Source: Dokdonella sp. (GTDB taxonomy: Bacteria > Pseudomonadota > Gammaproteobacteria > Xanthomonadales > Rhodanobacteraceae). From it: 64,000 nt of DNA. The DNA lies in NCBI GenBank assembly GCA_023228465.1, contig JALOBC010000008.1, positions 42,479-106,478 of the forward strand. Direction: 5' to 3'. Made by a program: the position numbers and the translations under genes. Every line of letters starts with the position of its first letter. Position 1 is the stretch's first letter. Positions 1 through 64,000 of this stretch are shown here, in pieces. The notes beneath the pieces are model-generated. The model had not been told where the DNA came from and searched no databases. It worked only from the letters and a program-made list of their open reading frames with translations.

Positions 1-1923
1 CGCGCACGCGATTTCGACAAGCTCGCCGCCTACTTTGCCGAACGCGCGCGCGGCGGCGTGGCGCTGATGGTGACGGGCGGCTTCGCGCCGAATATCGAGG
101 GTTGGCTGAAGCCGTTCGCGAGCCGGCTGTCGATGCCCTGGCACACCGGCCGGCACCGCACGGTCACCGGCGCGGTGCATGCGCAAGGCGCGCGCATCTG
201 CCTGCAGATCCTGCATGCCGGTCGCTACGCCTACCATCCGCTCGGCGTGGCACCTTCGCGGATCAAGTCGCCCATCACCCCGTTCACGCCACGCGCGCTA
301 TCCGGTCGCGGCGTCGAGCGAACGATCGAGGCCTTCGTCAACTGCGCGCGGCGCGCCCAGGACGCCGGCTACGACGGCGTCGAGGTAATGGGCTCGGAAG
401 GCTACCTGATCAACGAGTTCCTCGCCGAGCGCACCAACCGGCGCGACGACGACTGGGGCGGATCGGTCGAGAAGCGCCAGCGCTTCCCGGTGGAGATCGT
501 GCGGCGCATTCGCGCAGCGGCCGGCAACGACTTCATCATCATCTATCGCATTTCGCTGCTGGATCTGGTCGATGGCGGACAGAGCCGCGAGGAGGTCGTT
601 GCGCTGGCGAAGAAGATCGAAGCCGCCGGCGCCAGCCTGCTCAACAGCGGCATCGGCTGGCACGAAGCGCGCGTGCCCACCATCGTCACCAGCGTGCCGC
701 GTGCCGCCTTCGCCTGGGTGACGGCGCGCATGAAGTCGGAAGTCACGATTCCCTTCATCGCCAGCAATCGCATCAACATGCCGCAGACAGCCGAGCGCAT
801 CCTGGCTGCCGGCGAAGCGGACATGGTGTCGATGGCGCGGCCGTTCCTCGCCGACCCCGACTGGGTGAACAAGGCCCGCGACGACCGCAGCGAGGCCATC
901 AATACCTGCATCGCGTGCAACCAGGCATGCCTGGATCATGTATTCGAGAACCGGCGCGCGAGCTGCCTGGTCAACCCGCGCGCCTGTCATGAAACCGAAT
1001 TGATCGTCACGCCCGCGGCCGCGAAGAAGCGCATCGCCGTGGTCGGCGCGGGACCGGCGGGTCTGGCCTGCGCCAGCACGCTGGCTGCGCGCGGGCACGC
1101 CGTCACGCTGTTTGAGCAGGCGGGCGAACTCGGTGGCCAGTTCAACATGGCCAAGCGGATACCGGGCAAGGAGGAATTCGCCGGCACCCTGCGCTACTTC
1201 GGACAGCGCCTCGACGAGTGCGGCGTCGCGCAGCGCCTCGGCACGCGCGCCAGCCTGCCGATGCTGCAGGACGGCGCCTTCGACGAAGTGGTGATCGCCA
1301 CCGGTGTCACGCCGCGCGCCGCGCGCATCCCGGGCGATGAGCGCGCCAACGTGCTGAGCTATGTCGATGTACTGGCCGGCAACGCGCCGGTCGGACCGCG
1401 CGTGGCCATCGTCGGCGCCGGCGGCATCGGCTTCGACATGGCCGAGTTCCTGGTCGAGCCGCACCCCTCGCCGACCACGGACGTGGTCCGCTGGTCGCGC
1501 GAATGGGGCGTGGACATGTCGTTCACGGCACGCGCCGGACGCATCGCGCCGGCACCGGAGCCGGCCGCGCGCCAGGTGTGGCTGCTGCAGCGAACGTCCG
1601 GGCGCCTGGGCCGGCGGCTCAACAAGACGACCGGTTGGGTGCACCGGGCAACGCTGAAGGCCAAGGGCGTCGTGCAGATCGGCGGCGTCAGCTACGACCG
1701 TATCGACGCGGAGGGCCTGCACATCCGCGTCGATGGCGCCGGGCGGGTGTTGCCGGTGGATAGCGTCGTCATCTGCGCCGGGCAGGAAGCCAATCGCAGC
1801 CTGTATGAGGAATGCACCGCCGCGGGCCTCACGACGCACCTGATCGGCGGCGCCGACGTGGCGGCCGAACTGGATGCCAAGCGCGCCATCGACCAGGGCA
1901 CGCGGCTGGCCGCGCGCCTGTGA
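1..1923 (+). CDS. fadH: NADPH-dependent 2,4-dienoyl-CoA reductase (5' partial)
   Basis: Reduces 2,4-dienoyl-CoA esters so that unsaturated fatty acids can pass through beta-oxidation; cytoplasmic iron-sulfur flavoenzyme. The frame is open from base 1, so roughly the first 30 residues lie outside the window and 640 are visible. The N-terminal half is an Old-Yellow-Enzyme TIM barrel; GIGWHEARVP near visible residue 221 holds the catalytic-site His known from E. coli FadH. Cysteines spaced Cx2Cx3Cx11C (bases 907-966) fit the 4Fe-4S site linking FMN and FAD. Two Rossmann motifs follow, GAGPAGLACA and GAGGIGFDMA. The protein is collinear with full-length FadH to its C-terminus, with no frameshift. 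Upstream context is not visible. Confidence 0.93.
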   Translation, partial: RARDFDKLAAYFAERARGGVALMVTGGFAPNIEGWLKPFASRLSMPWHTGRHRTVTGAVHAQGARICLQILHAGRYAYHPLGVAPSRIKSPITPFTPRALSGRGVERTIEAFVNCARRAQDAGYDGVEVMGSEGYLINEFLAERTNRRDDDWGGSVEKRQRFPVEIVRRIRAAAGNDFIIIYRISLLDLVDGGQSREEVVALAKKIEAAGASLLNSGIGWHEARVPTIVTSVPRAAFAWVTARMKSEVTIPFIASNRINMPQTAERILAAGEADMVSMARPFLADPDWVNKARDDRSEAINTCIACNQACLDHVFENRRASCLVNPRACHETELIVTPAAAKKRIAVVGAGPAGLACASTLAARGHAVTLFEQAGELGGQFNMAKRIPGKEEFAGTLRYFGQRLDECGVAQRLGTRASLPMLQDGAFDEVVIATGVTPRAARIPGDERANVLSYVDVLAGNAPVGPRVAIVGAGGIGFDMAEFLVEPHPSPTTDVVRWSREWGVDMSFTARAGRIAPAPEPAARQVWLLQRTSGRLGRRLNKTTGWVHRATLKAKGVVQIGGVSYDRIDAEGLHIRVDGAGRVLPVDSVVICAGQEANRSLYEECTAAGLTTHLIGGADVAAELDAKRAIDQGTRLAARL

Positions 1924-2020
1924 GGCACGCGTTGCTCGCGGGCCTCGAAGCGTGGCCTCACGCGTCCGCTTCATGCGAGGATCAAGCATGGGCATTCCGG
2001 CCGTTGGGGAGGACGGTGCA

Positions 2021-3790
2021 ATGCGGGCAATCGGCCTTGGCCTGATGCTGGTGGCGCTGGCGCCGGGCGCCGCACAGGCGGCGACGATCGACCTGGCGGC
2101 ACGCGACGCGCTGACCGGCGCCGCGGTGACTGCGACGGTGGAGTTCACCGACCGCGATGGCAAGCACACACTGCACATCGATGGCGCCGCGCGCAGCGTC
2201 GCCGGGCCCGACCGAAGCGTGCCGGCCATCGCGCGCGCGGACGGCTATCACCCACTCCGCTTCAGGCTCGATCCCGGCGTCGAGCGCATGCGCCTGCTGC
2301 TCGACCCGCTGGCCGCGCCGCCGGCGTTCCGGCGCCTGGCAGCACCGGCCGATCCTGGCAGCGATGTGGGCTGGTTGCAGGGGTATATACGTCACGCCGA
2401 CGATGGTGCGGGGCTCGCCGGCGCCACTGTCAGCGCCGCCGGCCAGACGGTGCTGACCGATGCGGACGGCTATTTCGAGCTGTCGCTGGGGCCGGTGGCG
2501 TCGGCCGACATCACGCGCTACAGCGTGGCGGTGGCGGCGGCCGACAGCCGCCGACACCGCGTCGATGGTCTGCTCCGGCACGCCGGCATCCAGCGGCTGG
2601 TGGTTGCGCTCGGCGCCGACCCGGCAGCGGTGACCCCCGTGGTGATTGGCGCGCTGGATCGCCGTGAAGGCACCCTGGCGGCGCCCGGCGGCGCCGCGCT
2701 CATGCACCCGCGCCCCGCCAGCCCGGCCGGCCCGCTGGTCGCACCCGGCCTCACGCCCCCGGCGTCGATCCGGGTCGGTTATGCCGATGCCGCGTGCACC
2801 CAGCCCTGCTGCACGGCTTCCTGTACCACGACCTGCACGATGTCATTGGAAACCTACGTCCGGCGTGGCCTCGACAACGAGTGGATCGCCAGCTGGAACA
2901 CCCAGGCGCTGCGTGCCGGCAGCCTCGCCTATCGCAGTTATGGCGCCTGGCGCGTCGATCATCCGATCCGCGCGGCCTTCGACATCTGTTCCAGCGCCTG
3001 CTGCCAGGTCAACGACGCCAGCACCGCCAGCAGCACCGACGCGGCCATCGCCCGCACGCCAGGCATGCTGCTGACCCGCGATGGCGACACCGCGGCGGGC
3101 AGCGAGTATTCGGCCGAGAACAACAGCTGGGACGATCCGAACGACGGTCTGGCCTGCAGCAACGTGGATTTGTCCTGTGGCAATGGTTACGCCGGTTCGC
3201 CAGCCGCCGGCTGGCCCTGCCTCGACGATCCGGTCGGCACCAATCGCGGCTGCTTCGGCCACGGCCGCGGCATGTCGCAATGGGGCACCCAGCGCTGGGC
3301 GATCGATGCCAGCGCCCGTCGCTGGCCGTGGATCGTCGATCACTACTACAACGCCCACGGCTCCGGCAGCGCGCTGCGCACTGCGATCATCAGCTCGCCG
3401 CTCGGCATCACCGGCATCGCAACGCAGCCCGCCGCAGCCGCGCCCGGCAGCGTCTTGCAGATCCTGGCCGAGGCCGACAATGCTGCCGGCGCCGCGCACG
3501 CGCGTCTGCTGGTCGGCGCCAGCCTGTACCGCGCCGGCGTCGGCTACGTGGACGACCCCGGCAACGACGCCCCGCTCAGCCTCGCCCCCGGCGCCCATCC
3601 GATCGGGCGACCCTTCCGGATTCCCGCCGGCACACCGCCTGGCCAGTACGACCTGCTGGTATCGCTGTACCTGGACGTGGACGAGAACGGCACCATCACC
3701 TCGGCGGACCTGCCACTGGCGCTGGCGAGGGTCACGAGCGCACTGCAGGTCACCGACGAGCGCATTTTTGCGGACGGCTTCGAAACCTAG
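2021..3790 (+). CDS. Secreted SpoIID/LytB-domain protein with Cys-rich segment and IFADGFE C-terminal tail
   Basis: A 589-residue exported protein. I start it at 2021 because a clear signal peptide (MRAIGLGLMLVALAPGAAQA) follows GGGGAGGA; an in-frame ATG at 1988 would add 11 residues before it. Residues ~130-165 look like a carboxypeptidase-regulatory-like beta domain. Around residues 255-270 six cysteines fall within about 15 residues. Next comes a SpoIID-type domain: LDNEWIASWNTQALRAGSLA with E287 at the position of the lytic transglycosylase Glu, and GHGRGMSQWG further on. SpoIID family members cleave glycan strands; whether this one does is inference. The protein ends DERIFADGFET, a tail I recall on many secreted Xanthomonadales proteins. 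No operon partner is evident. Confidence 0.75.
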   Translation: MRAIGLGLMLVALAPGAAQAATIDLAARDALTGAAVTATVEFTDRDGKHTLHIDGAARSVAGPDRSVPAIARADGYHPLRFRLDPGVERMRLLLDPLAAPPAFRRLAAPADPGSDVGWLQGYIRHADDGAGLAGATVSAAGQTVLTDADGYFELSLGPVASADITRYSVAVAAADSRRHRVDGLLRHAGIQRLVVALGADPAAVTPVVIGALDRREGTLAAPGGAALMHPRPASPAGPLVAPGLTPPASIRVGYADAACTQPCCTASCTTTCTMSLETYVRRGLDNEWIASWNTQALRAGSLAYRSYGAWRVDHPIRAAFDICSSACCQVNDASTASSTDAAIARTPGMLLTRDGDTAAGSEYSAENNSWDDPNDGLACSNVDLSCGNGYAGSPAAGWPCLDDPVGTNRGCFGHGRGMSQWGTQRWAIDASARRWPWIVDHYYNAHGSGSALRTAIISSPLGITGIATQPAAAAPGSVLQILAEADNAAGAAHARLLVGASLYRAGVGYVDDPGNDAPLSLAPGAHPIGRPFRIPAGTPPGQYDLLVSLYLDVDENGTITSADLPLALARVTSALQVTDERIFADGFET

Positions 3791-3857
3791 ATCGGATCGC
3801 AGCGCGGCGGATCGGGACAGCGGCGGGTCGGGTGCCGCCGACGCCATCTGCAGCCAC

Positions 3858-5564
3858 TCAGTACACGTCGCGGCGGTAGCGGCCCGTCGCCATCAGATGA
3901 TCGACACCAGCGCGACCGATGCTCTCGACCAGCACGGCTTCGACGCCGGGCGCCATGCCCTCGCGACTGCCGCACACGTGGATCGCCGCGCCGGCGTCGA
4001 TCCAGGCGCGCAGCAGCGGGGCGACCGCGCGCAGGCGATCCTGCACATGCACGCGCTCGGCCTGATCGCGCGAGAAGGCAAGATCGAGGCGGTCGAGGAA
4101 GCCCTCGCCCCGCCAGCGCAGGATGTCCTCACCGTAGTGGAAGTCGCAGCTGGCGTTGCGTTCGCCGAACAGCAGCCAGTTGCGACGCTGGCCGCGTGCG
4201 ATGCGTTGCTTGAGCAGGCTGCGCAGCCCCGCCATGCCACTGCCGTTGCCGATCAGGATGAGCGGACGCGCATCATCGGCGAGATGGAAATTCGGATTGC
4301 TGCGCAGGCGCAGTTCAATCGTGGCGCCGAGCGCCGCATGCACCGTGAGCCAGGCGGCACCGACGCCGGGCGAACCATCCGGGCGCAGCGAGTGGCGCAC
4401 CAGCAGGTCGAGCTGCCCGTCGGCGGGCAGCGAAGCCACCGAATATTCGCGTTGCCCCAATGGGCGCAGGCGCTCGGCGAGTGCCGCGACCGAACAGTCA
4501 ACGACCTGCGCCACCGGCGGCAGGATGCTGCGCGACAGCAGTTCGGCGAGGGTGCCCGAGCCGTCGGCCGATGCCACCGGTGCCGCAGCGTCGAAGCCGC
4601 TTTCGCGCAACCAGGCATGTACGGCCTCGGGTGCGTTGCGCGGCGCGACCACGGCGACATCGCCCGCCTGCCAGTTCACCTGCACGCCTGGCGGCGGTGC
4701 CAGGGCAAGGTGGTAGCAGGCAGTACCGGCACTGCCTGGATTCAGCAAGCGACGCTCGCGCAGGCTCCAGCGCATGAAGCGCGGTTCGTCCCAGGCAGGC
4801 GGGCGCGCAACCTCGGCCAGTGCGCGCACGCGCGCCTGCCATTGGCCAAGCGCGGCCGCGTCGCCATCATCCACTTCGATGCGTTCGAACAGGGCCTGCG
4901 CGCCACAGGCGCCGAGCCAGGCGTCGAGCCGCCGGCCAAACGCGCAATAGTTCGTGTAGCTCTGGTCGCCCAGTGCCAGCACGGCGTATTTCAGCTGCGC
5001 CAGAGCCGGGCGCGTGCCAAGCACGTCGCGCACGAAGGGCAAGGCCGGATCCGGCGCATCGCCCTCACCCGTGGTGCTGGCGATCAGCAGCAGGCGGGTG
5101 GTTTGCGCCAGCAGGCGTGCATCGACTTCACCCAGGGCAGCCACGCGCGGCGCCTGCCCCGCGCCGGTCAACAGGGCCGCCGTCCGTGCGGCCAGCTCGC
5201 TGGCGAAGCCGGTCTGGCTGGCGTGCACGACGAGCACCCCGGTGGCCGACGCGCTGGCCGGTGCGATCCTCGCCGCACGGCGCGGCCGCGCCCGCAGGCA
5301 CAGGCCCGCGTAGGCGAGCAGCACGCCCAACGCGGCCACGCTCCGGGTGCCGGGCGGCACCGCCGGCACCGCCAGGTCTTCCTGCAGCCCGAGCAGCCAC
5401 AGCGCCAGCAAGGCAAGCGCAGCCAGGACCGCCGCGTTGGCAAGCGTGGATACGGACGGCAGGCGCCCGCCGCGCGGTGAACGACGCGCGTCCGCTCGCG
5501 GCACCCGCACCCACAGGGTATCCGGCGTTGCAACGGCGACCAGCAGCGCGCGCAGGAATTTCAT
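3858..5564 (-). CDS. Membrane-anchored flavodoxin/FNR-type NADPH flavoreductase (sulfite reductase alpha-like)
   Basis: 568 residues. Two hydrophobic segments (about 42-62 and 77-93) precede a flavodoxin-like FMN domain (HASQTGFASELA, STTGEGDAPDP), an FAD domain (REYSVASLP matches the RxYS motif) and an NADPH domain (LIGNGSGMAG, IHVCGSREGM), ending in Tyr as in cytochrome P450 reductase relatives. It should pass electrons from NADPH through FAD and FMN to a membrane or periplasmic acceptor. It is the last gene of the five-gene minus-strand operon with PepSY, DUF2271, DUF4198 and ApbE; its ATG overlaps the apbE stop by four bases. Its likely job is cytoplasmic electron input for an iron/flavin reductase; the acceptor is inferred from context. 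Confidence 0.85.
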   Translation of the reverse strand: MKFLRALLVAVATPDTLWVRVPRADARRSPRGGRLPSVSTLANAAVLAALALLALWLLGLQEDLAVPAVPPGTRSVAALGVLLAYAGLCLRARPRRAARIAPASASATGVLVVHASQTGFASELAARTAALLTGAGQAPRVAALGEVDARLLAQTTRLLLIASTTGEGDAPDPALPFVRDVLGTRPALAQLKYAVLALGDQSYTNYCAFGRRLDAWLGACGAQALFERIEVDDGDAAALGQWQARVRALAEVARPPAWDEPRFMRWSLRERRLLNPGSAGTACYHLALAPPPGVQVNWQAGDVAVVAPRNAPEAVHAWLRESGFDAAAPVASADGSGTLAELLSRSILPPVAQVVDCSVAALAERLRPLGQREYSVASLPADGQLDLLVRHSLRPDGSPGVGAAWLTVHAALGATIELRLRSNPNFHLADDARPLILIGNGSGMAGLRSLLKQRIARGQRRNWLLFGERNASCDFHYGEDILRWRGEGFLDRLDLAFSRDQAERVHVQDRLRAVAPLLRAWIDAGAAIHVCGSREGMAPGVEAVLVESIGRAGVDHLMATGRYRRDVY

Positions 5565-6595
5565 CGGCGCTCCAGCAACGCAGCGAAGGCCGGCGACATG
5601 CGCTCCGCCAGGCCGTCGCCTTCATGCACGATCAACAGCACCGCCAGGCCGCGCTCGCTGGCCCAGGCCAGGCCCTGCTCGGGCCCCAGCACCATGATGG
5701 CCGTGCCGGTCGCATCGGCCCGCATGCAGTCGTCGGCGACCGTCGTGACCGAGGCGATGCGCTGCGCGACCGGCCAGCCAGTGCGCGGGTCGATGTGATG
5801 TGAATAGCGCCTGCCACCGTCGGCAAGGAAATGGCGGTAGTCGCCCGAGGTCGCGATGGATTGCTCGCGCAAGGCAATCACGCGTTCCACTTCGTCCGCG
5901 GCAGCAACCGGGCCGGCTGCGGCACCGGGCCTTTCGATCGCCACCTGCCAGTCGTGGCCGTCCGGGCGTCGTCCGCGCGCGCGCAGTTCGCCGCTGATGT
6001 CCACCAGATAGGCCTGGACGCCCTGGCGGTCGAGATAGCGCGCGATCTGGTCGGTGCCGAAGCCCTTGGCGATGGCCGACAGATCCAGTTCCACGCCGCC
6101 TGGCTGCAGCACGCGCCGGGTGGCGGCATCGAGTTCGACCCGTTGCCAACCCACTCGCGCGCGCGCCGCCTCGATGGCCGCCGGGTCGGGCACCCGTGGG
6201 CCCTGGCTGCCGGGCCCGAAACCCCACAGGTTGACCAGCGGCCCCACGGTCGGGTCATAGGCACCCCCCGTATCGGCCGCCAGCGCCAGGGCATGCTCGA
6301 GTACGGTGAAGAACTCTTCCGGCAGCACCTGCCAGCGACCCGCGCCAGCCCGGTTGTAGCGACCCAGATCCGAGTCGGCCTGCCAATGGCTCATCTGCGC
6401 CACCACCCGGTCCACTTCAGCCTGGATACCGGCCTGGAGCGCGGCGCGCGCCACGCCCGGCGGGCGCAGCAGCTTGACCGACCAGGTCGTGCCCATGGTC
6501 CGGCCCGACAGGGCTTCCAGCGCCGGCGACGGCGCGCAGGCGCCGACCAGAGCCAGCGCCAGCAGCCCCCCGGCCAGGCACAGCATGCGTCGCAT
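5561..6595 (-). CDS. apbE: FAD:protein FMN transferase (ApbE), lipoprotein
   Basis: 344 residues. The N-terminus is a lipoprotein signal with lipobox LVGAC (Cys20). GRTMGTTWSV near residue 31, DLSAIAKGFGTDQ and GDYRHF are ApbE family signatures. ApbE uses FAD to attach FMN covalently to Ser/Thr in extracytoplasmic proteins bearing a Dxx[ST]GA[ST] sequon. Such a sequon (DGVSGAT) is present in the DUF2271 protein two genes upstream in this operon, a candidate substrate. The stop overlaps the flavoreductase start (ATGA). GAGGAACC precedes the ATG. Confidence 0.93.
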   Translation of the reverse strand: MRRMLCLAGGLLALALVGACAPSPALEALSGRTMGTTWSVKLLRPPGVARAALQAGIQAEVDRVVAQMSHWQADSDLGRYNRAGAGRWQVLPEEFFTVLEHALALAADTGGAYDPTVGPLVNLWGFGPGSQGPRVPDPAAIEAARARVGWQRVELDAATRRVLQPGGVELDLSAIAKGFGTDQIARYLDRQGVQAYLVDISGELRARGRRPDGHDWQVAIERPGAAAGPVAAADEVERVIALREQSIATSGDYRHFLADGGRRYSHHIDPRTGWPVAQRIASVTTVADDCMRADATGTAIMVLGPEQGLAWASERGLAVLLIVHEGDGLAERMSPAFAALLERR

Positions 6596-6615
6596 CAGCG
6601 GTTCCTCCCGCGCCC

Positions 6616-7425
6616 CTACTGTGGCAGCACTTCCAGCGTCGCGGTGTAGCTCGCGCGCCTTGTGGCGGCTTCCCTGAGCGTGGGCCTGGCGCCCTCGACC
6701 GACGCGTTCAACCAGTACATTCCGGGCGCCGGAAAGGTCATCGAGAACTGGCCCTGCGCATCGGTCCTGGTCTGGATCTCGCCCTGGCGATCCCGGTAGC
6801 GCGTGCCCCCGGCGATCGCCACGACTTCGAGGCCGGCCGCCGGCTTGCCATCCATGAGCAGGCGGAAGCTTGCCGCCTCACCATCCACGAGGTCGTTGGG
6901 ATGGCTGACGGGCACCAGCTCCAGCCCCTTGCCGGTGGGCTTGAGGGCCGCCTGGTCGGGCTTGCCAAGCGTGGCGAAGGTCTCGACGCGGTTCTGGGTT
7001 TCGCTGATTTCAACCTTGGTCGCCCCGGCCGGGATCTCCAGCGCGCCGACGCGCCCGCGCACCCGGCCCGGCTTGCCCTGGGCATCTTCGAAACGCGCCA
7101 TCAGGCCATCGCTCACCACCGCGATGCGGTAGGTTCCAGCCTGCTGCAGGTGCAGGTCGAAGGTGCTGCGGTACTTCCCGCGCGCGACATTCTCCGGGGC
7201 GAGCGTGGTGCCGTCCGGTGCGGTCACCACCAGGCCGCCGATCGCCAGCGGCACGTGGTTGAAATAGAAAAGGTCGTTGGATACGGCGGCGTCCACCGTC
7301 AACCAGGCGTCGGCACCATCGGAGAGCACGGTTGCCGAGGGCACCAGGAACATCTTGTGCGCCGAAGCGGCGCCCGGCAGGGCCAGAGCCACGAGCAGGG
7401 CCAGCGAGGGCAAGCAGCGTCTCAT
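6616..7425 (-). CDS. DUF4198 domain periplasmic protein
   Basis: 269 residues from the ATG at 7425, preceded by AAGGAGAA; a longer frame upstream is not used because the signal peptide (LALLVALALPGAASA) begins here. The mature protein starts AHKMFLVPS, typical of DUF4198, followed by beta-rich repeats (residues ~80-150 and 175-265) resembling Ig-like or prealbumin-like folds. DUF4198 proteins accompany metal-related TonB receptors and PepSY reductases, and the conserved HKMFLVP start suggests metal binding at the new N-terminus; this is inference. It lies third in the operon, 20 bp from apbE and 19 bp from the DUF2271 gene. Confidence 0.82.
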   Translation of the reverse strand: MRRCLPSLALLVALALPGAASAHKMFLVPSATVLSDGADAWLTVDAAVSNDLFYFNHVPLAIGGLVVTAPDGTTLAPENVARGKYRSTFDLHLQQAGTYRIAVVSDGLMARFEDAQGKPGRVRGRVGALEIPAGATKVEISETQNRVETFATLGKPDQAALKPTGKGLELVPVSHPNDLVDGEAASFRLLMDGKPAAGLEVVAIAGGTRYRDRQGEIQTRTDAQGQFSMTFPAPGMYWLNASVEGARPTLREAATRRASYTATLEVLPQ

Positions 7426-7444
7426 CGGAATTCTCCTTGCGTGT

Positions 7445-7996
7445 TCAGGGTTCGAGGTCGAGGCGCACGGCGCCCAGTTCATCGCGGCCGGAGGCCTGCA
7501 GGTGGGTGGACGCTGTCGGTGGCCACTGGAAGGCAATGGCGAGCACCTCGCGGCCACCCACTTCGCGCGCCGCCTCGATCTTCAGGGTGTAGGCGCCGGG
7601 CGCGAGCCCGGCCAGCGGCGGGCCGGCGTCGTCGAAGTGCAGGCGGTACTGGCCGGCCGGTCGGGTCGCGCCACTCACGCCGTCGATCGGCAGGCGCTGC
7701 TCGCGGCCGCTGCGCCGCCACCATTGGCGCAGGTCCGCCAGCCACTTGGCGCCTGATTCCTGCTTGCCGGTGCCGGCGTCCTTGCCCTCCTTCTGCTGGT
7801 ACCAGACGGCGAGGTTGGCGGCGACGCTGCGATCCTCGCCCTCGATCCATACCGCCACATAGGGGCGGTGGTATTCGGCGACGTCCAGGCGCGGTATTTC
7901 GAGGGTAATGTCGGCGCTGGCGGCCAGCGCCGGCGTGGCCATGGGGAGCGCAAGCAGGGCAATCATCAGGAGTGGACGCACGGTCACCTCAGGCAT
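7445..7996 (-). CDS. DUF2271 periplasmic protein with ApbE flavinylation sequon
   Basis: 183 residues with a signal peptide (cleavage likely after PALAASA). The core has the DUF2271 signatures (VAVWIEGEDRSVAANLAVWY, KWLADLRQWW). Residues 105-111 are DGVSGAT, an exact match to the Dxx[ST]GA[ST] motif on which ApbE attaches FMN through the final Thr (T111). With apbE in the same operon, this protein is predicted to be a periplasmic FMN carrier between the PepSY membrane protein and an acceptor such as ferric iron. Its start overlaps the end of the PepSY gene by 8 bp, so the two are translationally coupled. Confidence 0.85.
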   Translation of the reverse strand: MPEVTVRPLLMIALLALPMATPALAASADITLEIPRLDVAEYHRPYVAVWIEGEDRSVAANLAVWYQQKEGKDAGTGKQESGAKWLADLRQWWRRSGREQRLPIDGVSGATRPAGQYRLHFDDAGPPLAGLAPGAYTLKIEAAREVGGREVLAIAFQWPPTASTHLQASGRDELGAVRLDLEP

Positions 7997-8642
7997 GGAC
8001 GAACAGGATCACGATCAGGAGCGGCACGACCAGTCCCAGCGCGACCATCGGCCAGGTGGCACGGCGCTGGCGCGCGTGGAGTTGCAGCAGCACCAGTCCG
8101 GTGATCGAAAAGACCAGTGCGCCGACCGCGAACAGGTCGATGAACCAGCCCCACAGCGGCCCGGCATTGCGGCCCTTGTGCAGGTCGTTGGCCCAGGCCA
8201 GCCAGCCCCGATCGGTGCGCTCCCAGGTCGCCTCGCCGGTTGCGACGTCGATGCTGACCCAGGCGTCACCACCGGGACGGGGCAGCGAGAGATAGATCTC
8301 GCCCGCGTCCCATTCTGCCGGACGCGCGCCCGCCTGGATGCCCCATTGCCGATCCAGCCAGGCAGCCAGCGCCGCGGGCAGCGGCGCGCGATCGGCATTG
8401 GCCTGCGCCTGCCCCTGCGCCGCCGCCAGCACGTCGCCTGGTACCTGGGCGGTACGCGTGGTCACGTCGGCGCGCGCGCCGATCCGGCCCGCGTGGTTGA
8501 GGGTGATGCCGGTAACGCTGAAAAGCAGCATGCCGACCAGGCACAGGGCGGCGCTGATCCAGTGCCACCGGTGCAGCGTGCGCAACCAGTAGGCGCGACG
8601 CCGCTGAACCGGCGCCGGCAGGTGCGAGACCGCCTCGTGCAT
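7989..8642 (-). CDS. PepSY-associated TM helix protein (putative extracytoplasmic iron/flavin reductase membrane subunit)
   Basis: 217 residues, started at the ATG at 8642 after AGAGGA. The protein has a cytoplasmic Arg-rich start, TM1 (about residues 27-47), a periplasmic PepSY-like region (GEIYLSLPRPGGDAWVSIDVATGEA), TM2 (about 155-180) and a C-terminal TM3. Histidines near the helix ends (LHRWHW, LNHAG, DLHKGRNAGP, LLQLHAR) are placed to ligate haem across the membrane, as in PepSY_TM reductases. It is the first gene of the operon, and a Fur-box-like palindrome lies ~50 bp upstream. It probably carries electrons from the cytoplasmic flavoreductase to the periplasmic DUF2271 protein. Confidence 0.82.
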   Translation of the reverse strand: MHEAVSHLPAPVQRRRAYWLRTLHRWHWISAALCLVGMLLFSVTGITLNHAGRIGARADVTTRTAQVPGDVLAAAQGQAQANADRAPLPAALAAWLDRQWGIQAGARPAEWDAGEIYLSLPRPGGDAWVSIDVATGEATWERTDRGWLAWANDLHKGRNAGPLWGWFIDLFAVGALVFSITGLVLLQLHARQRRATWPMVALGLVVPLLIVILFVHA

Positions 8643-8690
8643 GCATCCTCTGGGGAGCGTCGGCCAAGGGCCGGAACAGCGCATTCTAAA

Positions 8691-8705
8691 TGCGAATCAC
8701 TCGCA
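8691..8705 (-). promoter_or_regulatory. Fur-box-like inverted repeat
   Basis: TGCGAAT-C-ACTCGCA is a 7-1-7 inverted repeat matching the TGnnAAT-n-ATTnnCA Fur pattern with one arm mismatch, embedded in a short A/T-richer stretch (8687-8715) in otherwise very GC-rich DNA. It lies 49 bp upstream of the PepSY start and in the divergent region with the two-component genes. Iron repression of the reductase operon is inferred. Confidence 0.55.
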
Positions 8706-8885
8706 ATTACAATCACGATGCGTCGGCTCCGGGCACGCGCCGGCGCAGGGCGCCGGACAGACGCGCCGATCCGATCACGCGGCAAGATCCCTGCACCCGG
8801 ACACCGCGCCGCTGCGCCAGCCCGGTCGGCGGGCGCTTGTTCGCCGGCGCGCCCGGCCGGGTTCCGCCTGTGCTCTACTTCACCC

Positions 8886-9563
8886 ATGCGTATCCTCATC
8901 GTCGAAGACGACGCGGCCATTGCCGAGGCGATCGTCGCCGCGCTCGAACGTGCGGGCCATGCCGTGGACCGGCTGGAGAGCGGGCGCCAGGCGGACGTGG
9001 CCCTGCGTGATCACTTCTATGACCTGGTCGTGCTGGATCTGGGCCTGCCGGAGGTGGACGGCGTAGCACTCCTCAAGCGCCTGCGTGCCCGCGCCGACGC
9101 CGTGCCGGTACTGGTCGCCACGGCACGCGAGGAGCTGGAAGAGCGCGTGCATGCGCTGGATCTGGGCGCCGACGACTACCTGGTCAAGCCGTTTGCGCTG
9201 AGTGAACTGGAAGCGCGGGTTCGCGCCCTGCTCAGACGCCGCGCCACCCAGGGCGTCCCGGAGATCGAACTCGGCCGCCTGCGTATCGACCTTGCGCGAA
9301 GACGGGCACACCTGGACGACGCGCCGCTGGAACTCACGCCGCGCGAGTTCGGCCTGCTGGAAGCCCTGGTGGCGCGCCTGGACCGCGTGGTCAGCCGCGA
9401 ACAGCTGATCGAGGCGCTGTGCAGCTGGGACACCACGCTGACCGACAATGGCCTGGACATCGCCGTGTACCGCCTGCGTCGCAAGCTGGAGGGCAGCGGC
9501 GTGGGCATCCGCACCGTGCGCGGGGTCGGCTATCTGCTCGAGGTGGCCGATGCGCACACCTAG
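8886..9563 (+). CDS. OmpR/QseB-family response regulator
   Basis: 225 residues. The receiver domain shows the acidic pair E7/D8/D9, the phospho-acceptor Asp51 (VVLDLGLPEVDG) and Lys in YLVKPF; the C-terminal winged helix shows LTPREFGLLEALV and RTVRGVGYLLE. It is a DNA-binding regulator phosphorylated by the kinase immediately downstream, whose start overlaps it by 14 bp. Closest by look to the QseB/TctD/PmrA group. Its targets are unknown; being divergent from the iron-reductase operon makes that operon a candidate. The true ATG is 8886; longer upstream frames read across the divergent promoter. Confidence 0.9.
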   Translation: MRILIVEDDAAIAEAIVAALERAGHAVDRLESGRQADVALRDHFYDLVVLDLGLPEVDGVALLKRLRARADAVPVLVATAREELEERVHALDLGADDYLVKPFALSELEARVRALLRRRATQGVPEIELGRLRIDLARRRAHLDDAPLELTPREFGLLEALVARLDRVVSREQLIEALCSWDTTLTDNGLDIAVYRLRRKLEGSGVGIRTVRGVGYLLEVADAHT

Positions 9564-10917
9564 CCTGCGCCGGCGACTCCTTACCATCCTGGCCGCGCCC
9601 ATGGCGCTGGCCTGGCTCGCCAGCGGCGCGCTCATCTACGTGCTGGCGCTGCACTACGCGAACATCAACTACGACCGCTCCCTGCGCCAGGGGGCGATTG
9701 CGCTGGAACAGATGATCAGGAGTGCTGCCGGCCGGCCAGAGCTCAGTCCGCAGGCGCGCATCCTGATGGAATACGATCCCACCAATCCCGGCCTCTACGC
9801 CGTGCGCAGCCTGCGCCACGGACTGCTGGCTTCGAACCTGGACCTGCCCGCACCCGACCCGCTGCCCGCGCTCGGCGCGCCGCCGCAACTGTACTCGGTG
9901 CAGGTGGGCCGGCAGTCGCTGCGCATGGCAGCGTTGACGATGACCGCGGACGACCCCGATGACGAAATCCTGGTGGCCGTCGCCGAGACCCTGCGCGAGC
10001 GCCGCGCGCTGGCGCGTGAAATCCTCGTCGGGACGCTGCCGGTCGTGCTGCTGCTGATCGCGACCGTGCTGGCTGTGGTCTGGATGGCGGTCAGCCGGGG
10101 CCTGCGCCTGCTCGATCCACTGACCGAGCAGATCGCGAGACGGCCGGCCAATGACCTTTCACCGCTGGACCCGTCGGTCGTGCCGATCGAGATTCTCCCG
10201 CTGACGCAAACCATCGACGCGTTGTTTGCCCGGCTCCGGCAAACCCTGGAGCTGCAGGAGCGATTCATTGCCGATGCCGCACATCAGCTGCGCACGCCGC
10301 TCGCCGGGCTGCGCCTGCAGGCCGAACGCGCACTGGCCGACCCGCGGCCGGAGAGCGTGCGCGCCGCACTCGTGCACGTCGAGCGCCTGGCGGCCGGTGC
10401 CGGCCGGGCGGCCGGACAGTTGCTGGCGCTGGCGCGCGCTTCGGCCGATGAACAGGGCCATCCGGCGGTCGTGGATGTCGCCCAGCTGGCGCGTCGCTAC
10501 CTGGCCCAGCGGGTGCCCGATGCACTGGCACAAGGCATCGACCTGGGCTACGAGGGTCCGGTCTCCGGCGCGCTCGTGCCGGGCGATCCGGTGATGCTGC
10601 GCGAAGCCCTGGTCAACCTCGTCGACAATGCCCTGCACCACGCGGGCGCGAACGGCCGCGTGACGGTCACCGTGACGCGGCTGGAAGGCGCGATCGAACT
10701 CGCCGTGGAGGATTCCGGCAGCGGCGTGGATGAGCGCTGGTGGCCACGCCTGGGCGAGCGCTTCTTCCGTCCGCCGGAAAGCACCCGCGAAGGCTCCGGC
10801 CTCGGCCTGGCCATCGTCCGCCGCATCGCCGAGCGGCACGGTGCCAGCGTCACATTCGGCCGCGCACGCGAGGGCGGGCTGCGCGCCGCGCTCCACTTCC
10901 CGCCACCCGCGGCCTGA
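9550..10917 (+). CDS. Two-component sensor histidine kinase (TctE/QseC type)
   Basis: 455 residues from the ATG at 9550, inside the end of the response regulator gene. TM1 (about 12-34), a periplasmic 2CSK_N-like sensor domain (about 35-155), TM2 (about 158-182), a short HAMP linker, the HisKA box AADAAHQLRTPL with His245, then N box NLVDNALHHA, G1 DSGSGVDERW and G2 GSGLGLAIV. Autophosphorylates and passes phosphate to the neighbouring regulator. The signal is unknown; 2CSK_N sensors of this group include tricarboxylate sensors, so iron-citrate is a possibility but not shown. Confidence 0.9.
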   Translation: MRTPSLRRRLLTILAAPMALAWLASGALIYVLALHYANINYDRSLRQGAIALEQMIRSAAGRPELSPQARILMEYDPTNPGLYAVRSLRHGLLASNLDLPAPDPLPALGAPPQLYSVQVGRQSLRMAALTMTADDPDDEILVAVAETLRERRALAREILVGTLPVVLLLIATVLAVVWMAVSRGLRLLDPLTEQIARRPANDLSPLDPSVVPIEILPLTQTIDALFARLRQTLELQERFIADAAHQLRTPLAGLRLQAERALADPRPESVRAALVHVERLAAGAGRAAGQLLALARASADEQGHPAVVDVAQLARRYLAQRVPDALAQGIDLGYEGPVSGALVPGDPVMLREALVNLVDNALHHAGANGRVTVTVTRLEGAIELAVEDSGSGVDERWWPRLGERFFRPPESTREGSGLGLAIVRRIAERHGASVTFGRAREGGLRAALHFPPPAA

Positions 10918-10948
10918 GCGCACGCCAGCGGGCGGGCACCAGCGTCAG

Positions 10949-11842
10949 TCAAGGTCGTGCGGCAGCGTCGCGCGCCGCTTGCGCAGCGCGCGCCGACTTC
11001 AGCCAGGCTCGGGGCGACACGCCCAGCGTGCGCGAAAAGGCGCGCGACAGCGATGCGGCGCTTGCGTAGCCCAGCTGCGCGCTCGCCGCCTTGAGCGACA
11101 TGCCTTCCTCGAGCAGCGACTGCACCAGCGCGATCCGCCAGTCGGCCAGGTATTCGGCCGGGGTCTGGCCGACATGCGCGCGGAACGTCGCCGCGAAGGT
11201 ACTGCGCGACATGGCTGCGGTCTGCGCCATCGCCTGCAGCGACCAGGCAGCGCCCGGCCGCGCGTGGATCGCGCTGAGCGCCTGCGCAAGGCCGGGATGG
11301 GCAAGGCCGGCAAGCAGCCCGCTCTGCAGCCCCGCCTCGCGCGGATGATCGAGCATCCAGCGCAGCAGCTGCACCACCAGAACCTCGAACAGGCGGCTGG
11401 CGAGCAGACGCTGCCCGCAGCGCACCCGGCCCGCCTCGGCGAACAGCAGCGACACCGTTGCGCCGAGGCCCTCGACCTCGGCCAGTCGCAGGATGGTGAC
11501 CGCCGGCAGTGCCCGCACCAGCGGGTGTTGCGCGCCCCCTGCGAAATCCAGCGTGGCACAGACGAAATCCGCGCCATCGACCGGCGCATTGTGAAACGCG
11601 TGTGCCAGCGGCCGCGGGTAGAACAGCAGCGCCGGCTCGCGCAGCTCGACGCGCGCCGGCAGCCCGCTGCGCGGCGGGTGGGTGACGACCAGTTCGCCAC
11701 GCCGGAGCACGTGCAGGAATCCACGTCCCGGGCGCGCGTCGAAGCGCACCAGGCCACACAGCGGGCCGGCATGGAAAAGGTGTGCGCTCAGGCGGAAGCG
11801 CTCGAGCACCGCGGAGAGTCGATCTACAGTGGCCATGCCCAT
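10949..11842 (-). CDS. AraC-family transcriptional regulator with N-terminal cupin
   Basis: 297 residues from the ATG at 11842 (MGMATVDRLSAVLERFRL); the ATG at 11836 is equally possible. The N-terminal ~180 residues are an AraC-type cupin (Cupin_6: HLFHAGPLCGLVRFDARPGR, GELVVTHP). The C-terminal ~100 residues hold two helix-turn-helix units (SLQAMAQTAAMSRSTFAATF, SLKAASAQLGYASAASLSRA). It faces away from the secreted protein gene at 11952, and the 109 bp between them contains an inverted repeat that could be its operator. Regulators with this cupin often sense redox state or small organics; the ligand is unknown. Confidence 0.85.
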   Translation of the reverse strand: MGMATVDRLSAVLERFRLSAHLFHAGPLCGLVRFDARPGRGFLHVLRRGELVVTHPPRSGLPARVELREPALLFYPRPLAHAFHNAPVDGADFVCATLDFAGGAQHPLVRALPAVTILRLAEVEGLGATVSLLFAEAGRVRCGQRLLASRLFEVLVVQLLRWMLDHPREAGLQSGLLAGLAHPGLAQALSAIHARPGAAWSLQAMAQTAAMSRSTFAATFRAHVGQTPAEYLADWRIALVQSLLEEGMSLKAASAQLGYASAASLSRAFSRTLGVSPRAWLKSARAAQAARDAAARP

Positions 11843-11861
11843 CTCGCTTCTGGACGTTCTG

Positions 11862-11895
11862 TTGCATTTCTCGTACGAAATGTCACCAAATGCAA
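11862..11895. promoter_or_regulatory. Inverted repeat in divergent promoter (candidate AraC-regulator operator)
   Basis: TTGCATTT (11862-11869) and AAATGCAA (11888-11895) are perfect 8-bp inverted arms 18 bp apart, with a second nested near-palindrome (ATTTC-TCGTAC-GAAAT) between them. The segment is A/T-rich compared with its surroundings and is the only structured element between the divergent araC-type and secreted-protein genes. Confidence 0.45.
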
Positions 11896-11951
11896 GTGCC
11901 CGCCGTGCAAGCTGTGATCTCCGCCAGCAATGGCCCCCAGAGGAATCGGAC

Positions 11952-12752
11952 ATGAGTCAGCCACGAATCCGGGCGTGCACGCCCCTCCGCACCCTGCCCG
12001 CCGGCCTCGCGATCGCCTGTGCCCTGGCCCTTGGCGTGTCGCCCGTTCTCGCCCACGGAAACGGCGAGCACACCGGCGGCCTGCACAGCAAGCCGGACAA
12101 GGAAGTGCGGGCCGGCTTCGACATCGTGCATACGCGCATCCAGCTGCAGGGCAACACCGCGATCTTCCACATGGCGGTGTCCGGCGCGGCGGGCATCAGC
12201 AAGCCCTCGCCCATCGGCAAGCTGGCCGGCAGCCGCGTGTTTTCCTATGTATGGCCGACCACGCTGGATCCCTACCTCGTCGGCTTCGAACGCAAGAGCG
12301 GCATCCTGGCCCTGGCCGTGACGGCGCATCCGGATTTCGACGACACGCCGCTGTTCGACGAAAACGGCGATGGCGATCCCGGCAACGACGGCGACCTGTG
12401 GCACACGCACTGGGTGGTGCTGCAGCCGGACGCGGCCTGCGGCAAGGATGCCCTCAAGGTCGTGGACATCCCCAAGGGCGAAACGCCGCGCCTGCCCAGG
12501 ACCTGGCCCGGCCTGCCCATCCTCATCGACAGCCCCGGCTGGGATCCGCTGTTCCGCAGCGACACGCTCGAGGTGCGGGTGCCGTTCGACGACATCCGCC
12601 CGCTGCGCGAGGCGGGCTTCGACGGCGTCACGGCCGCGCTGCGGGTCAATGCCGACGTGCACAGTCCCCTGCTGTGCGTGACCGACGTCTTCAAGGTGGC
12701 CTCGGGCGACCTTTCATTACCCGGTCGAACCGAGCGGCCGGATGTGCCCTGA
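11952..12752 (+). CDS. Secreted protein of unknown function with His-rich N-terminus and Asp-rich loop
   Basis: 266 residues from the ATG at 11952, with GAGGAATCG upstream and a signal peptide (LAIACALALGVSPVLA). The mature N-terminus is His-rich (HGNGEHTGGLH). Residues 136-148 (DENGDGDPGNDGD) form an Asp/Gly loop of the calcium-binding kind, followed by DLWHTHW. No enzyme motif is visible; repeated beta-strand patterns suggest a beta-sandwich. I do not recognise the family. It lies alone, divergent from the AraC regulator, and ends before a strong bidirectional terminator. A metal-binding periplasmic role is a guess from composition. Confidence 0.7.
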   Translation: MSQPRIRACTPLRTLPAGLAIACALALGVSPVLAHGNGEHTGGLHSKPDKEVRAGFDIVHTRIQLQGNTAIFHMAVSGAAGISKPSPIGKLAGSRVFSYVWPTTLDPYLVGFERKSGILALAVTAHPDFDDTPLFDENGDGDPGNDGDLWHTHWVVLQPDAACGKDALKVVDIPKGETPRLPRTWPGLPILIDSPGWDPLFRSDTLEVRVPFDDIRPLREAGFDGVTAALRVNADVHSPLLCVTDVFKVASGDLSLPGRTERPDVP

Positions 12753-12771
12753 TCCGACGGCCATTGCGCCT

Positions 12772-12800
12772 GCGTGCCGGGCGGCGTTCGCCCGGCACGC
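12772..12800. terminator. Perfect 11-bp stem between convergent genes (bidirectional terminator)
   Basis: GCGTGCCGGGC (12772-12782) and GCCCGGCACGC (12790-12800) pair perfectly around a 7-base loop, midway between the secreted-protein stop (12752) and the Rieske stop (12811). No long T-run follows on either strand. Confidence 0.6.
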
Positions 12801-12810
12801 CATGGCGCGT

Positions 12811-13131
12811 TCAGTCGTCGCGATCATCGCGCGTATAGACCACGCCGTCCTCGACCCGCACCGGGAACCTGGCCACCGGCTCATAGGCGGGTGCGCACAG
12901 CGCTTCTCCGGTCGTGACGTCGAAGCGCGCGCCGTGGCGCGGGCATTCGACCTCGTGACCCTCGACCGGGCCACCGGTCAGCTCGCCGCCGTCATGCGTG
13001 CACACATCCTCGATGGCATAGAGGTCGCCTTCGATATTGAACACGGCGATGGCGGTGTCCCCATCCCAGACGGTTTGCGATTCGCCGGGCAGGAGTTCCA
13101 GGGTGGTGCAGACGCGGATCCAGTCGGTCAT
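12811..13131 (-). CDS. Rieske [2Fe-2S] ferredoxin, SUF-operon associated
   Basis: 106 residues from the ATG at 13131, which overlaps the GNAT stop by four bases; a longer upstream frame is only a shadow of the GNAT gene. The Rieske ligands are complete: C44-T-H46 and C63-P-R-H66, giving CxH-x16-CxxH, in the contexts VCTHDGGEL and ECPRHGARFD. A small soluble electron carrier of the dioxygenase-ferredoxin type. Last gene of the SUF operon, so its cluster may be supplied by, or electrons fed to, Fe-S assembly; the partner is not known. Confidence 0.9.
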   Translation of the reverse strand: MTDWIRVCTTLELLPGESQTVWDGDTAIAVFNIEGDLYAIEDVCTHDGGELTGGPVEGHEVECPRHGARFDVTTGEALCAPAYEPVARFPVRVEDGVVYTRDDRDD

Positions 13132-13745
13132 GCGGCGGCCTCGCTGGTCAGCGGCTTGGCCAGCCATTCGAAGCGCAGGTCGGGGCGCCTGGGCAGGCCG
13201 AAGCGCGCATCGCCGTAGGGGAAGGGTTTGGTGATGCCGGTGCGCACGTAGCCCCGCCGCTCGTACCAGGCGATCAGCTCGCTGCGCTGGACGATGACGG
13301 TCATGCGCATTTCGCGCGCGCCCCACTCGGCCGCGGCGATGCGCTCGCATTCGGCCAGCACGCGCCGGCCAAGGCCGCGGGCCTGCTGGCCTGGATGGAC
13401 GGAAAACATGCCGAGATAGGCGGCGCCGTGCATGCGTTCCAGATGCACGCAGGCGAGCAGTTCGTCCTTGGCTTCGGCAAGCAGGATCAGACTGCCAGGC
13501 CTGTCGATGAGCTCGGAAATTTCCGCCACGTCCGTGCGCTGTCCATCCAGCAGGTCGGCTTCGGTGGTCCAGCCGACGCGGCTGGCCTCACCGCGATACG
13601 CCGATTCGACCAGTGCGCGGACGGCCGCGATGTCGCCGCTGGTGGCGTAACGGAAGCGGGGTTCCAGGTGCGACATCGCCGCGGCGCTCATGCTGCGAAA
13701 ACGCACATCATGCCGTGACGAAGTGCGCACGCCCAGGGCCTGCAT
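13128..13745 (-). CDS. GNAT-family N-acetyltransferase in SUF operon
   Basis: 205 residues from the ATG at 13745, which abuts the sufS stop. The GNAT fold begins near residue 30 (FRYATSGDIAAVRALVESAY); the acetyl-CoA loop is HPGQQARGLGRRVLAECE and the C-terminal part has AWYERRGYVRTG. Starts at M19 or M24 are possible because neither the first ATG nor these has a good Shine-Dalgarno. Substrate unknown. It is placed between sufS and the Rieske gene, in the same transcript, an order I recall in related Xanthomonadales. Confidence 0.82.
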   Translation of the reverse strand: MQALGVRTSSRHDVRFRSMSAAAMSHLEPRFRYATSGDIAAVRALVESAYRGEASRVGWTTEADLLDGQRTDVAEISELIDRPGSLILLAEAKDELLACVHLERMHGAAYLGMFSVHPGQQARGLGRRVLAECERIAAAEWGAREMRMTVIVQRSELIAWYERRGYVRTGITKPFPYGDARFGLPRRPDLRFEWLAKPLTSEAAA

Positions 13746-15007
<1,262 letters not shown>

Positions 15008-15011
<4 letters not shown>

Positions 15012-16288
15012 GGTTGGCTCTCCATGGCCGATGGCAGCCGATCGGCAAGCAGTCCGTCCAGCCGCTCGCGCAGCGCGGCGGGTGCGAGTTCGTCCAGCAT
15101 GGCGCTGCAGAACGCCGCGACCAGGATGCGCCGCGCCGCATCCGGCGCGATGCCGCGTGTGCGCAGGTAGAACAGTGCATGCTCGTCGAGCTGGCCGACG
15201 GTGGCGCCATGTGCGGCCTTCACCTCGTCGGCATGGATTTCCAGGACGGGCTGGCTGTCGATCTCCGCCTGCGGCGACAGCAGCAGGTTCTTGTTGGTGA
15301 GCGTGGCGTCGGCACCATCGGCGCCGGGCTGGATGGTGATGGCGCCGTGAAAGACCCCGCGGGCGCGCTCGTCGGCCACCCCGCGCCAGGCAACGTCACA
15401 GGCCGTGTCGCGCGCCTCGTGCCAGACATCCAGGCGCGTGTCGGCATGCTGGCGACCGTGCAACACGAACACGCCGCGCGACTCGAAGCGCGCACCACGG
15501 CCGGCAAGGTGCACGCGAAACTCATGCCGCGCCAGTTGCGCGCCGGCCTCCAGGGTCGTGGCGACGAGGCGAGCGTCACGCTCCAGCCGGAACGTGCTGC
15601 GCCGGACCAGCACCGAGGTTTCCGGTACATCCTGCAACTGCAGCAGCTCCAGGCGCGCGCCGTCGGCCAGTCGGCTGTCGCTGACCAGGTTGCCAAGATG
15701 GCGATGTGCGCCGCTGCCGAGGTGGTGTTCGACTACCCGCAACGCCGCACCGGTGCCCAGTTCGATGCGCAGGCGCGCCTGCCAGGCGAGATCGGCGTCC
15801 GCCGGCGCGCCGATGAAGACGAGATGCAGGGGCGCTGCCACCTGCACGCCGGCGGCAACGCGCACGTACGCGCCGTCGGCGACGAGCGCCGTGTTGAGGC
15901 GCACGAAGGCGTCCGCGCGGGCACCGGCAGCGGAGTCCTCGAGCAGCCCGGACAGCGCGCCCGGGTGCTCGGACAGCGCGAGCAGGTCGAGCCCGGCGAC
16001 CTCAGGTCGATCCGATGCTGCGGCCTGGAACACGCCGTTGACGAAGACCAGGCGCGGACCGTCGATCCCCGGCAGGTCGAACGCCGCAGCATCGACGCTG
16101 CGCGTGGCTGCCTGCGGATCGCCGGCCACGTAGCGACGCTGGTCGAGCGCACGCAGGCTGGTGTACTTCCAGGCTTCCTCGCGGCCCAGCGGCAGCCCAT
16201 CGCGCAGCAGCGCGGCGGCGGCTTCGCGGCGCGCCGGCAGCGCCAGGGCACTGGCGTCGGGCAACAGCGATTCGAGCAGGACGCCCAT
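15008..16288 (-). CDS. sufD: Fe-S cluster assembly scaffold subunit SufD
   Basis: 426 residues. SufD pairs with SufB and SufC to form the SufBC2D scaffold on which [4Fe-4S] clusters are built. The right-handed beta-helix core is recognisable, and the C-terminal region carries the SufD hallmarks (KNLLLSPQAEIDSQPVLEIHADEVKAAHGATVGQ is split here as DSQPVLEIHADEVKAAHGAT) including the conserved His of AAHGAT. It overlaps sufC by one base (TGATG) and sufS by four, indicating translational coupling. Confidence 0.95.
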
Positions 16289-17064
16289 CAGGCGGCTCCG
16301 GCTGCCGCGGCGCCGGGGATATGGCGCTGGGCGACCCAGCCATAGCCATGCTGCTCCAGTTCCTGCGCCAGGGTCTTGTCGCCGCTTTCGACGATGCGCC
16401 CTTCCGCCAGCACGTGTACGAAGTCCGGCACGATGTAATCGAGCAGGCGCTGGTAGTGGGTGATGACGAGGAAGGCGCGCGAGGCATCGCGCATGGCGTT
16501 GACGCCGTCGGCAACCAGCTTCATGGCGTCGATGTCCAGGCCCGAATCGGTTTCGTCGAGGATCGCCAGCTTCGGCTCCAGCAGGGCCATCTGGAAGATT
16601 TCGTTGCGCTTCTTCTCGCCGCCGGAAAAGCCGGCGTTGACGGCGCGATGCAGGAGCTCGTCCTTGAGATGCAGCACGGCGAGTTTCTCGCGCACCTTCT
16701 TCAGGAACTGCATGGAATCGAGCTCTTCCTCGCCACGCTGGCGGCGCTGCGCATTGAGCGCGGCGCGCAGGAAATAGGTGTTGTTGACGCCGGGGATTTC
16801 CACCGGGTACTGGAAGGCGAGGAAGACACCGGCTGCGGCGCGTTCCTCGGGTGCCAGCGCGAGCAGGTCCTGGCCGTCGTACTCGATGGAACCGGCCGTG
16901 ACCTCATAACCTTCGCGGCCCGCCAGCACATGGCCAAGCGTGGACTTGCCGGCGCCGTTCGGACCCATGAGGGCGTGCAGCTCGCCGGCCTTCACTTCGA
17001 GGCTCAGGCCCTTGAGGATTTCCTTGCCGGCGATGCGGACGTGGAGGTTGTCGATGGAAAGCAT
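16288..17064 (-). CDS. sufC: Fe-S cluster assembly ATPase SufC
   Basis: 258 residues. ABC-type ATPase of the SufBC2D scaffold. Walker A GPNGAGKS (34-41), signature FSGGEKKRNE, Walker B AILDETDSGLDID and a switch His (VITHYQRLL) are intact. Separated from sufB by 122 bp, much more than the other SUF junctions, and that gap holds a G-rich repeat and a hairpin (see 17072 and 17151). The ATG is at 17064. Confidence 0.96.
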   Translation of the reverse strand: MLSIDNLHVRIAGKEILKGLSLEVKAGELHALMGPNGAGKSTLGHVLAGREGYEVTAGSIEYDGQDLLALAPEERAAAGVFLAFQYPVEIPGVNNTYFLRAALNAQRRQRGEEELDSMQFLKKVREKLAVLHLKDELLHRAVNAGFSGGEKKRNEIFQMALLEPKLAILDETDSGLDIDAMKLVADGVNAMRDASRAFLVITHYQRLLDYIVPDFVHVLAEGRIVESGDKTLAQELEQHGYGWVAQRHIPGAAAAGAA

Positions 17065-17071
17065 GGCGATA

Positions 17072-17088
17072 GGGAATGGGGAATGGGG
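17072..17088 (+). repeat. G-rich GGGAATG-type repeat between sufB and sufC
   Basis: GGGAATGGGGAATGGGG on the plus strand, three G-runs separated by AAT, eight bases upstream of the sufC start codon. It belongs with similar G-rich intergenic heptamer repeats elsewhere in the window (19931, 38324). In the suf mRNA it appears as C-rich sequence. Confidence 0.7.
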
Positions 17089-17150
17089 AAAGGTTCAACG
17101 CAAGTACTGGAAGCACGAAATGCGGCGCAAGCCAGGGCGGTCCCGCCGTT

Positions 17151-17175
17151 CGCGATTCCCGGCGCCCGAATCGCG
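17151..17175. repeat. Inverted repeat (hairpin) just after sufB
   Basis: CGCGATTC (17151-17158) and GAATCGCG (17168-17175) form a perfect 8-bp stem with a 9-base loop, 12 bases beyond the sufB stop and ~87 bp before sufC on the minus strand. It could be an mRNA processing or attenuation element within the operon; it has no T-run. Confidence 0.5.
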
Positions 17176-17186
17176 CTGCCCGGCGC

Positions 17187-18683
<1,497 letters not shown>

Positions 18684-18722
18684 GATCGGGTTCTTGCGGC
18701 GATGGTGTGATCGCGGAAATCG

Positions 18723-19184
18723 TCACGAAACGCGCCCCGCCGCGACGCGCAGCGGAATCGTCGTGGCATGCCGGGCAGGCGGCGGCGCATGGATCATGTC
18801 GGCGAGGGTCACGCTGGCGAACGCGTCGGCGATGGCGCGGTTGATGCGCTGCCAGTTCACCCGCATGCCGCACCAGGGTTCCAGGTTGCAGTTGCCCGGC
18901 TGCACGCTGCATTCGGTCATGCCGATCGGCCCTTCCATGGCCGTGACGATGTCGGCGACGGTGATCGATTCGGGTGCGCGCGCCAGCCGGTAGCCACCAT
19001 TGGCGCCACGCGTGGAGACGACCAGCCCGGCCTGCGCCAGCTGCTTGAGCAGCTTGCTGACGGTCGGTGCTTCCAGCCGCGCGCGATCGGCCAGGGTCTG
19101 CGCGCTGAGGACGCCTTCCCCGGTGTCGCCCAGACAGACCATCACCAGGGTGGCGTAATCGGTGAGTCGGCTGACGCGGAGCAT
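18723..19184 (-). CDS. Rrf2-family SUF regulator (IscR-like)
   Basis: 153 residues. Winged-helix Rrf2 regulator: N-terminal MLRVSRLTDYATLVMVCL, wing STRGANGGYRLAR, and three cysteines C92, C99 and C105 (ECSVQPGNCNLEPWC), nearly the IscR spacing of C92/C98/C104, which ligate a [2Fe-2S] cluster. It probably represses or activates the suf operon according to cluster supply. First gene of the operon; a partial inverted repeat at 19214-19234 is a candidate autoregulatory operator. Confidence 0.92.
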   Translation of the reverse strand: MLRVSRLTDYATLVMVCLGDTGEGVLSAQTLADRARLEAPTVSKLLKQLAQAGLVVSTRGANGGYRLARAPESITVADIVTAMEGPIGMTECSVQPGNCNLEPWCGMRVNWQRINRAIADAFASVTLADMIHAPPPARHATTIPLRVAAGRVS

Positions 19185-19213
19185 GGCTGGCGGCGTGCAT
19201 CGCCCTGTCTAAT

Positions 19214-19234
19214 AAGGACCGAAATGGTACTCTT
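19214..19234 (-). promoter_or_regulatory. Candidate Rrf2 operator/promoter of the suf operon
   Basis: AAGGACC-GAAAT-GGTACTCTT is an imperfect inverted repeat 30 bp upstream of the rrf2 start, within the only A/T-rich stretch of this divergent region. It resembles the dyad arrangement of IscR/Rrf2 sites, but the match to any consensus is loose. Confidence 0.35.
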
Positions 19235-19311
19235 TCGCAGTGCAGCGCGTCAATGCGCCCTCGCGCGCGCGGGATGCATCAGCGGCGTACGTTCACCGCT
19301 AAACTGTGCCG

Positions 19312-20394
19312 ATGCCTGCCATCGAATACGCCACGCCAGCGATTCCAGCACGCTGCACTGCATTGCAACACTTTGCGGCCACCGCACTGGGTGCGGCGCC
19401 GCGCCTCCAGCCTGCTTCCGCTGACGCCAGCTTCCGCAGCTACTGGCGCGCCACGCTGGCCGACGGAAGCACCCGCGTCATCATGGATGCGCCGCCGGAC
19501 AAGGAGGATCTCGGCCCCTGGTTGGACATCGCCGCGCGCCTGCGTGCAGCCGGCCTGCACGCGCCAGCCGTGCAGGCGGTGGATCGCACCCAGGGTTTCG
19601 TGCTGATGGAGGACCTGGGCACGCGCACGTTCCTGCCGGAACTGGGCGAGGCGACGGTGGACGGACTGTATGGCCAGGCGCTGGACGCACTCCTGCGCAT
19701 GCAGGCCCACGTGCCGGCCGCGGGCCTGCCGCCCTACGACCGCCAGCGCCTGGTGGACGAGCTGGAACTGATGCCCGCGTGGTTCCTGCAACGGCACCTG
19801 GGCTTCCAGCCCGCGTGCGAGGAATGGGACGTGATCGAAGCGGCCTTCACCCTGCTGGTGGGCGCCGCGCTGGAGCAGCCGCGCGCCTTCGTGCATCGGG
19901 ATTTCCACAGCCGCAACCTGCTGGTGAGCGGGGCTTGGGGATCGGGGATCGGGGATTCGCAAGGGCAGGTGCCGGCAAGCCCGGGAATCATCGATTTCCA
20001 GGACGCGGTGGCCGGCCCGGTCACCTATGATCTGGTGTCGTTACTGCGTGATTGCTACATCGCATGGCCCGATGCGCGGGTCGCGGCCTGGGCGAATGAC
20101 TACCGCCGGCGCCTCATCGCGACCGGCCTGCTCGCCAGCAACGTCGATGCGGCGCGCTTTCGTCGCTGGTTCGACCTGATGGGGCTGCAACGCCACATCA
20201 AGGTGCTGGGGGTCTTCTGCCGGCTCTGGTACCGCGACGGCAAGGCGCAGTACCTGGGCGATCTGCCACTGGTGTGGCGCTACACCGTGGACGTGGCCAG
20301 CCGTTATCCCGAACTGGCCGGTTTCCTGGCCCTGCTGGAGCGTGCACGCGCCGGGCGCGAGCTGCACACACCCAGGCCGGAACCGGTCGCATGA
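19312..20394 (+). CDS. amgK: Anomeric MurNAc/GlcNAc kinase AmgK
   Basis: 360 residues, from the ATG at 19312 (a GTG lies two codons earlier). APH-fold kinase that phosphorylates MurNAc at the anomeric position for peptidoglycan recycling. Brenner motif HRDFHSRNL and metal-binding IIDFQDAVAGPVTYDLVS are intact. Between them, residues ~206-224 are an insertion rich in Gly/Ser (AWGSGIGDSQG) encoded by a G-rich GGGGATC repeat (19931-19958), absent from AmgK proteins I know. The stop overlaps murU by four bases. TAAACT sits 12 bp before the ATG, suggesting a near-leaderless transcript. Confidence 0.9.
   Translation: MPAIEYATPAIPARCTALQHFAATALGAAPRLQPASADASFRSYWRATLADGSTRVIMDAPPDKEDLGPWLDIAARLRAAGLHAPAVQAVDRTQGFVLMEDLGTRTFLPELGEATVDGLYGQALDALLRMQAHVPAAGLPPYDRQRLVDELELMPAWFLQRHLGFQPACEEWDVIEAAFTLLVGAALEQPRAFVHRDFHSRNLLVSGAWGSGIGDSQGQVPASPGIIDFQDAVAGPVTYDLVSLLRDCYIAWPDARVAAWANDYRRRLIATGLLASNVDAARFRRWFDLMGLQRHIKVLGVFCRLWYRDGKAQYLGDLPLVWRYTVDVASRYPELAGFLALLERARAGRELHTPRPEPVA
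19931..19958 (+). repeat. GGGGATC tandem repeat inside amgK (G-quadruplex-capable)
   Basis: Four G-runs (19931-19954) separated by CTT, ATC and ATC, then GATTC. Three GGGGAT units in tandem. It is of the same type as intergenic repeats in this window, but here it lies in frame within the kinase coding region between the catalytic loop and the metal-binding motif, adding ~15-19 residues without a stop. Confidence 0.8.
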
Positions 20395-21074
20395 GCATTC
20401 GTACGGCGCTGATCCTGGCCGCCGGCCGCGGCACGCGCATGCGTCCGCTGACTGATGTCACGCCCAAACCCCTGCTGCGCGCCGGCGGCAGGATGTTGAT
20501 CGAACATCATCTGGAAAAGCTGGCCGCGGCGGGCGTGGAAACCGTCGTCATCAACACCGCGCACCTGGCTGCGCAGTTCCCGGCCGCGCTGGGGGACGGC
20601 GCGCGCTGGGGTCTGCGCATCCACTACAGCTACGAAGGGCCCGACCCGCTGGAAACCGGCGGCGGCATCAAGCATGCCCTGCCCCTGCTGGGCCAGGCGC
20701 CATTCATCGCCGTCAGCGCCGACATCGTCAGCCATTGCGATTATGCGTGCCTGCCGGCCGAGCCGGCGGGACTCGCCCACCTGGTGATGGTGCCCAACCC
20801 GCAGTTCCACCCGCGTGGCGACTTCTGGCTGGAAGATGGACGCCTCAACGAGGAGGGCGCCGGTGAGCGCCTGACCTTCGCCAACATCGGCGTGTACCGG
20901 CCGGCCCTGGTCGCAGGTGAAGGCGCCGCGCATTTCAAGTTGTTGCCCGTGTTCCAGCGCGCCATGCGCGAAGGCCGGCTCAGCGGCGAGCGTTTCGACG
21001 GCTTCTGGCGCAATATCGGCACGCCCGCGCAACTGGCCGCACTGGAAGACCGCGCGCGCGCGCACGGAGCATGA
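20391..21074 (+). CDS. murU: N-acetylmuramate alpha-1-phosphate uridylyltransferase MurU
   Basis: 227 residues. Nucleotidyltransferase signature AAGRGTRMRPLTDVTPKPLL at residues 9-28, with metal-site Asp in FIAVSADIVSH. Converts MurNAc-1-phosphate and UTP to UDP-MurNAc, the step after AmgK in the recycling bypass that avoids MurA. Coupled to amgK by a four-base overlap (ATGA), which supports MurU rather than a glucose-1-phosphate thymidylyltransferase. Confidence 0.92.
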   Translation: MSIRTALILAAGRGTRMRPLTDVTPKPLLRAGGRMLIEHHLEKLAAAGVETVVINTAHLAAQFPAALGDGARWGLRIHYSYEGPDPLETGGGIKHALPLLGQAPFIAVSADIVSHCDYACLPAEPAGLAHLVMVPNPQFHPRGDFWLEDGRLNEEGAGERLTFANIGVYRPALVAGEGAAHFKLLPVFQRAMREGRLSGERFDGFWRNIGTPAQLAALEDRARAHGA

Positions 21075-21153
21075 GACAGGCACGGCCCCGCGGACATGTT
21101 GATGCTCCATGCGGGCCGGCCCCGGGACCGACGAACATTCTCGAGGAAACGCC

Positions 21154-21984
21154 ATGAGCCTGCGCAGCATCGCCTTCGAGACGCTCAAGCTGCCGCCCTT
21201 CGCGCCGCTGGGGCGGCGCCTTTATCGCCACTACTTCGAGCGCCAGCGCCACGGCAACCATTACCTGGGCGTGTTCGACAACTACTCCGAGGCACTGCAG
21301 GCCGTGCCTGGCCGCCTGCCCGCCAGCTACGACAGCGCGGAGTCGGCAAGACGCTATCGCGGGCGCATCGCGCGCCTGTCGGTCGGCGACTATCCGGTCC
21401 TGCACTGGCTCAGCCATCTGATCAATGCCGGACGCCGGCGCATCTTCGACCTGGGCGGGCACATTGGCGTGGCCTACTACGCCTTCCAGCGCCACCATCC
21501 CTATCCTGATGATCTGCGCTGGCTGGTCGCCGACCTGCCCACCACCATCGAGGCAGGACGCGCATGGGCCACTGCCCATGACCCGAGCGGCCGGCTGGCA
21601 TTCACGGACGAGCGGCAGGCGGCCGATGGCCACGAGGTGCTGCTCGTGCTGGGCGCGATGCAATATTTCGACTTCGATTTCGCCGCGTGGCTCGGCGCGC
21701 TGCGGGCCGCCCCGCGGCACCTCATCATCAGCCTGGCGCCGATGCATGACGCGCACGATTTCCACACCCTGCAGAACATGGGCTTTGCCTGCGTGCCCTA
21801 CCACATCCATGCCCGACCGGCCTTCCTGCAGGCGATGACACGGATGGGCTATGAGGAAGTGGACGCCTGGTTCCACGACGAACGCCATTGCCGCATCCCC
21901 TTCGCCCCCGGATACGACGTGGATCGCTACAGCGGCTTCTACTTCAGACGCAGGCAACCGGCCGACGCACCGTCCGCTGCCTGA
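21154..21984 (+). CDS. TIGR04325-family putative methyltransferase
   Basis: 276 residues from the ATG at 21154, after GAGGAAAC. The motif HYLGVFDNYSEAL near residue 37 and the SAM-binding-like FDLGGHIGVAYYAF near residue 98 fit the TIGR04325 family, often found in polysaccharide or O-antigen loci. A second conserved part is VLGAMQYFDFDF. No partner polysaccharide genes are nearby, so the substrate is unknown. It follows murU by 79 bp and could be transcribed with it. Confidence 0.8.
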   Translation: MSLRSIAFETLKLPPFAPLGRRLYRHYFERQRHGNHYLGVFDNYSEALQAVPGRLPASYDSAESARRYRGRIARLSVGDYPVLHWLSHLINAGRRRIFDLGGHIGVAYYAFQRHHPYPDDLRWLVADLPTTIEAGRAWATAHDPSGRLAFTDERQAADGHEVLLVLGAMQYFDFDFAAWLGALRAAPRHLIISLAPMHDAHDFHTLQNMGFACVPYHIHARPAFLQAMTRMGYEEVDAWFHDERHCRIPFAPGYDVDRYSGFYFRRRQPADAPSAA

Positions 21985-21996
21985 GGCTGCGCGGTC

Positions 21997-22329
21997 TCAG
22001 GGATGGCCGGCGCCGGAGTACAGGTTGATGACGACCACCCCGGCCACGATCAGCGCGATCCCGGCGATGGCGGCACGGTCGAGGACCTGGCCGAGGCACA
22101 GCCAGCCGACCAGGGCGATCAACACCACGCCTACGCCCGACCAGATCGCATAGGCGATGCCCACCGGAATGCTGCGCAGGGTCAGCGAAAGCAGGTAGAA
22201 GGCACCCGCGTAACCCAGGACCACTCCCAGGGACGGCCACGGACGGGTAAATCCTTCCGCCGCCTTCAGCAGGGAGGTGGCCAGCACCTCGCAAAGGATG
22301 GCTCCGGCGAGCCAGACGCCATTGGGCAT
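21997..22329 (-). CDS. emrE: SMR-family multidrug efflux transporter EmrE-like
   Basis: 110 residues with four transmembrane helices. Alignment by eye to E. coli EmrE is close throughout: the proton/drug-coupling Glu14 (ILCEVLAT), Tyr60 and Trp63 (IAYAIWSGVG) are at identical positions, and the length is the same. Exports lipophilic cations in exchange for protons as an antiparallel dimer. It ends 12 bp from the convergent methyltransferase gene with no visible terminator. Confidence 0.92.
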   Translation of the reverse strand: MPNGVWLAGAILCEVLATSLLKAAEGFTRPWPSLGVVLGYAGAFYLLSLTLRSIPVGIAYAIWSGVGVVLIALVGWLCLGQVLDRAAIAGIALIVAGVVVINLYSGAGHP

Positions 22330-22392
22330 GATGCGCCTCGTGCAGGTTTGGCAAATCGACCGGCGGCGCGCGCCCGCCGCAGGGGCTCGTGC

Positions 22393-23076
22393 TCAGCCGC
22401 TGCCCAGCAGGGTGCGCAGGAAGGGTACGGTGACGCGCCGGCGCGCGGCCAGCGAAGCGCGGTCGATGCGGTCCAGCACGTCGAGCAGCGTGGGCAGATC
22501 GCGCCTGGCGCGCATGAACAGCCAGTCGAGCACGCCGTCATCGAGCTCGATGCCGCGTTGCAGCGCACGCTCGCGCAGCAGCAGGCGCCGCGCCGCTTCA
22601 TCCAGCGGCTTCAGGTTCGCCTGGGTGCAGGCCGACAGCCGCGAGACGAGATCGGGCAGCGCGATGCCAAGCTGTGCCGGCGGCAGGGTCGCGGCAAAGA
22701 GCTGGGTGGTGCCTTCCGCACGGCAGCGATTGTAGAGATCGAACAGGGCGTGCTCGGCCGCCGCGTCGCCGGCCACGGCGTCAAGATCATCGACGGCGAT
22801 CAGCTCGCTGCCGCCAAAGCCGCGAATGTCCGCCGCATGCGCACGCAGCGAGAGGTATTGCGCACTGCGGCCGGCCGCGCTGGCCTCCGCGCAGGCGGCG
22901 ACCAGCAGGTGCGTACGCCCGCTGCCTGACGGTCCGGACAGATACAGTCCAGACGTACTCGGCGTGGTCGCTGCCGCGCGCACGAGTTCCACGGCAACCG
23001 CGCTGGCGCCACCGACGAAACTCGCGAAACGCTGGTGTGCGGGCCAACGCAGCGCGAGCGGCAACTGTGCGCTCAT
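22393..23076 (-). CDS. hda: DnaA regulatory inactivator Hda
   Basis: 227 residues. The N-terminal QLPLAL (residues 4-9) is the beta-clamp-binding motif; the AAA+ core has GPSGSGRTHL (48-57), with Arg in the Walker A Lys position as usual for Hda, and LIAVDDLDAV as Walker B. With clamp-bound DNA it promotes DnaA-ATP hydrolysis, limiting re-initiation. Its ATG overlaps the perM-like stop by four bases. Confidence 0.92.
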   Translation of the reverse strand: MSAQLPLALRWPAHQRFASFVGGASAVAVELVRAAATTPSTSGLYLSGPSGSGRTHLLVAACAEASAAGRSAQYLSLRAHAADIRGFGGSELIAVDDLDAVAGDAAAEHALFDLYNRCRAEGTTQLFAATLPPAQLGIALPDLVSRLSACTQANLKPLDEAARRLLLRERALQRGIELDDGVLDWLFMRARRDLPTLLDVLDRIDRASLAARRRVTVPFLRTLLGSG

Positions 23077-24257
23077 GCCGCCCCGCCCGGCCCATCGCGA
23101 TCCGCTGTGGACGGTGCCGCGTCCGGTGCGTGGGGCGGCGAGGGCGCGGCGACCTCCGGCACCAGGAGCGTCCCCGATGCCGTGGGCGTGCCATACAGCT
23201 CGCTGCTGGTGTAGCGCGCATGGGCGTAGCGCAGCAGCACCATCACCACCGAGGCGACCGGCAGGGCCAGCAGCACGCCAAGGAAGCCGAACAGCTCGCC
23301 ACCGGCGAGCACGGCGAAGATGACCGCGACCGGATGCAGGCCGATCTTGTCACCCACCAGGCGCGGTACCAGGACATAGCCCTCCAGCAACTGGCCGATG
23401 CCGAATACGCCGAGCACCAGCAGCACGTGGGCCCAGTCCTGGAACTGCACCACGGCCGCGATCACGCCCATGATCACGCCCGTGATGGCGCCCAGGTAGG
23501 GTACGAAGCTGATCAGTCCGGCGATCATGCCGATCAACGGGCCGACGTCGACGCCGACCAGCCACAAGGCGACGCCGTAATAGACGCCCAGCGCCACCAT
23601 CACGCTGAGCTGGCCGCGCAGGAAGGCGCCCAGCACGGTGTCCGACTCACGCGCCAGGCGCGAGATCACCGGCTCCACCGAGCGCGGGATCAGCGAGCGG
23701 ATGTGCCCGATCATCACATCCCAGTCGCGCAGCAGGTAGAACGCGACGACCGGGATCAGCACCAGGTTCAGCAGCCAGCCGACGACCGCCATCCCGGACT
23801 TGGAAACGCCGGCCAGCGCGGTGGCGGCGAGGCCGCCGGCCTGCTTCCAGTTTGCCTGCAGGGCGCCGACCAGGCGCTGCGTATCCAGCACCTCCGGCGA
23901 AATGCCGAAGCGCGTCTCCAGCCACGGTCGCGCATGGCCCTGGACCCAGTCGATCCATTCGGGCAACTGAAGCAGGAAGCTGCTGATCTGACGTTCGATG
24001 TAGGGCACCAGCACGAGCGCGATGCCGGTCAGCACCACGGTCATCACCAGGAACACCAGGCTGACCGCCAGGGGGCGCCCCATCCAGCGTTCCATGCGAT
24101 CGACCACCGGGTCGGCGAGGTAGGCGAACAGCGCTGCCACGACGAACGGCATCAGCACCGGCGCCAACAGGTACACCACGGTCCCGATCACAAGCAGCAG
24201 GATCAGCCATTGCCAGCGCAGATCCAGCCCGCGCACCCCGCCTCGTGGCTCGCTCAT
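23073..24257 (-). CDS. AI-2E/PerM-family transporter
   Basis: 394 residues from the ATG at 24257; the longer frame upstream is a shadow of the phosphatidyltransferase gene. About eight transmembrane helices with the family pattern (VVYLLAPVLMPFVVAALFAYL, FVPYLGAITGVIMG, LVGDKIGLHPVAVIFAVLAG). The family includes permeases of unclear substrate and TqsA. Conserved neighbour of hda. Both ends overlap adjacent genes by four bases. Confidence 0.9.
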   Translation of the reverse strand: MSEPRGGVRGLDLRWQWLILLLVIGTVVYLLAPVLMPFVVAALFAYLADPVVDRMERWMGRPLAVSLVFLVMTVVLTGIALVLVPYIERQISSFLLQLPEWIDWVQGHARPWLETRFGISPEVLDTQRLVGALQANWKQAGGLAATALAGVSKSGMAVVGWLLNLVLIPVVAFYLLRDWDVMIGHIRSLIPRSVEPVISRLARESDTVLGAFLRGQLSVMVALGVYYGVALWLVGVDVGPLIGMIAGLISFVPYLGAITGVIMGVIAAVVQFQDWAHVLLVLGVFGIGQLLEGYVLVPRLVGDKIGLHPVAVIFAVLAGGELFGFLGVLLALPVASVVMVLLRYAHARYTSSELYGTPTASGTLLVPEVAAPSPPHAPDAAPSTADRDGPGGAA

Positions 24258-24820
24258 TGCAGCTTCTCCGTTCGCGCTGCGCGACGGCGCGCGCGTGCTG
24301 TCCACACCACCACGTAATGCAGGCCACTCGCCACGGTCGCCAATGCCACGGCCACCACCAGGATCCGGTGCACTGCGGGCGACAGTTCCAGCCAGTGCGA
24401 GGCGTGCAGCAGGATGACCAGCACGAACGCGATCTGGACCGCCGTGTTCAGCTTCGACAGCGCGCTTGGCGCGGCCTCGAAGCGACCGACCAGCACATGG
24501 TACAAGAACGCCCCGGCGACGATGACCAAATCGCGCCCGAGCACGATGGCGGCCAGCCAGACCGGTACCTCGCCAACCAGGGCCAGGCACACGAAAGCCA
24601 CGATCAGCAGCAGCTTGTCGGCCAACGGATCGAGCACGCCGCCTATCCAGCTGCGCCAACCGAACTGGCGCGCGAGGAAGCCATCGAGCGCATCGCTGAA
24701 TCCGGCCAGCGCGGCGACCAGCAATGCGCCTTCATAGCGGCCACGGGCGATCAGCCAGCACAGGGGCACGGTCAGCAACATGCGCAGGATGGTGATCAGG
24801 TTGGGCAGGTGGCGCAGCAC
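24254..24820 (-). CDS. CDP-alcohol phosphatidyltransferase family protein
   Basis: 188 residues from a GTG at 24820. The catalytic motif DG-x2-AR-x8-G-x3-D-x3-D is exact, from DGFLARQF through GGVLDPLAD (residues 46-68), with about five membrane helices. Such enzymes transfer a phosphatidyl group from CDP-diacylglycerol to an alcohol; PgsA-like glycerophosphate use is plausible but cannot be assigned. Coupled to perM by an ATGA overlap and 12 bp after the DUF2066 gene. Confidence 0.88.
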   Translation of the reverse strand: MLRHLPNLITILRMLLTVPLCWLIARGRYEGALLVAALAGFSDALDGFLARQFGWRSWIGGVLDPLADKLLLIVAFVCLALVGEVPVWLAAIVLGRDLVIVAGAFLYHVLVGRFEAAPSALSKLNTAVQIAFVLVILLHASHWLELSPAVHRILVVAVALATVASGLHYVVVWTARARRRAARTEKLQ

Positions 24821-24832
24821 CGGCGCCTGCGC

Positions 24833-25477
24833 TCAGTGCACCAGCACGAGCGCCGCGTCGGCGCCCTCGAGCGGTGGCGCGACGCTTGCCTGAACCAGCA
24901 CGCGCTCCATGGCAACCGCATCGAGAAAGCCGGCCAGGCCGGTGGCGAGCGAAAGCTTCACCAGCATGCCGTCGGCCAGCGCCCGGGTCGGCTGGATGGT
25001 GCGCACGAAATTGCTGCGCTCCAGGTAACCCATCACGCGCAGGAAGTCATCCGCATCGCGGATGCCACCGATCCAGAGCGTCGCCTCGCTCGGCGCCGCC
25101 GCCACGGACGAGGCTGCAGAACCGACTCCGAGCCTGGCCAGCATGGCATCCACGGCGGCACTGTCGAACTGCGCGACCAGAGTGAGCGGCGCGCCACCCG
25201 TGTCCGGCGCGTTGTGCTGGTACTGGTACTGGACGACGTAGCGTTCGGCATCCGCCACGGCACTGGCCACGTCACTGCGCGCCAGGATGCCCGGGTCGCC
25301 GGTCTGCGCGATGACCACGTTCGCCAACGCCGTCTTGAGCGCCGCGCTGCGCTCCTCGTCCGACTGCGAATTGACCGGTGCCTCGCCGGTGTAGGTGGCC
25401 GGTGCGGCCAGCACGGCGGCAGGCGCAAGCAGCAACACGGCAAGATAGAGAAGACACGGCAGGAGGGCGGGTCGCAC
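24833..25477 (-). CDS. DUF2066 domain periplasmic protein
   Basis: 214 residues if started at the GTG at 25477, which places a signal peptide ([18 protein letters not shown]) at the N-terminus; no in-frame ATG exists near this point, and a far-upstream ATG would run into purM. DUF2066 hallmarks are [19 protein letters not shown] and [10 protein letters not shown]. Function unknown. Conserved at the head of the hda cluster, divergent from purM. Confidence 0.78.
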
Positions 25478-25549
25478 GCATGGAATCCGATGCAGGGGCC
25501 AAGGCGAGTCTAACAGGATGGCGGTTCGTGCCGGTTGCCGGCGGGCTGG

Positions 25550-25555
25550 TAGAAT
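25550..25555 (+). promoter_or_regulatory. Candidate -10 element of purM
   Basis: TAGAAT lies 27 bp upstream of the purM ATG. No convincing -35 hexamer is visible at 16-18 bp, and no PUR-box-like palindrome was found. Confidence 0.3.
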
Positions 25556-25581
25556 GCGCGCCCCTTCCAGCGCAGCCCGAC

Positions 25582-26661
25582 ATGTCCGCCGAACACGAAG
25601 CACTGAGCTACCGCGACGCCGGCGTCGACATCGACGCGGGCAATGCCCTGGTCGAACGGATCAAGCCCCTGGTGCAGCGCACCTTTCGACCCGGCGTGAT
25701 GGCTGGCCTGGGCGGTTTTGGCGCCCTGTTCGATCTCGCGGGCCGCTACCGCGAACCGGTGCTGGTATCCGGCACCGACGGCGTCGGGACCAAGCTCAAG
25801 CTGGCCCAGCAACTCGGCCGCCATGACACCATCGGCATCGACCTGGTCGGCATGTGCGTCAACGATGTCCTGGTGCAGGGTGCCGAACCGCTGTTCTTCC
25901 TGGATTACTTTGCCACCGGCAAGCTGGACGTGGACACCGCCGCGCGGGTGGTGGGCGGCATCGCCAGGGGCTGCGAACTGGCCGGCTGCGCCCTGATCGG
26001 TGGAGAAACCGCCGAGATGCCGGACATGTACCCGCCGGGCGAATACGATCTGGCCGGCTTCTGCGTCGGCGCGGTGGAAAAGGCCGCGCTGATCGACGGT
26101 TCTCGGATTGCTGCCGGCGACGCCATCATCGGCATTGCCTCCAGTGGCCCACACTCCAACGGCTATTCGCTGATCCGTCGAATCCTCGCCCGTGCCGGCA
26201 TCACGCCGGACAGCGGCGGCTTCGATCTGGACCTGGGCGGCACGCCGCTGGGCGACGCGCTGATGGCTCCGACCACCATCTACGTCAAGCCGATCCTGGA
26301 ACTGCTGCACGGCCAAGCGCCCGCTGCCCACACCGCTCGGCCCGTGATTCACGGCATGGCCCACATCACCGGCGGCGGGCTGCAGGAAAACATCATCCGC
26401 GTGGTGCCCGGGCACCTGGCCATCGAGCTCGAAAGCGCCGCCTGGACGCCGCCGGCGGTGTTCGACTGGTTGCAGCGCGAAGGTCGCGTGGCGCAGGCGG
26501 AAATGTGGCGTACGTTCAATTGCGGCATCGGCTACGTGCTGATCGTCGCCGATGCGCAGCGCAGCACCACCATCGCCGCGCTCGCCGCGCTTGGCCTCGA
26601 GGCGAGCGCGATCGGGTGCGTCGTGCCGGCGCGCGGCGGCGAGCGGGTGAGAATCTCCTGA
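25582..26661 (+). CDS. purM: Phosphoribosylformylglycinamidine cyclo-ligase PurM
   Basis: 359 residues from the ATG at 25582. AIR synthetase: converts FGAM to AIR with ATP, fifth step of purine synthesis. [13 protein letters not shown] at the start, [12 protein letters not shown], the nucleotide-binding [20 protein letters not shown] and [10 protein letters not shown] are all canonical. Full length compared with the family. Followed by purN as in most gammaproteobacteria. Confidence 0.97.
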
Positions 26662-26775
26662 CCGGCAGGTCAGGCGGCAGGCGCTCGGCCAGCGCCCGAC
26701 GCAGGTTCAAGACCCGCTTCAGCCACATCGGCCGGCACCATGCAGGCATCACCGAACCGCCCCTTGCGAGCAGCC

Positions 26776-27513
26776 ATGCAAGCCAACACGAAACAAAGCA
26801 CGACGGACCGCGCCGGCGCAACGCCCGCGCCCAGGGCGCGCGCGGCAGCACTCAGGCTGGCCGTGCTCGCCTCCGGGCGTGGCTCGAACCTGCAGGCCCT
26901 GATGGACGCGCGCGAGCTTGGCCGACTGCCGGTCGAGTTCGTGCTGGTGGCCGGCGACAAGGCCGAGGCACAGGCCCTGCGCCGCGCCGAGGCGGCCGGT
27001 ATCCCGACCCTGGCGCTCGACCCGCGGGGCTACCCGCACCGCGCCGGCTTCGACCGCGACCTGTTCGGGCACATCGGCGCCCACGCCCCCGACCTGATCG
27101 TGCTGGCCGGCTACATGCGCGTGATCGACGCTGCTGCGCTGGGCGCCTGGAACGGACGGATCATCAACATCCACCCTTCGCTGCTGCCCAGGTACCGCGG
27201 CCTGCACACGCACCGGCGCGCGCTGGCCGCAGGCGACAGCCGGCATGGCAGCAGCCTGCACTACGTCACTGCCGAACTCGATGGCGGACCACTGATCGGC
27301 CAGGCGGAAATTGCCATTCACGCCGGTGACACGCCCACCACCCTCGCCGAGCGCCTGCTGCCCTACGAGCACCGGCTGCTGGTGGCCGGCGTCGGCCTGA
27401 TCGCCAGTGGCCGCCTCAGCCTGGGTGACGCCGGAGTCTGCCTCGATGGCCAGGTGCTGCAAGAACCGCTGCGCCTGGTCGGCGACCAGCTGCAGGTCGC
27501 GGCGGCGGCGTGA
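26776..27513 (+). CDS. purN: Phosphoribosylglycinamide formyltransferase PurN
   Basis: 245 residues from the ATG at 26776; an in-frame ATG at 26740 would add 12. The enzyme proper starts at RLAVLASGRGSN, so either start leaves an unusual polar extension of 25-37 residues. Catalytic Asn and His lie in NIHPSLLPRYRGLHTH and the Asp in ELDGGPLIG. Transfers formyl from 10-formyl-THF to GAR. Lies 114 bp after purM. Confidence 0.94.
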   Translation: MQANTKQSTTDRAGATPAPRARAAALRLAVLASGRGSNLQALMDARELGRLPVEFVLVAGDKAEAQALRRAEAAGIPTLALDPRGYPHRAGFDRDLFGHIGAHAPDLIVLAGYMRVIDAAALGAWNGRIINIHPSLLPRYRGLHTHRRALAAGDSRHGSSLHYVTAELDGGPLIGQAEIAIHAGDTPTTLAERLLPYEHRLLVAGVGLIASGRLSLGDAGVCLDGQVLQEPLRLVGDQLQVAAAA

Positions 27514-27571
27514 AGCAGGGTTCAGGCGCTGGCCGCGACACTGGCGGCTTCGTCCTGCCCACCACCACCTC

Positions 27572-28324
27572 ATGCGAGTTCACCCCTTCACCCTGGGCCT
27601 GGCCCTGGTCCTCGCCACCAGCCAGCTGCCGGTTGGCGCCACGGCCGCCACAGGCGGTCCGGTCGCCGCCTTCCACGCCGAGTACGTCACCTCACGCAAC
27701 GGCAAGCCAGCCGGCCGTACCACGCTGGACCTGCACGCCAACGCCGATGGCAGCTGGTCGCTCACCAGCGAGACGCACGGCACCGAAGGCCTGGCGCGGC
27801 TGGCCGGCCTGCATGTCGTGGAGAGCACGCGACTGCGCTGGAACGAGGGCCGTCCGGAGGCGCTGAGTTACGACTATCGCCAGAGCGGCGGCTTCAGGCA
27901 GCGCACCCGGCACGCGGATTTCGATTGGGCCAGCGGCACGGTGACGATGCGCCACGGCGACACCCGCCACAGCTATGCGACCGTACCCGGGCTGATCGAC
28001 CGCCAGACCGTCACCCTCGCGATCATGGCCGACCTCGCGCGTGGCGCGCGGCGCTTCGACTACAAGGTGGCCACCAAGACGCGCGTCGATGAACTGCGCT
28101 ACCAGCGCGGTGCCACCGCCACGGTGACGGTGCCGGCCGGCAGCTTCGAGGCGGTGGCGGTGGAGCGCCTGCCCGATCCGGGCGACCGGCGTGCCAGGCA
28201 GTCGCGCAACTGGTTCGCGCCCGCGCTCGGCTGGCTGCCGGTGAAGATGCAGCAGCGTGAAGAGGGCGGCGACACGATCACCCTGGAACTGCGGGCCTGG
28301 CGCGCCGCGCCCGCACCCGCCTGA
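27572..28324 (+). CDS. DUF3108 domain exported protein
   Basis: 250 residues from the ATG at 27572, with a signal peptide (LGLALVLATSQLPVGATA). The mature part is a beta-rich DUF3108 fold: AEYVTSRNGKPAGRTTL, LIDRQTVTLAIMADL, and the C-terminal ARQSRNWFAPALGWLPVKM. These proteins follow purN in many gammaproteobacteria; function unknown, a lipid- or glycan-binding periplasmic role is speculation. Confidence 0.82.
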   Translation: MRVHPFTLGLALVLATSQLPVGATAATGGPVAAFHAEYVTSRNGKPAGRTTLDLHANADGSWSLTSETHGTEGLARLAGLHVVESTRLRWNEGRPEALSYDYRQSGGFRQRTRHADFDWASGTVTMRHGDTRHSYATVPGLIDRQTVTLAIMADLARGARRFDYKVATKTRVDELRYQRGATATVTVPAGSFEAVAVERLPDPGDRRARQSRNWFAPALGWLPVKMQQREEGGDTITLELRAWRAAPAPA

Positions 28325-28325
28325 A

Positions 28326-28362
28326 CCGTGCCGGCAACCGTGCGCACCTGCGCGCGGCACGG
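28326..28362. terminator. GC-rich hairpin between convergent DUF3108 and murA genes
   Basis: CCGTGCCG (28326-28333) pairs with CGGCACGG (28355-28362) around a 21-base interior that can itself pair (GTGCGC/GCGCGC). It sits directly after the DUF3108 stop and 30 bp from the murA stop. No T-run. Confidence 0.4.
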
Positions 28363-28391
28363 CCGATGCCGGGCCGGTCGGCGCGCGGCCC

Positions 28392-29774
<1,383 letters not shown>

Positions 29775-30014
29775 TCAGCCCTGTCGTGCATGTTCTTCGG
29801 GCGTCAGGGTCCGCAGGGACAGCGCATGAATCGCGCCCCCCATGAGTTCGCCGAGCGTGGCATAAACCATGCGATGACGCGCCAGCGGCAGCTTGCCGGA
29901 AAACGCCGGGCTGACCACCAGTGCCTCGAAGTGTACGCCGTCGGCACCCTGCACCACCACGTGGGCCTCGGGCAGGCCCTGGCGGATCAACTGTTCGATG
30001 CTGGATGGATCCAT
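29775..30014 (-). CDS. ibaG: BolA-family protein IbaG
   Basis: 79 residues from the ATG at 30014, preceded by GGAGGT; longer frames upstream are non-coding. The BolA core is VQGADGVHFEALVVSPAFSG and LARHRMVYATLGELMGGAIH with the conserved His. BolA/IbaG proteins partner monothiol glutaredoxins in Fe-S handling and acid-stress response. Upstream of murA in the same orientation. Confidence 0.9.
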   Translation of the reverse strand: MDPSSIEQLIRQGLPEAHVVVQGADGVHFEALVVSPAFSGKLPLARHRMVYATLGELMGGAIHALSLRTLTPEEHARQG

Positions 30015-30293
30015 GGATTCCAAGACCTCCGTGCGACGCGCAAGCCCGCCGCCATCCCGCCGGACGGCAGCCCGCGATCGCCTCATGGTGATTGTCCCGC
30101 ATCGCCACGCGAACCGGGGACGGGCTACAATCGGGGCGCGCATGGTACTGAAAATCCCGCTGCGGCGCAGAATCGACCGCGCGAACCAGCATGAGGCGCA
30201 AGGCAACGCAGGCATGCCACGCGTCCTGCCAGCCTGGCGCCGGGCTGGCGCACACTCCTACCCCTGCATCGTCCCACGCACCGGCCCGCTGCC

Positions 30294-31316
30294 ATGAATG
30301 CTTCCTTCCTCGCCACCCCGCGCCTGCCCAGCCATCCCCAGCTCGACGCGCTGGCGGTCATGCGCAGCGCGCAGGCGGCGATCGCCACCGAAACGCGTGC
30401 GATCGCGGCGCTTGGCGAGCGCATCGACGCCAGCTTCCTGCGCGCCTGTCAGCTGATGTTCGAGTGCCCCGGGCGGGTGATCGTCTCCGGCATGGGCAAG
30501 TCCGGCCACATCGCGCGCAAGATCGCCGCGACGCTGGCTTCCACCGGCACGCCGGCCTTCTTCGTGCACCCGGCCGAGGCCAGCCACGGCGACCTGGGCA
30601 TGATCACCCGCAAGGATGTGGTGCTGGCGCTGTCGCATTCGGGTGAAACCGACGAGTTGCTGATGATCGTGCCGGCGATCAAGCGCCAGGGCATTCCGCT
30701 GATTGCCATGAGCGGCAAGGCCGCCTCCTCGCTGGCGCGCCTGGCCGACGTGCACATCGATACCAGCGTGCCGGCCGAGGCCTGCCCGCTGGGCCTCGCG
30801 CCGACCTCCTCGACTACCGCCGCCCTGGTCATGGGCGATGCGCTGGCGGTCGCGCTGCTCGAAGCGCGCGGCTTCACCAACGAGGATTTCGCCCGTTCGC
30901 ATCCAGCCGGCATGCTCGGCCGGCGCCTGCTCCTGAAAATCGGCGATGTCATGCACACCGGCGAGCAGATCCCCGCCGTGGGTCCGGAGGTGTCACTCAG
31001 CGAGACCCTGGTGGAGATGACCCGCAAGGGCCTGGGCATGACGGCCATCATCGACCCGGACGGGCACCTGCTCGGCGTGTTCACCGACGGCGACCTGCGC
31101 CGCGCCATCGACGACGACGACATCGACCTGCGTGCCACGCCGGTGACCCAGCTGATGACGCCGCGGCCAAAGACGATCACGCCGGACAAGCTGGCGGTCG
31201 AAGCCGCCCAGCTCATGGAAGCGCACAAGATCCACGCCCTGCTGGTGGTGGACGCCGAACAGCATGTGGTCGGCGCACTCAACATCCACGACCTGCTGCG
31301 CGCACGCGTGGTCTGA
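30294..31316 (+). CDS. kdsD: D-arabinose 5-phosphate isomerase KdsD
   Basis: 340 residues. Interconverts ribulose-5-phosphate and arabinose-5-phosphate, the first step of KDO synthesis. N-terminal SIS domain (VSGMGKSGHIARKIAATLAS, ALSHSGETDELL) followed by two CBS domains (about 215-335). Starts the kdsD-kdsC-lptC-lptA-lptB operon and is divergent from ibaG; the 279-bp space holds their promoters, with no motif I can call. Confidence 0.95.
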   Translation: MNASFLATPRLPSHPQLDALAVMRSAQAAIATETRAIAALGERIDASFLRACQLMFECPGRVIVSGMGKSGHIARKIAATLASTGTPAFFVHPAEASHGDLGMITRKDVVLALSHSGETDELLMIVPAIKRQGIPLIAMSGKAASSLARLADVHIDTSVPAEACPLGLAPTSSTTAALVMGDALAVALLEARGFTNEDFARSHPAGMLGRRLLLKIGDVMHTGEQIPAVGPEVSLSETLVEMTRKGLGMTAIIDPDGHLLGVFTDGDLRRAIDDDDIDLRATPVTQLMTPRPKTITPDKLAVEAAQLMEAHKIHALLVVDAEQHVVGALNIHDLLRARVV

Positions 31317-31402
31317 GGCGCAATCGGGCCGCAAATCCACGCCTGGAGGCCCTGAAAGCGCATGCCTCGCCTCGCCCTCCAGCTCCGCTTCCGACGCCGA
31401 CC

Positions 31403-31942
31403 ATGACGAACGCATCCATCCCGCCCGCCATCCTCGAACGCGCCAAACGGATCCGCCTGGCCGTGTTCGACGTCGATGGCGTGCTGACCGACGGCCAGCT
31501 CTGGTACGCCGCAGACGGGCGCGAGCTGAAGGCCTTCCATGTCCACGACGGGCTCGGCCTCAAGTGCCTGCTCGCCAACGGCATCGAGGTGGCCGTCATC
31601 ACCGCCCGCCTCAGCCACGCCGTGACCGAACGCATGGCCGAGCTCGGCGTGGCCCACGTCTACCAGGACCAGCACGACAAGCGCGCCTGCCTGGGCCAAT
31701 TGCTGGACGCGCTGAAACTGGAGCCGCCGCAGGTTGCCTACACCGGCGACGACCTGCCTGACCTGGGGCCCATGGCCATGGTCGGGCTGGCCGTCGCGGT
31801 CGCCAATGCGCATCCCTGGGTGGCCCGCCATGCCCATTGGAACACACGGCTCGCGGGCGGCCGCGGCGCGGTGCGGGAAGTCTGCGACCTGCTGCTGACC
31901 GCACAAGGCAAGGCCGCCGACGAACTCGCCCGCGGGCTCTGA
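31403..31942 (+). CDS. kdsC: 3-deoxy-D-manno-octulosonate 8-phosphatase KdsC
   Basis: 179 residues. HAD phosphatase of the C0 (capless, tetrameric) type: FDVDGVLTDG with nucleophile Asp23 and Asp25, TARLSHAV as motif II, and YTGDDLPDL as motif IV. Releases phosphate from KDO-8-phosphate. 86 bp after kdsD and 15 bp before lptC. Confidence 0.95.
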   Translation: MTNASIPPAILERAKRIRLAVFDVDGVLTDGQLWYAADGRELKAFHVHDGLGLKCLLANGIEVAVITARLSHAVTERMAELGVAHVYQDQHDKRACLGQLLDALKLEPPQVAYTGDDLPDLGPMAMVGLAVAVANAHPWVARHAHWNTRLAGGRGAVREVCDLLLTAQGKAADELARGL

Positions 31943-31957
31943 CCCGGGCCGGAGCGC

Positions 31958-32548
31958 ATGGGACGTCGCTACTGGTTCATCATCGGCGTGCTGGCGCTGG
32001 CTGCGGCGCTCAGTCAATGGCTGGTGTGGCTGACGCGCGAGCGCCCCGACGCGCAGACCTACGCCGGCCCGCCGCGCTCGGATTACACGCTCCAGGACTT
32101 CACGCTGACGGCGCTCGACCGCCATGGCCAGGCTGCGCTGGAGATCAGCGGCCCGCAACTGGCACGGCGTGGCGACGATGGCTCGATCTATGTCACCACG
32201 CCGGACTATGTCGTGATCGACGGCGGCGGGCACTCCTGGCGCGGCCGTTCCGAAGCCGCCTGGGTGGATCGCGACGGCGACCTCATGCAGCTGCAGGGTG
32301 CGGTGCACATGCAGCGCGAATCCGGCGGCGACGATCCGCCGATCGATATTGCCACCCACGACCTCACGGTCCGACTACGCGAGAAGACGCTGGAAACCGC
32401 CGCCCGGGCCACCATCACGCAACCCGGTTCTATACTCAGCGGGGTCGGCCTGCGCGGCGATCTCGAAGCCAAGACCCTGGAGCTCCTGTCGGATGTGCAC
32501 TCCACCCTGCAACCCCAGCGGCGGCCGCGCCGCACGCAAGCGCATTGA
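31958..32548 (+). CDS. lptC: LPS export system protein LptC
   Basis: 196 residues: one N-terminal transmembrane helix (YWFIIGVLALAAALSQWLVWL region, residues 4-24) and a periplasmic beta-jellyroll ([31 protein letters not shown]). Bridges the LptBFG transporter to LptA. Preceded by GGAG. Its 3' end overlaps lptA by 56 bp. Confidence 0.9.
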   Translation: MGRRYWFIIGVLALAAALSQWLVWLTRERPDAQTYAGPPRSDYTLQDFTLTALDRHGQAALEISGPQLARRGDDGSIYVTTPDYVVIDGGGHSWRGRSEAAWVDRDGDLMQLQGAVHMQRESGGDDPPIDIATHDLTVRLREKTLETAARATITQPGSILSGVGLRGDLEAKTLELLSDVHSTLQPQRRPRRTQAH

Positions 32549-33158
32549 CCTGCGCACGCTGTTTGTCGCGATTGCGCTCGTCGCCATGAGCGCGCCGCTG
32601 CCCGCGCTGGAAAGCGACCGCGAGCAACCGATGGAAATCACCGCCGGCTACCAGAAGACGCAACTGGCCAGCGACGACAACCAGCAGGGCATCACCCTGT
32701 TCCGCAATGACGTGCGCATGCACCAGGGATCGCTGAAGATCCATGCCGCCGAAGCGACCGTCTACCAGCATCCGGCCGACGCGCGCGATGCCCATGGCAA
32801 CGACATCGGCGGCACCGTCTCGCGCGTGCTGCTGACCGGCCAGCCCGCACATCTGGAGGAACGCCAGCAGGCAGGCGGCGCCCTCGTCAGGGCCGACGCC
32901 GAGCGCATCGACTACGATGCCGATACGGGGGTCGCCGTGCTCAGCGGCAATGTCAGCGTGGTGCAGCAGGGGCGCGGCGAGTTCCGCGGCCCGCGCATGA
33001 CCTACAACACGCGCACGGGCGAGATCGAAAGCGGCGCCCGCGGCGCGGATGGCGAGGGTGGCCGCGTCCACCTGATCATCGCGCCCAAGGCGAAGTCGGC
33101 GGCGCCCAGACCCGCCGCGACCGACCACGGCGACAAGGACCGGGGCGGCCCCGCCTGA
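32493..33158 (+). CDS. lptA: LPS transport periplasmic protein LptA
   Basis: 221 residues if started at the ATG at 32493, inside lptC, with GGAG 10 bp upstream and a signal peptide after a basic stretch ([18 protein letters not shown]). OstA-like jellyroll with [21 protein letters not shown]. Forms the periplasmic bridge carrying LPS. The C-terminal ~25 residues are Lys/Ala-rich and likely disordered. The stop overlaps lptB by one base. Confidence 0.9.
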
Positions 33159-33877
33159 TGTTGAGCGCCGAGGGTCTACGCAAGAGCTTTCGCGGGCGCG
33201 CCGTGGTGCACGACTTCGGCTTCGAGGTCAACCAGGGCGAGATCGTCGGCCTGCTCGGCCCCAATGGCGCCGGCAAGACCACCTCGTTCTACATGATCGT
33301 CGGCCTGATCGGCGCCGACGCCGGAACCATTCGCATCGGCGATCGCGACATCACCAACCTGCCCATGCATGCGCGCGCGCGCCTGGGCCTGGGCTACCTG
33401 CCGCAGGAAGCCTCGGTGTTCCGTCGCCTCAGCGTCAGCGACAACATCCTCGCCATCCTCGAGCTGCGCGACGACCTGGACGCGCAGGGCCGCGCGAGCG
33501 AACTGGAAAGCCTGCTCGACGATCTGCAGATCGGCCACATCGCCGGCCAGCAGGGCCAGAGCCTGTCCGGCGGCGAGCGTCGCCGGGTCGAGATCGCCCG
33601 CGCGCTCGCCGCCAGGCCGCGCTTCATGCTGCTGGACGAACCCTTTGCCGGCATCGACCCGATTTCGGTGATCGACATCCAGCGCATCGTGCGCCAACTG
33701 AAGTCACGCGGCATCGGCATTCTCATCACCGACCACAACGTGCGCGAGACGCTGGGCATCTGCGAACGCGCCTACATCATGAGCGAGGGTACCGTGCTGG
33801 CACAGGGCACGCCGGCCGAGCTGCTGGCCAACGATCGCGTGCGCGAGGTGTACCTGGGCCACGAATTCAGGATGTGA
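33158..33877 (+). CDS. lptB: LPS export ABC ATPase LptB
   Basis: 239 residues. Walker [12 protein letters not shown]-loop [13 protein letters not shown], signature [15 protein letters not shown], Walker [14 protein letters not shown] and switch His ([11 protein letters not shown]) are intact. Drives LPS extraction with LptFG, which are not in this window. Overlaps lptA by one base and is followed by rpoN, the order typical of proteobacteria. Confidence 0.96.
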
Positions 33878-34018
33878 CGGCATCCGCAAGCAGGAATCGT
33901 CCATCCGCCTGGGCGCGTCGCACGCGGCTCTGCACGAAGATCGCGTGGGCCGTCACGAATCGGCCATCGGCCACCCCCAAACCACGCGGCAAAGCGTTAG
34001 GATGGCTGCGAGGGAACT

Positions 34019-34033
34019 TGGCACGATTCCGGC
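34019..34033 (+). promoter_or_regulatory. Sigma-54-like -24/-12 site abutting the rpoN start codon
   Basis: TGGCACGATTCCGGC keeps the GG-N10-GC spacing of a -24/-12 element and a perfect TGGCAC half, and ends exactly at the rpoN ATG. The -12 half is CGGC rather than TTGC. If bound, initiation would fall inside rpoN, so it would act as an autorepression site rather than an rpoN promoter. Could be chance. Confidence 0.3.
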
Positions 34034-35443
34034 ATGAAACCTGCGCTACAGCTCCGACTTGGCCAGACCCTGGCCCTCACGCCGCAACTGCAGCAGGCCA
34101 TCCGCCTGCTGCAACTGTCGCGGCTGGAGCTGGAGCTGGAGCTCACCCTGGCAGTGGAATCCAATCCCCTGCTCGACCTGGATGCCGAGGCGCCTGACGA
34201 CGAGGACGAGGACGAGACCGGCGAGGCCAGCACCGACGAGGACGCGAGCGAGGAAGCCTTCGACGACGGCGAGATGCCCCTCGACCTCCAGTTCGAACGC
34301 AGTGGCCAGTCGGGCCCCGCACTCGACGAGGATGGCATCGACTGGCAGGACGCCGACACCGAGGACCTGCGCGACCACCTGCTGTGGCAGCTCAATCTGA
34401 TGCCGCTGTCGGCGCGCGATCGTGCCATCGGCATGGCCATCATCGAGGCGGTGGACGACGACGGCTATCTCACGGAGAGTGCCGCCGCCCTATGCGAAAC
34501 CCTGGCCCCGCTTCACGCCGTGAGCGAGGATGAAGTCGAGTCGGTGCGCCGGCGCATCCAGCATTTCGACCCGCTCGGCGTGGCCAGCCGGTCGCTGCGC
34601 GAGTGTCTGGCCGTGCAACTGGACCAAGCCGCGCCGGGCAGTCCGGGCCTGGCGCTCGCGCGCAGCCTCGTCAACGACCACCTGGAATCCCTGGCGCGCC
34701 TGGATCGCCCGCGCATGCGGCAGTTGCTGCAGTGCAGCGAGGATGATTTCGACACCGCCCTGGCACTGGTGCGTTCACTGGTACCCAAGCCTGGCAGCAC
34801 CTACACCGCCGCGGCGCCGGAGTTCATTACCCCCGATGCCTATGCGCGCAAGGTGAACGGGCGCTGGCAGGTCACGCTGTCGCCGGGCTGCCAGCCGCGC
34901 CTGGGCATCAACGAGCATTATGCCGGCCTGATCGCCAAGGCCCGCCGTGACGACGCGGCCTACCTGCGCGGCCAGCTGCAGGAAGCACGCTGGCTGATCA
35001 AGAGCCTGCAGACGCGCGCGGAAACCATGCTCAAGGTGGCCACGTCCATCGTGCGCGCGCAGGAAGGCTTCCTCGAGTTCGGCCCGGAGGCGATGCGGCC
35101 ACTGGTGCTCAAGGACGTCGCCGACGAGATCGGCATGCATGAATCGACCATTTCCCGCGTGACCACGCGCAAGTACCTGCACACCCCGCGCGGCACGTTC
35201 GAGTTCAAGTACTTCTTCTCCAGCGGCGTGACCACGGTCGATGGCGGCGCGGCATCGGCGACCGCGATCCAGGCGATCATGCGCAAGCTGATCGACGAGG
35301 AACCGCCGGCCCGCCCCCTGTCGGATCAGGCGCTGGCCCGCGAACTCAACCAGCGCGGCATCAACGTGGCCCGGCGCACGGTGGCCAAGTACCGCGAGGC
35401 CATGAACATCCCCTCGTCCAACGATCGCAGCAGGCTTGGCTGA
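34034..35443 (+). CDS. rpoN: RNA polymerase sigma-54 factor RpoN
   Basis: 469 residues. Region I (LRLGQTLALTPQLQQAIRLL) interacts with activators; an acidic region II follows (residues ~52-85, rich in Glu/Asp); core-binding and HTH regions; and the C-terminal RpoN box is intact as ARRTVAKYREAM. Directs transcription from -24/-12 promoters with enhancer-binding proteins. Head of the hpf-PTS cluster, 156 bp after lptB; TAGGAT near 33999 may be a -10. Confidence 0.97.
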   Translation: MKPALQLRLGQTLALTPQLQQAIRLLQLSRLELELELTLAVESNPLLDLDAEAPDDEDEDETGEASTDEDASEEAFDDGEMPLDLQFERSGQSGPALDEDGIDWQDADTEDLRDHLLWQLNLMPLSARDRAIGMAIIEAVDDDGYLTESAAALCETLAPLHAVSEDEVESVRRRIQHFDPLGVASRSLRECLAVQLDQAAPGSPGLALARSLVNDHLESLARLDRPRMRQLLQCSEDDFDTALALVRSLVPKPGSTYTAAAPEFITPDAYARKVNGRWQVTLSPGCQPRLGINEHYAGLIAKARRDDAAYLRGQLQEARWLIKSLQTRAETMLKVATSIVRAQEGFLEFGPEAMRPLVLKDVADEIGMHESTISRVTTRKYLHTPRGTFEFKYFFSSGVTTVDGGAASATAIQAIMRKLIDEEPPARPLSDQALARELNQRGINVARRTVAKYREAMNIPSSNDRSRLG

Positions 35444-35627
35444 CATGCGCGCGCAGGCTGCGGCCATGCGGCCGGATCCACCCATGACTTTCCAGGAGGC
35501 GCGGAACGCACACACCCAATCGCTTGTCACTAGTTTAGGAGCTGCCCGCGCAGCCGCACGAGCGGTCTGCGCAGCAGGCATCCAGCCCAGGCCCGCATCC
35601 GACGGGCCGTTCAGTCAGGAGTTCGTC

Positions 35628-35948
35628 ATGCAGATCATCGTCAAGGGCCACCAGGTCGAAGTCACCCCGGCACTGCGCGACTACGCGACCAGCAAGTTCG
35701 AGCGCGTTACCCGCTTTTGGGACCAGCTGCACGAGATCAACGTGGTCCTCGGCCTGGAAAAGGTGATGCACAAGGCCGAGGTGAACATGCAGCTCTCCGG
35801 CAAGGCCCTGCATGCCGAAGCGGTGGCAACGGACATGTACGCGGCGATCGATACCCTGGTGGACAAGGTCGAAATGCAGTTGCGCAAGCACAAGGGCAAG
35901 CAGACCGACCATCGCGCCGAAACCGTGCGCGCGGCACGCTACGGCTAG
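35628..35948 (+). CDS. hpf: Ribosome hibernation promoting factor HPF (short form)
   Basis: 106 residues from the ATG at 35628, after CAGGAG. S30AE fold: MQIIVKGHQVEVTPALRDYA and IDTLVDKVEMQLRKHKGKQ. Lacks the long-form C-terminal dimerisation domain. Binds the 30S decoding region and helps form inactive 100S ribosomes in stationary phase. The 184-bp leader after rpoN contains an A/T-richer patch (35524-35540) that may hold its own promoter. Confidence 0.95.
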   Translation: MQIIVKGHQVEVTPALRDYATSKFERVTRFWDQLHEINVVLGLEKVMHKAEVNMQLSGKALHAEAVATDMYAAIDTLVDKVEMQLRKHKGKQTDHRAETVRAARYG

Positions 35949-36018
35949 CCGCGGGCGGTGAGTCTGGCGGGCTCTTGAGGCACAATCGGACTTTTCCGGC
36001 CCGGGGAACCCGCCACCG

Positions 36019-36465
36019 ATGCGTTTCATCGACTTGCTGCCCGCCGCGCGGGTACGGGTCGGCCTTGCCGCGCGCGACAAGGCCGACCTCATCGAGCACC
36101 TGGCCGGGCTGCTCGCCGGCGACGGCGACATCGGCCTGGTGCGCGACGCACTGATCGCCCGCGAACGTCTGGGGACGACCGCGCTGGGCCAGGGCGTGGC
36201 CATACCGCATGGCCGCAGCGCGAGCCTCGAAGGCGCCCGCGCGGCCTTCGTGCGGCTGGCCGAGCCCATCGATTTCGGCGCCGGCGACGGCCAGCGCGTG
36301 GACCTGGTCGCCGCCCTGGTGGTGCCGGCGCAATTTACCGACCAGCACCTGAAGCTGCTCGCCGAACTGGCGGAAATGTTTTCCGATCCCGACACCACCG
36401 GCGCCTTGCGCGCCGCCCCCGACGCCGCGGCACTGCGCAGGCTGCTCGCCCGTGACCATGGCTGA
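36019..36465 (+). CDS. ptsN: PTS EIIA-Ntr family protein PtsN
   Basis: 148 residues. EIIA(Ntr)-type phosphocarrier; phospho-acceptor His64 in GVAIPHGRS, second conserved His in FTDQHLKLLAELAEMF. Regulatory rather than sugar-transporting: in relatives it modulates potassium transport and stress responses according to phosphorylation by the HPr/EI chain encoded downstream. Confidence 0.95.
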   Translation: MRFIDLLPAARVRVGLAARDKADLIEHLAGLLAGDGDIGLVRDALIARERLGTTALGQGVAIPHGRSASLEGARAAFVRLAEPIDFGAGDGQRVDLVAALVVPAQFTDQHLKLLAELAEMFSDPDTTGALRAAPDAAALRRLLARDHG

Positions 36466-36486
36466 GCCCGATCCAGGCGGCGCACG

Positions 36487-37437
36487 ATGGATCGCCTGAG
36501 TGCGCGCGAGCTGTTCGACGCAGTCGGCGAGCGCCTGGCGCTGCGCTGGGTAGCCGGGCTGCGGGGGGAAAACCGCGCCATCGAGACCGGCGGCGAGCAG
36601 GAACGCCGCCCGTCGCTGGTCGGCTACCTCAATGTGATCTACCCGAACAAGGTACAGATCGTCGGCACCGAGGAACTCAACTATCTCGACAGCCTGGACT
36701 CGCGCCAGCGCTGGGAGACGGTCGAGAAGATCATGGCCTACCAGCCGACCGCACTGCTCGTCACCAAGGACCAGAACGTACCGGCCGACCTGCGCCAGGC
36801 AGCGGAGGAATCCAACACGCCGCTATGGCAAAGCCCCAAGCGCGGACATGAGCTGCTCACCTACCTCCAGTATCACCTGGCGCGCACGCTGGCGCGCCAG
36901 GTCACCGTGCATGGGGTGCTGATGGAGGTCTACTCCATCGGCGTGCTCATCACCGGCGAAAGCGGCACGGGCAAGAGCGAACTGGCACTGGAACTCATCA
37001 CCCGCGGCCATCGCCTGGTGGCCGACGACGCGCCGGAGTTCACCCTCATCGCGCCGGACGTGATCGACGGCAACTGTCCCGAGCTGCTGCGCGATCTCCT
37101 CGAGGTGCGCGGCCTGGGCGTGCTCAACGTACGCGAAATGTTCGGCCAGACCGCGGTCAAGCCGTCCAAGTACCTGCGCCTGATCGTGCATCTCAAGCCG
37201 CAGAAGCTGGACGCTCCCAGCGACCCCATGAATCGCCTCACCGGCGATGTAGGCTATCGTGAGGTACTCGACGTGCGGGTGCCACAGATCGTCATCCCGG
37301 TTGCACCCGGGCGCAACATCGCCGTACTTGCCGAGGCAGCCGTGCGCAGCCACATGCTCAAGTCCAAGGGGTTCGACCCCGCACAGACCTTCATCGACCG
37401 CCAGGCGCACCAGATGCGCAGGTTGCCACCATGGTAG
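36487..37437 (+). CDS. hprK: HPr kinase/phosphorylase HprK
   Basis: 316 residues. Walker A GESGTGKS (157-164), catalytic His142 in VHGVLMEV, and the family signature [15 protein letters not shown]. Phosphorylates and dephosphorylates HPr on Ser46, which is present in the HPr at 38892. In Gram-negatives this controls PTS relay activity. Overlaps rapZ by 7 bp. Confidence 0.95.
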
Positions 37438-38330
37438 AACCCAGCGAGACCGGCGTGGCCACCCCGCGCGCCGACCAGCTCATCATCATCAGTGGCCTGT
37501 CCGGCTCCGGCAAATCGGTGGCGCTGCGCACCCTGGAGGATCTGGGCTTCTACTGCGTCGACAACCTGCCCGCAGCGCTGATGCCGGCCTTCGTGCACGC
37601 CATCTCGCACAGCAGCGGCGAGTTGCAGCACCGGCTGGCGGTGGGCGTGGACGTGCGCAACCGCAGCGAGAACCTCAACCGCCTGCCGCAGATCCTCTCG
37701 GAACTGGGCCAGTCGAACGTCGACTACCACCTGCTGTTCCTGGATACCCGCGACGAAGTGCTGCTCAAGCGCTATTCGGAAACGCGCCGGCGCCACCCGC
37801 TGTCGGCCGATGGACTGGGCCTGGCCGATGCCATCGCCGAAGAGCGCCAGTTGCTGCGCCCCATGCTGGCCATCGCCGACCGCGTGATCGACACCAGCGA
37901 CCTCAATGTCCATCAGCTGCGCCGGCTGGTGATCTCGGCCATGGGCCTGGCCGGCAACTCGCTGACCCTGCTGTTCGAATCCTTCGCCTACCGCCGCGGC
38001 GTACCCGCCGACGCGGATTTCATCTTCGACGCACGCTGTCTGCCCAATCCGCACTGGGAAACCTCGCTGCGCCCGCTGTCCGGACGCGACGCACCGGTGC
38101 GCGAGTGGCTGGAAGCACGTCCCGAGGTCGCGCGCTTCTACAACGATGTCTGCGGCTTCATGGAAACCTGGCTGCCTGCCTTCCAGCACGACGGGCGCAG
38201 CTACGTCACCTTGTGCATCGGCTGCACCGGCGGACGCCATCGCTCGGTCTATCTCGCCGACCGCCTCTCGGCCCACTTCCGCGGGCAGTACCCGCAGGTG
38301 CTGACCCACCATCGCGAGCTGGAGGGGTGA
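37431..38330 (+). CDS. rapZ: RNase adapter protein RapZ
   Basis: 299 residues. N-terminal P-loop [20 protein letters not shown] (21-40) and [10 protein letters not shown]-terminal RNA-binding domain [16 protein letters not shown]. In E. coli it delivers small RNA GlmZ to RNase E and so controls glmS; the same role is plausible but no such RNA is seen here. Stop codon lies within a G-rich repeat. Confidence 0.95.
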
Positions 38331-38351
38331 TGATCGGGAATCGGGCGTGGG
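38324..38351 (+). repeat. G-rich repeat with four G-runs at the rapZ stop
   Basis: Four runs of three to four G (38324-38327, 38336-38338, 38343-38345, 38349-38351) including GGGAATCGGG; potential G-quadruplex in the rapZ 3' end and the leader of the EIIA gene. Same family as 17072 and 19931. Confidence 0.6.
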
Positions 38352-38416
38352 CAGTGGAGCATGGTTGCCGGCCGCCCGGCCATCTGGCGCGTCGCATGGG
38401 CGGAGACCGGCCATTT

Positions 38417-38443
38417 CGATTGCCGATTGCCGATTGCCGATGC
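38417..38443 (+). repeat. CGATTGC heptamer, three tandem copies
   Basis: CGATTGC occurs three times head to tail (38417-38437), followed by CGATGC, in the 133-bp gap before the PTS EIIA gene and 21 bp upstream of its ATG. Reads as a diverged relative of the GGGAATC-type repeats. Confidence 0.65.
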
Positions 38444-38463
38444 CCGGCGCACGGAGCACGCCA

Positions 38464-38856
38464 ATGACCGTCGGCATCCTGCTCATGACGCATGAAGCCA
38501 TGGGCCGGGCCCTGGTCAGCGCCGCGCACCACGTACTGGGCGCCCTGCCCCTGCCGGTGGACGTGCAGGAAATCGCCCCGGATGCCGATCCCGAACGCAT
38601 GCTGCGCGCCGCGGCCAGCAACGCGCGCGAGCTCGACCGCGGCAACGGCGTGCTGGTGCTGACCGATCTCTACGGCGCCACGCCCTGCAACATCGCGCGC
38701 CGCCTGCCCGACCTGGGCGTGCGCATGCATTGCGTGTCGGGACTGAACCTGCCGATGCTGCTCAGGGTGCTCAACTACCCCGAGCAGAGCCTCGAAGAAC
38801 TGGCCCAGACCGCCGCCAGCGGCGGGCGTGGCGGCATCGTCATCGACACCCCCTGA
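38464..38856 (+). CDS. PTS mannose-type EIIA domain protein
   Basis: 130 residues from the ATG at 38464. EIIA(Man)-like fold: GILLMTHEAMGRAL with phospho-acceptor His10, then VLVLTDLYGATPCNIA. Single domain without EIIB, and no IIC/IID genes nearby, so a regulatory phosphate acceptor is more likely than a sugar transporter subunit. 35 bp before the HPr gene. Confidence 0.9.
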   Translation: MTVGILLMTHEAMGRALVSAAHHVLGALPLPVDVQEIAPDADPERMLRAAASNARELDRGNGVLVLTDLYGATPCNIARRLPDLGVRMHCVSGLNLPMLLRVLNYPEQSLEELAQTAASGGRGGIVIDTP

Positions 38857-38891
38857 CCGTAACCGGACTTCGTCACCGCGGACCTGCATCC

Positions 38892-39161
38892 ATGCTCGAA
38901 AGGGACATCACCATCACCAACCGCCTTGGCCTGCATGCACGTGCCTCCGCCAAGCTGGTCCAGGCGCTGCACGAGTTCCAGTCCAGCGCCACGATCGTCT
39001 GCCGCGGCAAGGAGGTCAACGCCAAGAGCATCATGGGCGTGATGATGCTGGCCGCGGGCCTGGGTACGCCGCTCACCCTGCGTACCGACGGCGTGGACGA
39101 GGAGGCGGCCATGCAGGCCATGGTCGAACTGTTCGAGCGCAAGTTCGACGAGGGTGCATGA
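38892..39161 (+). CDS. ptsH: Phosphocarrier protein HPr
   Basis: 89 residues from the ATG at 38892. His15 (GLHARASAKL) accepts phosphate from EI and Ser46 (NAKSIMGVMML) is the HprK target; both are at the canonical numbers. Passes phosphate to PtsN and the EIIA(Man)-like protein. Could equally be named npr; the presence of HprK favours a dual-regulated HPr. Confidence 0.95.
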   Translation: MLERDITITNRLGLHARASAKLVQALHEFQSSATIVCRGKEVNAKSIMGVMMLAAGLGTPLTLRTDGVDEEAAMQAMVELFERKFDEGA

Positions 39162-39215
39162 TGGCAACGCGCAGCCGACCGACCCGCCCCGTGGCAGCGT
39201 GCAGGAACCGCTGAC

Positions 39216-40952
39216 GTGCGTCTGCCCCTGTCCGGCATCGGTGCATCGCGCGGCATGGTGCTCGGACGCGCGCGACTGGAACAGCCCAGCCGCTACCTGA
39301 TCGACGAACGCCCGCTGGACGAAACGGCGATCGATGCCGAACTGGAGCGCTTGCGCCTGGCCATCGAGGCCGCCCGCGAGGAACTGGAGACCCTGCGCAG
39401 CCGCCTGCAGGGCGCGATGGCGCGCGAGGCGGCCGAGTTCCTCGACGCACACGCCCTGATGCTGGCCGATCGCGAACTGACCGCCGGCATCTACGAACTG
39501 ATCCGCACCGGCCGCCACCGCGCCAGCGCCGCGGTCAAGCTGCAGCGCGACCGTCTGGTGGCCGTGTTCGAGCAGATGGACGACCCGTACCTGCGTGGCC
39601 GCAAGGAGGACATCGACCACGTGCTCAGCCGCGTCCAGGCAAACCTGGCACGCGAATCGAGCGCGGAGGAACGCCGCCTGGCCGCGCGCGTCGGGGAGAT
39701 CCTGGTCAGCGACACGGTCGCGCCATCGGAACTGGTGCCGCTGGCCGAACACGGTGCGCTCGGCGTGGTACTGACTTCGGGCAGCGCCGTGTCGCACAGC
39801 GCGATCCTCGCGCGCTCGCTGCGCCTGCCGATGATCGTCGCCGCGCACGACGCGCTCGCTTCGATCCAGGATGACGACCTCATTCTCATGGATGGCGAGA
39901 GTGGCGAGGCGGTGGTGCATCCGACCGCACAGGATCTGGCCCGCTACCGAAGCTGGCAGCGGGAAACCGCGCACCAGGCCAAGCGCCTTGCCTTGCTGCG
40001 CGATACCGACACGCGCACCCGTGACGGCGTCGCCATCGCCCTGCATGCCAATGCCGAATCGCCTGCCGACGTGGCCCAGGCGCGCAACCTGGGCGCGGTC
40101 GGCATCGGCCTGTACCGCACCGAATTCCTTTTCCTGCAACGCCACGAGATCCCGGACGAGGACGAGCAGTTCCTGGCCTATCGCGATCTCGTGCTCGGCA
40201 TGCAGGGCCGCCCGGTCACCATCCGCACGCTCGATCTTGGTGCCGACAAGGGCGACGCCAGCGGCCTGGCGCTGGACGCCGAGGAAAACCCGGCGCTGGG
40301 CGTGCGCGGCGTGCGCCTGTCGCTGCGCCGCCCGCAACTGCTGGTGACGCAGCTGCGCGCCATCCTGCGCGCGTCGGCCTACGGTCCGGTGCGCATCCTG
40401 GTGCCCATGGTGTCCGCCGCCGAGGAAATGGCCAGCGTGCGCCGCCTGCTGGGAGAAAGTGCGCGCGACCTGCGCACGGCCGGCTACGAGATTGCCGAGA
40501 ACCTTGAACTGGGCGCCATGATCGAGGTGCCGGCTGCGGCCATCGCGCTGGCCGGCATGGTGCACCTGGTGGACTTCGTCGCCATCGGCACCAATGACCT
40601 GGTGCAGTACACGCTCGCGGTCGATCGCAACAACGACCAGCTCGCCCACCTCTACGATCCGCTCCACCCGGCCGTACTCAAGCTCATCGCGCAGATCATC
40701 CAGGTGGCCGGCCGGCACGGCCTGCGCGTCACCCTGTGCGGCGAGATGGCCGGCGACCGGCGTTACACGGCGCTGCTGCTGGCGCTCGGCCTGACCGATT
40801 TCAGCATGCATCCCGGACAACTGCTGGAGATCCGCGAAACCATCAACGGGCTGGACCGCGCCGCCCTGCGCGGCCACGCGCCGGCCCTCCTGCGGGCACC
40901 GACGCGCGAGCGCATCTCGCGCGTGCTGCGGCGGCTCGGGATCGGCATCTGA
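39216..40952 (+). CDS. ptsI: Phosphoenolpyruvate-protein phosphotransferase (EI)
   Basis: 578 residues from a GTG at 39216, with AGGA upstream. N-terminal HPr-binding and swivelling domain with active His194 (GSAVSHSAILARS), C-terminal PEP-binding TIM barrel (GVRGVRLSLRRPQL, GIGTNDLVQYTLAVDRNN as AIGTNDLVQYT, CGEMAGD). No GAF domain, so it is EI rather than EI-Ntr (PtsP). Feeds the HPr relay; last gene of the rpoN-PTS cluster here. Confidence 0.95.
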   Translation: MRLPLSGIGASRGMVLGRARLEQPSRYLIDERPLDETAIDAELERLRLAIEAAREELETLRSRLQGAMAREAAEFLDAHALMLADRELTAGIYELIRTGRHRASAAVKLQRDRLVAVFEQMDDPYLRGRKEDIDHVLSRVQANLARESSAEERRLAARVGEILVSDTVAPSELVPLAEHGALGVVLTSGSAVSHSAILARSLRLPMIVAAHDALASIQDDDLILMDGESGEAVVHPTAQDLARYRSWQRETAHQAKRLALLRDTDTRTRDGVAIALHANAESPADVAQARNLGAVGIGLYRTEFLFLQRHEIPDEDEQFLAYRDLVLGMQGRPVTIRTLDLGADKGDASGLALDAEENPALGVRGVRLSLRRPQLLVTQLRAILRASAYGPVRILVPMVSAAEEMASVRRLLGESARDLRTAGYEIAENLELGAMIEVPAAAIALAGMVHLVDFVAIGTNDLVQYTLAVDRNNDQLAHLYDPLHPAVLKLIAQIIQVAGRHGLRVTLCGEMAGDRRYTALLLALGLTDFSMHPGQLLEIRETINGLDRAALRGHAPALLRAPTRERISRVLRRLGIGI

Positions 40953-41002
40953 TCCCCACCGCCGCCCGCCTGGGTACACCCTGCGCGTACGGCGCTGCGC
41001 CA

Positions 41003-41030
41003 TGACCGCGCGCCGGCGACATGCGATAAT
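41003..41030 (+). promoter_or_regulatory. Candidate promoter for the GNAT-minCDE operon
   Basis: Extended -10 TGCGATAAT (41022-41030) with TGACCG (41003-41008) 16 bp upstream of the hexamer as a weak -35. It lies 65 bp before the GNAT start in an otherwise GC-rich gap. Confidence 0.4.
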
Positions 41031-41094
41031 CGATCCAATCGGCCGGGCGCCTCCGCGGTTCCCGGCAAGGACGGAATACTCGAGGGAACACACC

Positions 41095-41706
41095 ATGGTT
41101 TTGAGCATCCGCGACGTCGCGCCGCGCGATCTGGATTCGGTACTCGCCCTCAACAATGCCGCCGGCGCCACCATCCTGCCGCTCGATGGCGCGGGCCTGC
41201 AGGTATTGCATGCGCAGGCCAGCTATTTCCGCCTGGCCGAGGTCGACGGGCACGTGGCCGGCTTCCTCGTGGCCATGCGCGAAGACGCCGACTACGCCAG
41301 CCCGAATTTCCTCTGGTTCCAGCGCCACTATCCCGAATTCGCCTACATCGACCGCATCGTGATCGCACGCCCCTACCGTGGCCTGGGCCTCGGACGGGTG
41401 TTCTACGCCGACGTGACCAGTTACGCCGAGACGCGCGTGCCCCTGCTGACCTGCGAGGTGTTCCTCGAGCCGCGCGACGACGTCTCCGTGCTGTTCCACG
41501 GCACCTGGGGCTTCCAGGAAGTCGGCCAGCAGGTCATGCCGGACAATGGGCGCCGGGTCTCGCTGCTGGCCAGGAAGCTGTGCAGCTATCCGTTCGTGCG
41601 CGATACGTACCTGAAGGGTCCGGGCCTGCCGGACCTGCCCTGGCTGGCCGAACGCACCCGCGCCGGCCACCTGCCCGGCAATGCGCGCGTGGCGGGCGGC
41701 ACCTGA
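41095..41706 (+). CDS. GNAT-family N-acetyltransferase upstream of minC
   Basis: 203 residues from the ATG at 41095, after GAGGGAA. GNAT motifs: SIRDVAPRDLDSVLALNNAA, YIDRIVIARPYRGLGLGRVFY with the acetyl-CoA loop RPYRGLGLG, and FHGTWGFQEVGQQ. Substrate unknown. Its stop shares one base with the minC start, so it is translationally coupled to minC, an arrangement I recall from other Xanthomonadales. Confidence 0.85.
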   Translation: MVLSIRDVAPRDLDSVLALNNAAGATILPLDGAGLQVLHAQASYFRLAEVDGHVAGFLVAMREDADYASPNFLWFQRHYPEFAYIDRIVIARPYRGLGLGRVFYADVTSYAETRVPLLTCEVFLEPRDDVSVLFHGTWGFQEVGQQVMPDNGRRVSLLARKLCSYPFVRDTYLKGPGLPDLPWLAERTRAGHLPGNARVAGGT

Positions 41707-42491
41707 TGCAGGCACCCACCACGGCGCCGCGCGCCACGTCGCTGGAACCGTCTGCCGAGATCAAGTTCGGCCAGGTCGGCATCGCCAACCTGAAACTCAA
41801 GCGCCTCGACCCCGAGGCGCTGTCGGCCGAACTCGCCGACAAGGTCACGCAGGCGGCCCGGCTGTTCCTGCGCGCACCGGTGGTGCTGGATCTGAGCCCG
41901 CTGTTCGAGCTGCCTTCCATCGAAGTGGTGCGCGATCTGCTGGCGCGCATCCGCGCTGCCGGCATGCTGCCGGTGGGGCTGTCCTATGGCACCCGCGAAA
42001 ACGAGGCGCTCGCCGAGGCGCTGGATCTGCCCGTCATTGCCAAGTTCCGCGCCGCCTATGAGCCGGCAGCCACGGCGCCGGCACGCCACGAAGCGCCACC
42101 GGCCCCCGTTGCCGCAGCGGAGCCGGCGCCCGAACCGCCACCCCCGCCCGCCGCGCCGGCGACGGTCATCGGCCTGCTGCACGAGCAGCCGGTCCGCTCG
42201 GGCCAGCAGGTGTATGCGCGCGGCCGCGACCTGATCCTCGGCACGCTGGTCGGCAACGGCGCCGAAGTGATCGCCGACGGCTCCATCCACGTGTATGGTG
42301 CGCTGCGCGGGCGCGCGCTCGCCGGCGCACAGGGCGCGGTGGATGCGCGCATCTGGTGCCGCGAGTTCCACGCCGAGCTGGTCTCGATCGCCGGCCGCTA
42401 CCGGGTCTTCGAGGAAATTCCGCCCGAGCTGCGCGGTCAGCCGGTGGTGGTGTGGCTCGAGGGCGACAAGCTGATGTTGCGCAAGCTGTGA
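41706..42491 (+). CDS. minC: Septum site-determining protein MinC
   Basis: 261 residues. N-terminal domain (about 15-115) inhibits FtsZ assembly; a Pro/Ala-rich linker (about 121-155) is longer than in E. coli MinC; the C-terminal beta-helix (YARGRDLILGTLVGNGAEVI, GSIHVYGALRGRALAG) binds MinD. Prevents division at the cell poles. 155 bp separates it from minD, including a G-rich stretch. Confidence 0.93.
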   Translation: MQAPTTAPRATSLEPSAEIKFGQVGIANLKLKRLDPEALSAELADKVTQAARLFLRAPVVLDLSPLFELPSIEVVRDLLARIRAAGMLPVGLSYGTRENEALAEALDLPVIAKFRAAYEPAATAPARHEAPPAPVAAAEPAPEPPPPPAAPATVIGLLHEQPVRSGQQVYARGRDLILGTLVGNGAEVIADGSIHVYGALRGRALAGAQGAVDARIWCREFHAELVSIAGRYRVFEEIPPELRGQPVVVWLEGDKLMLRKL

Positions 42492-42646
42492 ATCGGGAAC
42501 CGGCAACCGTGGACCGGCCGGCCGGCTGCTGCGCACCCCAGAGGTCGCAACGCCCGGTCAGGCCGCAGCACGCTGCCTGACCCCGCCATGATTCCCGAAT
42601 GCCGCTTCCCTGTCCCCAACCATTCTCCCTTCCCGAGGATACCGTC

Positions 42647-43459
42647 TTGACTGAAATCATCGTCGTCACATCCGGCAAGGGCGGCGTCGGCAAGACCACC
42701 ACCAGTGCCTCGCTGGCGGTGGGGCTGGCGCAGCGCGGCAAGAAGGTCGCCGTCATCGACTTCGACGTCGGCTTGCGCAACCTCGACCTCATCATGGGTT
42801 GCGAGCGACGTGTCGTGTATGACTTCGTGAACGTCATCCAGGGCGAATGCAGCCTGCGCCAGGCACTCATCAAGGACAAGCGCATCGACACGCTGTTCAT
42901 CCTCGCCGCATCGCAGACGCGCGACAAGGACGCGCTCAGCAAGGAGGGCGTCGAACGGGTACTGAACGAGCTGGCGGACGACGGCTTCGACTACATCATC
43001 TGTGATTCGCCGGCCGGCATCGAGAAGGGCGCGGCGCTGGCCATGTACTTCGCCGATCGCGCGGTCGTGGTGGTCAATCCGGAAGTCTCCAGCGTGCGCG
43101 ACTCGGACCGCATCCTCGGGCTGCTTGCCAGCAAGACGCGCCGCGCCGAGCGCGGTGACGGCGCGGTCGAACAGCACCTGCTGCTGACCCGCTACAGTCC
43201 GGATCGCGTGGCCGGCGGCGACATGATGGGCGTGGAAGACGTGAAGGACATCCTCGGCATCGAAGTGCTGGGCGTGGTGCCCGAATCCAGTGGCGTGCTG
43301 ACCGCCTCGAACGCCGGCGTGCCGGTCATCCTCGACGCCGAATCGGCCGCCGGGCAGGCCTATGCGGACGCCGTGGCCCGCCTGTGCGGCGAAACCGTAA
43401 CGATGCGCTTCATCGACGCGCAGAAGAAGGGCCTGTTCGCCCGCATCTTCGGGAGCTGA
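42647..43459 (+). CDS. minD: Septum site-determining protein MinD
   Basis: 270 residues from a TTG at 42647, chosen because GAGGAT lies 7-12 bp upstream and the product starts (M)TEIIVVTSGKGGVGKTTT like other MinD; an ATG at 42599 would add an unlikely leader. Deviant Walker A GKGGVGKTT, FDVGLRNLD switch region, and a C-terminal amphipathic membrane-targeting helix (KKGLFARIFGS). ATPase that recruits MinC to the membrane. Confidence 0.95.
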   Translation: MTEIIVVTSGKGGVGKTTTSASLAVGLAQRGKKVAVIDFDVGLRNLDLIMGCERRVVYDFVNVIQGECSLRQALIKDKRIDTLFILAASQTRDKDALSKEGVERVLNELADDGFDYIICDSPAGIEKGAALAMYFADRAVVVVNPEVSSVRDSDRILGLLASKTRRAERGDGAVEQHLLLTRYSPDRVAGGDMMGVEDVKDILGIEVLGVVPESSGVLTASNAGVPVILDAESAAGQAYADAVARLCGETVTMRFIDAQKKGLFARIFGS

Positions 43460-43461
43460 CC

Positions 43462-43758
43462 ATGGGACTGTTCGATTTCCTGCGCTCGCGCCCCCGGGGC
43501 TCGGCGACCGTAGCCACCGAGCGCCTGCGCATCATCGTGGCGCAGGAGCGCGCCCAGAGTGGCCGCCCGGACTACCTGCCGCTGCTGCGGCGGGAACTGC
43601 TGGAAGTGATCCGCAAGTACGTCAACATCGATCCCGAAGCGATCGAGATCAGCGTCGAACGCGAAGGCAACCAGGATGTGCTCGAGCTGTCGGTCGCCCT
43701 GCCGGAAAAGGGCGTGGCGGCGCCGGCAACGGATGCGACACCCGCCAGCGACGCCTGA
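43462..43758 (+). CDS. minE: Cell division topological specificity factor MinE
   Basis: 98 residues from the ATG at 43462, two bases after the minD stop. N-terminal amphipathic membrane helix (MGLFDFLRS), anti-MinCD segment (ATERLRIIVAQERAQ) and topological specificity domain ending near residue 85; the last ~13 residues are Ala/Thr-rich extra. Stimulates MinD ATP hydrolysis. Confidence 0.95.
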   Translation: MGLFDFLRSRPRGSATVATERLRIIVAQERAQSGRPDYLPLLRRELLEVIRKYVNIDPEAIEISVEREGNQDVLELSVALPEKGVAAPATDATPASDA

Positions 43759-44301
43759 ATGGGCGTCACGCCTGCTGCCCGAGCGGACGCGGTGCTGACG
43801 CTTGGCGAGATCGACCTGGCCGAAGTGCGCACGCTGCTTGCGCACTACGGCCTGCGCCTGCACGAAGTGCGCGAGGGCGCGCCCATCCCCGGCAGCTACT
43901 GGGGTGAGCCGGAGGCGGGCGTCATAGCCGATGGCGTCTTCGCGCGCCGCGACACGCCGGTGCATTCCCTGCTGCACGAGGCCTGCCACCTGATCGTCGC
44001 GCCCGCGCAGCGCCGTGCGGCGATCCATACCGACGCTTCCGATTCGCAAGCCGAAGAGGACGCCAGCTGCTACCTGCAGATCATCCTGGCCGATGCCCTG
44101 TCGGGTGTCGGCCGCGCGCGCCTGATGGCCGACATGGATGCCTGGGGCTACAGCTTCCGCCTCGGCAGCGCGCACGCCTGGTTCGAACGTGACGCCGAGG
44201 ACGCACGCGCCTGGTTGCAGGCCCGTGGCCTGTTGCCTGCCGGCGATGCGGCGGGTGGCGTCAGGTCGGGTACATGTGCGCCTGCGAAAATGACTGGCTG
44301 A
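43759..44301 (+). CDS. Conserved protein with HEACH (HExxH) motif downstream of minE
   Basis: 180 residues; the ATG follows the minE stop directly. VHSLLHEACHLIV (residues 69-81) contains H73-E-A-C-H77, an HExxH zinc-metallopeptidase-like helix; GSYWGEPEAGVIADGVF precedes it and QAEEDASCYLQIILAD follows, where E/D residues could supply a third ligand. No signal peptide or membrane segment. I recall homologues next to minE in Xanthomonadales but no known function. Co-transcription with minCDE is likely. Confidence 0.7.
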   Translation: MGVTPAARADAVLTLGEIDLAEVRTLLAHYGLRLHEVREGAPIPGSYWGEPEAGVIADGVFARRDTPVHSLLHEACHLIVAPAQRRAAIHTDASDSQAEEDASCYLQIILADALSGVGRARLMADMDAWGYSFRLGSAHAWFERDAEDARAWLQARGLLPAGDAAGGVRSGTCAPAKMTG

Positions 44302-44349
44302 TTACCGCAAGGGAGTTTCGCGCCCGCTCCGGCCACGCGCACCCCAACG

Positions 44350-45159
44350 ATGCAATCCGCCAAGGCCCCTGCGGCCCGACCCGATCTTCCAGCGCCGCGC
44401 TTGCCCGACTGCACCCGCACGGCGCTGTTCCTCGACCTCGACGGCACCCTGCTCGATTTTGCCGGGCATCCGGACGAGGTCGAGGTCGATCCGTCCCTGC
44501 CATCCCTGCTGGATCGCCTGGCCCGGGCATTCGGCGGCGCGATGGCGCCCATCAGCGGACGCTCGTTGTGCGAAGTCGATGCCCTGCTCGGTCGCGGGCA
44601 CGCCGCCGCGGCCGGCCTGCACGGCGCGCAGATGCGCGATGCCGATGGAGTCATGCTGACCGGGATGACCCGGCTCCCAGCCGAACTGGCGGCCCTGTTG
44701 CCGCGCGCGCAGGCACTGGCGGCGCGCCTGGCAGGCGTGTTCGTCGAAGCCAAGCCCAATGGCATCGCCCTGCACTATCGCCGTGCGCCGCAGCTGGCTG
44801 ATGCCGTGCGCGCCATCGCCGCCGACCTGCAGCAGGAAGCGGGCCCGGGCATCGCGTTGCAGGCCGGCAACCACGTGGTCGAGCTCAAGCCCGCCAGCTC
44901 GGACAAGGGCGCGGCCGTGGCCACGCTCATGCGCAGCGCGCCGTTCGCCGGGCGCGCGCCCTGGGTGATCGGCGATGACCTGACCGACGAGCACGCCTTT
45001 GAACGGGCGCTGCAGCTGGGCGGCGTGGGCGTGATCGTCGGGCCGCGCCGTCCCACCGCGGCCCGCTACGCCCTGGCCTCACCCGCCGCCACGCGTGCCT
45101 GGCTGGCCGCGCTTGCTGACCACTGCGCCAGCACGGCCCAGGCAGGAGACGACACATGA
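44350..45159 (+). CDS. otsB: Trehalose-6-phosphate phosphatase OtsB
   Basis: 269 residues. HAD phosphatase: LFLDLDGTLLDF with nucleophile Asp29 and Asp31, PISGRSLCEVD, VVELKPASSDKG and VIGDDLTDEHAF. Dephosphorylates trehalose-6-phosphate made by OtsA. Coupled to the GH15 gene by an ATGA overlap. Confidence 0.94.
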   Translation: MQSAKAPAARPDLPAPRLPDCTRTALFLDLDGTLLDFAGHPDEVEVDPSLPSLLDRLARAFGGAMAPISGRSLCEVDALLGRGHAAAAGLHGAQMRDADGVMLTGMTRLPAELAALLPRAQALAARLAGVFVEAKPNGIALHYRRAPQLADAVRAIAADLQQEAGPGIALQAGNHVVELKPASSDKGAAVATLMRSAPFAGRAPWVIGDDLTDEHAFERALQLGGVGVIVGPRRPTAARYALASPAATRAWLAALADHCASTAQAGDDT

Positions 45160-46958
45160 ATGGGGATTCCGGACCGGCCGAACAGAACCTCGACCTCGGC
45201 GTCGTCGGCAACGGCAGCATCGGTGCCCTCATCGATGCCCGCGGCAGCATGGTGTGGTGCTGCCTGCCGGCGCTGGATGGCGACCCGGCGTTCTGCGCCC
45301 TGCTCTCGCCGGCCATCGAGGAGGCCGGGTTCTTCGACCTGGCACTGGATGGCGAGAGCGGCTCGCAGCAGCATTACCTCGACAACAGCGCGGTGCTCGT
45401 GACGCGACTGGACAGCGCCGACGGCAGCGCCATCGAGATCACCGACTTTGCCCCGCGCAGCAAGCGCAACGGTCGCATCTACCACCCGATGAGCCTGGTG
45501 CGCACGATCCGTCCGCTGGCTGGCAGCCCACGCATCCGCGTGCGCCTGCGGCCGCTTTCCAGTTATGGCAGTCGACGCCCGGAACGCACCTTCGGCTCCA
45601 ACCACCTGCGCTTCCTGCTCGATGGCGTGGTGCTGCGCGTGACCTCCGACGTGCCCTTGCCAATGCTGCGCGACGAACTGCCGTTCCTGCTCGACCGCCC
45701 GGTCCATATCATCCTCGGGCCGGATGAAACCCTCACCCAGGCCCCCGAGCTCTACGTGCGCGGCGAACTCGATGCCACGCTGGGCTACTGGCACGAATGG
45801 GTACGCTACCTGTCGATTCCGGCCGAATGGCAGGAGGCGGTCATCCGTGCGGCGATCACGCTGAAGCTCTGCCAGTACGAAGGCACCGGCGCCATCATCG
45901 CGGCGATGACCACTTCCGTGCCCGAGGCGCCCAACACCCAGCGCAACTGGGATTACCGCTACTGCTGGCTGCGCGATGCGGCCTTCGTCGTGCGCGCCCT
46001 GAACCGCCTCGGTGCGACCCGCAGCATGGAGGAATACCTGCGCTACCTGTTCAACCTGGCGACCCGCGAGGACGGCGAGATGGCGCCGGTGTATGGCATC
46101 CATTTCCAGAAGGAACTGCACGAATCGGTCGCCCCGGGCCTGGCCGGCTACCGCGGCATGGGTCCGGTGCGCATCGGCAACGATGCCTGGCGACAACGCC
46201 AGAACGATGTCTATGGCAGCATCGTGCTCGCGGCCACCCAGCTGTTCTTCGACCGGCGCCTGGCTGCACCCGGCGATGCGGCCCAGTTCGCCCGCCTGGA
46301 ACGCGCCGGCGAGAACGCCTGGCGCCTGCATGATGTTCCCGACGCCGGCCTGTGGGAGTATCGCGGCCGCGCTGCCGTGCACACCCATTCGGCGGTCATG
46401 TCCTGGGCAGCCTGCGATCGCCTCGCGCGCATCGCCCAGCATCTGCAGCTGCCCGAGCGCGAACGGCTCTGGCAGGAGCGCGCCGGCAAGGTGCGCGAAC
46501 TCATCCTCGCGCGTGCCGTGCACCGCGAGCATGGCTATTTCGTCGATACCTTCGATGGCGAGCATCTGGACGCGAGCCTGCTGCTGCTGGCGGACCTGCG
46601 CTTCGTCGCCGCCGACGACCCGCGCTTCGTGGCCACGGTGGAGGCCATCGGCAAGGCCTTGCGGCACGGCAACTACCTGTTCCGCTACGTCGTCGCCGAC
46701 GATTTCGGCACGCCAGAAACCAGTTTCACCATCTGCAGCTTCTGGTACGTCGATGCACTGGCCGCCATCGGCCGCAAGGACGAGGCACGCGAGCTCTTCG
46801 AGGAACTGCTGGCGCGGCGCAATCCGCTGGGGCTGCTGTCCGAGGACGTGCATCCGGGTACCGGTGAACTGTGGGGCAACTTCCCGCAGACCTACTCGCT
46901 GGTCGGGCTCATCACCGCCGCGGCGCGGCTTTCGCACAGTTGGGAAAGTGTGCTGTGA
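45156..46958 (+). CDS. Glycoside hydrolase family 15 protein (glucoamylase/trehalase-like)
   Basis: 600 residues, cytoplasmic by lack of a signal peptide. N-terminal beta-sandwich (GNGSIGALIDARGSMVWCCL) then an (alpha/alpha)6 barrel with GH15 signatures RNWDYRYCWLRDAAFVV, WEYRGRAAVHTHSAVMSW and GNFPQTYSLVGLI. GH15 members cleave alpha-glucosidic bonds from the non-reducing end; some bacterial ones are trehalases. Its place between otsB and otsA argues for trehalose or a related glucan, but the substrate is not decided by sequence. Confidence 0.88.
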   Translation: MNGDSGPAEQNLDLGVVGNGSIGALIDARGSMVWCCLPALDGDPAFCALLSPAIEEAGFFDLALDGESGSQQHYLDNSAVLVTRLDSADGSAIEITDFAPRSKRNGRIYHPMSLVRTIRPLAGSPRIRVRLRPLSSYGSRRPERTFGSNHLRFLLDGVVLRVTSDVPLPMLRDELPFLLDRPVHIILGPDETLTQAPELYVRGELDATLGYWHEWVRYLSIPAEWQEAVIRAAITLKLCQYEGTGAIIAAMTTSVPEAPNTQRNWDYRYCWLRDAAFVVRALNRLGATRSMEEYLRYLFNLATREDGEMAPVYGIHFQKELHESVAPGLAGYRGMGPVRIGNDAWRQRQNDVYGSIVLAATQLFFDRRLAAPGDAAQFARLERAGENAWRLHDVPDAGLWEYRGRAAVHTHSAVMSWAACDRLARIAQHLQLPERERLWQERAGKVRELILARAVHREHGYFVDTFDGEHLDASLLLLADLRFVAADDPRFVATVEAIGKALRHGNYLFRYVVADDFGTPETSFTICSFWYVDALAAIGRKDEARELFEELLARRNPLGLLSEDVHPGTGELWGNFPQTYSLVGLITAAARLSHSWESVL

Positions 46959-48322
46959 GCCGCCTCGTCGTCGTCTCCAACCGCGTCGCCCTGCCGCGCG
47001 AAACCCGCGCCGGCGGCATGGCTCCGGCCCTGCAGGCGGCGCTTGCCGAACGCGGCGGGCTGTGGTTCGGCTGGAGCGGCGCACTGGCCGAGCGCGACGA
47101 GCCGGTGGTGCACACGCAGCACGTCTCACGCGTCGATTACGCGCTGCTCGACCTCACGCGCGAAGATTACGAACACTACTACCTCGGCTACGCCAATCGC
47201 ACCCTGTGGCCGCTGCTGCACTTCCGCCCCACCCTGATCGGCTACTCTCGCGCCGACCAGGAAGGCTACCTGCGCGTGAACCGGCTGTTCGCCAACCGGC
47301 TCGCACCACGCCTGCGCCCGGACGACCTGGTGTGGGTACACGACTACCATCTCATCCCGCTCGCCGCGCAACTGCGCCAGCTGGGCATCGATGCGCGCAT
47401 CGGCTTCTTCCTGCACATTCCCGTGCCGCCGCCGGCACTGCTGGCCATGCTGCCGCAACACCAGGCCCTGCTCGGCAAGCTTGCCGCCTACGACCTTGTC
47501 GGCGTGCAGGGCACGGCTGACCGCGACGCCCTGCTCGCCTACTTCCGCGAGTATCTGCAGGCAGACATCGCTGCCGACGGCACGGTCAGCCTGCCGGACG
47601 GGCGCAGCGTGCGCATTGATGCTTTCCCGATTGGCATCGACACCGCCGCCATCGCCACGCAGGCACGTCGCTCGGTCGGCCACGCGACCGTGCTGCGCCT
47701 GGCGCAAAGCCTGGCCGGGCGGCGCCTGGCCATCGGCGTCGACCGGCTCGACTATTCCAAGGGCCTGCCGCAACGCTTCGAAGCCTTCGCGCACTTTCTT
47801 TCCCAGCACGCGGAATGGCGCTCACGCATTTCCTTCCTGCAGATCGCGCCGCCCTCGCGTGGCGAGGTCCCCGAGTACCGCGAACTGCGCACCCAGCTCG
47901 AACGTACCGCCGGCGCCACCAACGGGCGCTATGCGGAGCCTGACTGGGTACCGATCCGCTATCTCAACCGCAGCTTCAACCAGGCCACCTTGGCCGGCTA
48001 CTACCGGCTTGCCGACATCGGTCTGGTCACTCCGCTGCGCGACGGGATGAACCTGGTGGCCAAGGAATTCGTGGCCGCGCAGGCCGCGGAAGATCCGGGC
48101 GTGCTGGTACTGTCCACCTTCGCCGGCGCCGCAGAGGAACTGCCCGAAGCCATACTCGTCAATCCGCTCGATGTCGAGGACATCGCCGACGGCCTGGGTC
48201 GCGCGCTCGCCATGTCACTCGACGAACGGCGCGATCGCTGGCATGCCATGTTCGACACGCTGAGCCGGAACGACATCACGCATTGGCGCAACAGTTTCGT
48301 GGAGGCGCTGGAAGCCCCCTGA
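46955..48322 (+). CDS. otsA: Trehalose-6-phosphate synthase OtsA
   Basis: 455 residues from a GTG at 46955 that overlaps the GH15 stop. GT20 enzyme making trehalose-6-phosphate from UDP-glucose and glucose-6-phosphate. VWVHDYHLIPLAAQLR, IGFFLHIPVPP, VDRLDYSKGLPQRFEAF and LRDGMNLVAKEFVAAQ are canonical. Third gene of the trehalose operon; compatible-solute or desiccation role is known for the pathway. Confidence 0.95.
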   Translation: MSRLVVVSNRVALPRETRAGGMAPALQAALAERGGLWFGWSGALAERDEPVVHTQHVSRVDYALLDLTREDYEHYYLGYANRTLWPLLHFRPTLIGYSRADQEGYLRVNRLFANRLAPRLRPDDLVWVHDYHLIPLAAQLRQLGIDARIGFFLHIPVPPPALLAMLPQHQALLGKLAAYDLVGVQGTADRDALLAYFREYLQADIAADGTVSLPDGRSVRIDAFPIGIDTAAIATQARRSVGHATVLRLAQSLAGRRLAIGVDRLDYSKGLPQRFEAFAHFLSQHAEWRSRISFLQIAPPSRGEVPEYRELRTQLERTAGATNGRYAEPDWVPIRYLNRSFNQATLAGYYRLADIGLVTPLRDGMNLVAKEFVAAQAAEDPGVLVLSTFAGAAEELPEAILVNPLDVEDIADGLGRALAMSLDERRDRWHAMFDTLSRNDITHWRNSFVEALEAP

Positions 48323-48652
48323 TCCGCGCATGGCCGCGCCAATGCCCGCACGTGCCGCACACCGGCCCGCGACCCTGCATGCCGGCGCCGCGCCCGATCC
48401 GTCGCCAGGTCGGCAACGCTGCCACGACGACGCGGGCGCCCGGGTGCAAGTCCCGGCGCGGGGCGCGACTGCCGACTCCCGATGCCCCGCGCGGAAGGCG
48501 GCTGCGCCGCGCGAAACGCCTGCGGGCCAGCCTGCCCGCCAGGATACGCAAGGGACACACCGCGCCTGCCGCCGGTCGATCAGCCGCCCTGGCCTTGCCA
48601 CCCGACTGGGCGAGGGCTAGCCTGCAGGCATCTTGCCCAGGGGAGTCCGCGC
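48323..48652. other. Intergenic region, no gene seen
   Basis: 330 bp between otsA and the M2 peptidase. All frames are broken or show shadow composition. A diverged repeat remnant (GCCGACTCCCGATGCC, 48471-48486) resembles the reverse complement of the G-rich repeats. A possible -10 (TAGCCT, 48618) precedes the peptidase; nothing else is evident. Confidence 0.6.
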
Positions 48653-50563
48653 ATGAATCTGCGTCTGCTGTCGCTTGCCACCGCGATCCTTATCGCCGCA
48701 CCGACGGCCGTTGCCAGCGAGACAGTGCGCACGCCCGACGCCGCCTCCGCGCATGCCTTCGTCGCGGACCTCAATACCCAGCTCGAGGCGCGCTATGTCG
48801 AGCCGACGGCCGCCGAGTGGGTGGCCGAGACCTACATCACGGACGACACCCAGATGCTCACTTCGCGCGCCAACGAGCGCTGGCTGAAGTGGCTCTCCGG
48901 CGAGATCGACGCTGCGCGCGCCTTCGACCAGGTGGCGGACATCGATCCGCAGGACCGGCGGGCACTGGAGCAGCTCAAGCTGCAGACCGCCATGCCGGCG
49001 CCGAAGGACCCGGCCCACCTGACCGAACTGACGCAGATTGCGGCGCGCCTGACCGCAGCCTACGGCGGCGGCAAGTATTGCAAGGATCCGGCCGATGCCA
49101 GCACCTGCCGCAACCTCGATCAGCTTTCCGCCATCCTGGCCAGGGACCGCGACTGGGACCACGATCTGGACGCCTGGGCCGGCTGGCAGCAGGTCGGGCG
49201 CGGCATGTTGAAGGACTACCAGCGCTTCGTCGAACTGCTCAATGAGGGCGCACGCGATCTTGGCTACGCCAATGTCGGCGTGATGTGGCGCTCGGGCTAT
49301 GACATGCCACCGGCCGACTTCGTCAAGGAAACCGATCGCCTCTGGCATCAGGTCAAACCCCTTTACGACGACCTGCAGTGCTATACGCGCAACAGACTGG
49401 CCGCGAAGTACGCGGGGCGCATGCCCGATGATGGCACCATTCCCGCGCACATCACCGGCAACATGTGGGCGCAGGACTGGTCGGCGCTGTATCCGCTGCT
49501 GGAACCCTATCCCGGCGTGGGCAACCTGGACGTGGATGCCCGCCTGCGCGCAGCGCGCGAGGCGCTGGGCACCCGGGAACGCCACGCCCTGGGCGGCGCG
49601 CCGACTCCGCTGGACATCGCCGGCGCCGAGCGGCGCGCCGATCACGACAATGCCGTGGCCATGGTGCGACGTGCCGAGGACTTCTACACCTCGCTCGGCT
49701 TTCCCGCGCTGCCGGCCTCGTTCTACGAAAAATCCATGCTGCTGCGCCCACGCGACCGCGATGCGCTCTGTCATGCGAGCGCGTGGCCGATGGCGCTGGG
49801 CAGCACCGACATGCGCATCAAGATGTGCATCGGCGCCACCGAGGAAGACCAGTACACCATCTATCACGAGATGGGTCACATCTACTATTTCCTCGCCTAC
49901 AAGGATCTGTGGCCGATCTTCCAGAATGGCGCCAACGACGGCTTCCACGAGGCCATCGGTGACACCATCCGCCTCAACATCACGCCGGCCTACCTGGCCA
50001 GGATCGGGCTCGCCGGAAAGGCGGGCAATGACGACAAGGCGGTGTTGAACGCCCAGATGAAGCTGGCACTGGAGAAAGTGGCCTTCCTGCCGTTTGGCCT
50101 GCTCATCGACAAGTGGCGCTGGGGCGTGTTCGATGGCTCGATCGCAGCGGGCGACTACAACGACGCGTGGCTGAAGCTGCGCCGCGAATACCAGGGCCTG
50201 TCCGCGCCAATCGCCCCGCAGCCGGGCGACTTCCAGCCAGGTGCGAAGAACCACGTGCCCACCAACGTGCCCTACATGCGCTATTTCCTTGCCGACATTC
50301 TCCAGTTCCAGTTCTATCGTGCCTTGTGCGAAACGGCGGGACACAAGGGTGCGCTGGCGGATTGCTCGATCTACGGCAACAAGGCTGCCGGCAAGAAATT
50401 CTGGAAGATGCTGGAGGCAGGCGCCAGCCGACCCTGGCAGCAGACCCTCGAGGAGCTCACCGGCCAGGACGACATGGACGCCAGTGCCATCCTCGACTAC
50501 TTCGCCCCGCTGCATGCCTGGCTGAAGGAACAAAACCAGGGCAAGCCGTGCGGCTGGCACTGA
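48653..50563 (+). CDS. M2-family peptidase (angiotensin-converting-enzyme-like dipeptidyl carboxypeptidase)
   Basis: 636 residues with a signal peptide (LSLATAILIAAPTAVAS), so periplasmic or secreted; start at 48653 after GGGGAG. Zinc motif HEMGH at 405-409 with the third ligand in DGFHEAIGDT, exactly the ACE arrangement (HEMGH-x23-E). Surrounding ACE-like blocks include YTIYHEMGHIYYFLAYKDL and YDMPPADF. Removes C-terminal dipeptides from peptides in characterised homologues. Single domain; no operon partner. Confidence 0.92.
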   Translation: MNLRLLSLATAILIAAPTAVASETVRTPDAASAHAFVADLNTQLEARYVEPTAAEWVAETYITDDTQMLTSRANERWLKWLSGEIDAARAFDQVADIDPQDRRALEQLKLQTAMPAPKDPAHLTELTQIAARLTAAYGGGKYCKDPADASTCRNLDQLSAILARDRDWDHDLDAWAGWQQVGRGMLKDYQRFVELLNEGARDLGYANVGVMWRSGYDMPPADFVKETDRLWHQVKPLYDDLQCYTRNRLAAKYAGRMPDDGTIPAHITGNMWAQDWSALYPLLEPYPGVGNLDVDARLRAAREALGTRERHALGGAPTPLDIAGAERRADHDNAVAMVRRAEDFYTSLGFPALPASFYEKSMLLRPRDRDALCHASAWPMALGSTDMRIKMCIGATEEDQYTIYHEMGHIYYFLAYKDLWPIFQNGANDGFHEAIGDTIRLNITPAYLARIGLAGKAGNDDKAVLNAQMKLALEKVAFLPFGLLIDKWRWGVFDGSIAAGDYNDAWLKLRREYQGLSAPIAPQPGDFQPGAKNHVPTNVPYMRYFLADILQFQFYRALCETAGHKGALADCSIYGNKAAGKKFWKMLEAGASRPWQQTLEELTGQDDMDASAILDYFAPLHAWLKEQNQGKPCGWH

Positions 50564-50696
50564 GCCTGGAATCGACAAGGGCGCAGCGGGCGTGCGCTGA
50601 GCACCGCACCGCGCTTGCCTGGTTCGCGCGCCGGCCGCACCCGACCCATCCCGATTTGCTGATCCCCATTCCCCTTCGCCAACTCCGGTCCTGAAA

Positions 50697-50951
50697 ATGC
50701 AACGCTGGCTCAAGCTTCCCGACGGTCGCATCATCGATGCCAACCGCGTCGCCTACATCGGCAAGGTGGAAACCTTCGTCCGCATCGACGAGAACGGCAT
50801 CGATCTGGGCACCGGCTACGCGGTGTACATCGGCACCGATTTCCCGCGCGAAACGCAGATCAGCGTCACCGGCGGCAAGGACGAGGTCCTGGCCGTGCTG
50901 CGTGCCCTGCTCGGCCCCGCAGCGGCCGCCGCAGCGCCGGACAAGACCTGA
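50697..50951 (+). CDS. Small conserved hypothetical protein
   Basis: 84 residues, soluble, no signal peptide. It begins MQRWLKLPDGRIIDANRVAYIG and has a beta-rich start plus a C-terminal helix (KDEVLAVLRALLG) and Ala-rich tail. The pattern resembles small proteins of unknown function with a PH-like or Tudor-like fold; I cannot assign it. Coding is supported by codon bias and a defined frame in a stretch without opposing genes. Preceded by a C-rich repeat remnant (50651-50674). Confidence 0.65.
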   Translation: MQRWLKLPDGRIIDANRVAYIGKVETFVRIDENGIDLGTGYAVYIGTDFPRETQISVTGGKDEVLAVLRALLGPAAAAAAPDKT

Positions 50952-51402
50952 GGCCGCAGCGCGCGGCACGGCCGGGCGCAGGTGTGCGCTCGCTGCGCCT
51001 TGCGTGCGCCCGTCGAAAGCTTGTCGCGTTCTTCCCGGGAGCCGATCCGCGCAGCGTCAAACGTAGCGTCGATCCGTTTCTGCGAAGGGCGCCTGCGCGC
51101 CGAAGGCCGCGGACCGGGGCTGCGCGGATAGCGCGTCGCCTCGTTCCGATCCTGCCGGAGCCGTCGCCACTGGCGTTGCCGGGGTGCCGACCAGCGATCC
51201 CGCGAATGCGTCCCGGCAACGGCCGGCCGCGCGACGGGTGATCCTCGCGTGAACGGCGCACGCGCAGCGGCACGGGCCGGATCGGCTGCAGGGTATGATG
51301 GGTGAGGCGTGGCGCGGAGCCTGCATCAGGCTGCGACGCGGCCTGGCCGCTGCGTGCGGCTGCGCTCCGCGACGCCCGCTCTCGGCAGGAGATTCCCCGT
51401 AC
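50952..51402. other. Intergenic region with candidate -10 for hsp20
   Basis: 451 bp without a supported gene; frames here are short with no ribosome site. TATGAT (51294-51299), 104 bp before the hsp20 ATG, is a good -10, but the -35 region is weak and no sigma-32 consensus is visible. No repeat family member was found. Confidence 0.5.
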
Positions 51403-51804
51403 ATGAAACGCCAAGACGATGCACCGGAATGGATGTGGGCCAATGCGCTGGCTGCGCTGGATCGGGCCGAACGCGTGCACCGGCAACTGTTTCGCCCGCC
51501 GGCGGGCCAGGGTCGCAGTTGGGAACCACCGGTGGACGTGCTGGAGAGTCCACATGAGGTGTTGATCTACGTGGCCCTGCCAGGCGTCGCCGCGCGCGAC
51601 GTGCATACCGCGATCGAAGGCGGCACCTTGACGGTGAGTGGTCGTCGCCCACCGCCAAGCGAACTGGGTTCATCCATCATCCACCGCCTGGAACTGCCCC
51701 GCGGCCGCTTCGAGCGGCGCATCCGCCTGCCGCCAGGCCAGTACGCCGGAGTCAGCATCGGCACCGAGCGTGGTTGCCTGGTCATCCGCCTGCAAAAGCG
51801 CTGA
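51403..51804 (+). CDS. Hsp20/alpha-crystallin small heat shock protein
   Basis: 133 residues from the ATG at 51403, after CAGGAGA. Alpha-crystallin domain from about residue 45 (EPPVDVLESPHEVLIYVALPG) to FERRIRLPPGQY and GCLVIRLQKR. ATP-independent holdase. Nine bp before lon, so chaperone and protease are probably produced together. It lacks an IxI tail after the domain. Confidence 0.88.
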   Translation: MKRQDDAPEWMWANALAALDRAERVHRQLFRPPAGQGRSWEPPVDVLESPHEVLIYVALPGVAARDVHTAIEGGTLTVSGRRPPPSELGSSIIHRLELPRGRFERRIRLPPGQYAGVSIGTERGCLVIRLQKR

Positions 51805-51813
51805 GGTCGCCCC

Positions 51814-54306
<2,493 letters not shown>

Positions 54307-54315
54307 GCCCGGCGG

Positions 54316-54783
54316 CTAGCCCGCCGCGCCGTGGCTGCGCAGCGACAGCGCGATGCCGACGCAGGCACTCAGGAACACGACGCCGAGGACCACCCGGTAA
54401 GCCGCGGCCCAGCCAGCGTGGCGGCTGTGGCGCACGCCCAGCAGGAATCCGGCCAGGGCCAGCGCAAAGACCAGCGTGGCCAGCGTGACCAGTCGGGGCT
54501 GCCCCAGCAGCGTACCGGCGATCACGCCGGCGTTGCCGAGATTGAACAGCAGCCACTGACCCCAGAACAGGCCAGCTGCGGGTGGCACCTGCGCCAGCCA
54601 GGCCTGGCCCGCGCCGAGGATGACCTGCATCAGGCCGACGACCAGCACCAGGTAGCCCACCAGCCACATCAGCTGCCGGCTGGGCGCGTTGGCGCAGGCC
54701 GCGGAAATGCCGCCGCCCGCAAGCACGGCGGCAACGCCGAACAGGGCAAACGGCATGCCCGCGGCAAGCCGCCGCTTCAGCAT
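54316..54783 (-). CDS. Small integral membrane protein of unknown function
   Basis: 155 residues with about five hydrophobic helices ([95 protein letters not shown]). No known motif. Its start overlaps the end of lipA by 7 bp, so it is probably translated from the lipA transcript. Convergent with lon across 9 bp. Confidence 0.7.
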
Positions 54784-55811
54784 CGCATCGAGGCGCTTTC
54801 GCGGATGCCTTCCGCGATCGCCGGGTCGAGCCCGACGTTGTTCCGTTCCAGCACGCGCTCGGCACGATAACTGGAACGCACCAGCGGCCCGGCGACCACT
54901 TCGAGGAAGCCCATGGCCAGCGCCATCTCGCGGTATTCCTCGAACTGCCCCGGGGTCACGAAGCGCTCCACCGGCAGGTGGTGCTTCGTCGGCCGCATGT
55001 ACTGGCCCATGGTCACCACGTCCACGTCGGCCGCGCGGATGTCGGCCAGGGTACGTTCGATCTCGGCATCGGTTTCACCCAGGCCCAGCATCAGGCTGGT
55101 CTTGGTCACCGTCCGTGGCGCGTGCCGCTTGGCGAACTTCAGGATGCCGAGCGTCTGCGCATAGCCCGCGCGCGGGTCGCGCACCGGATGGGTCAGGCGC
55201 TCCACCGTCTCGATATTCTGCGCATAGGTCGCAAGGCCGGCTTCCAGCACCTTGGCGACATCGTGGTGGCGGCCGGCGAAATCGGGTGTCAGCGCTTCCA
55301 CCGCGGTCTGCGGCGTGCGCGCATGGATGGCGCGGATGCAGGCCGCATAATGGCCGGCACCGCCATCGGCAAGATCATCACGATCGACCGAGGTCAGCAC
55401 CACGTACTTCAGGCCCATCAAGGCCACCGCGTCGGCCACGTTGGCCGGCTCCATGGGATCGAGCCAGCCCTGCGGGTTGCCGGTCGAGACCGAGCAGAAC
55501 TTGCACGCGCGCGTGCATACCGAGCCCATCAGCATCAAGGTGGCCGTACCGCGGCCCCAGCACTCGGCGATGTTCGGGCATTTTGATTCCGCGCACACCG
55601 TGGAAAGCCGGTGGCTCTGCACGATATTGCGGATTTCCTCGTATTTGGCCCCGGCCGGCAGGCGGATGCGCAGCCACGGCGGCTTGCGCTCGGCATCGGG
55701 AATACGCGACAACGCGTTCGGGCGGATGCCGTCCTTGACCGCACGCGTGCCTTGGGGACTGATGAACTTGCTGCCCGGCAACGGGCGCGGATGATCGGCG
55801 GTTTCACTCAT
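54777..55811 (-). CDS. lipA: Lipoyl synthase LipA
   Basis: 344 residues from the ATG at 55811; an upstream in-frame ATG at 55856 is less likely. Radical SAM enzyme inserting two sulfurs into octanoyl groups. Auxiliary cluster [12 protein letters not shown] (Cx4Cx5C), radical-SAM CTRACKFC (Cx3Cx2C) and C-terminal RSSYRAERV are intact. lipB is not adjacent, unlike in many gammaproteobacteria. Confidence 0.96.
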
Positions 55812-55975
55812 GGATGGGCTGCAGAAGGGTGTGGAAATGATTCTCTGGCCGCGCATTGTAGCCGGGCGCAGGTCAATCGATGCCGCCAGGTGGCCCCAGG
55901 CAGGACCTGGCCGGCAATCTCATCCACTGCGACGCGCATGACGCAGACTTCGCCTTGCCACTCAGGGAGACGCTG

Positions 55976-56563
55976 ATGATCGAACACGACCGGCTGGCCG
56001 CCGCACTGGCCATGGCGCATGCCGCCCACCAGACGCAGAAGCGCAAGGGCACCTCCATTCCGTATATCTCGCACCCGATGGCGGTGGCCGCGCTGGTGCT
56101 GGAATTCGGTGGCAGCGAGGACCAGGCCATTGCCGCGCTGCTGCACGACACCATCGAGGATGGCGGCGAAGCCTATGCCGAGCGCATCGGTGAAGCATTC
56201 GGGCCGCACGTGCTGGCGATGGTGCGCGCGTGTACCGACGGGACGGCCGAGTCCAAGGCGGCGGCCGTGACCATGGACGCGAAACGTGCCGACTGGCAGG
56301 CGCGCAAGGACGCCTATCTCGCGCACCTCGAGGCCATGCCGTCGAAGTCACCGGCCCTGCTGGTCTCGGCCTGCGACAAGCTGCACAACGCGCACGCCGT
56401 GCTGGAAGACTTCCAGCGGGTCGGCGAGCGCGTCTTCGAGCGCTTCACCGGTGGCCGCGAGGGCACCCTGTGGTACTACGCCGAGGTGGCCCGCCTGTTC
56501 GCGGAAAAGGGCGTGGCGCCCGCAGCGCGCCTCAGCGCCGTGGTGGCGGCGCTGCAGCGATAG
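55976..56563 (+). CDS. HD-domain phosphohydrolase (SpoT/MESH1-like)
   Basis: 195 residues from the ATG at 55976, after AGGGAG. Metal ligands H33 (YISHPMAVA), H57-D58 (LLHDTIEDGG) with E61/D62, and a later Asp in SACDKLHNA, matching the HD hydrolase domain of RelA/SpoT and small alarmone hydrolases. No synthetase domain. Could hydrolyse (p)ppGpp or another nucleotide; activity is inferred from family. Confidence 0.82.
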   Translation: MIEHDRLAAALAMAHAAHQTQKRKGTSIPYISHPMAVAALVLEFGGSEDQAIAALLHDTIEDGGEAYAERIGEAFGPHVLAMVRACTDGTAESKAAAVTMDAKRADWQARKDAYLAHLEAMPSKSPALLVSACDKLHNAHAVLEDFQRVGERVFERFTGGREGTLWYYAEVARLFAEKGVAPAARLSAVVAALQR

Positions 56564-56656
56564 CCGCACCCGTCCTCCTGCGAAGCGGGCCGTGCCGGCG
56601 CTGCACCGGGGCCCGCGTGCAGGGATAATCCGCGTTTGCCTTGCACCCGCCCACCG

Positions 56657-57784
56657 ATGTCGACCTCCCACCGCGCGCACGGACTCGCCGGCGACCACAC
56701 CGCGCCCGACTGGCCGCCCCTGGCAACCGCGGAGGTCGCGGCGCTGCTCGCCGCATTCCCGGAGGGCGGCACGCTGCGCGAAGTGCGCTGGCACAGTCCG
56801 CGGCCACTGTCGGCGGCGGCGCTGGTGGAAACCGATCGCGGCCTGCGCTTCATCAAGCGCCACCACCAGCGCGTGCGCACGGTGCACGCCCTGGGCGAGG
56901 AACACCAGTTCGTTGCGCACCTGCGCGCGCGCGCGCTGCCCACGCCCGACCTGTTGCGCGACCGGGACGGCCGGACGGCCATCGGCCGCGGCGACTGGAC
57001 CTACGAGATCCAGCAGCCGGCGCAAGGCATCGATCTCTACCGCGAGCGCATGTCCTGGCAGCCGCCGTTCGCACCCGGGCATGCACACGCCGCGGGTCGC
57101 ATGCTGGCGCGGCTGCACGCGGCGGCGGACGATTACCGCGCACCGCAGCGCAGCACCCACATCCTCGTCGCGCGCAGCGAGGTGCTGGCGGCGGCCGATC
57201 CGGTGTCGGCGCTGCAGGCGCAGCTCGCCACTCGACCCGGACTCGCCGCTTACCTGGCTGGCCGCGCGTGGCAGCGCGAGCTCGGCGCCGCGCTGGCGCC
57301 CTGGCATGCCCGCGTGCAGCCGCATCTGGCCGCCCAGCCTGCGCTCTGGACGCATGGCGACTGGCACGTATCGAACCTGTTCTGGAGCGGCGCCGATGCC
57401 ACGGCCCGCGTTGCCAGCGTGCTCGATTTCGGCCTCGCGGCGCGCAACTTCGCCCTCTTCGACCTCGCCACCGCAATCGAGCGCAATGCCATCGCCTGGC
57501 TCGACCTGGACGGCGAGGGCGCCCGCCCCGATATCGCCCTGGCGCTGATCCAGGGCTACCGCGAACACGCCGCGCTGCCGGGCGAGGCGCTGGCCGTCCT
57601 CGCCGACCTGCTGCCCCTGGTGCACATCGATTTCGCCTTGTCGGAAGTGGAGTACTTCCACGCCATCACCGGTTCGCGGGTGAACGCCGATGTGGCCTGG
57701 GAGACCTTCCTGCTCGGCCATGCGGCGTGGTTCCGCACGCATGCGGGCGCGAGCTTCCTCTCGACGATCCGCGATCAGCCCTGA
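56657..57784 (+). CDS. APH-family phosphotransferase
   Basis: 375 residues from the ATG at 56657. Kinase-like fold with Brenner motif HGDWHVSNLFW and metal-binding VLDFGLAARNFALFDLATA; N-lobe ATP contacts near FIKRHHQRVR. Resembles homoserine-kinase-II or aminoglycoside-phosphotransferase-type enzymes; the substrate cannot be told. It ends 114 bp before the TPP riboswitch, and no functional link to thiamine is evident. Confidence 0.82.
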   Translation: MSTSHRAHGLAGDHTAPDWPPLATAEVAALLAAFPEGGTLREVRWHSPRPLSAAALVETDRGLRFIKRHHQRVRTVHALGEEHQFVAHLRARALPTPDLLRDRDGRTAIGRGDWTYEIQQPAQGIDLYRERMSWQPPFAPGHAHAAGRMLARLHAAADDYRAPQRSTHILVARSEVLAAADPVSALQAQLATRPGLAAYLAGRAWQRELGAALAPWHARVQPHLAAQPALWTHGDWHVSNLFWSGADATARVASVLDFGLAARNFALFDLATAIERNAIAWLDLDGEGARPDIALALIQGYREHAALPGEALAVLADLLPLVHIDFALSEVEYFHAITGSRVNADVAWETFLLGHAAWFRTHAGASFLSTIRDQP

Positions 57785-57897
57785 ACAGATGCGACGGCCG
57801 CAGGTCGGGGCCACGTCCACGACGGCGAGCCTTGCCCCGGTCTGGATAGCAGGGCAACAGCAGCACGTCAGGGGTCATTTGTGGTCAAATAGACGCA

Positions 57898-57981
57898 CAG
57901 AAGCGGGGGTGCCCGGCAACACCGGGCTGAGAGAGTCCCTTGGAACCTGATCCGGTTAATGCCGGCGTAGGGAGCTTGCTG
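57898..57981 (+). ncRNA. TPP (thiamine pyrophosphate) riboswitch, THI-box
   Basis: Canonical THI element: GGGGTGCCC, a CCCGG-CAACA-CCGGG hairpin, CTGAGAGAGTCCC, then ACCTGATCCGGTTAATGCC and GGCGTAGGGA. The closing stem is AAGC (57901-57904) with GCTT (57974-57977), extended by CAG/CTG around one bulged G. TPP binding should lower expression of the receptor 66 bp downstream. Confidence 0.95.
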
Positions 57982-58009
57982 ATGCTGCGGACCACCGGCC
58001 CGCGGCATC
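57981..58009 (+). promoter_or_regulatory. Hairpin immediately after the TPP aptamer (candidate expression platform)
   Basis: GATGCTGCGG (57981-57990) pairs with CCGCGGCATC (58000-58009) with one G-U pair. Its 5' arm abuts the 3' strand of the aptamer's closing stem. No U-tract follows, so a classic intrinsic terminator is unlikely; Rho- or translation-level control is possible. Confidence 0.45.
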
Positions 58010-58047
58010 CCGTCGCTTCGTCCGCACTCCCTTGACGAACGACGATC

Positions 58048-60234
58048 ATGCCGATTTTCCGCACTTTCCTCCTGCTTGCACTGCTTGCAACGCCACTGTC
58101 CGCCCGCGCGGCCGATGCCGCCGCCGATCCGCCCGACAAGACCGCGAAGACCGAGCTCGCCCCGGTCGAGGTGAAGGGGCAACGCCTGGAGGGCTACCAC
58201 GCCGACGCCTCGCAGCTGGACAGCTTCGGCAGCTTCGGCGCAGCGCCGATCGGCGATACGCCGGCCGCGATCAGTGTCATCACGCGCGAGATGATCGAGG
58301 ACCTGCAGCCGCGTTCGCTGAGCGAGCTCGGCCACGCGGATGCCGCCGTGGGCGACAACTATGCTCCGGTCGGCTACTACCAGAACCTTGCCATCCGCGG
58401 CTTTCCGCTGGATCTGGCTACCGGCTATCGCATGAACGGCCTGACCATCACCGGCGAGCAGCCGCTGGCGCTGGAGGACAAGCAGCGCGTGGAGATCCTG
58501 AAGGGCCTCGGTGGCCTGGAAGCGGGCATCGTCTCGCCGGGCGGGCTGGTCAACTTCGTCAGCAAGCGTCCCGCCGACGTCGGCCAGGCCACGCTCGGCA
58601 CCGATTCGTACGGTTCCCGCTATTTCGCGGCGGACCTTGGCCGCTGGCTGACGCCGGAGTTCGGCCTGCGCATGAATGTCGCCCATGAAGACATCCACTC
58701 CTGGGTCGAGCACGCCGATGGCCGGCGCAACTTCGCCGCCCTGGCCGCCGACTGGAAGCTGACCGATGCGGGCGTGCTGCGCTTCGATGGCAACTGGCAA
58801 GGCACGTCGCAGCGCTCCGTATCGGGCTACCAGCTCCTCGGCGGCAACGCGCTCCCGCCGCATCCCAGCCGCACGCGCATGCTGGGCTTCCAGCCCTGGC
58901 AGCGGCCGACCGACATCGACGCGCGCAACGCGATGCTGCGTTTCGAGCAGCGCCTCGGCGACTGGAACCTCCAGCTCGCCGCCAGTCACAGCCGCTCGCG
59001 CATCGACGACAGCGTCGCCTTCGCCTATGGCTGCTTCTACACGCCCGAATGCGAGGATGGCAGCTACCCGGGCTGGTACTTCGCGCCGAACGGCGACTAT
59101 GACATCTACGATTTCCGCAGCCCGGATGACACCCGCACCAACGACGAGGTCCGCGCGGTGCTGAACGGGGGTTTCAGCACCGGATCGCTGGAACACGAGC
59201 TCAGCGTCGGCGCCAGCGACTTCCGCCGCACCATGGACAGCCGCGGCTGGGTGTACGACTACGTCGGCAGCAGCAACATCGACGTCATCGACATCCCGGT
59301 GTTCGCGCCCTCGCCGACGCAGCCCGGGCCACTGCAGCGGCGCCTGACCAGCTGGCAGCGCGCGGTGTTTGCCCTGGACCGCGTGCATCTTGGCGAGCAC
59401 TGGCAGGTGCTGGCCGGCGCGCGGCGCCTGGAGCTCGACGAGCGCGCCTTCGGTGACGAAGGCGAAGTCGTGCGCGACACGCGCCTGTCCCGGACCCTGC
59501 CGCAGGCGGCACTGATGTGGCAGCCCGATGCGCGCTGGACCACCTACGCGAGCTACAGCGAAAGCCTCTCGCTCGGCGCCGAAGCGCCCTACTGGACCAG
59601 CAACGGCGGCGAGCTGATGGGCCCGCGCGTCGCGCGCCAGATGGAGCTGGGCACCAAGTTCGACTGGAACGGCCAGCTCAATCTGGGCGCCGCGCTCTAC
59701 CGCATCCGCCAGCCCTGGCAGTTTGCACGCCCGGACGCCACGCCCGAGGGCTTTACCTTTGTCGAGCAGGGCCAGGAGGAACGGGAGGGCCTCGAACTCA
59801 GCGCCGCGGGCCAGCTGGCCGAATCGCTGCGCGTGTTCGGCAGCCTGAACTGGATCCGCGCACGCGCGACCGGCTCGGGCGTACCGGCCTATGAAGGCCA
59901 CCAGATGGGCAACGTGCCGCAGCTGCGTACCGCGCTGTTCCTCGACTGGCGCCTGCCGGTCGCGCCCGACCTCGCGCTGCTCGCCGGCTGGCGCCACGCG
60001 GGCAGCAATGTGGCCACGCCCGACGGCGTGACGCGCGTGCCGTCCTACGACGTGTTCGACCTCGGCCTGCGCTACACCACGCGCTGGAACGGCCAGGCAC
60101 TGGTGTGGCGCCTCGCCATCGACAACGTGACCGACCGCTTCTACTGGCGCGACACGGGCTCCACGCTCGGCGACAGCTATCTCTTCCCCGGCACGCCGCG
60201 ACTGGCGCGCCTCAGCCTCGACTGGTCGTTCTGA
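58048..60234 (+). CDS. TonB-dependent outer-membrane receptor, TPP-riboswitch controlled (probable thiamine uptake)
   Basis: 728 residues. Signal peptide (FLLLALLATPLSARA), plug domain (DTPAAISVITREMIEDLQPR, NLAIRGFPLD, RVEILKGLGGLEAG, GGLVNFVSKRP) and a 22-strand-type barrel ending in Phe, as required for BamA recognition. By sequence it resembles FhuA/FpvA-type siderophore receptors, but the TPP riboswitch and the following PnuC-type gene point to thiamine or a thiamine compound as substrate. Stop is 5 bp before the transporter gene. Confidence 0.92.
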   Translation: MPIFRTFLLLALLATPLSARAADAAADPPDKTAKTELAPVEVKGQRLEGYHADASQLDSFGSFGAAPIGDTPAAISVITREMIEDLQPRSLSELGHADAAVGDNYAPVGYYQNLAIRGFPLDLATGYRMNGLTITGEQPLALEDKQRVEILKGLGGLEAGIVSPGGLVNFVSKRPADVGQATLGTDSYGSRYFAADLGRWLTPEFGLRMNVAHEDIHSWVEHADGRRNFAALAADWKLTDAGVLRFDGNWQGTSQRSVSGYQLLGGNALPPHPSRTRMLGFQPWQRPTDIDARNAMLRFEQRLGDWNLQLAASHSRSRIDDSVAFAYGCFYTPECEDGSYPGWYFAPNGDYDIYDFRSPDDTRTNDEVRAVLNGGFSTGSLEHELSVGASDFRRTMDSRGWVYDYVGSSNIDVIDIPVFAPSPTQPGPLQRRLTSWQRAVFALDRVHLGEHWQVLAGARRLELDERAFGDEGEVVRDTRLSRTLPQAALMWQPDARWTTYASYSESLSLGAEAPYWTSNGGELMGPRVARQMELGTKFDWNGQLNLGAALYRIRQPWQFARPDATPEGFTFVEQGQEEREGLELSAAGQLAESLRVFGSLNWIRARATGSGVPAYEGHQMGNVPQLRTALFLDWRLPVAPDLALLAGWRHAGSNVATPDGVTRVPSYDVFDLGLRYTTRWNGQALVWRLAIDNVTDRFYWRDTGSTLGDSYLFPGTPRLARLSLDWSF

Positions 60235-60239
60235 CTCCC

Positions 60240-60818
60240 ATGCCCTGGTTCGAGCTTGCCGCCGCCCTGGTCAGCGCGCTTGGCGTGTGGCTGATGGCCA
60301 GGCGCCGGCCCTGGGCGTGGCCGGTCGGCCTGGTCTCGGTGCTCGCCTACGGCGTGGTGTTCATCGACGCGCGGCTCTATTCCGATGCGCTGCTGCAGGG
60401 CGCCTTCGGCGTGATGATCCTGTATGGCTGGTGGGGCTGGCTGCATCATCTGGAAGACGACGGGCGGGTCCTCCCGGTGCCGCTGGCACGCGCACCGGCG
60501 CTGCGGGACGTCGCGCTGGGCGCCCTCGGGGCGCTGGCGCTGGGCGCCTTCATGCACTACCGCACCGACGCCGCGCTGCCCTGGCTCGACGCCGCGCTGG
60601 CCGCCTTCAGCCTGGTCGCGCAGTGGTGGCAGGCGCGGCGCCACACCGCGAGCTGGTGGCTGTGGATCATCGTGGATGTGATCTATGTGGGCATGTACGC
60701 CTACAAGGATCTCTTCGTCACGGCGGTGCTGTACGTCGGCTTCATCGCGCTGGCGGTGGCCGGGCTGCGCGGCTGGCAACGCGCGTTCCGGGAGGCCGCT
60801 ACCCACCGGAGTGGCTGA
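60240..60818 (+). CDS. pnuT: PnuC/PnuT-family vitamin transporter (probable thiamine)
   Basis: 192 residues with about seven membrane helices. PnuC signatures: RRRPWAWPVGLVSVLAYGVV, YSDALLQGAFGVMILYGWWGW and SWWLWIIVDVIYVGMYAYKDL with the conserved W-x3-D-x6-Y region. PnuC transporters move nicotinamide riboside; the PnuT subgroup is linked to TPP riboswitches. Operon with the receptor supports thiamine. Energy-independent uptake with trapping by phosphorylation is known for the family; no thiamine kinase gene is adjacent. Confidence 0.85.
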   Translation: MPWFELAAALVSALGVWLMARRRPWAWPVGLVSVLAYGVVFIDARLYSDALLQGAFGVMILYGWWGWLHHLEDDGRVLPVPLARAPALRDVALGALGALALGAFMHYRTDAALPWLDAALAAFSLVAQWWQARRHTASWWLWIIVDVIYVGMYAYKDLFVTAVLYVGFIALAVAGLRGWQRAFREAATHRSG

Positions 60819-61003
60819 AGCCCCCTCGGCCGCAACCATCCGGAGATGGCCGGCTCCCACCGGATGACCGGCGCGTTCCCGGGGATCTCCCGTTCGGTGA
60901 ACCATGGCCGGCGAACCACCAGGCCGTTCCCCGGCAGCGCATCCTGCGCTTCGGTCCCGAACGCTGCACGCCTCCAGCACAGCGAGACCATCCGGTCCAC
61001 ACT

Positions 61004-62314
61004 ATGGCGATGCCCACGCATTTCCTGCAGCGCATCGCCAACCTCCGGCGGGACGAGGTTCGCCCGATCCTGGTCGCGGCGCTGTTCTTCTTCTGCGTCC
61101 TCACCGCCCTGATGCTGCTGCGCCCGGCGCGCGAGGCGCTGGGCATGCAGCGTGGCATCGAGACGATCCGCTGGCTGTTCGTCGGCACCGTGCTGGTGAC
61201 GTTGGCAGTCAACCCGGTGTTCGGATGGCTGGTCAGCCGCTTCCGGCGGCTGGCCTTCGTCAGCGCCACCTATCTCTTCTTCGCCGGCGGCCTCCTCGCC
61301 TTCTACGGATTGCTGGTGTTCGCGCCGAGCGGGGTCGGCGAGCACAGCGGAGAGGTGTTCTACGTCTGGTTCAGCGTGTTCAACCTGTTCGCGACGATGC
61401 TGTTCTGGGCGCTGATGGCCGATCGCTTCTCGCTCGAACAGAGCAAGCGCCTGTTCGGCCTGATCGGCGTCGGCGGCACGCTGGGCGCGCTGGCCGGGCC
61501 GGCGCTGTCGAGCCTCCTTGCCGCGCCGCTCGGCACCGCCGCGCTGCTGCCGATCGCGGCCGGATTCCTGCTGCTGGCGCTCGGCTGCGCGTTCTGGCTG
61601 ATGCGCCTGCCGATGGCCCGCGATCCGTCGCGCCCCGGCGACATGGCGACCGGCAGGGAGCATGCGGTGATCGGCGGCAGCGCCTGGGAGGGCTTTCGCG
61701 CGGTGGCGAAGTCGCCTTATCTCCTTGCCATCTGCGCCTACGTGCTGATCCTCGCCGTGATGGCGACCTTCATCTACTTCACGCGCCTGAAACTGGTGGC
61801 GGCGCTGGGCGAGGATCTGGACTTTCGTACCACCGTGTTCGCGCGCATCGACATGGCCACCCAGGCCGCCACGCTGCTGCTGCAGGGGCTGGTCGCCGGG
61901 CACCTGATGAAACGCCTCGGCACCTCGGTTACGCTGGCCCTGTTGCCACTGACCGCGCTGCTCGGCTTTCTCGGGCTGGCCATCGTCGGTTCACTGGCTG
62001 CGCTGGTGGTGTTCGAGGCGAGCTTCCGCGCCGTGCAGCGCGGGCTGATGCGACCGGCGCGCGAGACGCTGTTCACCGTGGTCGGCCGGGAAGACCGCTA
62101 CAAGGCCAAGGCCTTCATCGACACGGTCGTGTACCGGTTCGGCGACCTCACCGGCGCGCAGACCGAAGGCCTGCTGGCGCGCCTTGGCACCGGGCTGGCG
62201 GCGCTGGCCTCGTTTGCCCTGCCGCTGGCGGTGGCCTGGATGGCCCTCGGCCTGTGGCTCGGCCAGGCCCAGAAGCGGCGCGGTGCGCTGCAAGCAGAAG
62301 GAGTGAACCCATGA
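61004..62314 (+). CDS. MFS-type / NTP-NDP exchange-like transporter
   Basis: 436 residues from the ATG at 61004 (61010 is also possible). About 12 membrane helices; FFFCVLTALMLLRPAREALG, FALMADRFSLEQSKRLFGLIG-type loop (ALMADRFSLEQSKRLF) and FRAVQRGLMRPARETLFTVV are reminiscent of bacterial proteins annotated as NTP/NDP exchange transporters. Substrate unknown. It follows pnuT by 185 bp with no convincing terminator, and overlaps the aldo/keto reductase start (ATGA). Confidence 0.75.
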   Translation: MAMPTHFLQRIANLRRDEVRPILVAALFFFCVLTALMLLRPAREALGMQRGIETIRWLFVGTVLVTLAVNPVFGWLVSRFRRLAFVSATYLFFAGGLLAFYGLLVFAPSGVGEHSGEVFYVWFSVFNLFATMLFWALMADRFSLEQSKRLFGLIGVGGTLGALAGPALSSLLAAPLGTAALLPIAAGFLLLALGCAFWLMRLPMARDPSRPGDMATGREHAVIGGSAWEGFRAVAKSPYLLAICAYVLILAVMATFIYFTRLKLVAALGEDLDFRTTVFARIDMATQAATLLLQGLVAGHLMKRLGTSVTLALLPLTALLGFLGLAIVGSLAALVVFEASFRAVQRGLMRPARETLFTVVGREDRYKAKAFIDTVVYRFGDLTGAQTEGLLARLGTGLAALASFALPLAVAWMALGLWLGQAQKRRGALQAEGVNP

Positions 62315-63261
62315 CCACCCGCCGTGACTTCCTCAGGACCAGTCTCGCCAGCGGCGCCGCACTGGCACTCGCACCGCATTGGCTGCGCGCCGCCGATGCC
62401 GCGGCCGGCCCCCTCATCACGCGCGCCATCCCCGCCAGCGGCGAGCGCCTGCCGATCATTGGCCTGGGCAGTTCCGCCACCTTTGCCCAGATCGCCCGCC
62501 AGGACGATGTGACGGCGCTGCGGCAGGTGCTGGCGCGCATGGTCAAGCTGGGCGGAACGGTGTTCGACACGGCGCCCGCCTACGGCGCCTCCGAGGAAGT
62601 CGCCGGCCGCATCGCACGCGATCTTGGCATCACCGACCGGCTGTTCTGGGCCACCAAGCTCAATGTCGCCAGCCGCGGCGGCAAGGCCGAGGCCAGGGCG
62701 GCACGCCAGCAGCTGGCCACCTCGCTGGCGCGCATCGGCAAGCGACCGCTGGACCTGGTGCAGGTGCACAACATGGGCGACCTCGCCACCCAGTTGCCGA
62801 TCCTGCGCGAGGCCAGGGCCGCCGGCAAGATCCGCTACCTCGGCGTCACCACGACCTTCGCCGACCAGTACGAGGGACTGCTGCGCGCGATGCGCGAGGA
62901 GCAGCTCGACTTCATCGGCACCAATTACGCGATCGACGATCGCGACGCCGAAAAGACCTTCCTGCCGCTGGCCAGGGAGCGCGGCATCGCCGTGCTGGTG
63001 TACGCGCCCTTCGGTCGCACGCGGCTGTGGAAGCGTGTCGCCGGCCAGAAGCTCCCCGACTGGGCGGCCGAGTTCGATGCGCACAGCTGGGCGCAGTTCT
63101 TCCTCAAGTTCGTCGCCAGCCACCCGGACGTCACCGCCATCACGCCAGCCACCAGCAAGGTCGCCAACCTGGTGGACAACTTCGGCGCGGCGCGCGGTCG
63201 GCTGCCCGATGCGGCGATGCGCAGGCGCATGGTCGAGTTGGTGGAATCGCTGCCCGCCTGA
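62311..63261 (+). CDS. Aldo/keto reductase with Tat signal
   Basis: 316 residues. The N-terminus MTTRRDFLRTSLASG with a following hydrophobic stretch is a twin-arginine signal, so export of the folded enzyme is expected. AKR catalytic set: Asp in FDTAPAY, Tyr in PAYGASEE, Lys in FWATKLN and His in VQVHNMGD. NADPH use in the periplasm would be unusual, so the cofactor question is open. After GAAGGAG; coupled to the transporter gene. Confidence 0.88.
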   Translation: MTTRRDFLRTSLASGAALALAPHWLRAADAAAGPLITRAIPASGERLPIIGLGSSATFAQIARQDDVTALRQVLARMVKLGGTVFDTAPAYGASEEVAGRIARDLGITDRLFWATKLNVASRGGKAEARAARQQLATSLARIGKRPLDLVQVHNMGDLATQLPILREARAAGKIRYLGVTTTFADQYEGLLRAMREEQLDFIGTNYAIDDRDAEKTFLPLARERGIAVLVYAPFGRTRLWKRVAGQKLPDWAAEFDAHSWAQFFLKFVASHPDVTAITPATSKVANLVDNFGAARGRLPDAAMRRRMVELVESLPA

Positions 63262-63273
63262 CCGGATGCCTGT

Positions 63274-63293
63274 GGCCGAGCTGGGGCTCGGCC
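63274..63293 (+). repeat. REP-like palindrome, left arm of inverted pair
   Basis: GGCCGAGC-TGGG-GCTCGGCC, a perfect 8-bp stem with loop TGGG, 12 bp after the aldo/keto reductase stop, followed by TTCCCAGGG. It forms an inverted pair with 63339-63358 and may also terminate the upstream operon. Confidence 0.75.
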
Positions 63294-63338
63294 GTTCCCA
63301 GGGAGAAGCAGCCGCGCGCGAGCACTCACCTTGGGAGT

Positions 63339-63358
63339 GGCGGAGCCCCAGCTCCGCC
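63339..63358 (-). repeat. REP-like palindrome, right arm of inverted pair
   Basis: GGCGGAGC-CCCA-GCTCCGCC; read on the minus strand it is GGCGGAGCTGGGGCTCCGCC, the same as the left copy except for two compensatory changes that keep the stem. The flank TCCCAAGG also matches. Together with 63274-63293 it is a REPIN-type doublet beside a RAYT gene remnant. Confidence 0.75.
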
Positions 63359-63387
63359 GCTTCTGCTTTTCACGGACGAGGTCGCAC

Positions 63388-63495
63388 ATGGACGCTCCGC
63401 CGCAAACGTTCCGTCGCAGCAAGCTCCCGCACATCGACGCGCCGGGCGTCTTCCAGGCGGTCACCTTTCGGCTTGCCGACTCGCTGCCCGCAGCA
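63388..63495 (+). pseudogene. REP-associated tyrosine transposase (RAYT), N-terminal remnant
   Basis: From the ATG at 63388 the product FRRSKLPHIDAPGVFQAVTF continuing RLADSLPAA matches the start of RAYT (TnpA-REP, Y1 transposase) proteins. After about residue 36 similarity stops and the frame runs into unrelated DNA, ending at 63585. The HUH and catalytic Tyr parts are missing, so it is non-functional. The inverted REP pair lies just upstream. Confidence 0.72.
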
Positions 63496-63624
63496 AAGGT
63501 GCAGGGTGGATTCAATTCTGAAGTGCACCACTCACGCTGTGAGGTGGCGCAGTTATTCTATCTTGCCGCGAAGGCGGGAAAGTGAACCTGAATACTCATG
63601 TCGCCGCCTCCCACGCGTGGCGGT

Positions 63625-63651
63625 ATCTTGAAATTTCCGACGTTTCAAGAT
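63625..63651 (+). ncRNA. Stem-loop in the noncoding left end of the IS110-type element (possible bridge-RNA part)
   Basis: ATCTTGAAA (63625-63633) and TTTCAAGAT (63643-63651) form a perfect 9-bp stem with a 9-base loop, 23 bp before the transposase ATG. IS110 elements encode a structured bridge RNA in their noncoding end; this could be part of it or a subterminal repeat. RNA production is not shown. Confidence 0.35.
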
Positions 63652-63673
63652 CGCAACGCGACAGGAGGCAGCT

Positions 63674-63904
63674 ATGTCACTTTACGCAGGAATCGACCTG
63701 CATTCCACCAACAGCGTGCTGGCCGTGATCGACGAGCACGATCGGGTGTTGCGGCAATGCCGCTTGCCCAATGAGCTACCGACCATCCTCAAGGCCATGG
63801 AACCCTACCGCGATGAATTGGTGGGTGTGGCCGTTGAGTCGACCTACAACTGGTACTGGCTGGTAGATGGCCTGGCCGCCAAAGTTCCGCAGTTAGCCAC
63901 GTAA
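63674..63904 (+). pseudogene. IS110-family transposase, N-terminal fragment
   Basis: 76 residues, after AGGAGG. MSLYAGIDLHSTNSVLAVID is the start of the DEDD RuvC-like domain (Asp7 and His9 region), and VAVESTYNWYWLVDGL contains the second acidic residue. Intact IS110 transposases are 300-400 residues; here similarity stops after VDGL and the frame ends at 63904 without the remaining DEDD residues or the catalytic Ser domain. A truncated element. Confidence 0.85.
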
Positions 63905-64000
63905 GTTGTTGATACCTCTGAACCAGAAGAGGCATTTGTGGCACAACTCAGCGGGTGGGCGGTGCTTTTGTGTCGAGCGCGGCGAAGAGTTGTAGCTGGA

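Follow-up and report, generated by a model that had tools for sequence, protein, structure and literature searches.

A putatively Fur-controlled operon with a predicted flavinylated DUF2271 protein in Dokdonella sp., and drift of its acceptor site among relatives

Described PepSY-DUF2271-ApbE systems and the Dokdonella operon

PepSY-like gene clusters, as described by Meheust in 2021, often encode ApbE together with DUF2271 (2833 clusters) and DUF4198 (1500 clusters) proteins; according to that study, they contain PepSY_TM proteins, the DUF2271 proteins of ApbE clusters bear an [ST]GA[ST] motif, and a role in iron assimilation was proposed for them (PMC8238504). The DUF2271 protein of Amantichitinum ursilacus was found to be flavinylated by its own ApbE, and a Thr-to-Ala replacement in the motif abolished the modification (PMC8238504). 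In Caulobacter, the CC3059-CC3063 locus (CCNA_03155-03159) encodes a transporter, a DUF2271 protein, a DUF4198 protein, ApbE and a sulfite reductase flavoprotein, and its expression rises when iron is limiting or fur is mutated (PMC3751524); the same locus has been termed PepSY-like, and its disruption lowers fitness in EDTA (PMC11870441). Conserved His residues have been proposed or shown to be haem ligands in the PepSY family members FoxB, VciB and HiuB (PMC12424826, PMC11334425, PMC8238504), and in Alteromonas, genes for DUF4198/DUF2271 proteins adjoin iron-responsive TonB receptors (PMC7190382).

A comparable operon is present in a 64,000-nucleotide stretch of Dokdonella sp. (contig JALOBC010000008.1 of assembly GCA_023228465.1, positions 42,479 to 106,478; hereafter the window). 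Five minus-strand genes are transcribed in the order PepSY_TM-like, DUF2271, DUF4198, ApbE and CysJ-like flavoreductase, with a divergent two-component system upstream:

7989-8684, minus strand: PepSY_TM-like membrane protein (PF16357, 269.1 bits; PF03929, 40.4 bits), with its start perhaps at the ATG at 8642
7445-7996, minus strand: DUF2271 protein of 183 aa (PF10029, 160.9 bits against a cut-off of 27.3)
6616-7425, minus strand: DUF4198 secreted protein (PF10670, 190.7 bits)
5561-6595, minus strand: ApbE FAD:protein FMN transferase (PF02424, 303 bits)
5834-5851, minus strand: TSGDYR segment of ApbE (aa 249-254), which holds S250 and Tyr253, the residue covarying with the acceptor site in relatives
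3858-5564, minus strand: CysJ-like NADPH flavoreductase (PF00258, 89.1 bits; PF00175, 26.9 bits)
8886-9563, plus strand: OmpR-type response regulator (PmrA/QseB-like), divergent from the operon
9550-10917, plus strand: sensor kinase with a 2CSK_N domain (QseC-like), divergent from the operon

In gene types and gene order, all five match the Fur-regulated Caulobacter operon (PMC3751524, PMC11870441); in the window a two-component system lies divergently upstream, and regulation is read from an upstream box (see below). Both PF03929 and PF16357, either of which identifies a PepSY-like system when found in a flavinylation cluster, were detected, as was the frequent, though not obligatory, DUF4198 partner. 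Here the NADPH reductase has a CysJ-like gene of its own, whereas NAD-binding domains were reported inside 1077 PepSY-like genes (PMC8238504). The operon is an ordinary, well-formed member of an already published system type. The original prediction had placed a PepSY membrane protein and a flavoreductase in this operon, with apbE two genes away from the DUF2271 gene; Pfam matches identified both proteins, and apbE (6595-5561) indeed lies two genes downstream.

The window ApbE could be aligned over most of its length to the solved ApbE structures 5mgy and 6nxi. Its triad columns are filled by S250, H266 and D294, with the same spacing as in the Ser241-His257-Asp285 triad of V. cholerae ApbE (PMC12052999), and a lipobox (LVGAC) was recognised by eye. 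The reductase, predicted to be the cytosolic electron donor, matched the sulfite reductase flavoprotein 6efv with 166.4 bits; its FAD domain (PF00667) scored only 20.5 bits, i.e., under the cut-off of 32.3, and hydrophobic stretches were noted by eye at its N-terminus. The PepSY protein is a predicted transmembrane haem electron conduit, the haem being deduced from six conserved His residues in a 44-row alignment (H41, H169 and H230 invariant; H38, H64 and H203 conserved in at least 90% of rows). In contrast to FoxB, VciB and HiuB, it is a short, PF16357-type protein for which the searches by fold and by sequence found no match to a solved structure: with its model (pLDDT 86.7), nothing in the PDB matched at E <=0.001, its profile gave no convincing sequence match, and FoxB was recovered by neither route.

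Among the best 80 of 587 confirmed DUF2271 places, the divergent two-component pair is present in 14 of 17 loci whose records are titled Luteibacter (5/7), Dyella (8/8) or Dokdonella (1/2) and possibly constitutes a second control layer. Also near the operon, between 12811 and 19184 of the window, are SUF genes (SufB, an ABC ATPase, SufD, a class-V aminotransferase and an Rrf2 regulator), together with a GNAT acetyltransferase and a Rieske protein.

The predicted DUF2271 acceptor site and its conservation

The DUF2271 protein begins with a signal peptide (by-eye reading), followed by a beta-sandwich. Its residues 105-111, encoded on the minus strand by codons 7684-7664, read DGVSGAT in the translation of 7996-7445, confirming the exact Dxx[ST]GA[ST] sequon claimed for this protein. 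A chance origin of DGVSGAT was rejected as unlikely: the strict pattern (D-x-x-[ST]-G-A-[ST]) turned up in 191 of 200000 shuffled versions of the protein, and DGVSGAT is the only strict sequon in 61 rough gene calls covering 19309 aa of the window, although these calls are crude and do not include, at the least, the response regulator and the AraC-type genes. The AlphaFold2 model of the protein (mean pLDDT 81.0) consists of a beta-sandwich and one helix, and places the motif, mostly at low confidence, in a coil that separates helix 82-95 from strand 115-122 (residues 91-110 have a pLDDT of about 65). The best sequence match in the PDB, a designed helical repeat protein (E 0.0047), was regarded as due to chance, and the PDB fold matches were weak, being mostly C2 domains with a best E of about 1e-3.

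The proposal that this site is an ApbE acceptor agrees with the published A. ursilacus protein, in which the corresponding Thr is modified by that organism's own ApbE (PMC8238504). For the window, FMN attachment to Thr111 is a prediction from sequence, and a very likely one, which would make the DUF2271 protein a periplasmic flavinylated carrier. One ApbE and one DUF2271 protein were found in its own genome, and a search for FMN_bind, NQR2/RnfD and DUF3570 relatives returned none there. DUF2271 is therefore the only candidate substrate found for the single ApbE among the classes searched, and because of this one-to-one situation a single knock-out should be easily readable in this organism.

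The conservation of the site was surveyed at all 67 other DUF2271 places over the cut-off in a 398-genome sample of the phylum, and at 33 from the order. By a rule of our own, class A comprises the PepSY operon type (PepSY in the locus or a score >145, with two loci placed here without PepSY found nearby), class B mostly shorter DUF2271 proteins with sites such as DGITGAS, and class C fused ORFs. ApbE was over the cut-off in 290 of the 398 genomes and DUF2271 in 65, all 65 of which also have ApbE (Fisher 2.6e-10, with kinship ignored; since the genomes are related, this is no clean probability).

In the phylum sample (68 places including the window), class A proteins with apbE within 7 kb had the strict motif in 14 of 32 cases, [ST]GA[ST] without the Asp in 2 and neither in 16, so that searches requiring [ST]GA[ST] would miss 16 of these 32 apbE-linked, operon-type proteins. 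Class A proteins without a local apbE had the strict motif in 9 of 18 cases. The expectation that the motif would be conserved only where apbE is a neighbour was thus not borne out: the strict motif does not track apbE proximity, its specificity to apbE neighbours was rejected, and the motif alone is no proof of local modification. ApbE is encoded somewhere in each of the 65 genomes with DUF2271. Class B proteins had the strict motif in 7 of 11 cases with apbE (the remaining 4 having [ST]GA[ST]) and in 2 of 3 without, and class C fusions in 0 of 4. As to the motif being absent from most apbE-neighbouring homologues, the outcome is borderline, with the strict form in 21 and [ST]GA[ST] in 27 of 43 unfused apbE neighbours, and neither of them in the 4 fusions. 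Closer to the window, all 16 class A proteins among the 19 examined of the 39 DUF2271 places of its own family are strict at the aligned place. Of the 80 loci retained as the best of 587 confirmed places, 79 have apbE near, and 47 of these 79 carry the strict motif; the locus without apbE sits on a 6.4-kb contig that ends soon past the operon start.

D105 and T111 were invariant in alignments of 17 rows (A1) and 47 rows (A2). Moreover, 148 of 149 class A sites read end in Thr and one in Ser, with 147 beginning with Asp, although the reading pattern accepts only Ser or Thr as the acceptor residue and a loss of the acceptor could therefore not have shown. This pattern covered 149 of 150 rows, and the row escaping it (L192) is DGVSGPT, which also has the Thr; one locus with DGVSSAT (L204) was excluded from the trees, and the site of another (L121) was unreadable. 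The G-A pair, in contrast, drifts, with GPT, SAT, SPT and QPT all seen. The best tree, which is poorly resolved, requires at least 7 changes for Ala/Pro (4 of them forced by supported branches), 11 for Gly and 16 for strictness.

That Asp and the acceptor Thr are kept while G-A drifts, and that ApbE-DUF2271 fusions with degraded sites have the strict motif in 0 of 9 cases, might mean that DGVSGAT is kept for a loop of the DUF2271 fold, with flavinylation being incidental or absent here. We consider this highly improbable, as DUF2271 flavinylation has been published at the same Thr (PMC8238504) and the single ApbE of the genome has none of the other substrates sought. The main role of ApbE could also be FAD hydrolysis in the periplasm or action on another protein, with the DUF2271 proteins of the GPT and SAT lineages no longer being modified. 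In line with this, all 16 phylum genomes with an apbE-linked class A site lacking [ST]GA[ST] have a single ApbE and lack FMN_bind, NQR2/RnfD and DUF3570, and published single changes of the G or A brought flavinylation down to about half. The same tested changes nevertheless left about half of the flavinylation in place, the Ser, His and Asp of the triad are present in 41 of 41 ApbE proteins whose partner site has Pro before Thr, and Ser or Thr is kept at every class A site read (the pattern demanding one of them), which makes a hydrolase or other-substrate role unlikely. FMN transfer to Thr111 by the ApbE of the operon is the reading retained below.

Class B (17 loci, no PepSY) has sites that mostly end in GAS, where FMN would sit on Ser; a flavoreductase-like gene is adjacent in 16 of 17 of these loci, and apbE lies about 3 kb away in 13 of 17. 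In the 14 fusions of class C, G-A is lost (HGIARPT, DTVTKPT and others) and the ApbE part is devoid of SGDYR, most of the nine fusions found first having SGHxx and the five new ones SGRGx or other forms; the triad His is also missing in two of those nine. Finally, a whole operon of proteobacterial-looking sequence occurs in a record titled Bacillus subtilis SK7B5, which is probably a case of contamination or mislabelling.

Probable iron control and the proposed electron route

The upstream region of the PepSY gene, the first of the operon, contains one further feature:

8689-8707, no strand assigned: Fur-type palindrome AATGCGAATCACTCGCAAT (19-mer)

This box agrees at 16 of 19 positions with the best of three Fur-type consensus strings; the classical E. 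coli Fur consensus had 0 matches in the window with <=3 mismatches allowed. Scored against these three strings, a Fur-type box of at least 14/19 was found in 107 of 153 PepSY upstream regions (250 nt each, some species being represented twice) against 25 of 1530 random points of the same loci. In the genome of the window, the box recurs with <=3 mismatches at one other place, and the ORF that follows it encodes a TonB-receptor plug domain. What is new here is the Fur-type box at 8689-8707 and its conservation upstream in many relatives. Judged from this box, the operon is probably iron-regulated, and since the box is of the Fur type, iron is the likely business of the operon, with iron reduction as its likely function. 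A TonB-dependent receptor (PF00593, PF07715) is also encoded within the window, at 58048-60234, and showed no match to the operon box within 3 mismatches.

As a whole, we consider it likely that the operon encodes a transmembrane electron line that reduces ferric iron outside the cytoplasm via FMN-DUF2271 under Fur control. NADPH would reduce the CysJ-like flavoprotein in the cytosol, from which electrons would pass to the haem-binding PepSY protein and across the inner membrane. The ApbE of the operon would place FMN on Thr111 of the periplasmic DUF2271 protein, which would then take up the electrons and deliver them to ferric iron, free or chelated; upon iron shortage, Fur repression would be lifted. 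The haem, the order of electron flow and the acceptor we infer, as we do the role of DUF4198. The original prediction had already drawn a route from NADPH over PepSY haem and FMN-DUF2271 to ferric iron: its main steps have been published for relatives and the Fur-type box fits it, with the haem and the ferric acceptor keeping the status of presumed elements.

The line could also be real and end on another metal, such as copper, or on a general periplasmic redox partner. CrpH, likewise a PepSY_TM protein, has been proposed as a copper reducer (PMC13038864), and the two-component system divergent upstream of the operon would suit such an acceptor. Against this stand the conserved Fur-type box, common to the operon and the TonB-receptor-like gene of its own genome, and the Fur control of the Caulobacter operon (PMC3751524), so that we regard an acceptor other than ferric iron as unlikely and favour ferric iron reduction.

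Apparent covariation of the ApbE active site with the acceptor site

The unexpected result hinted at by this analysis lies in the relatives, where a drifting sequon is accompanied by a covarying transferase active site. In an unplanned scan of ApbE columns (344 positions of the window's ApbE) against Ala or Pro at the acceptor site, position 253 differed most and position 254 third, both being situated in TSGDYR, beside the catalytic S250. When Tyr253 was compared with G-A across 128 operons, 73 had both, 48 had neither, 5 had G-A without Tyr and 2 had Tyr without G-A, which made position 253 the best-agreeing ApbE column.

With the hypothesis stated, new loci were collected: 11 from the class of genome G534, taken as alphaproteobacterial, and 33 from the order of genome G490, comprising all places over the cut-off in these two samples that the first set did not contain, to which a further 16 loci were added outside the plan. 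Of these 60 loci, 44 belonged to class A, and the removal of 4 duplicates and 5 without apbE left 35. Agreement was seen in 32 of 35 (20 with G-A and Tyr, 12 with neither, 2 with Tyr without G-A, and 1 with G-A without Tyr). By hand count, the planned loci alone agreed in 17 of 20 cases, with Tyr missing in 3 of 5 non-G-A rows. The two non-G-A operons that kept the Tyr have SGSYR and SGGYR, i.e., segments altered one residue earlier. Over all class A operons, 154 of 164 agree, and the DGVSGPT site of L192 is accompanied by TSGDSRR in its ApbE. Tyr253 is present in the ApbE of class B throughout (13/13 in the first set, 9/9 in the new one) and in none of class C (0/9 and 0/5).

On the supported branches of the DUF2271 tree, 2.4 of 6 pairs of changes went in the same direction and practically none in the opposite one; on those of the ApbE tree, 0.8 of 3 pairs went in the same direction, and no significance was reached. 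With unsupported branches included, the counts were 7 to 0 of 15 (DUF2271 tree) and 5 to 1 of 12 (ApbE tree). After control for relatedness, support for the apparent covariation of Tyr253 with G-A is weak.

The altered segments (SGDRW in Lysobacteraceae and Variovorax, other forms elsewhere) pair with GPT, SAT, SPT, APT and QPT sites that share the same Thr. This pattern might reflect a two-sided recognition code between ApbE and its acceptor, in which Tyr253, three positions past the catalytic Ser, pairs with the G-A of the sequon, an idea that we put forward tentatively and hold to be somewhat likelier wrong than right. If true, DUF2271 operons would provide natural flavin transferase-sequon pairs whose specificities are altered and may even exclude one another, and the sequon as published would be too narrow. 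Should the covariation hold, it would open a way to study ApbE specificity and supply new enzyme-tag pairs for labelling with flavin. A literature search combining ApbE, flavinylation and coevolution found no paper on the subject, which does not prove that none exists, and the motif section of a review on these enzymes (PMC12052999) makes no mention of covariation between ApbE and its site. In Variovorax and two genomes of group f16, RW occurs alongside G-A or S-A, which suggests that a change in the enzyme may precede the drift of the site.
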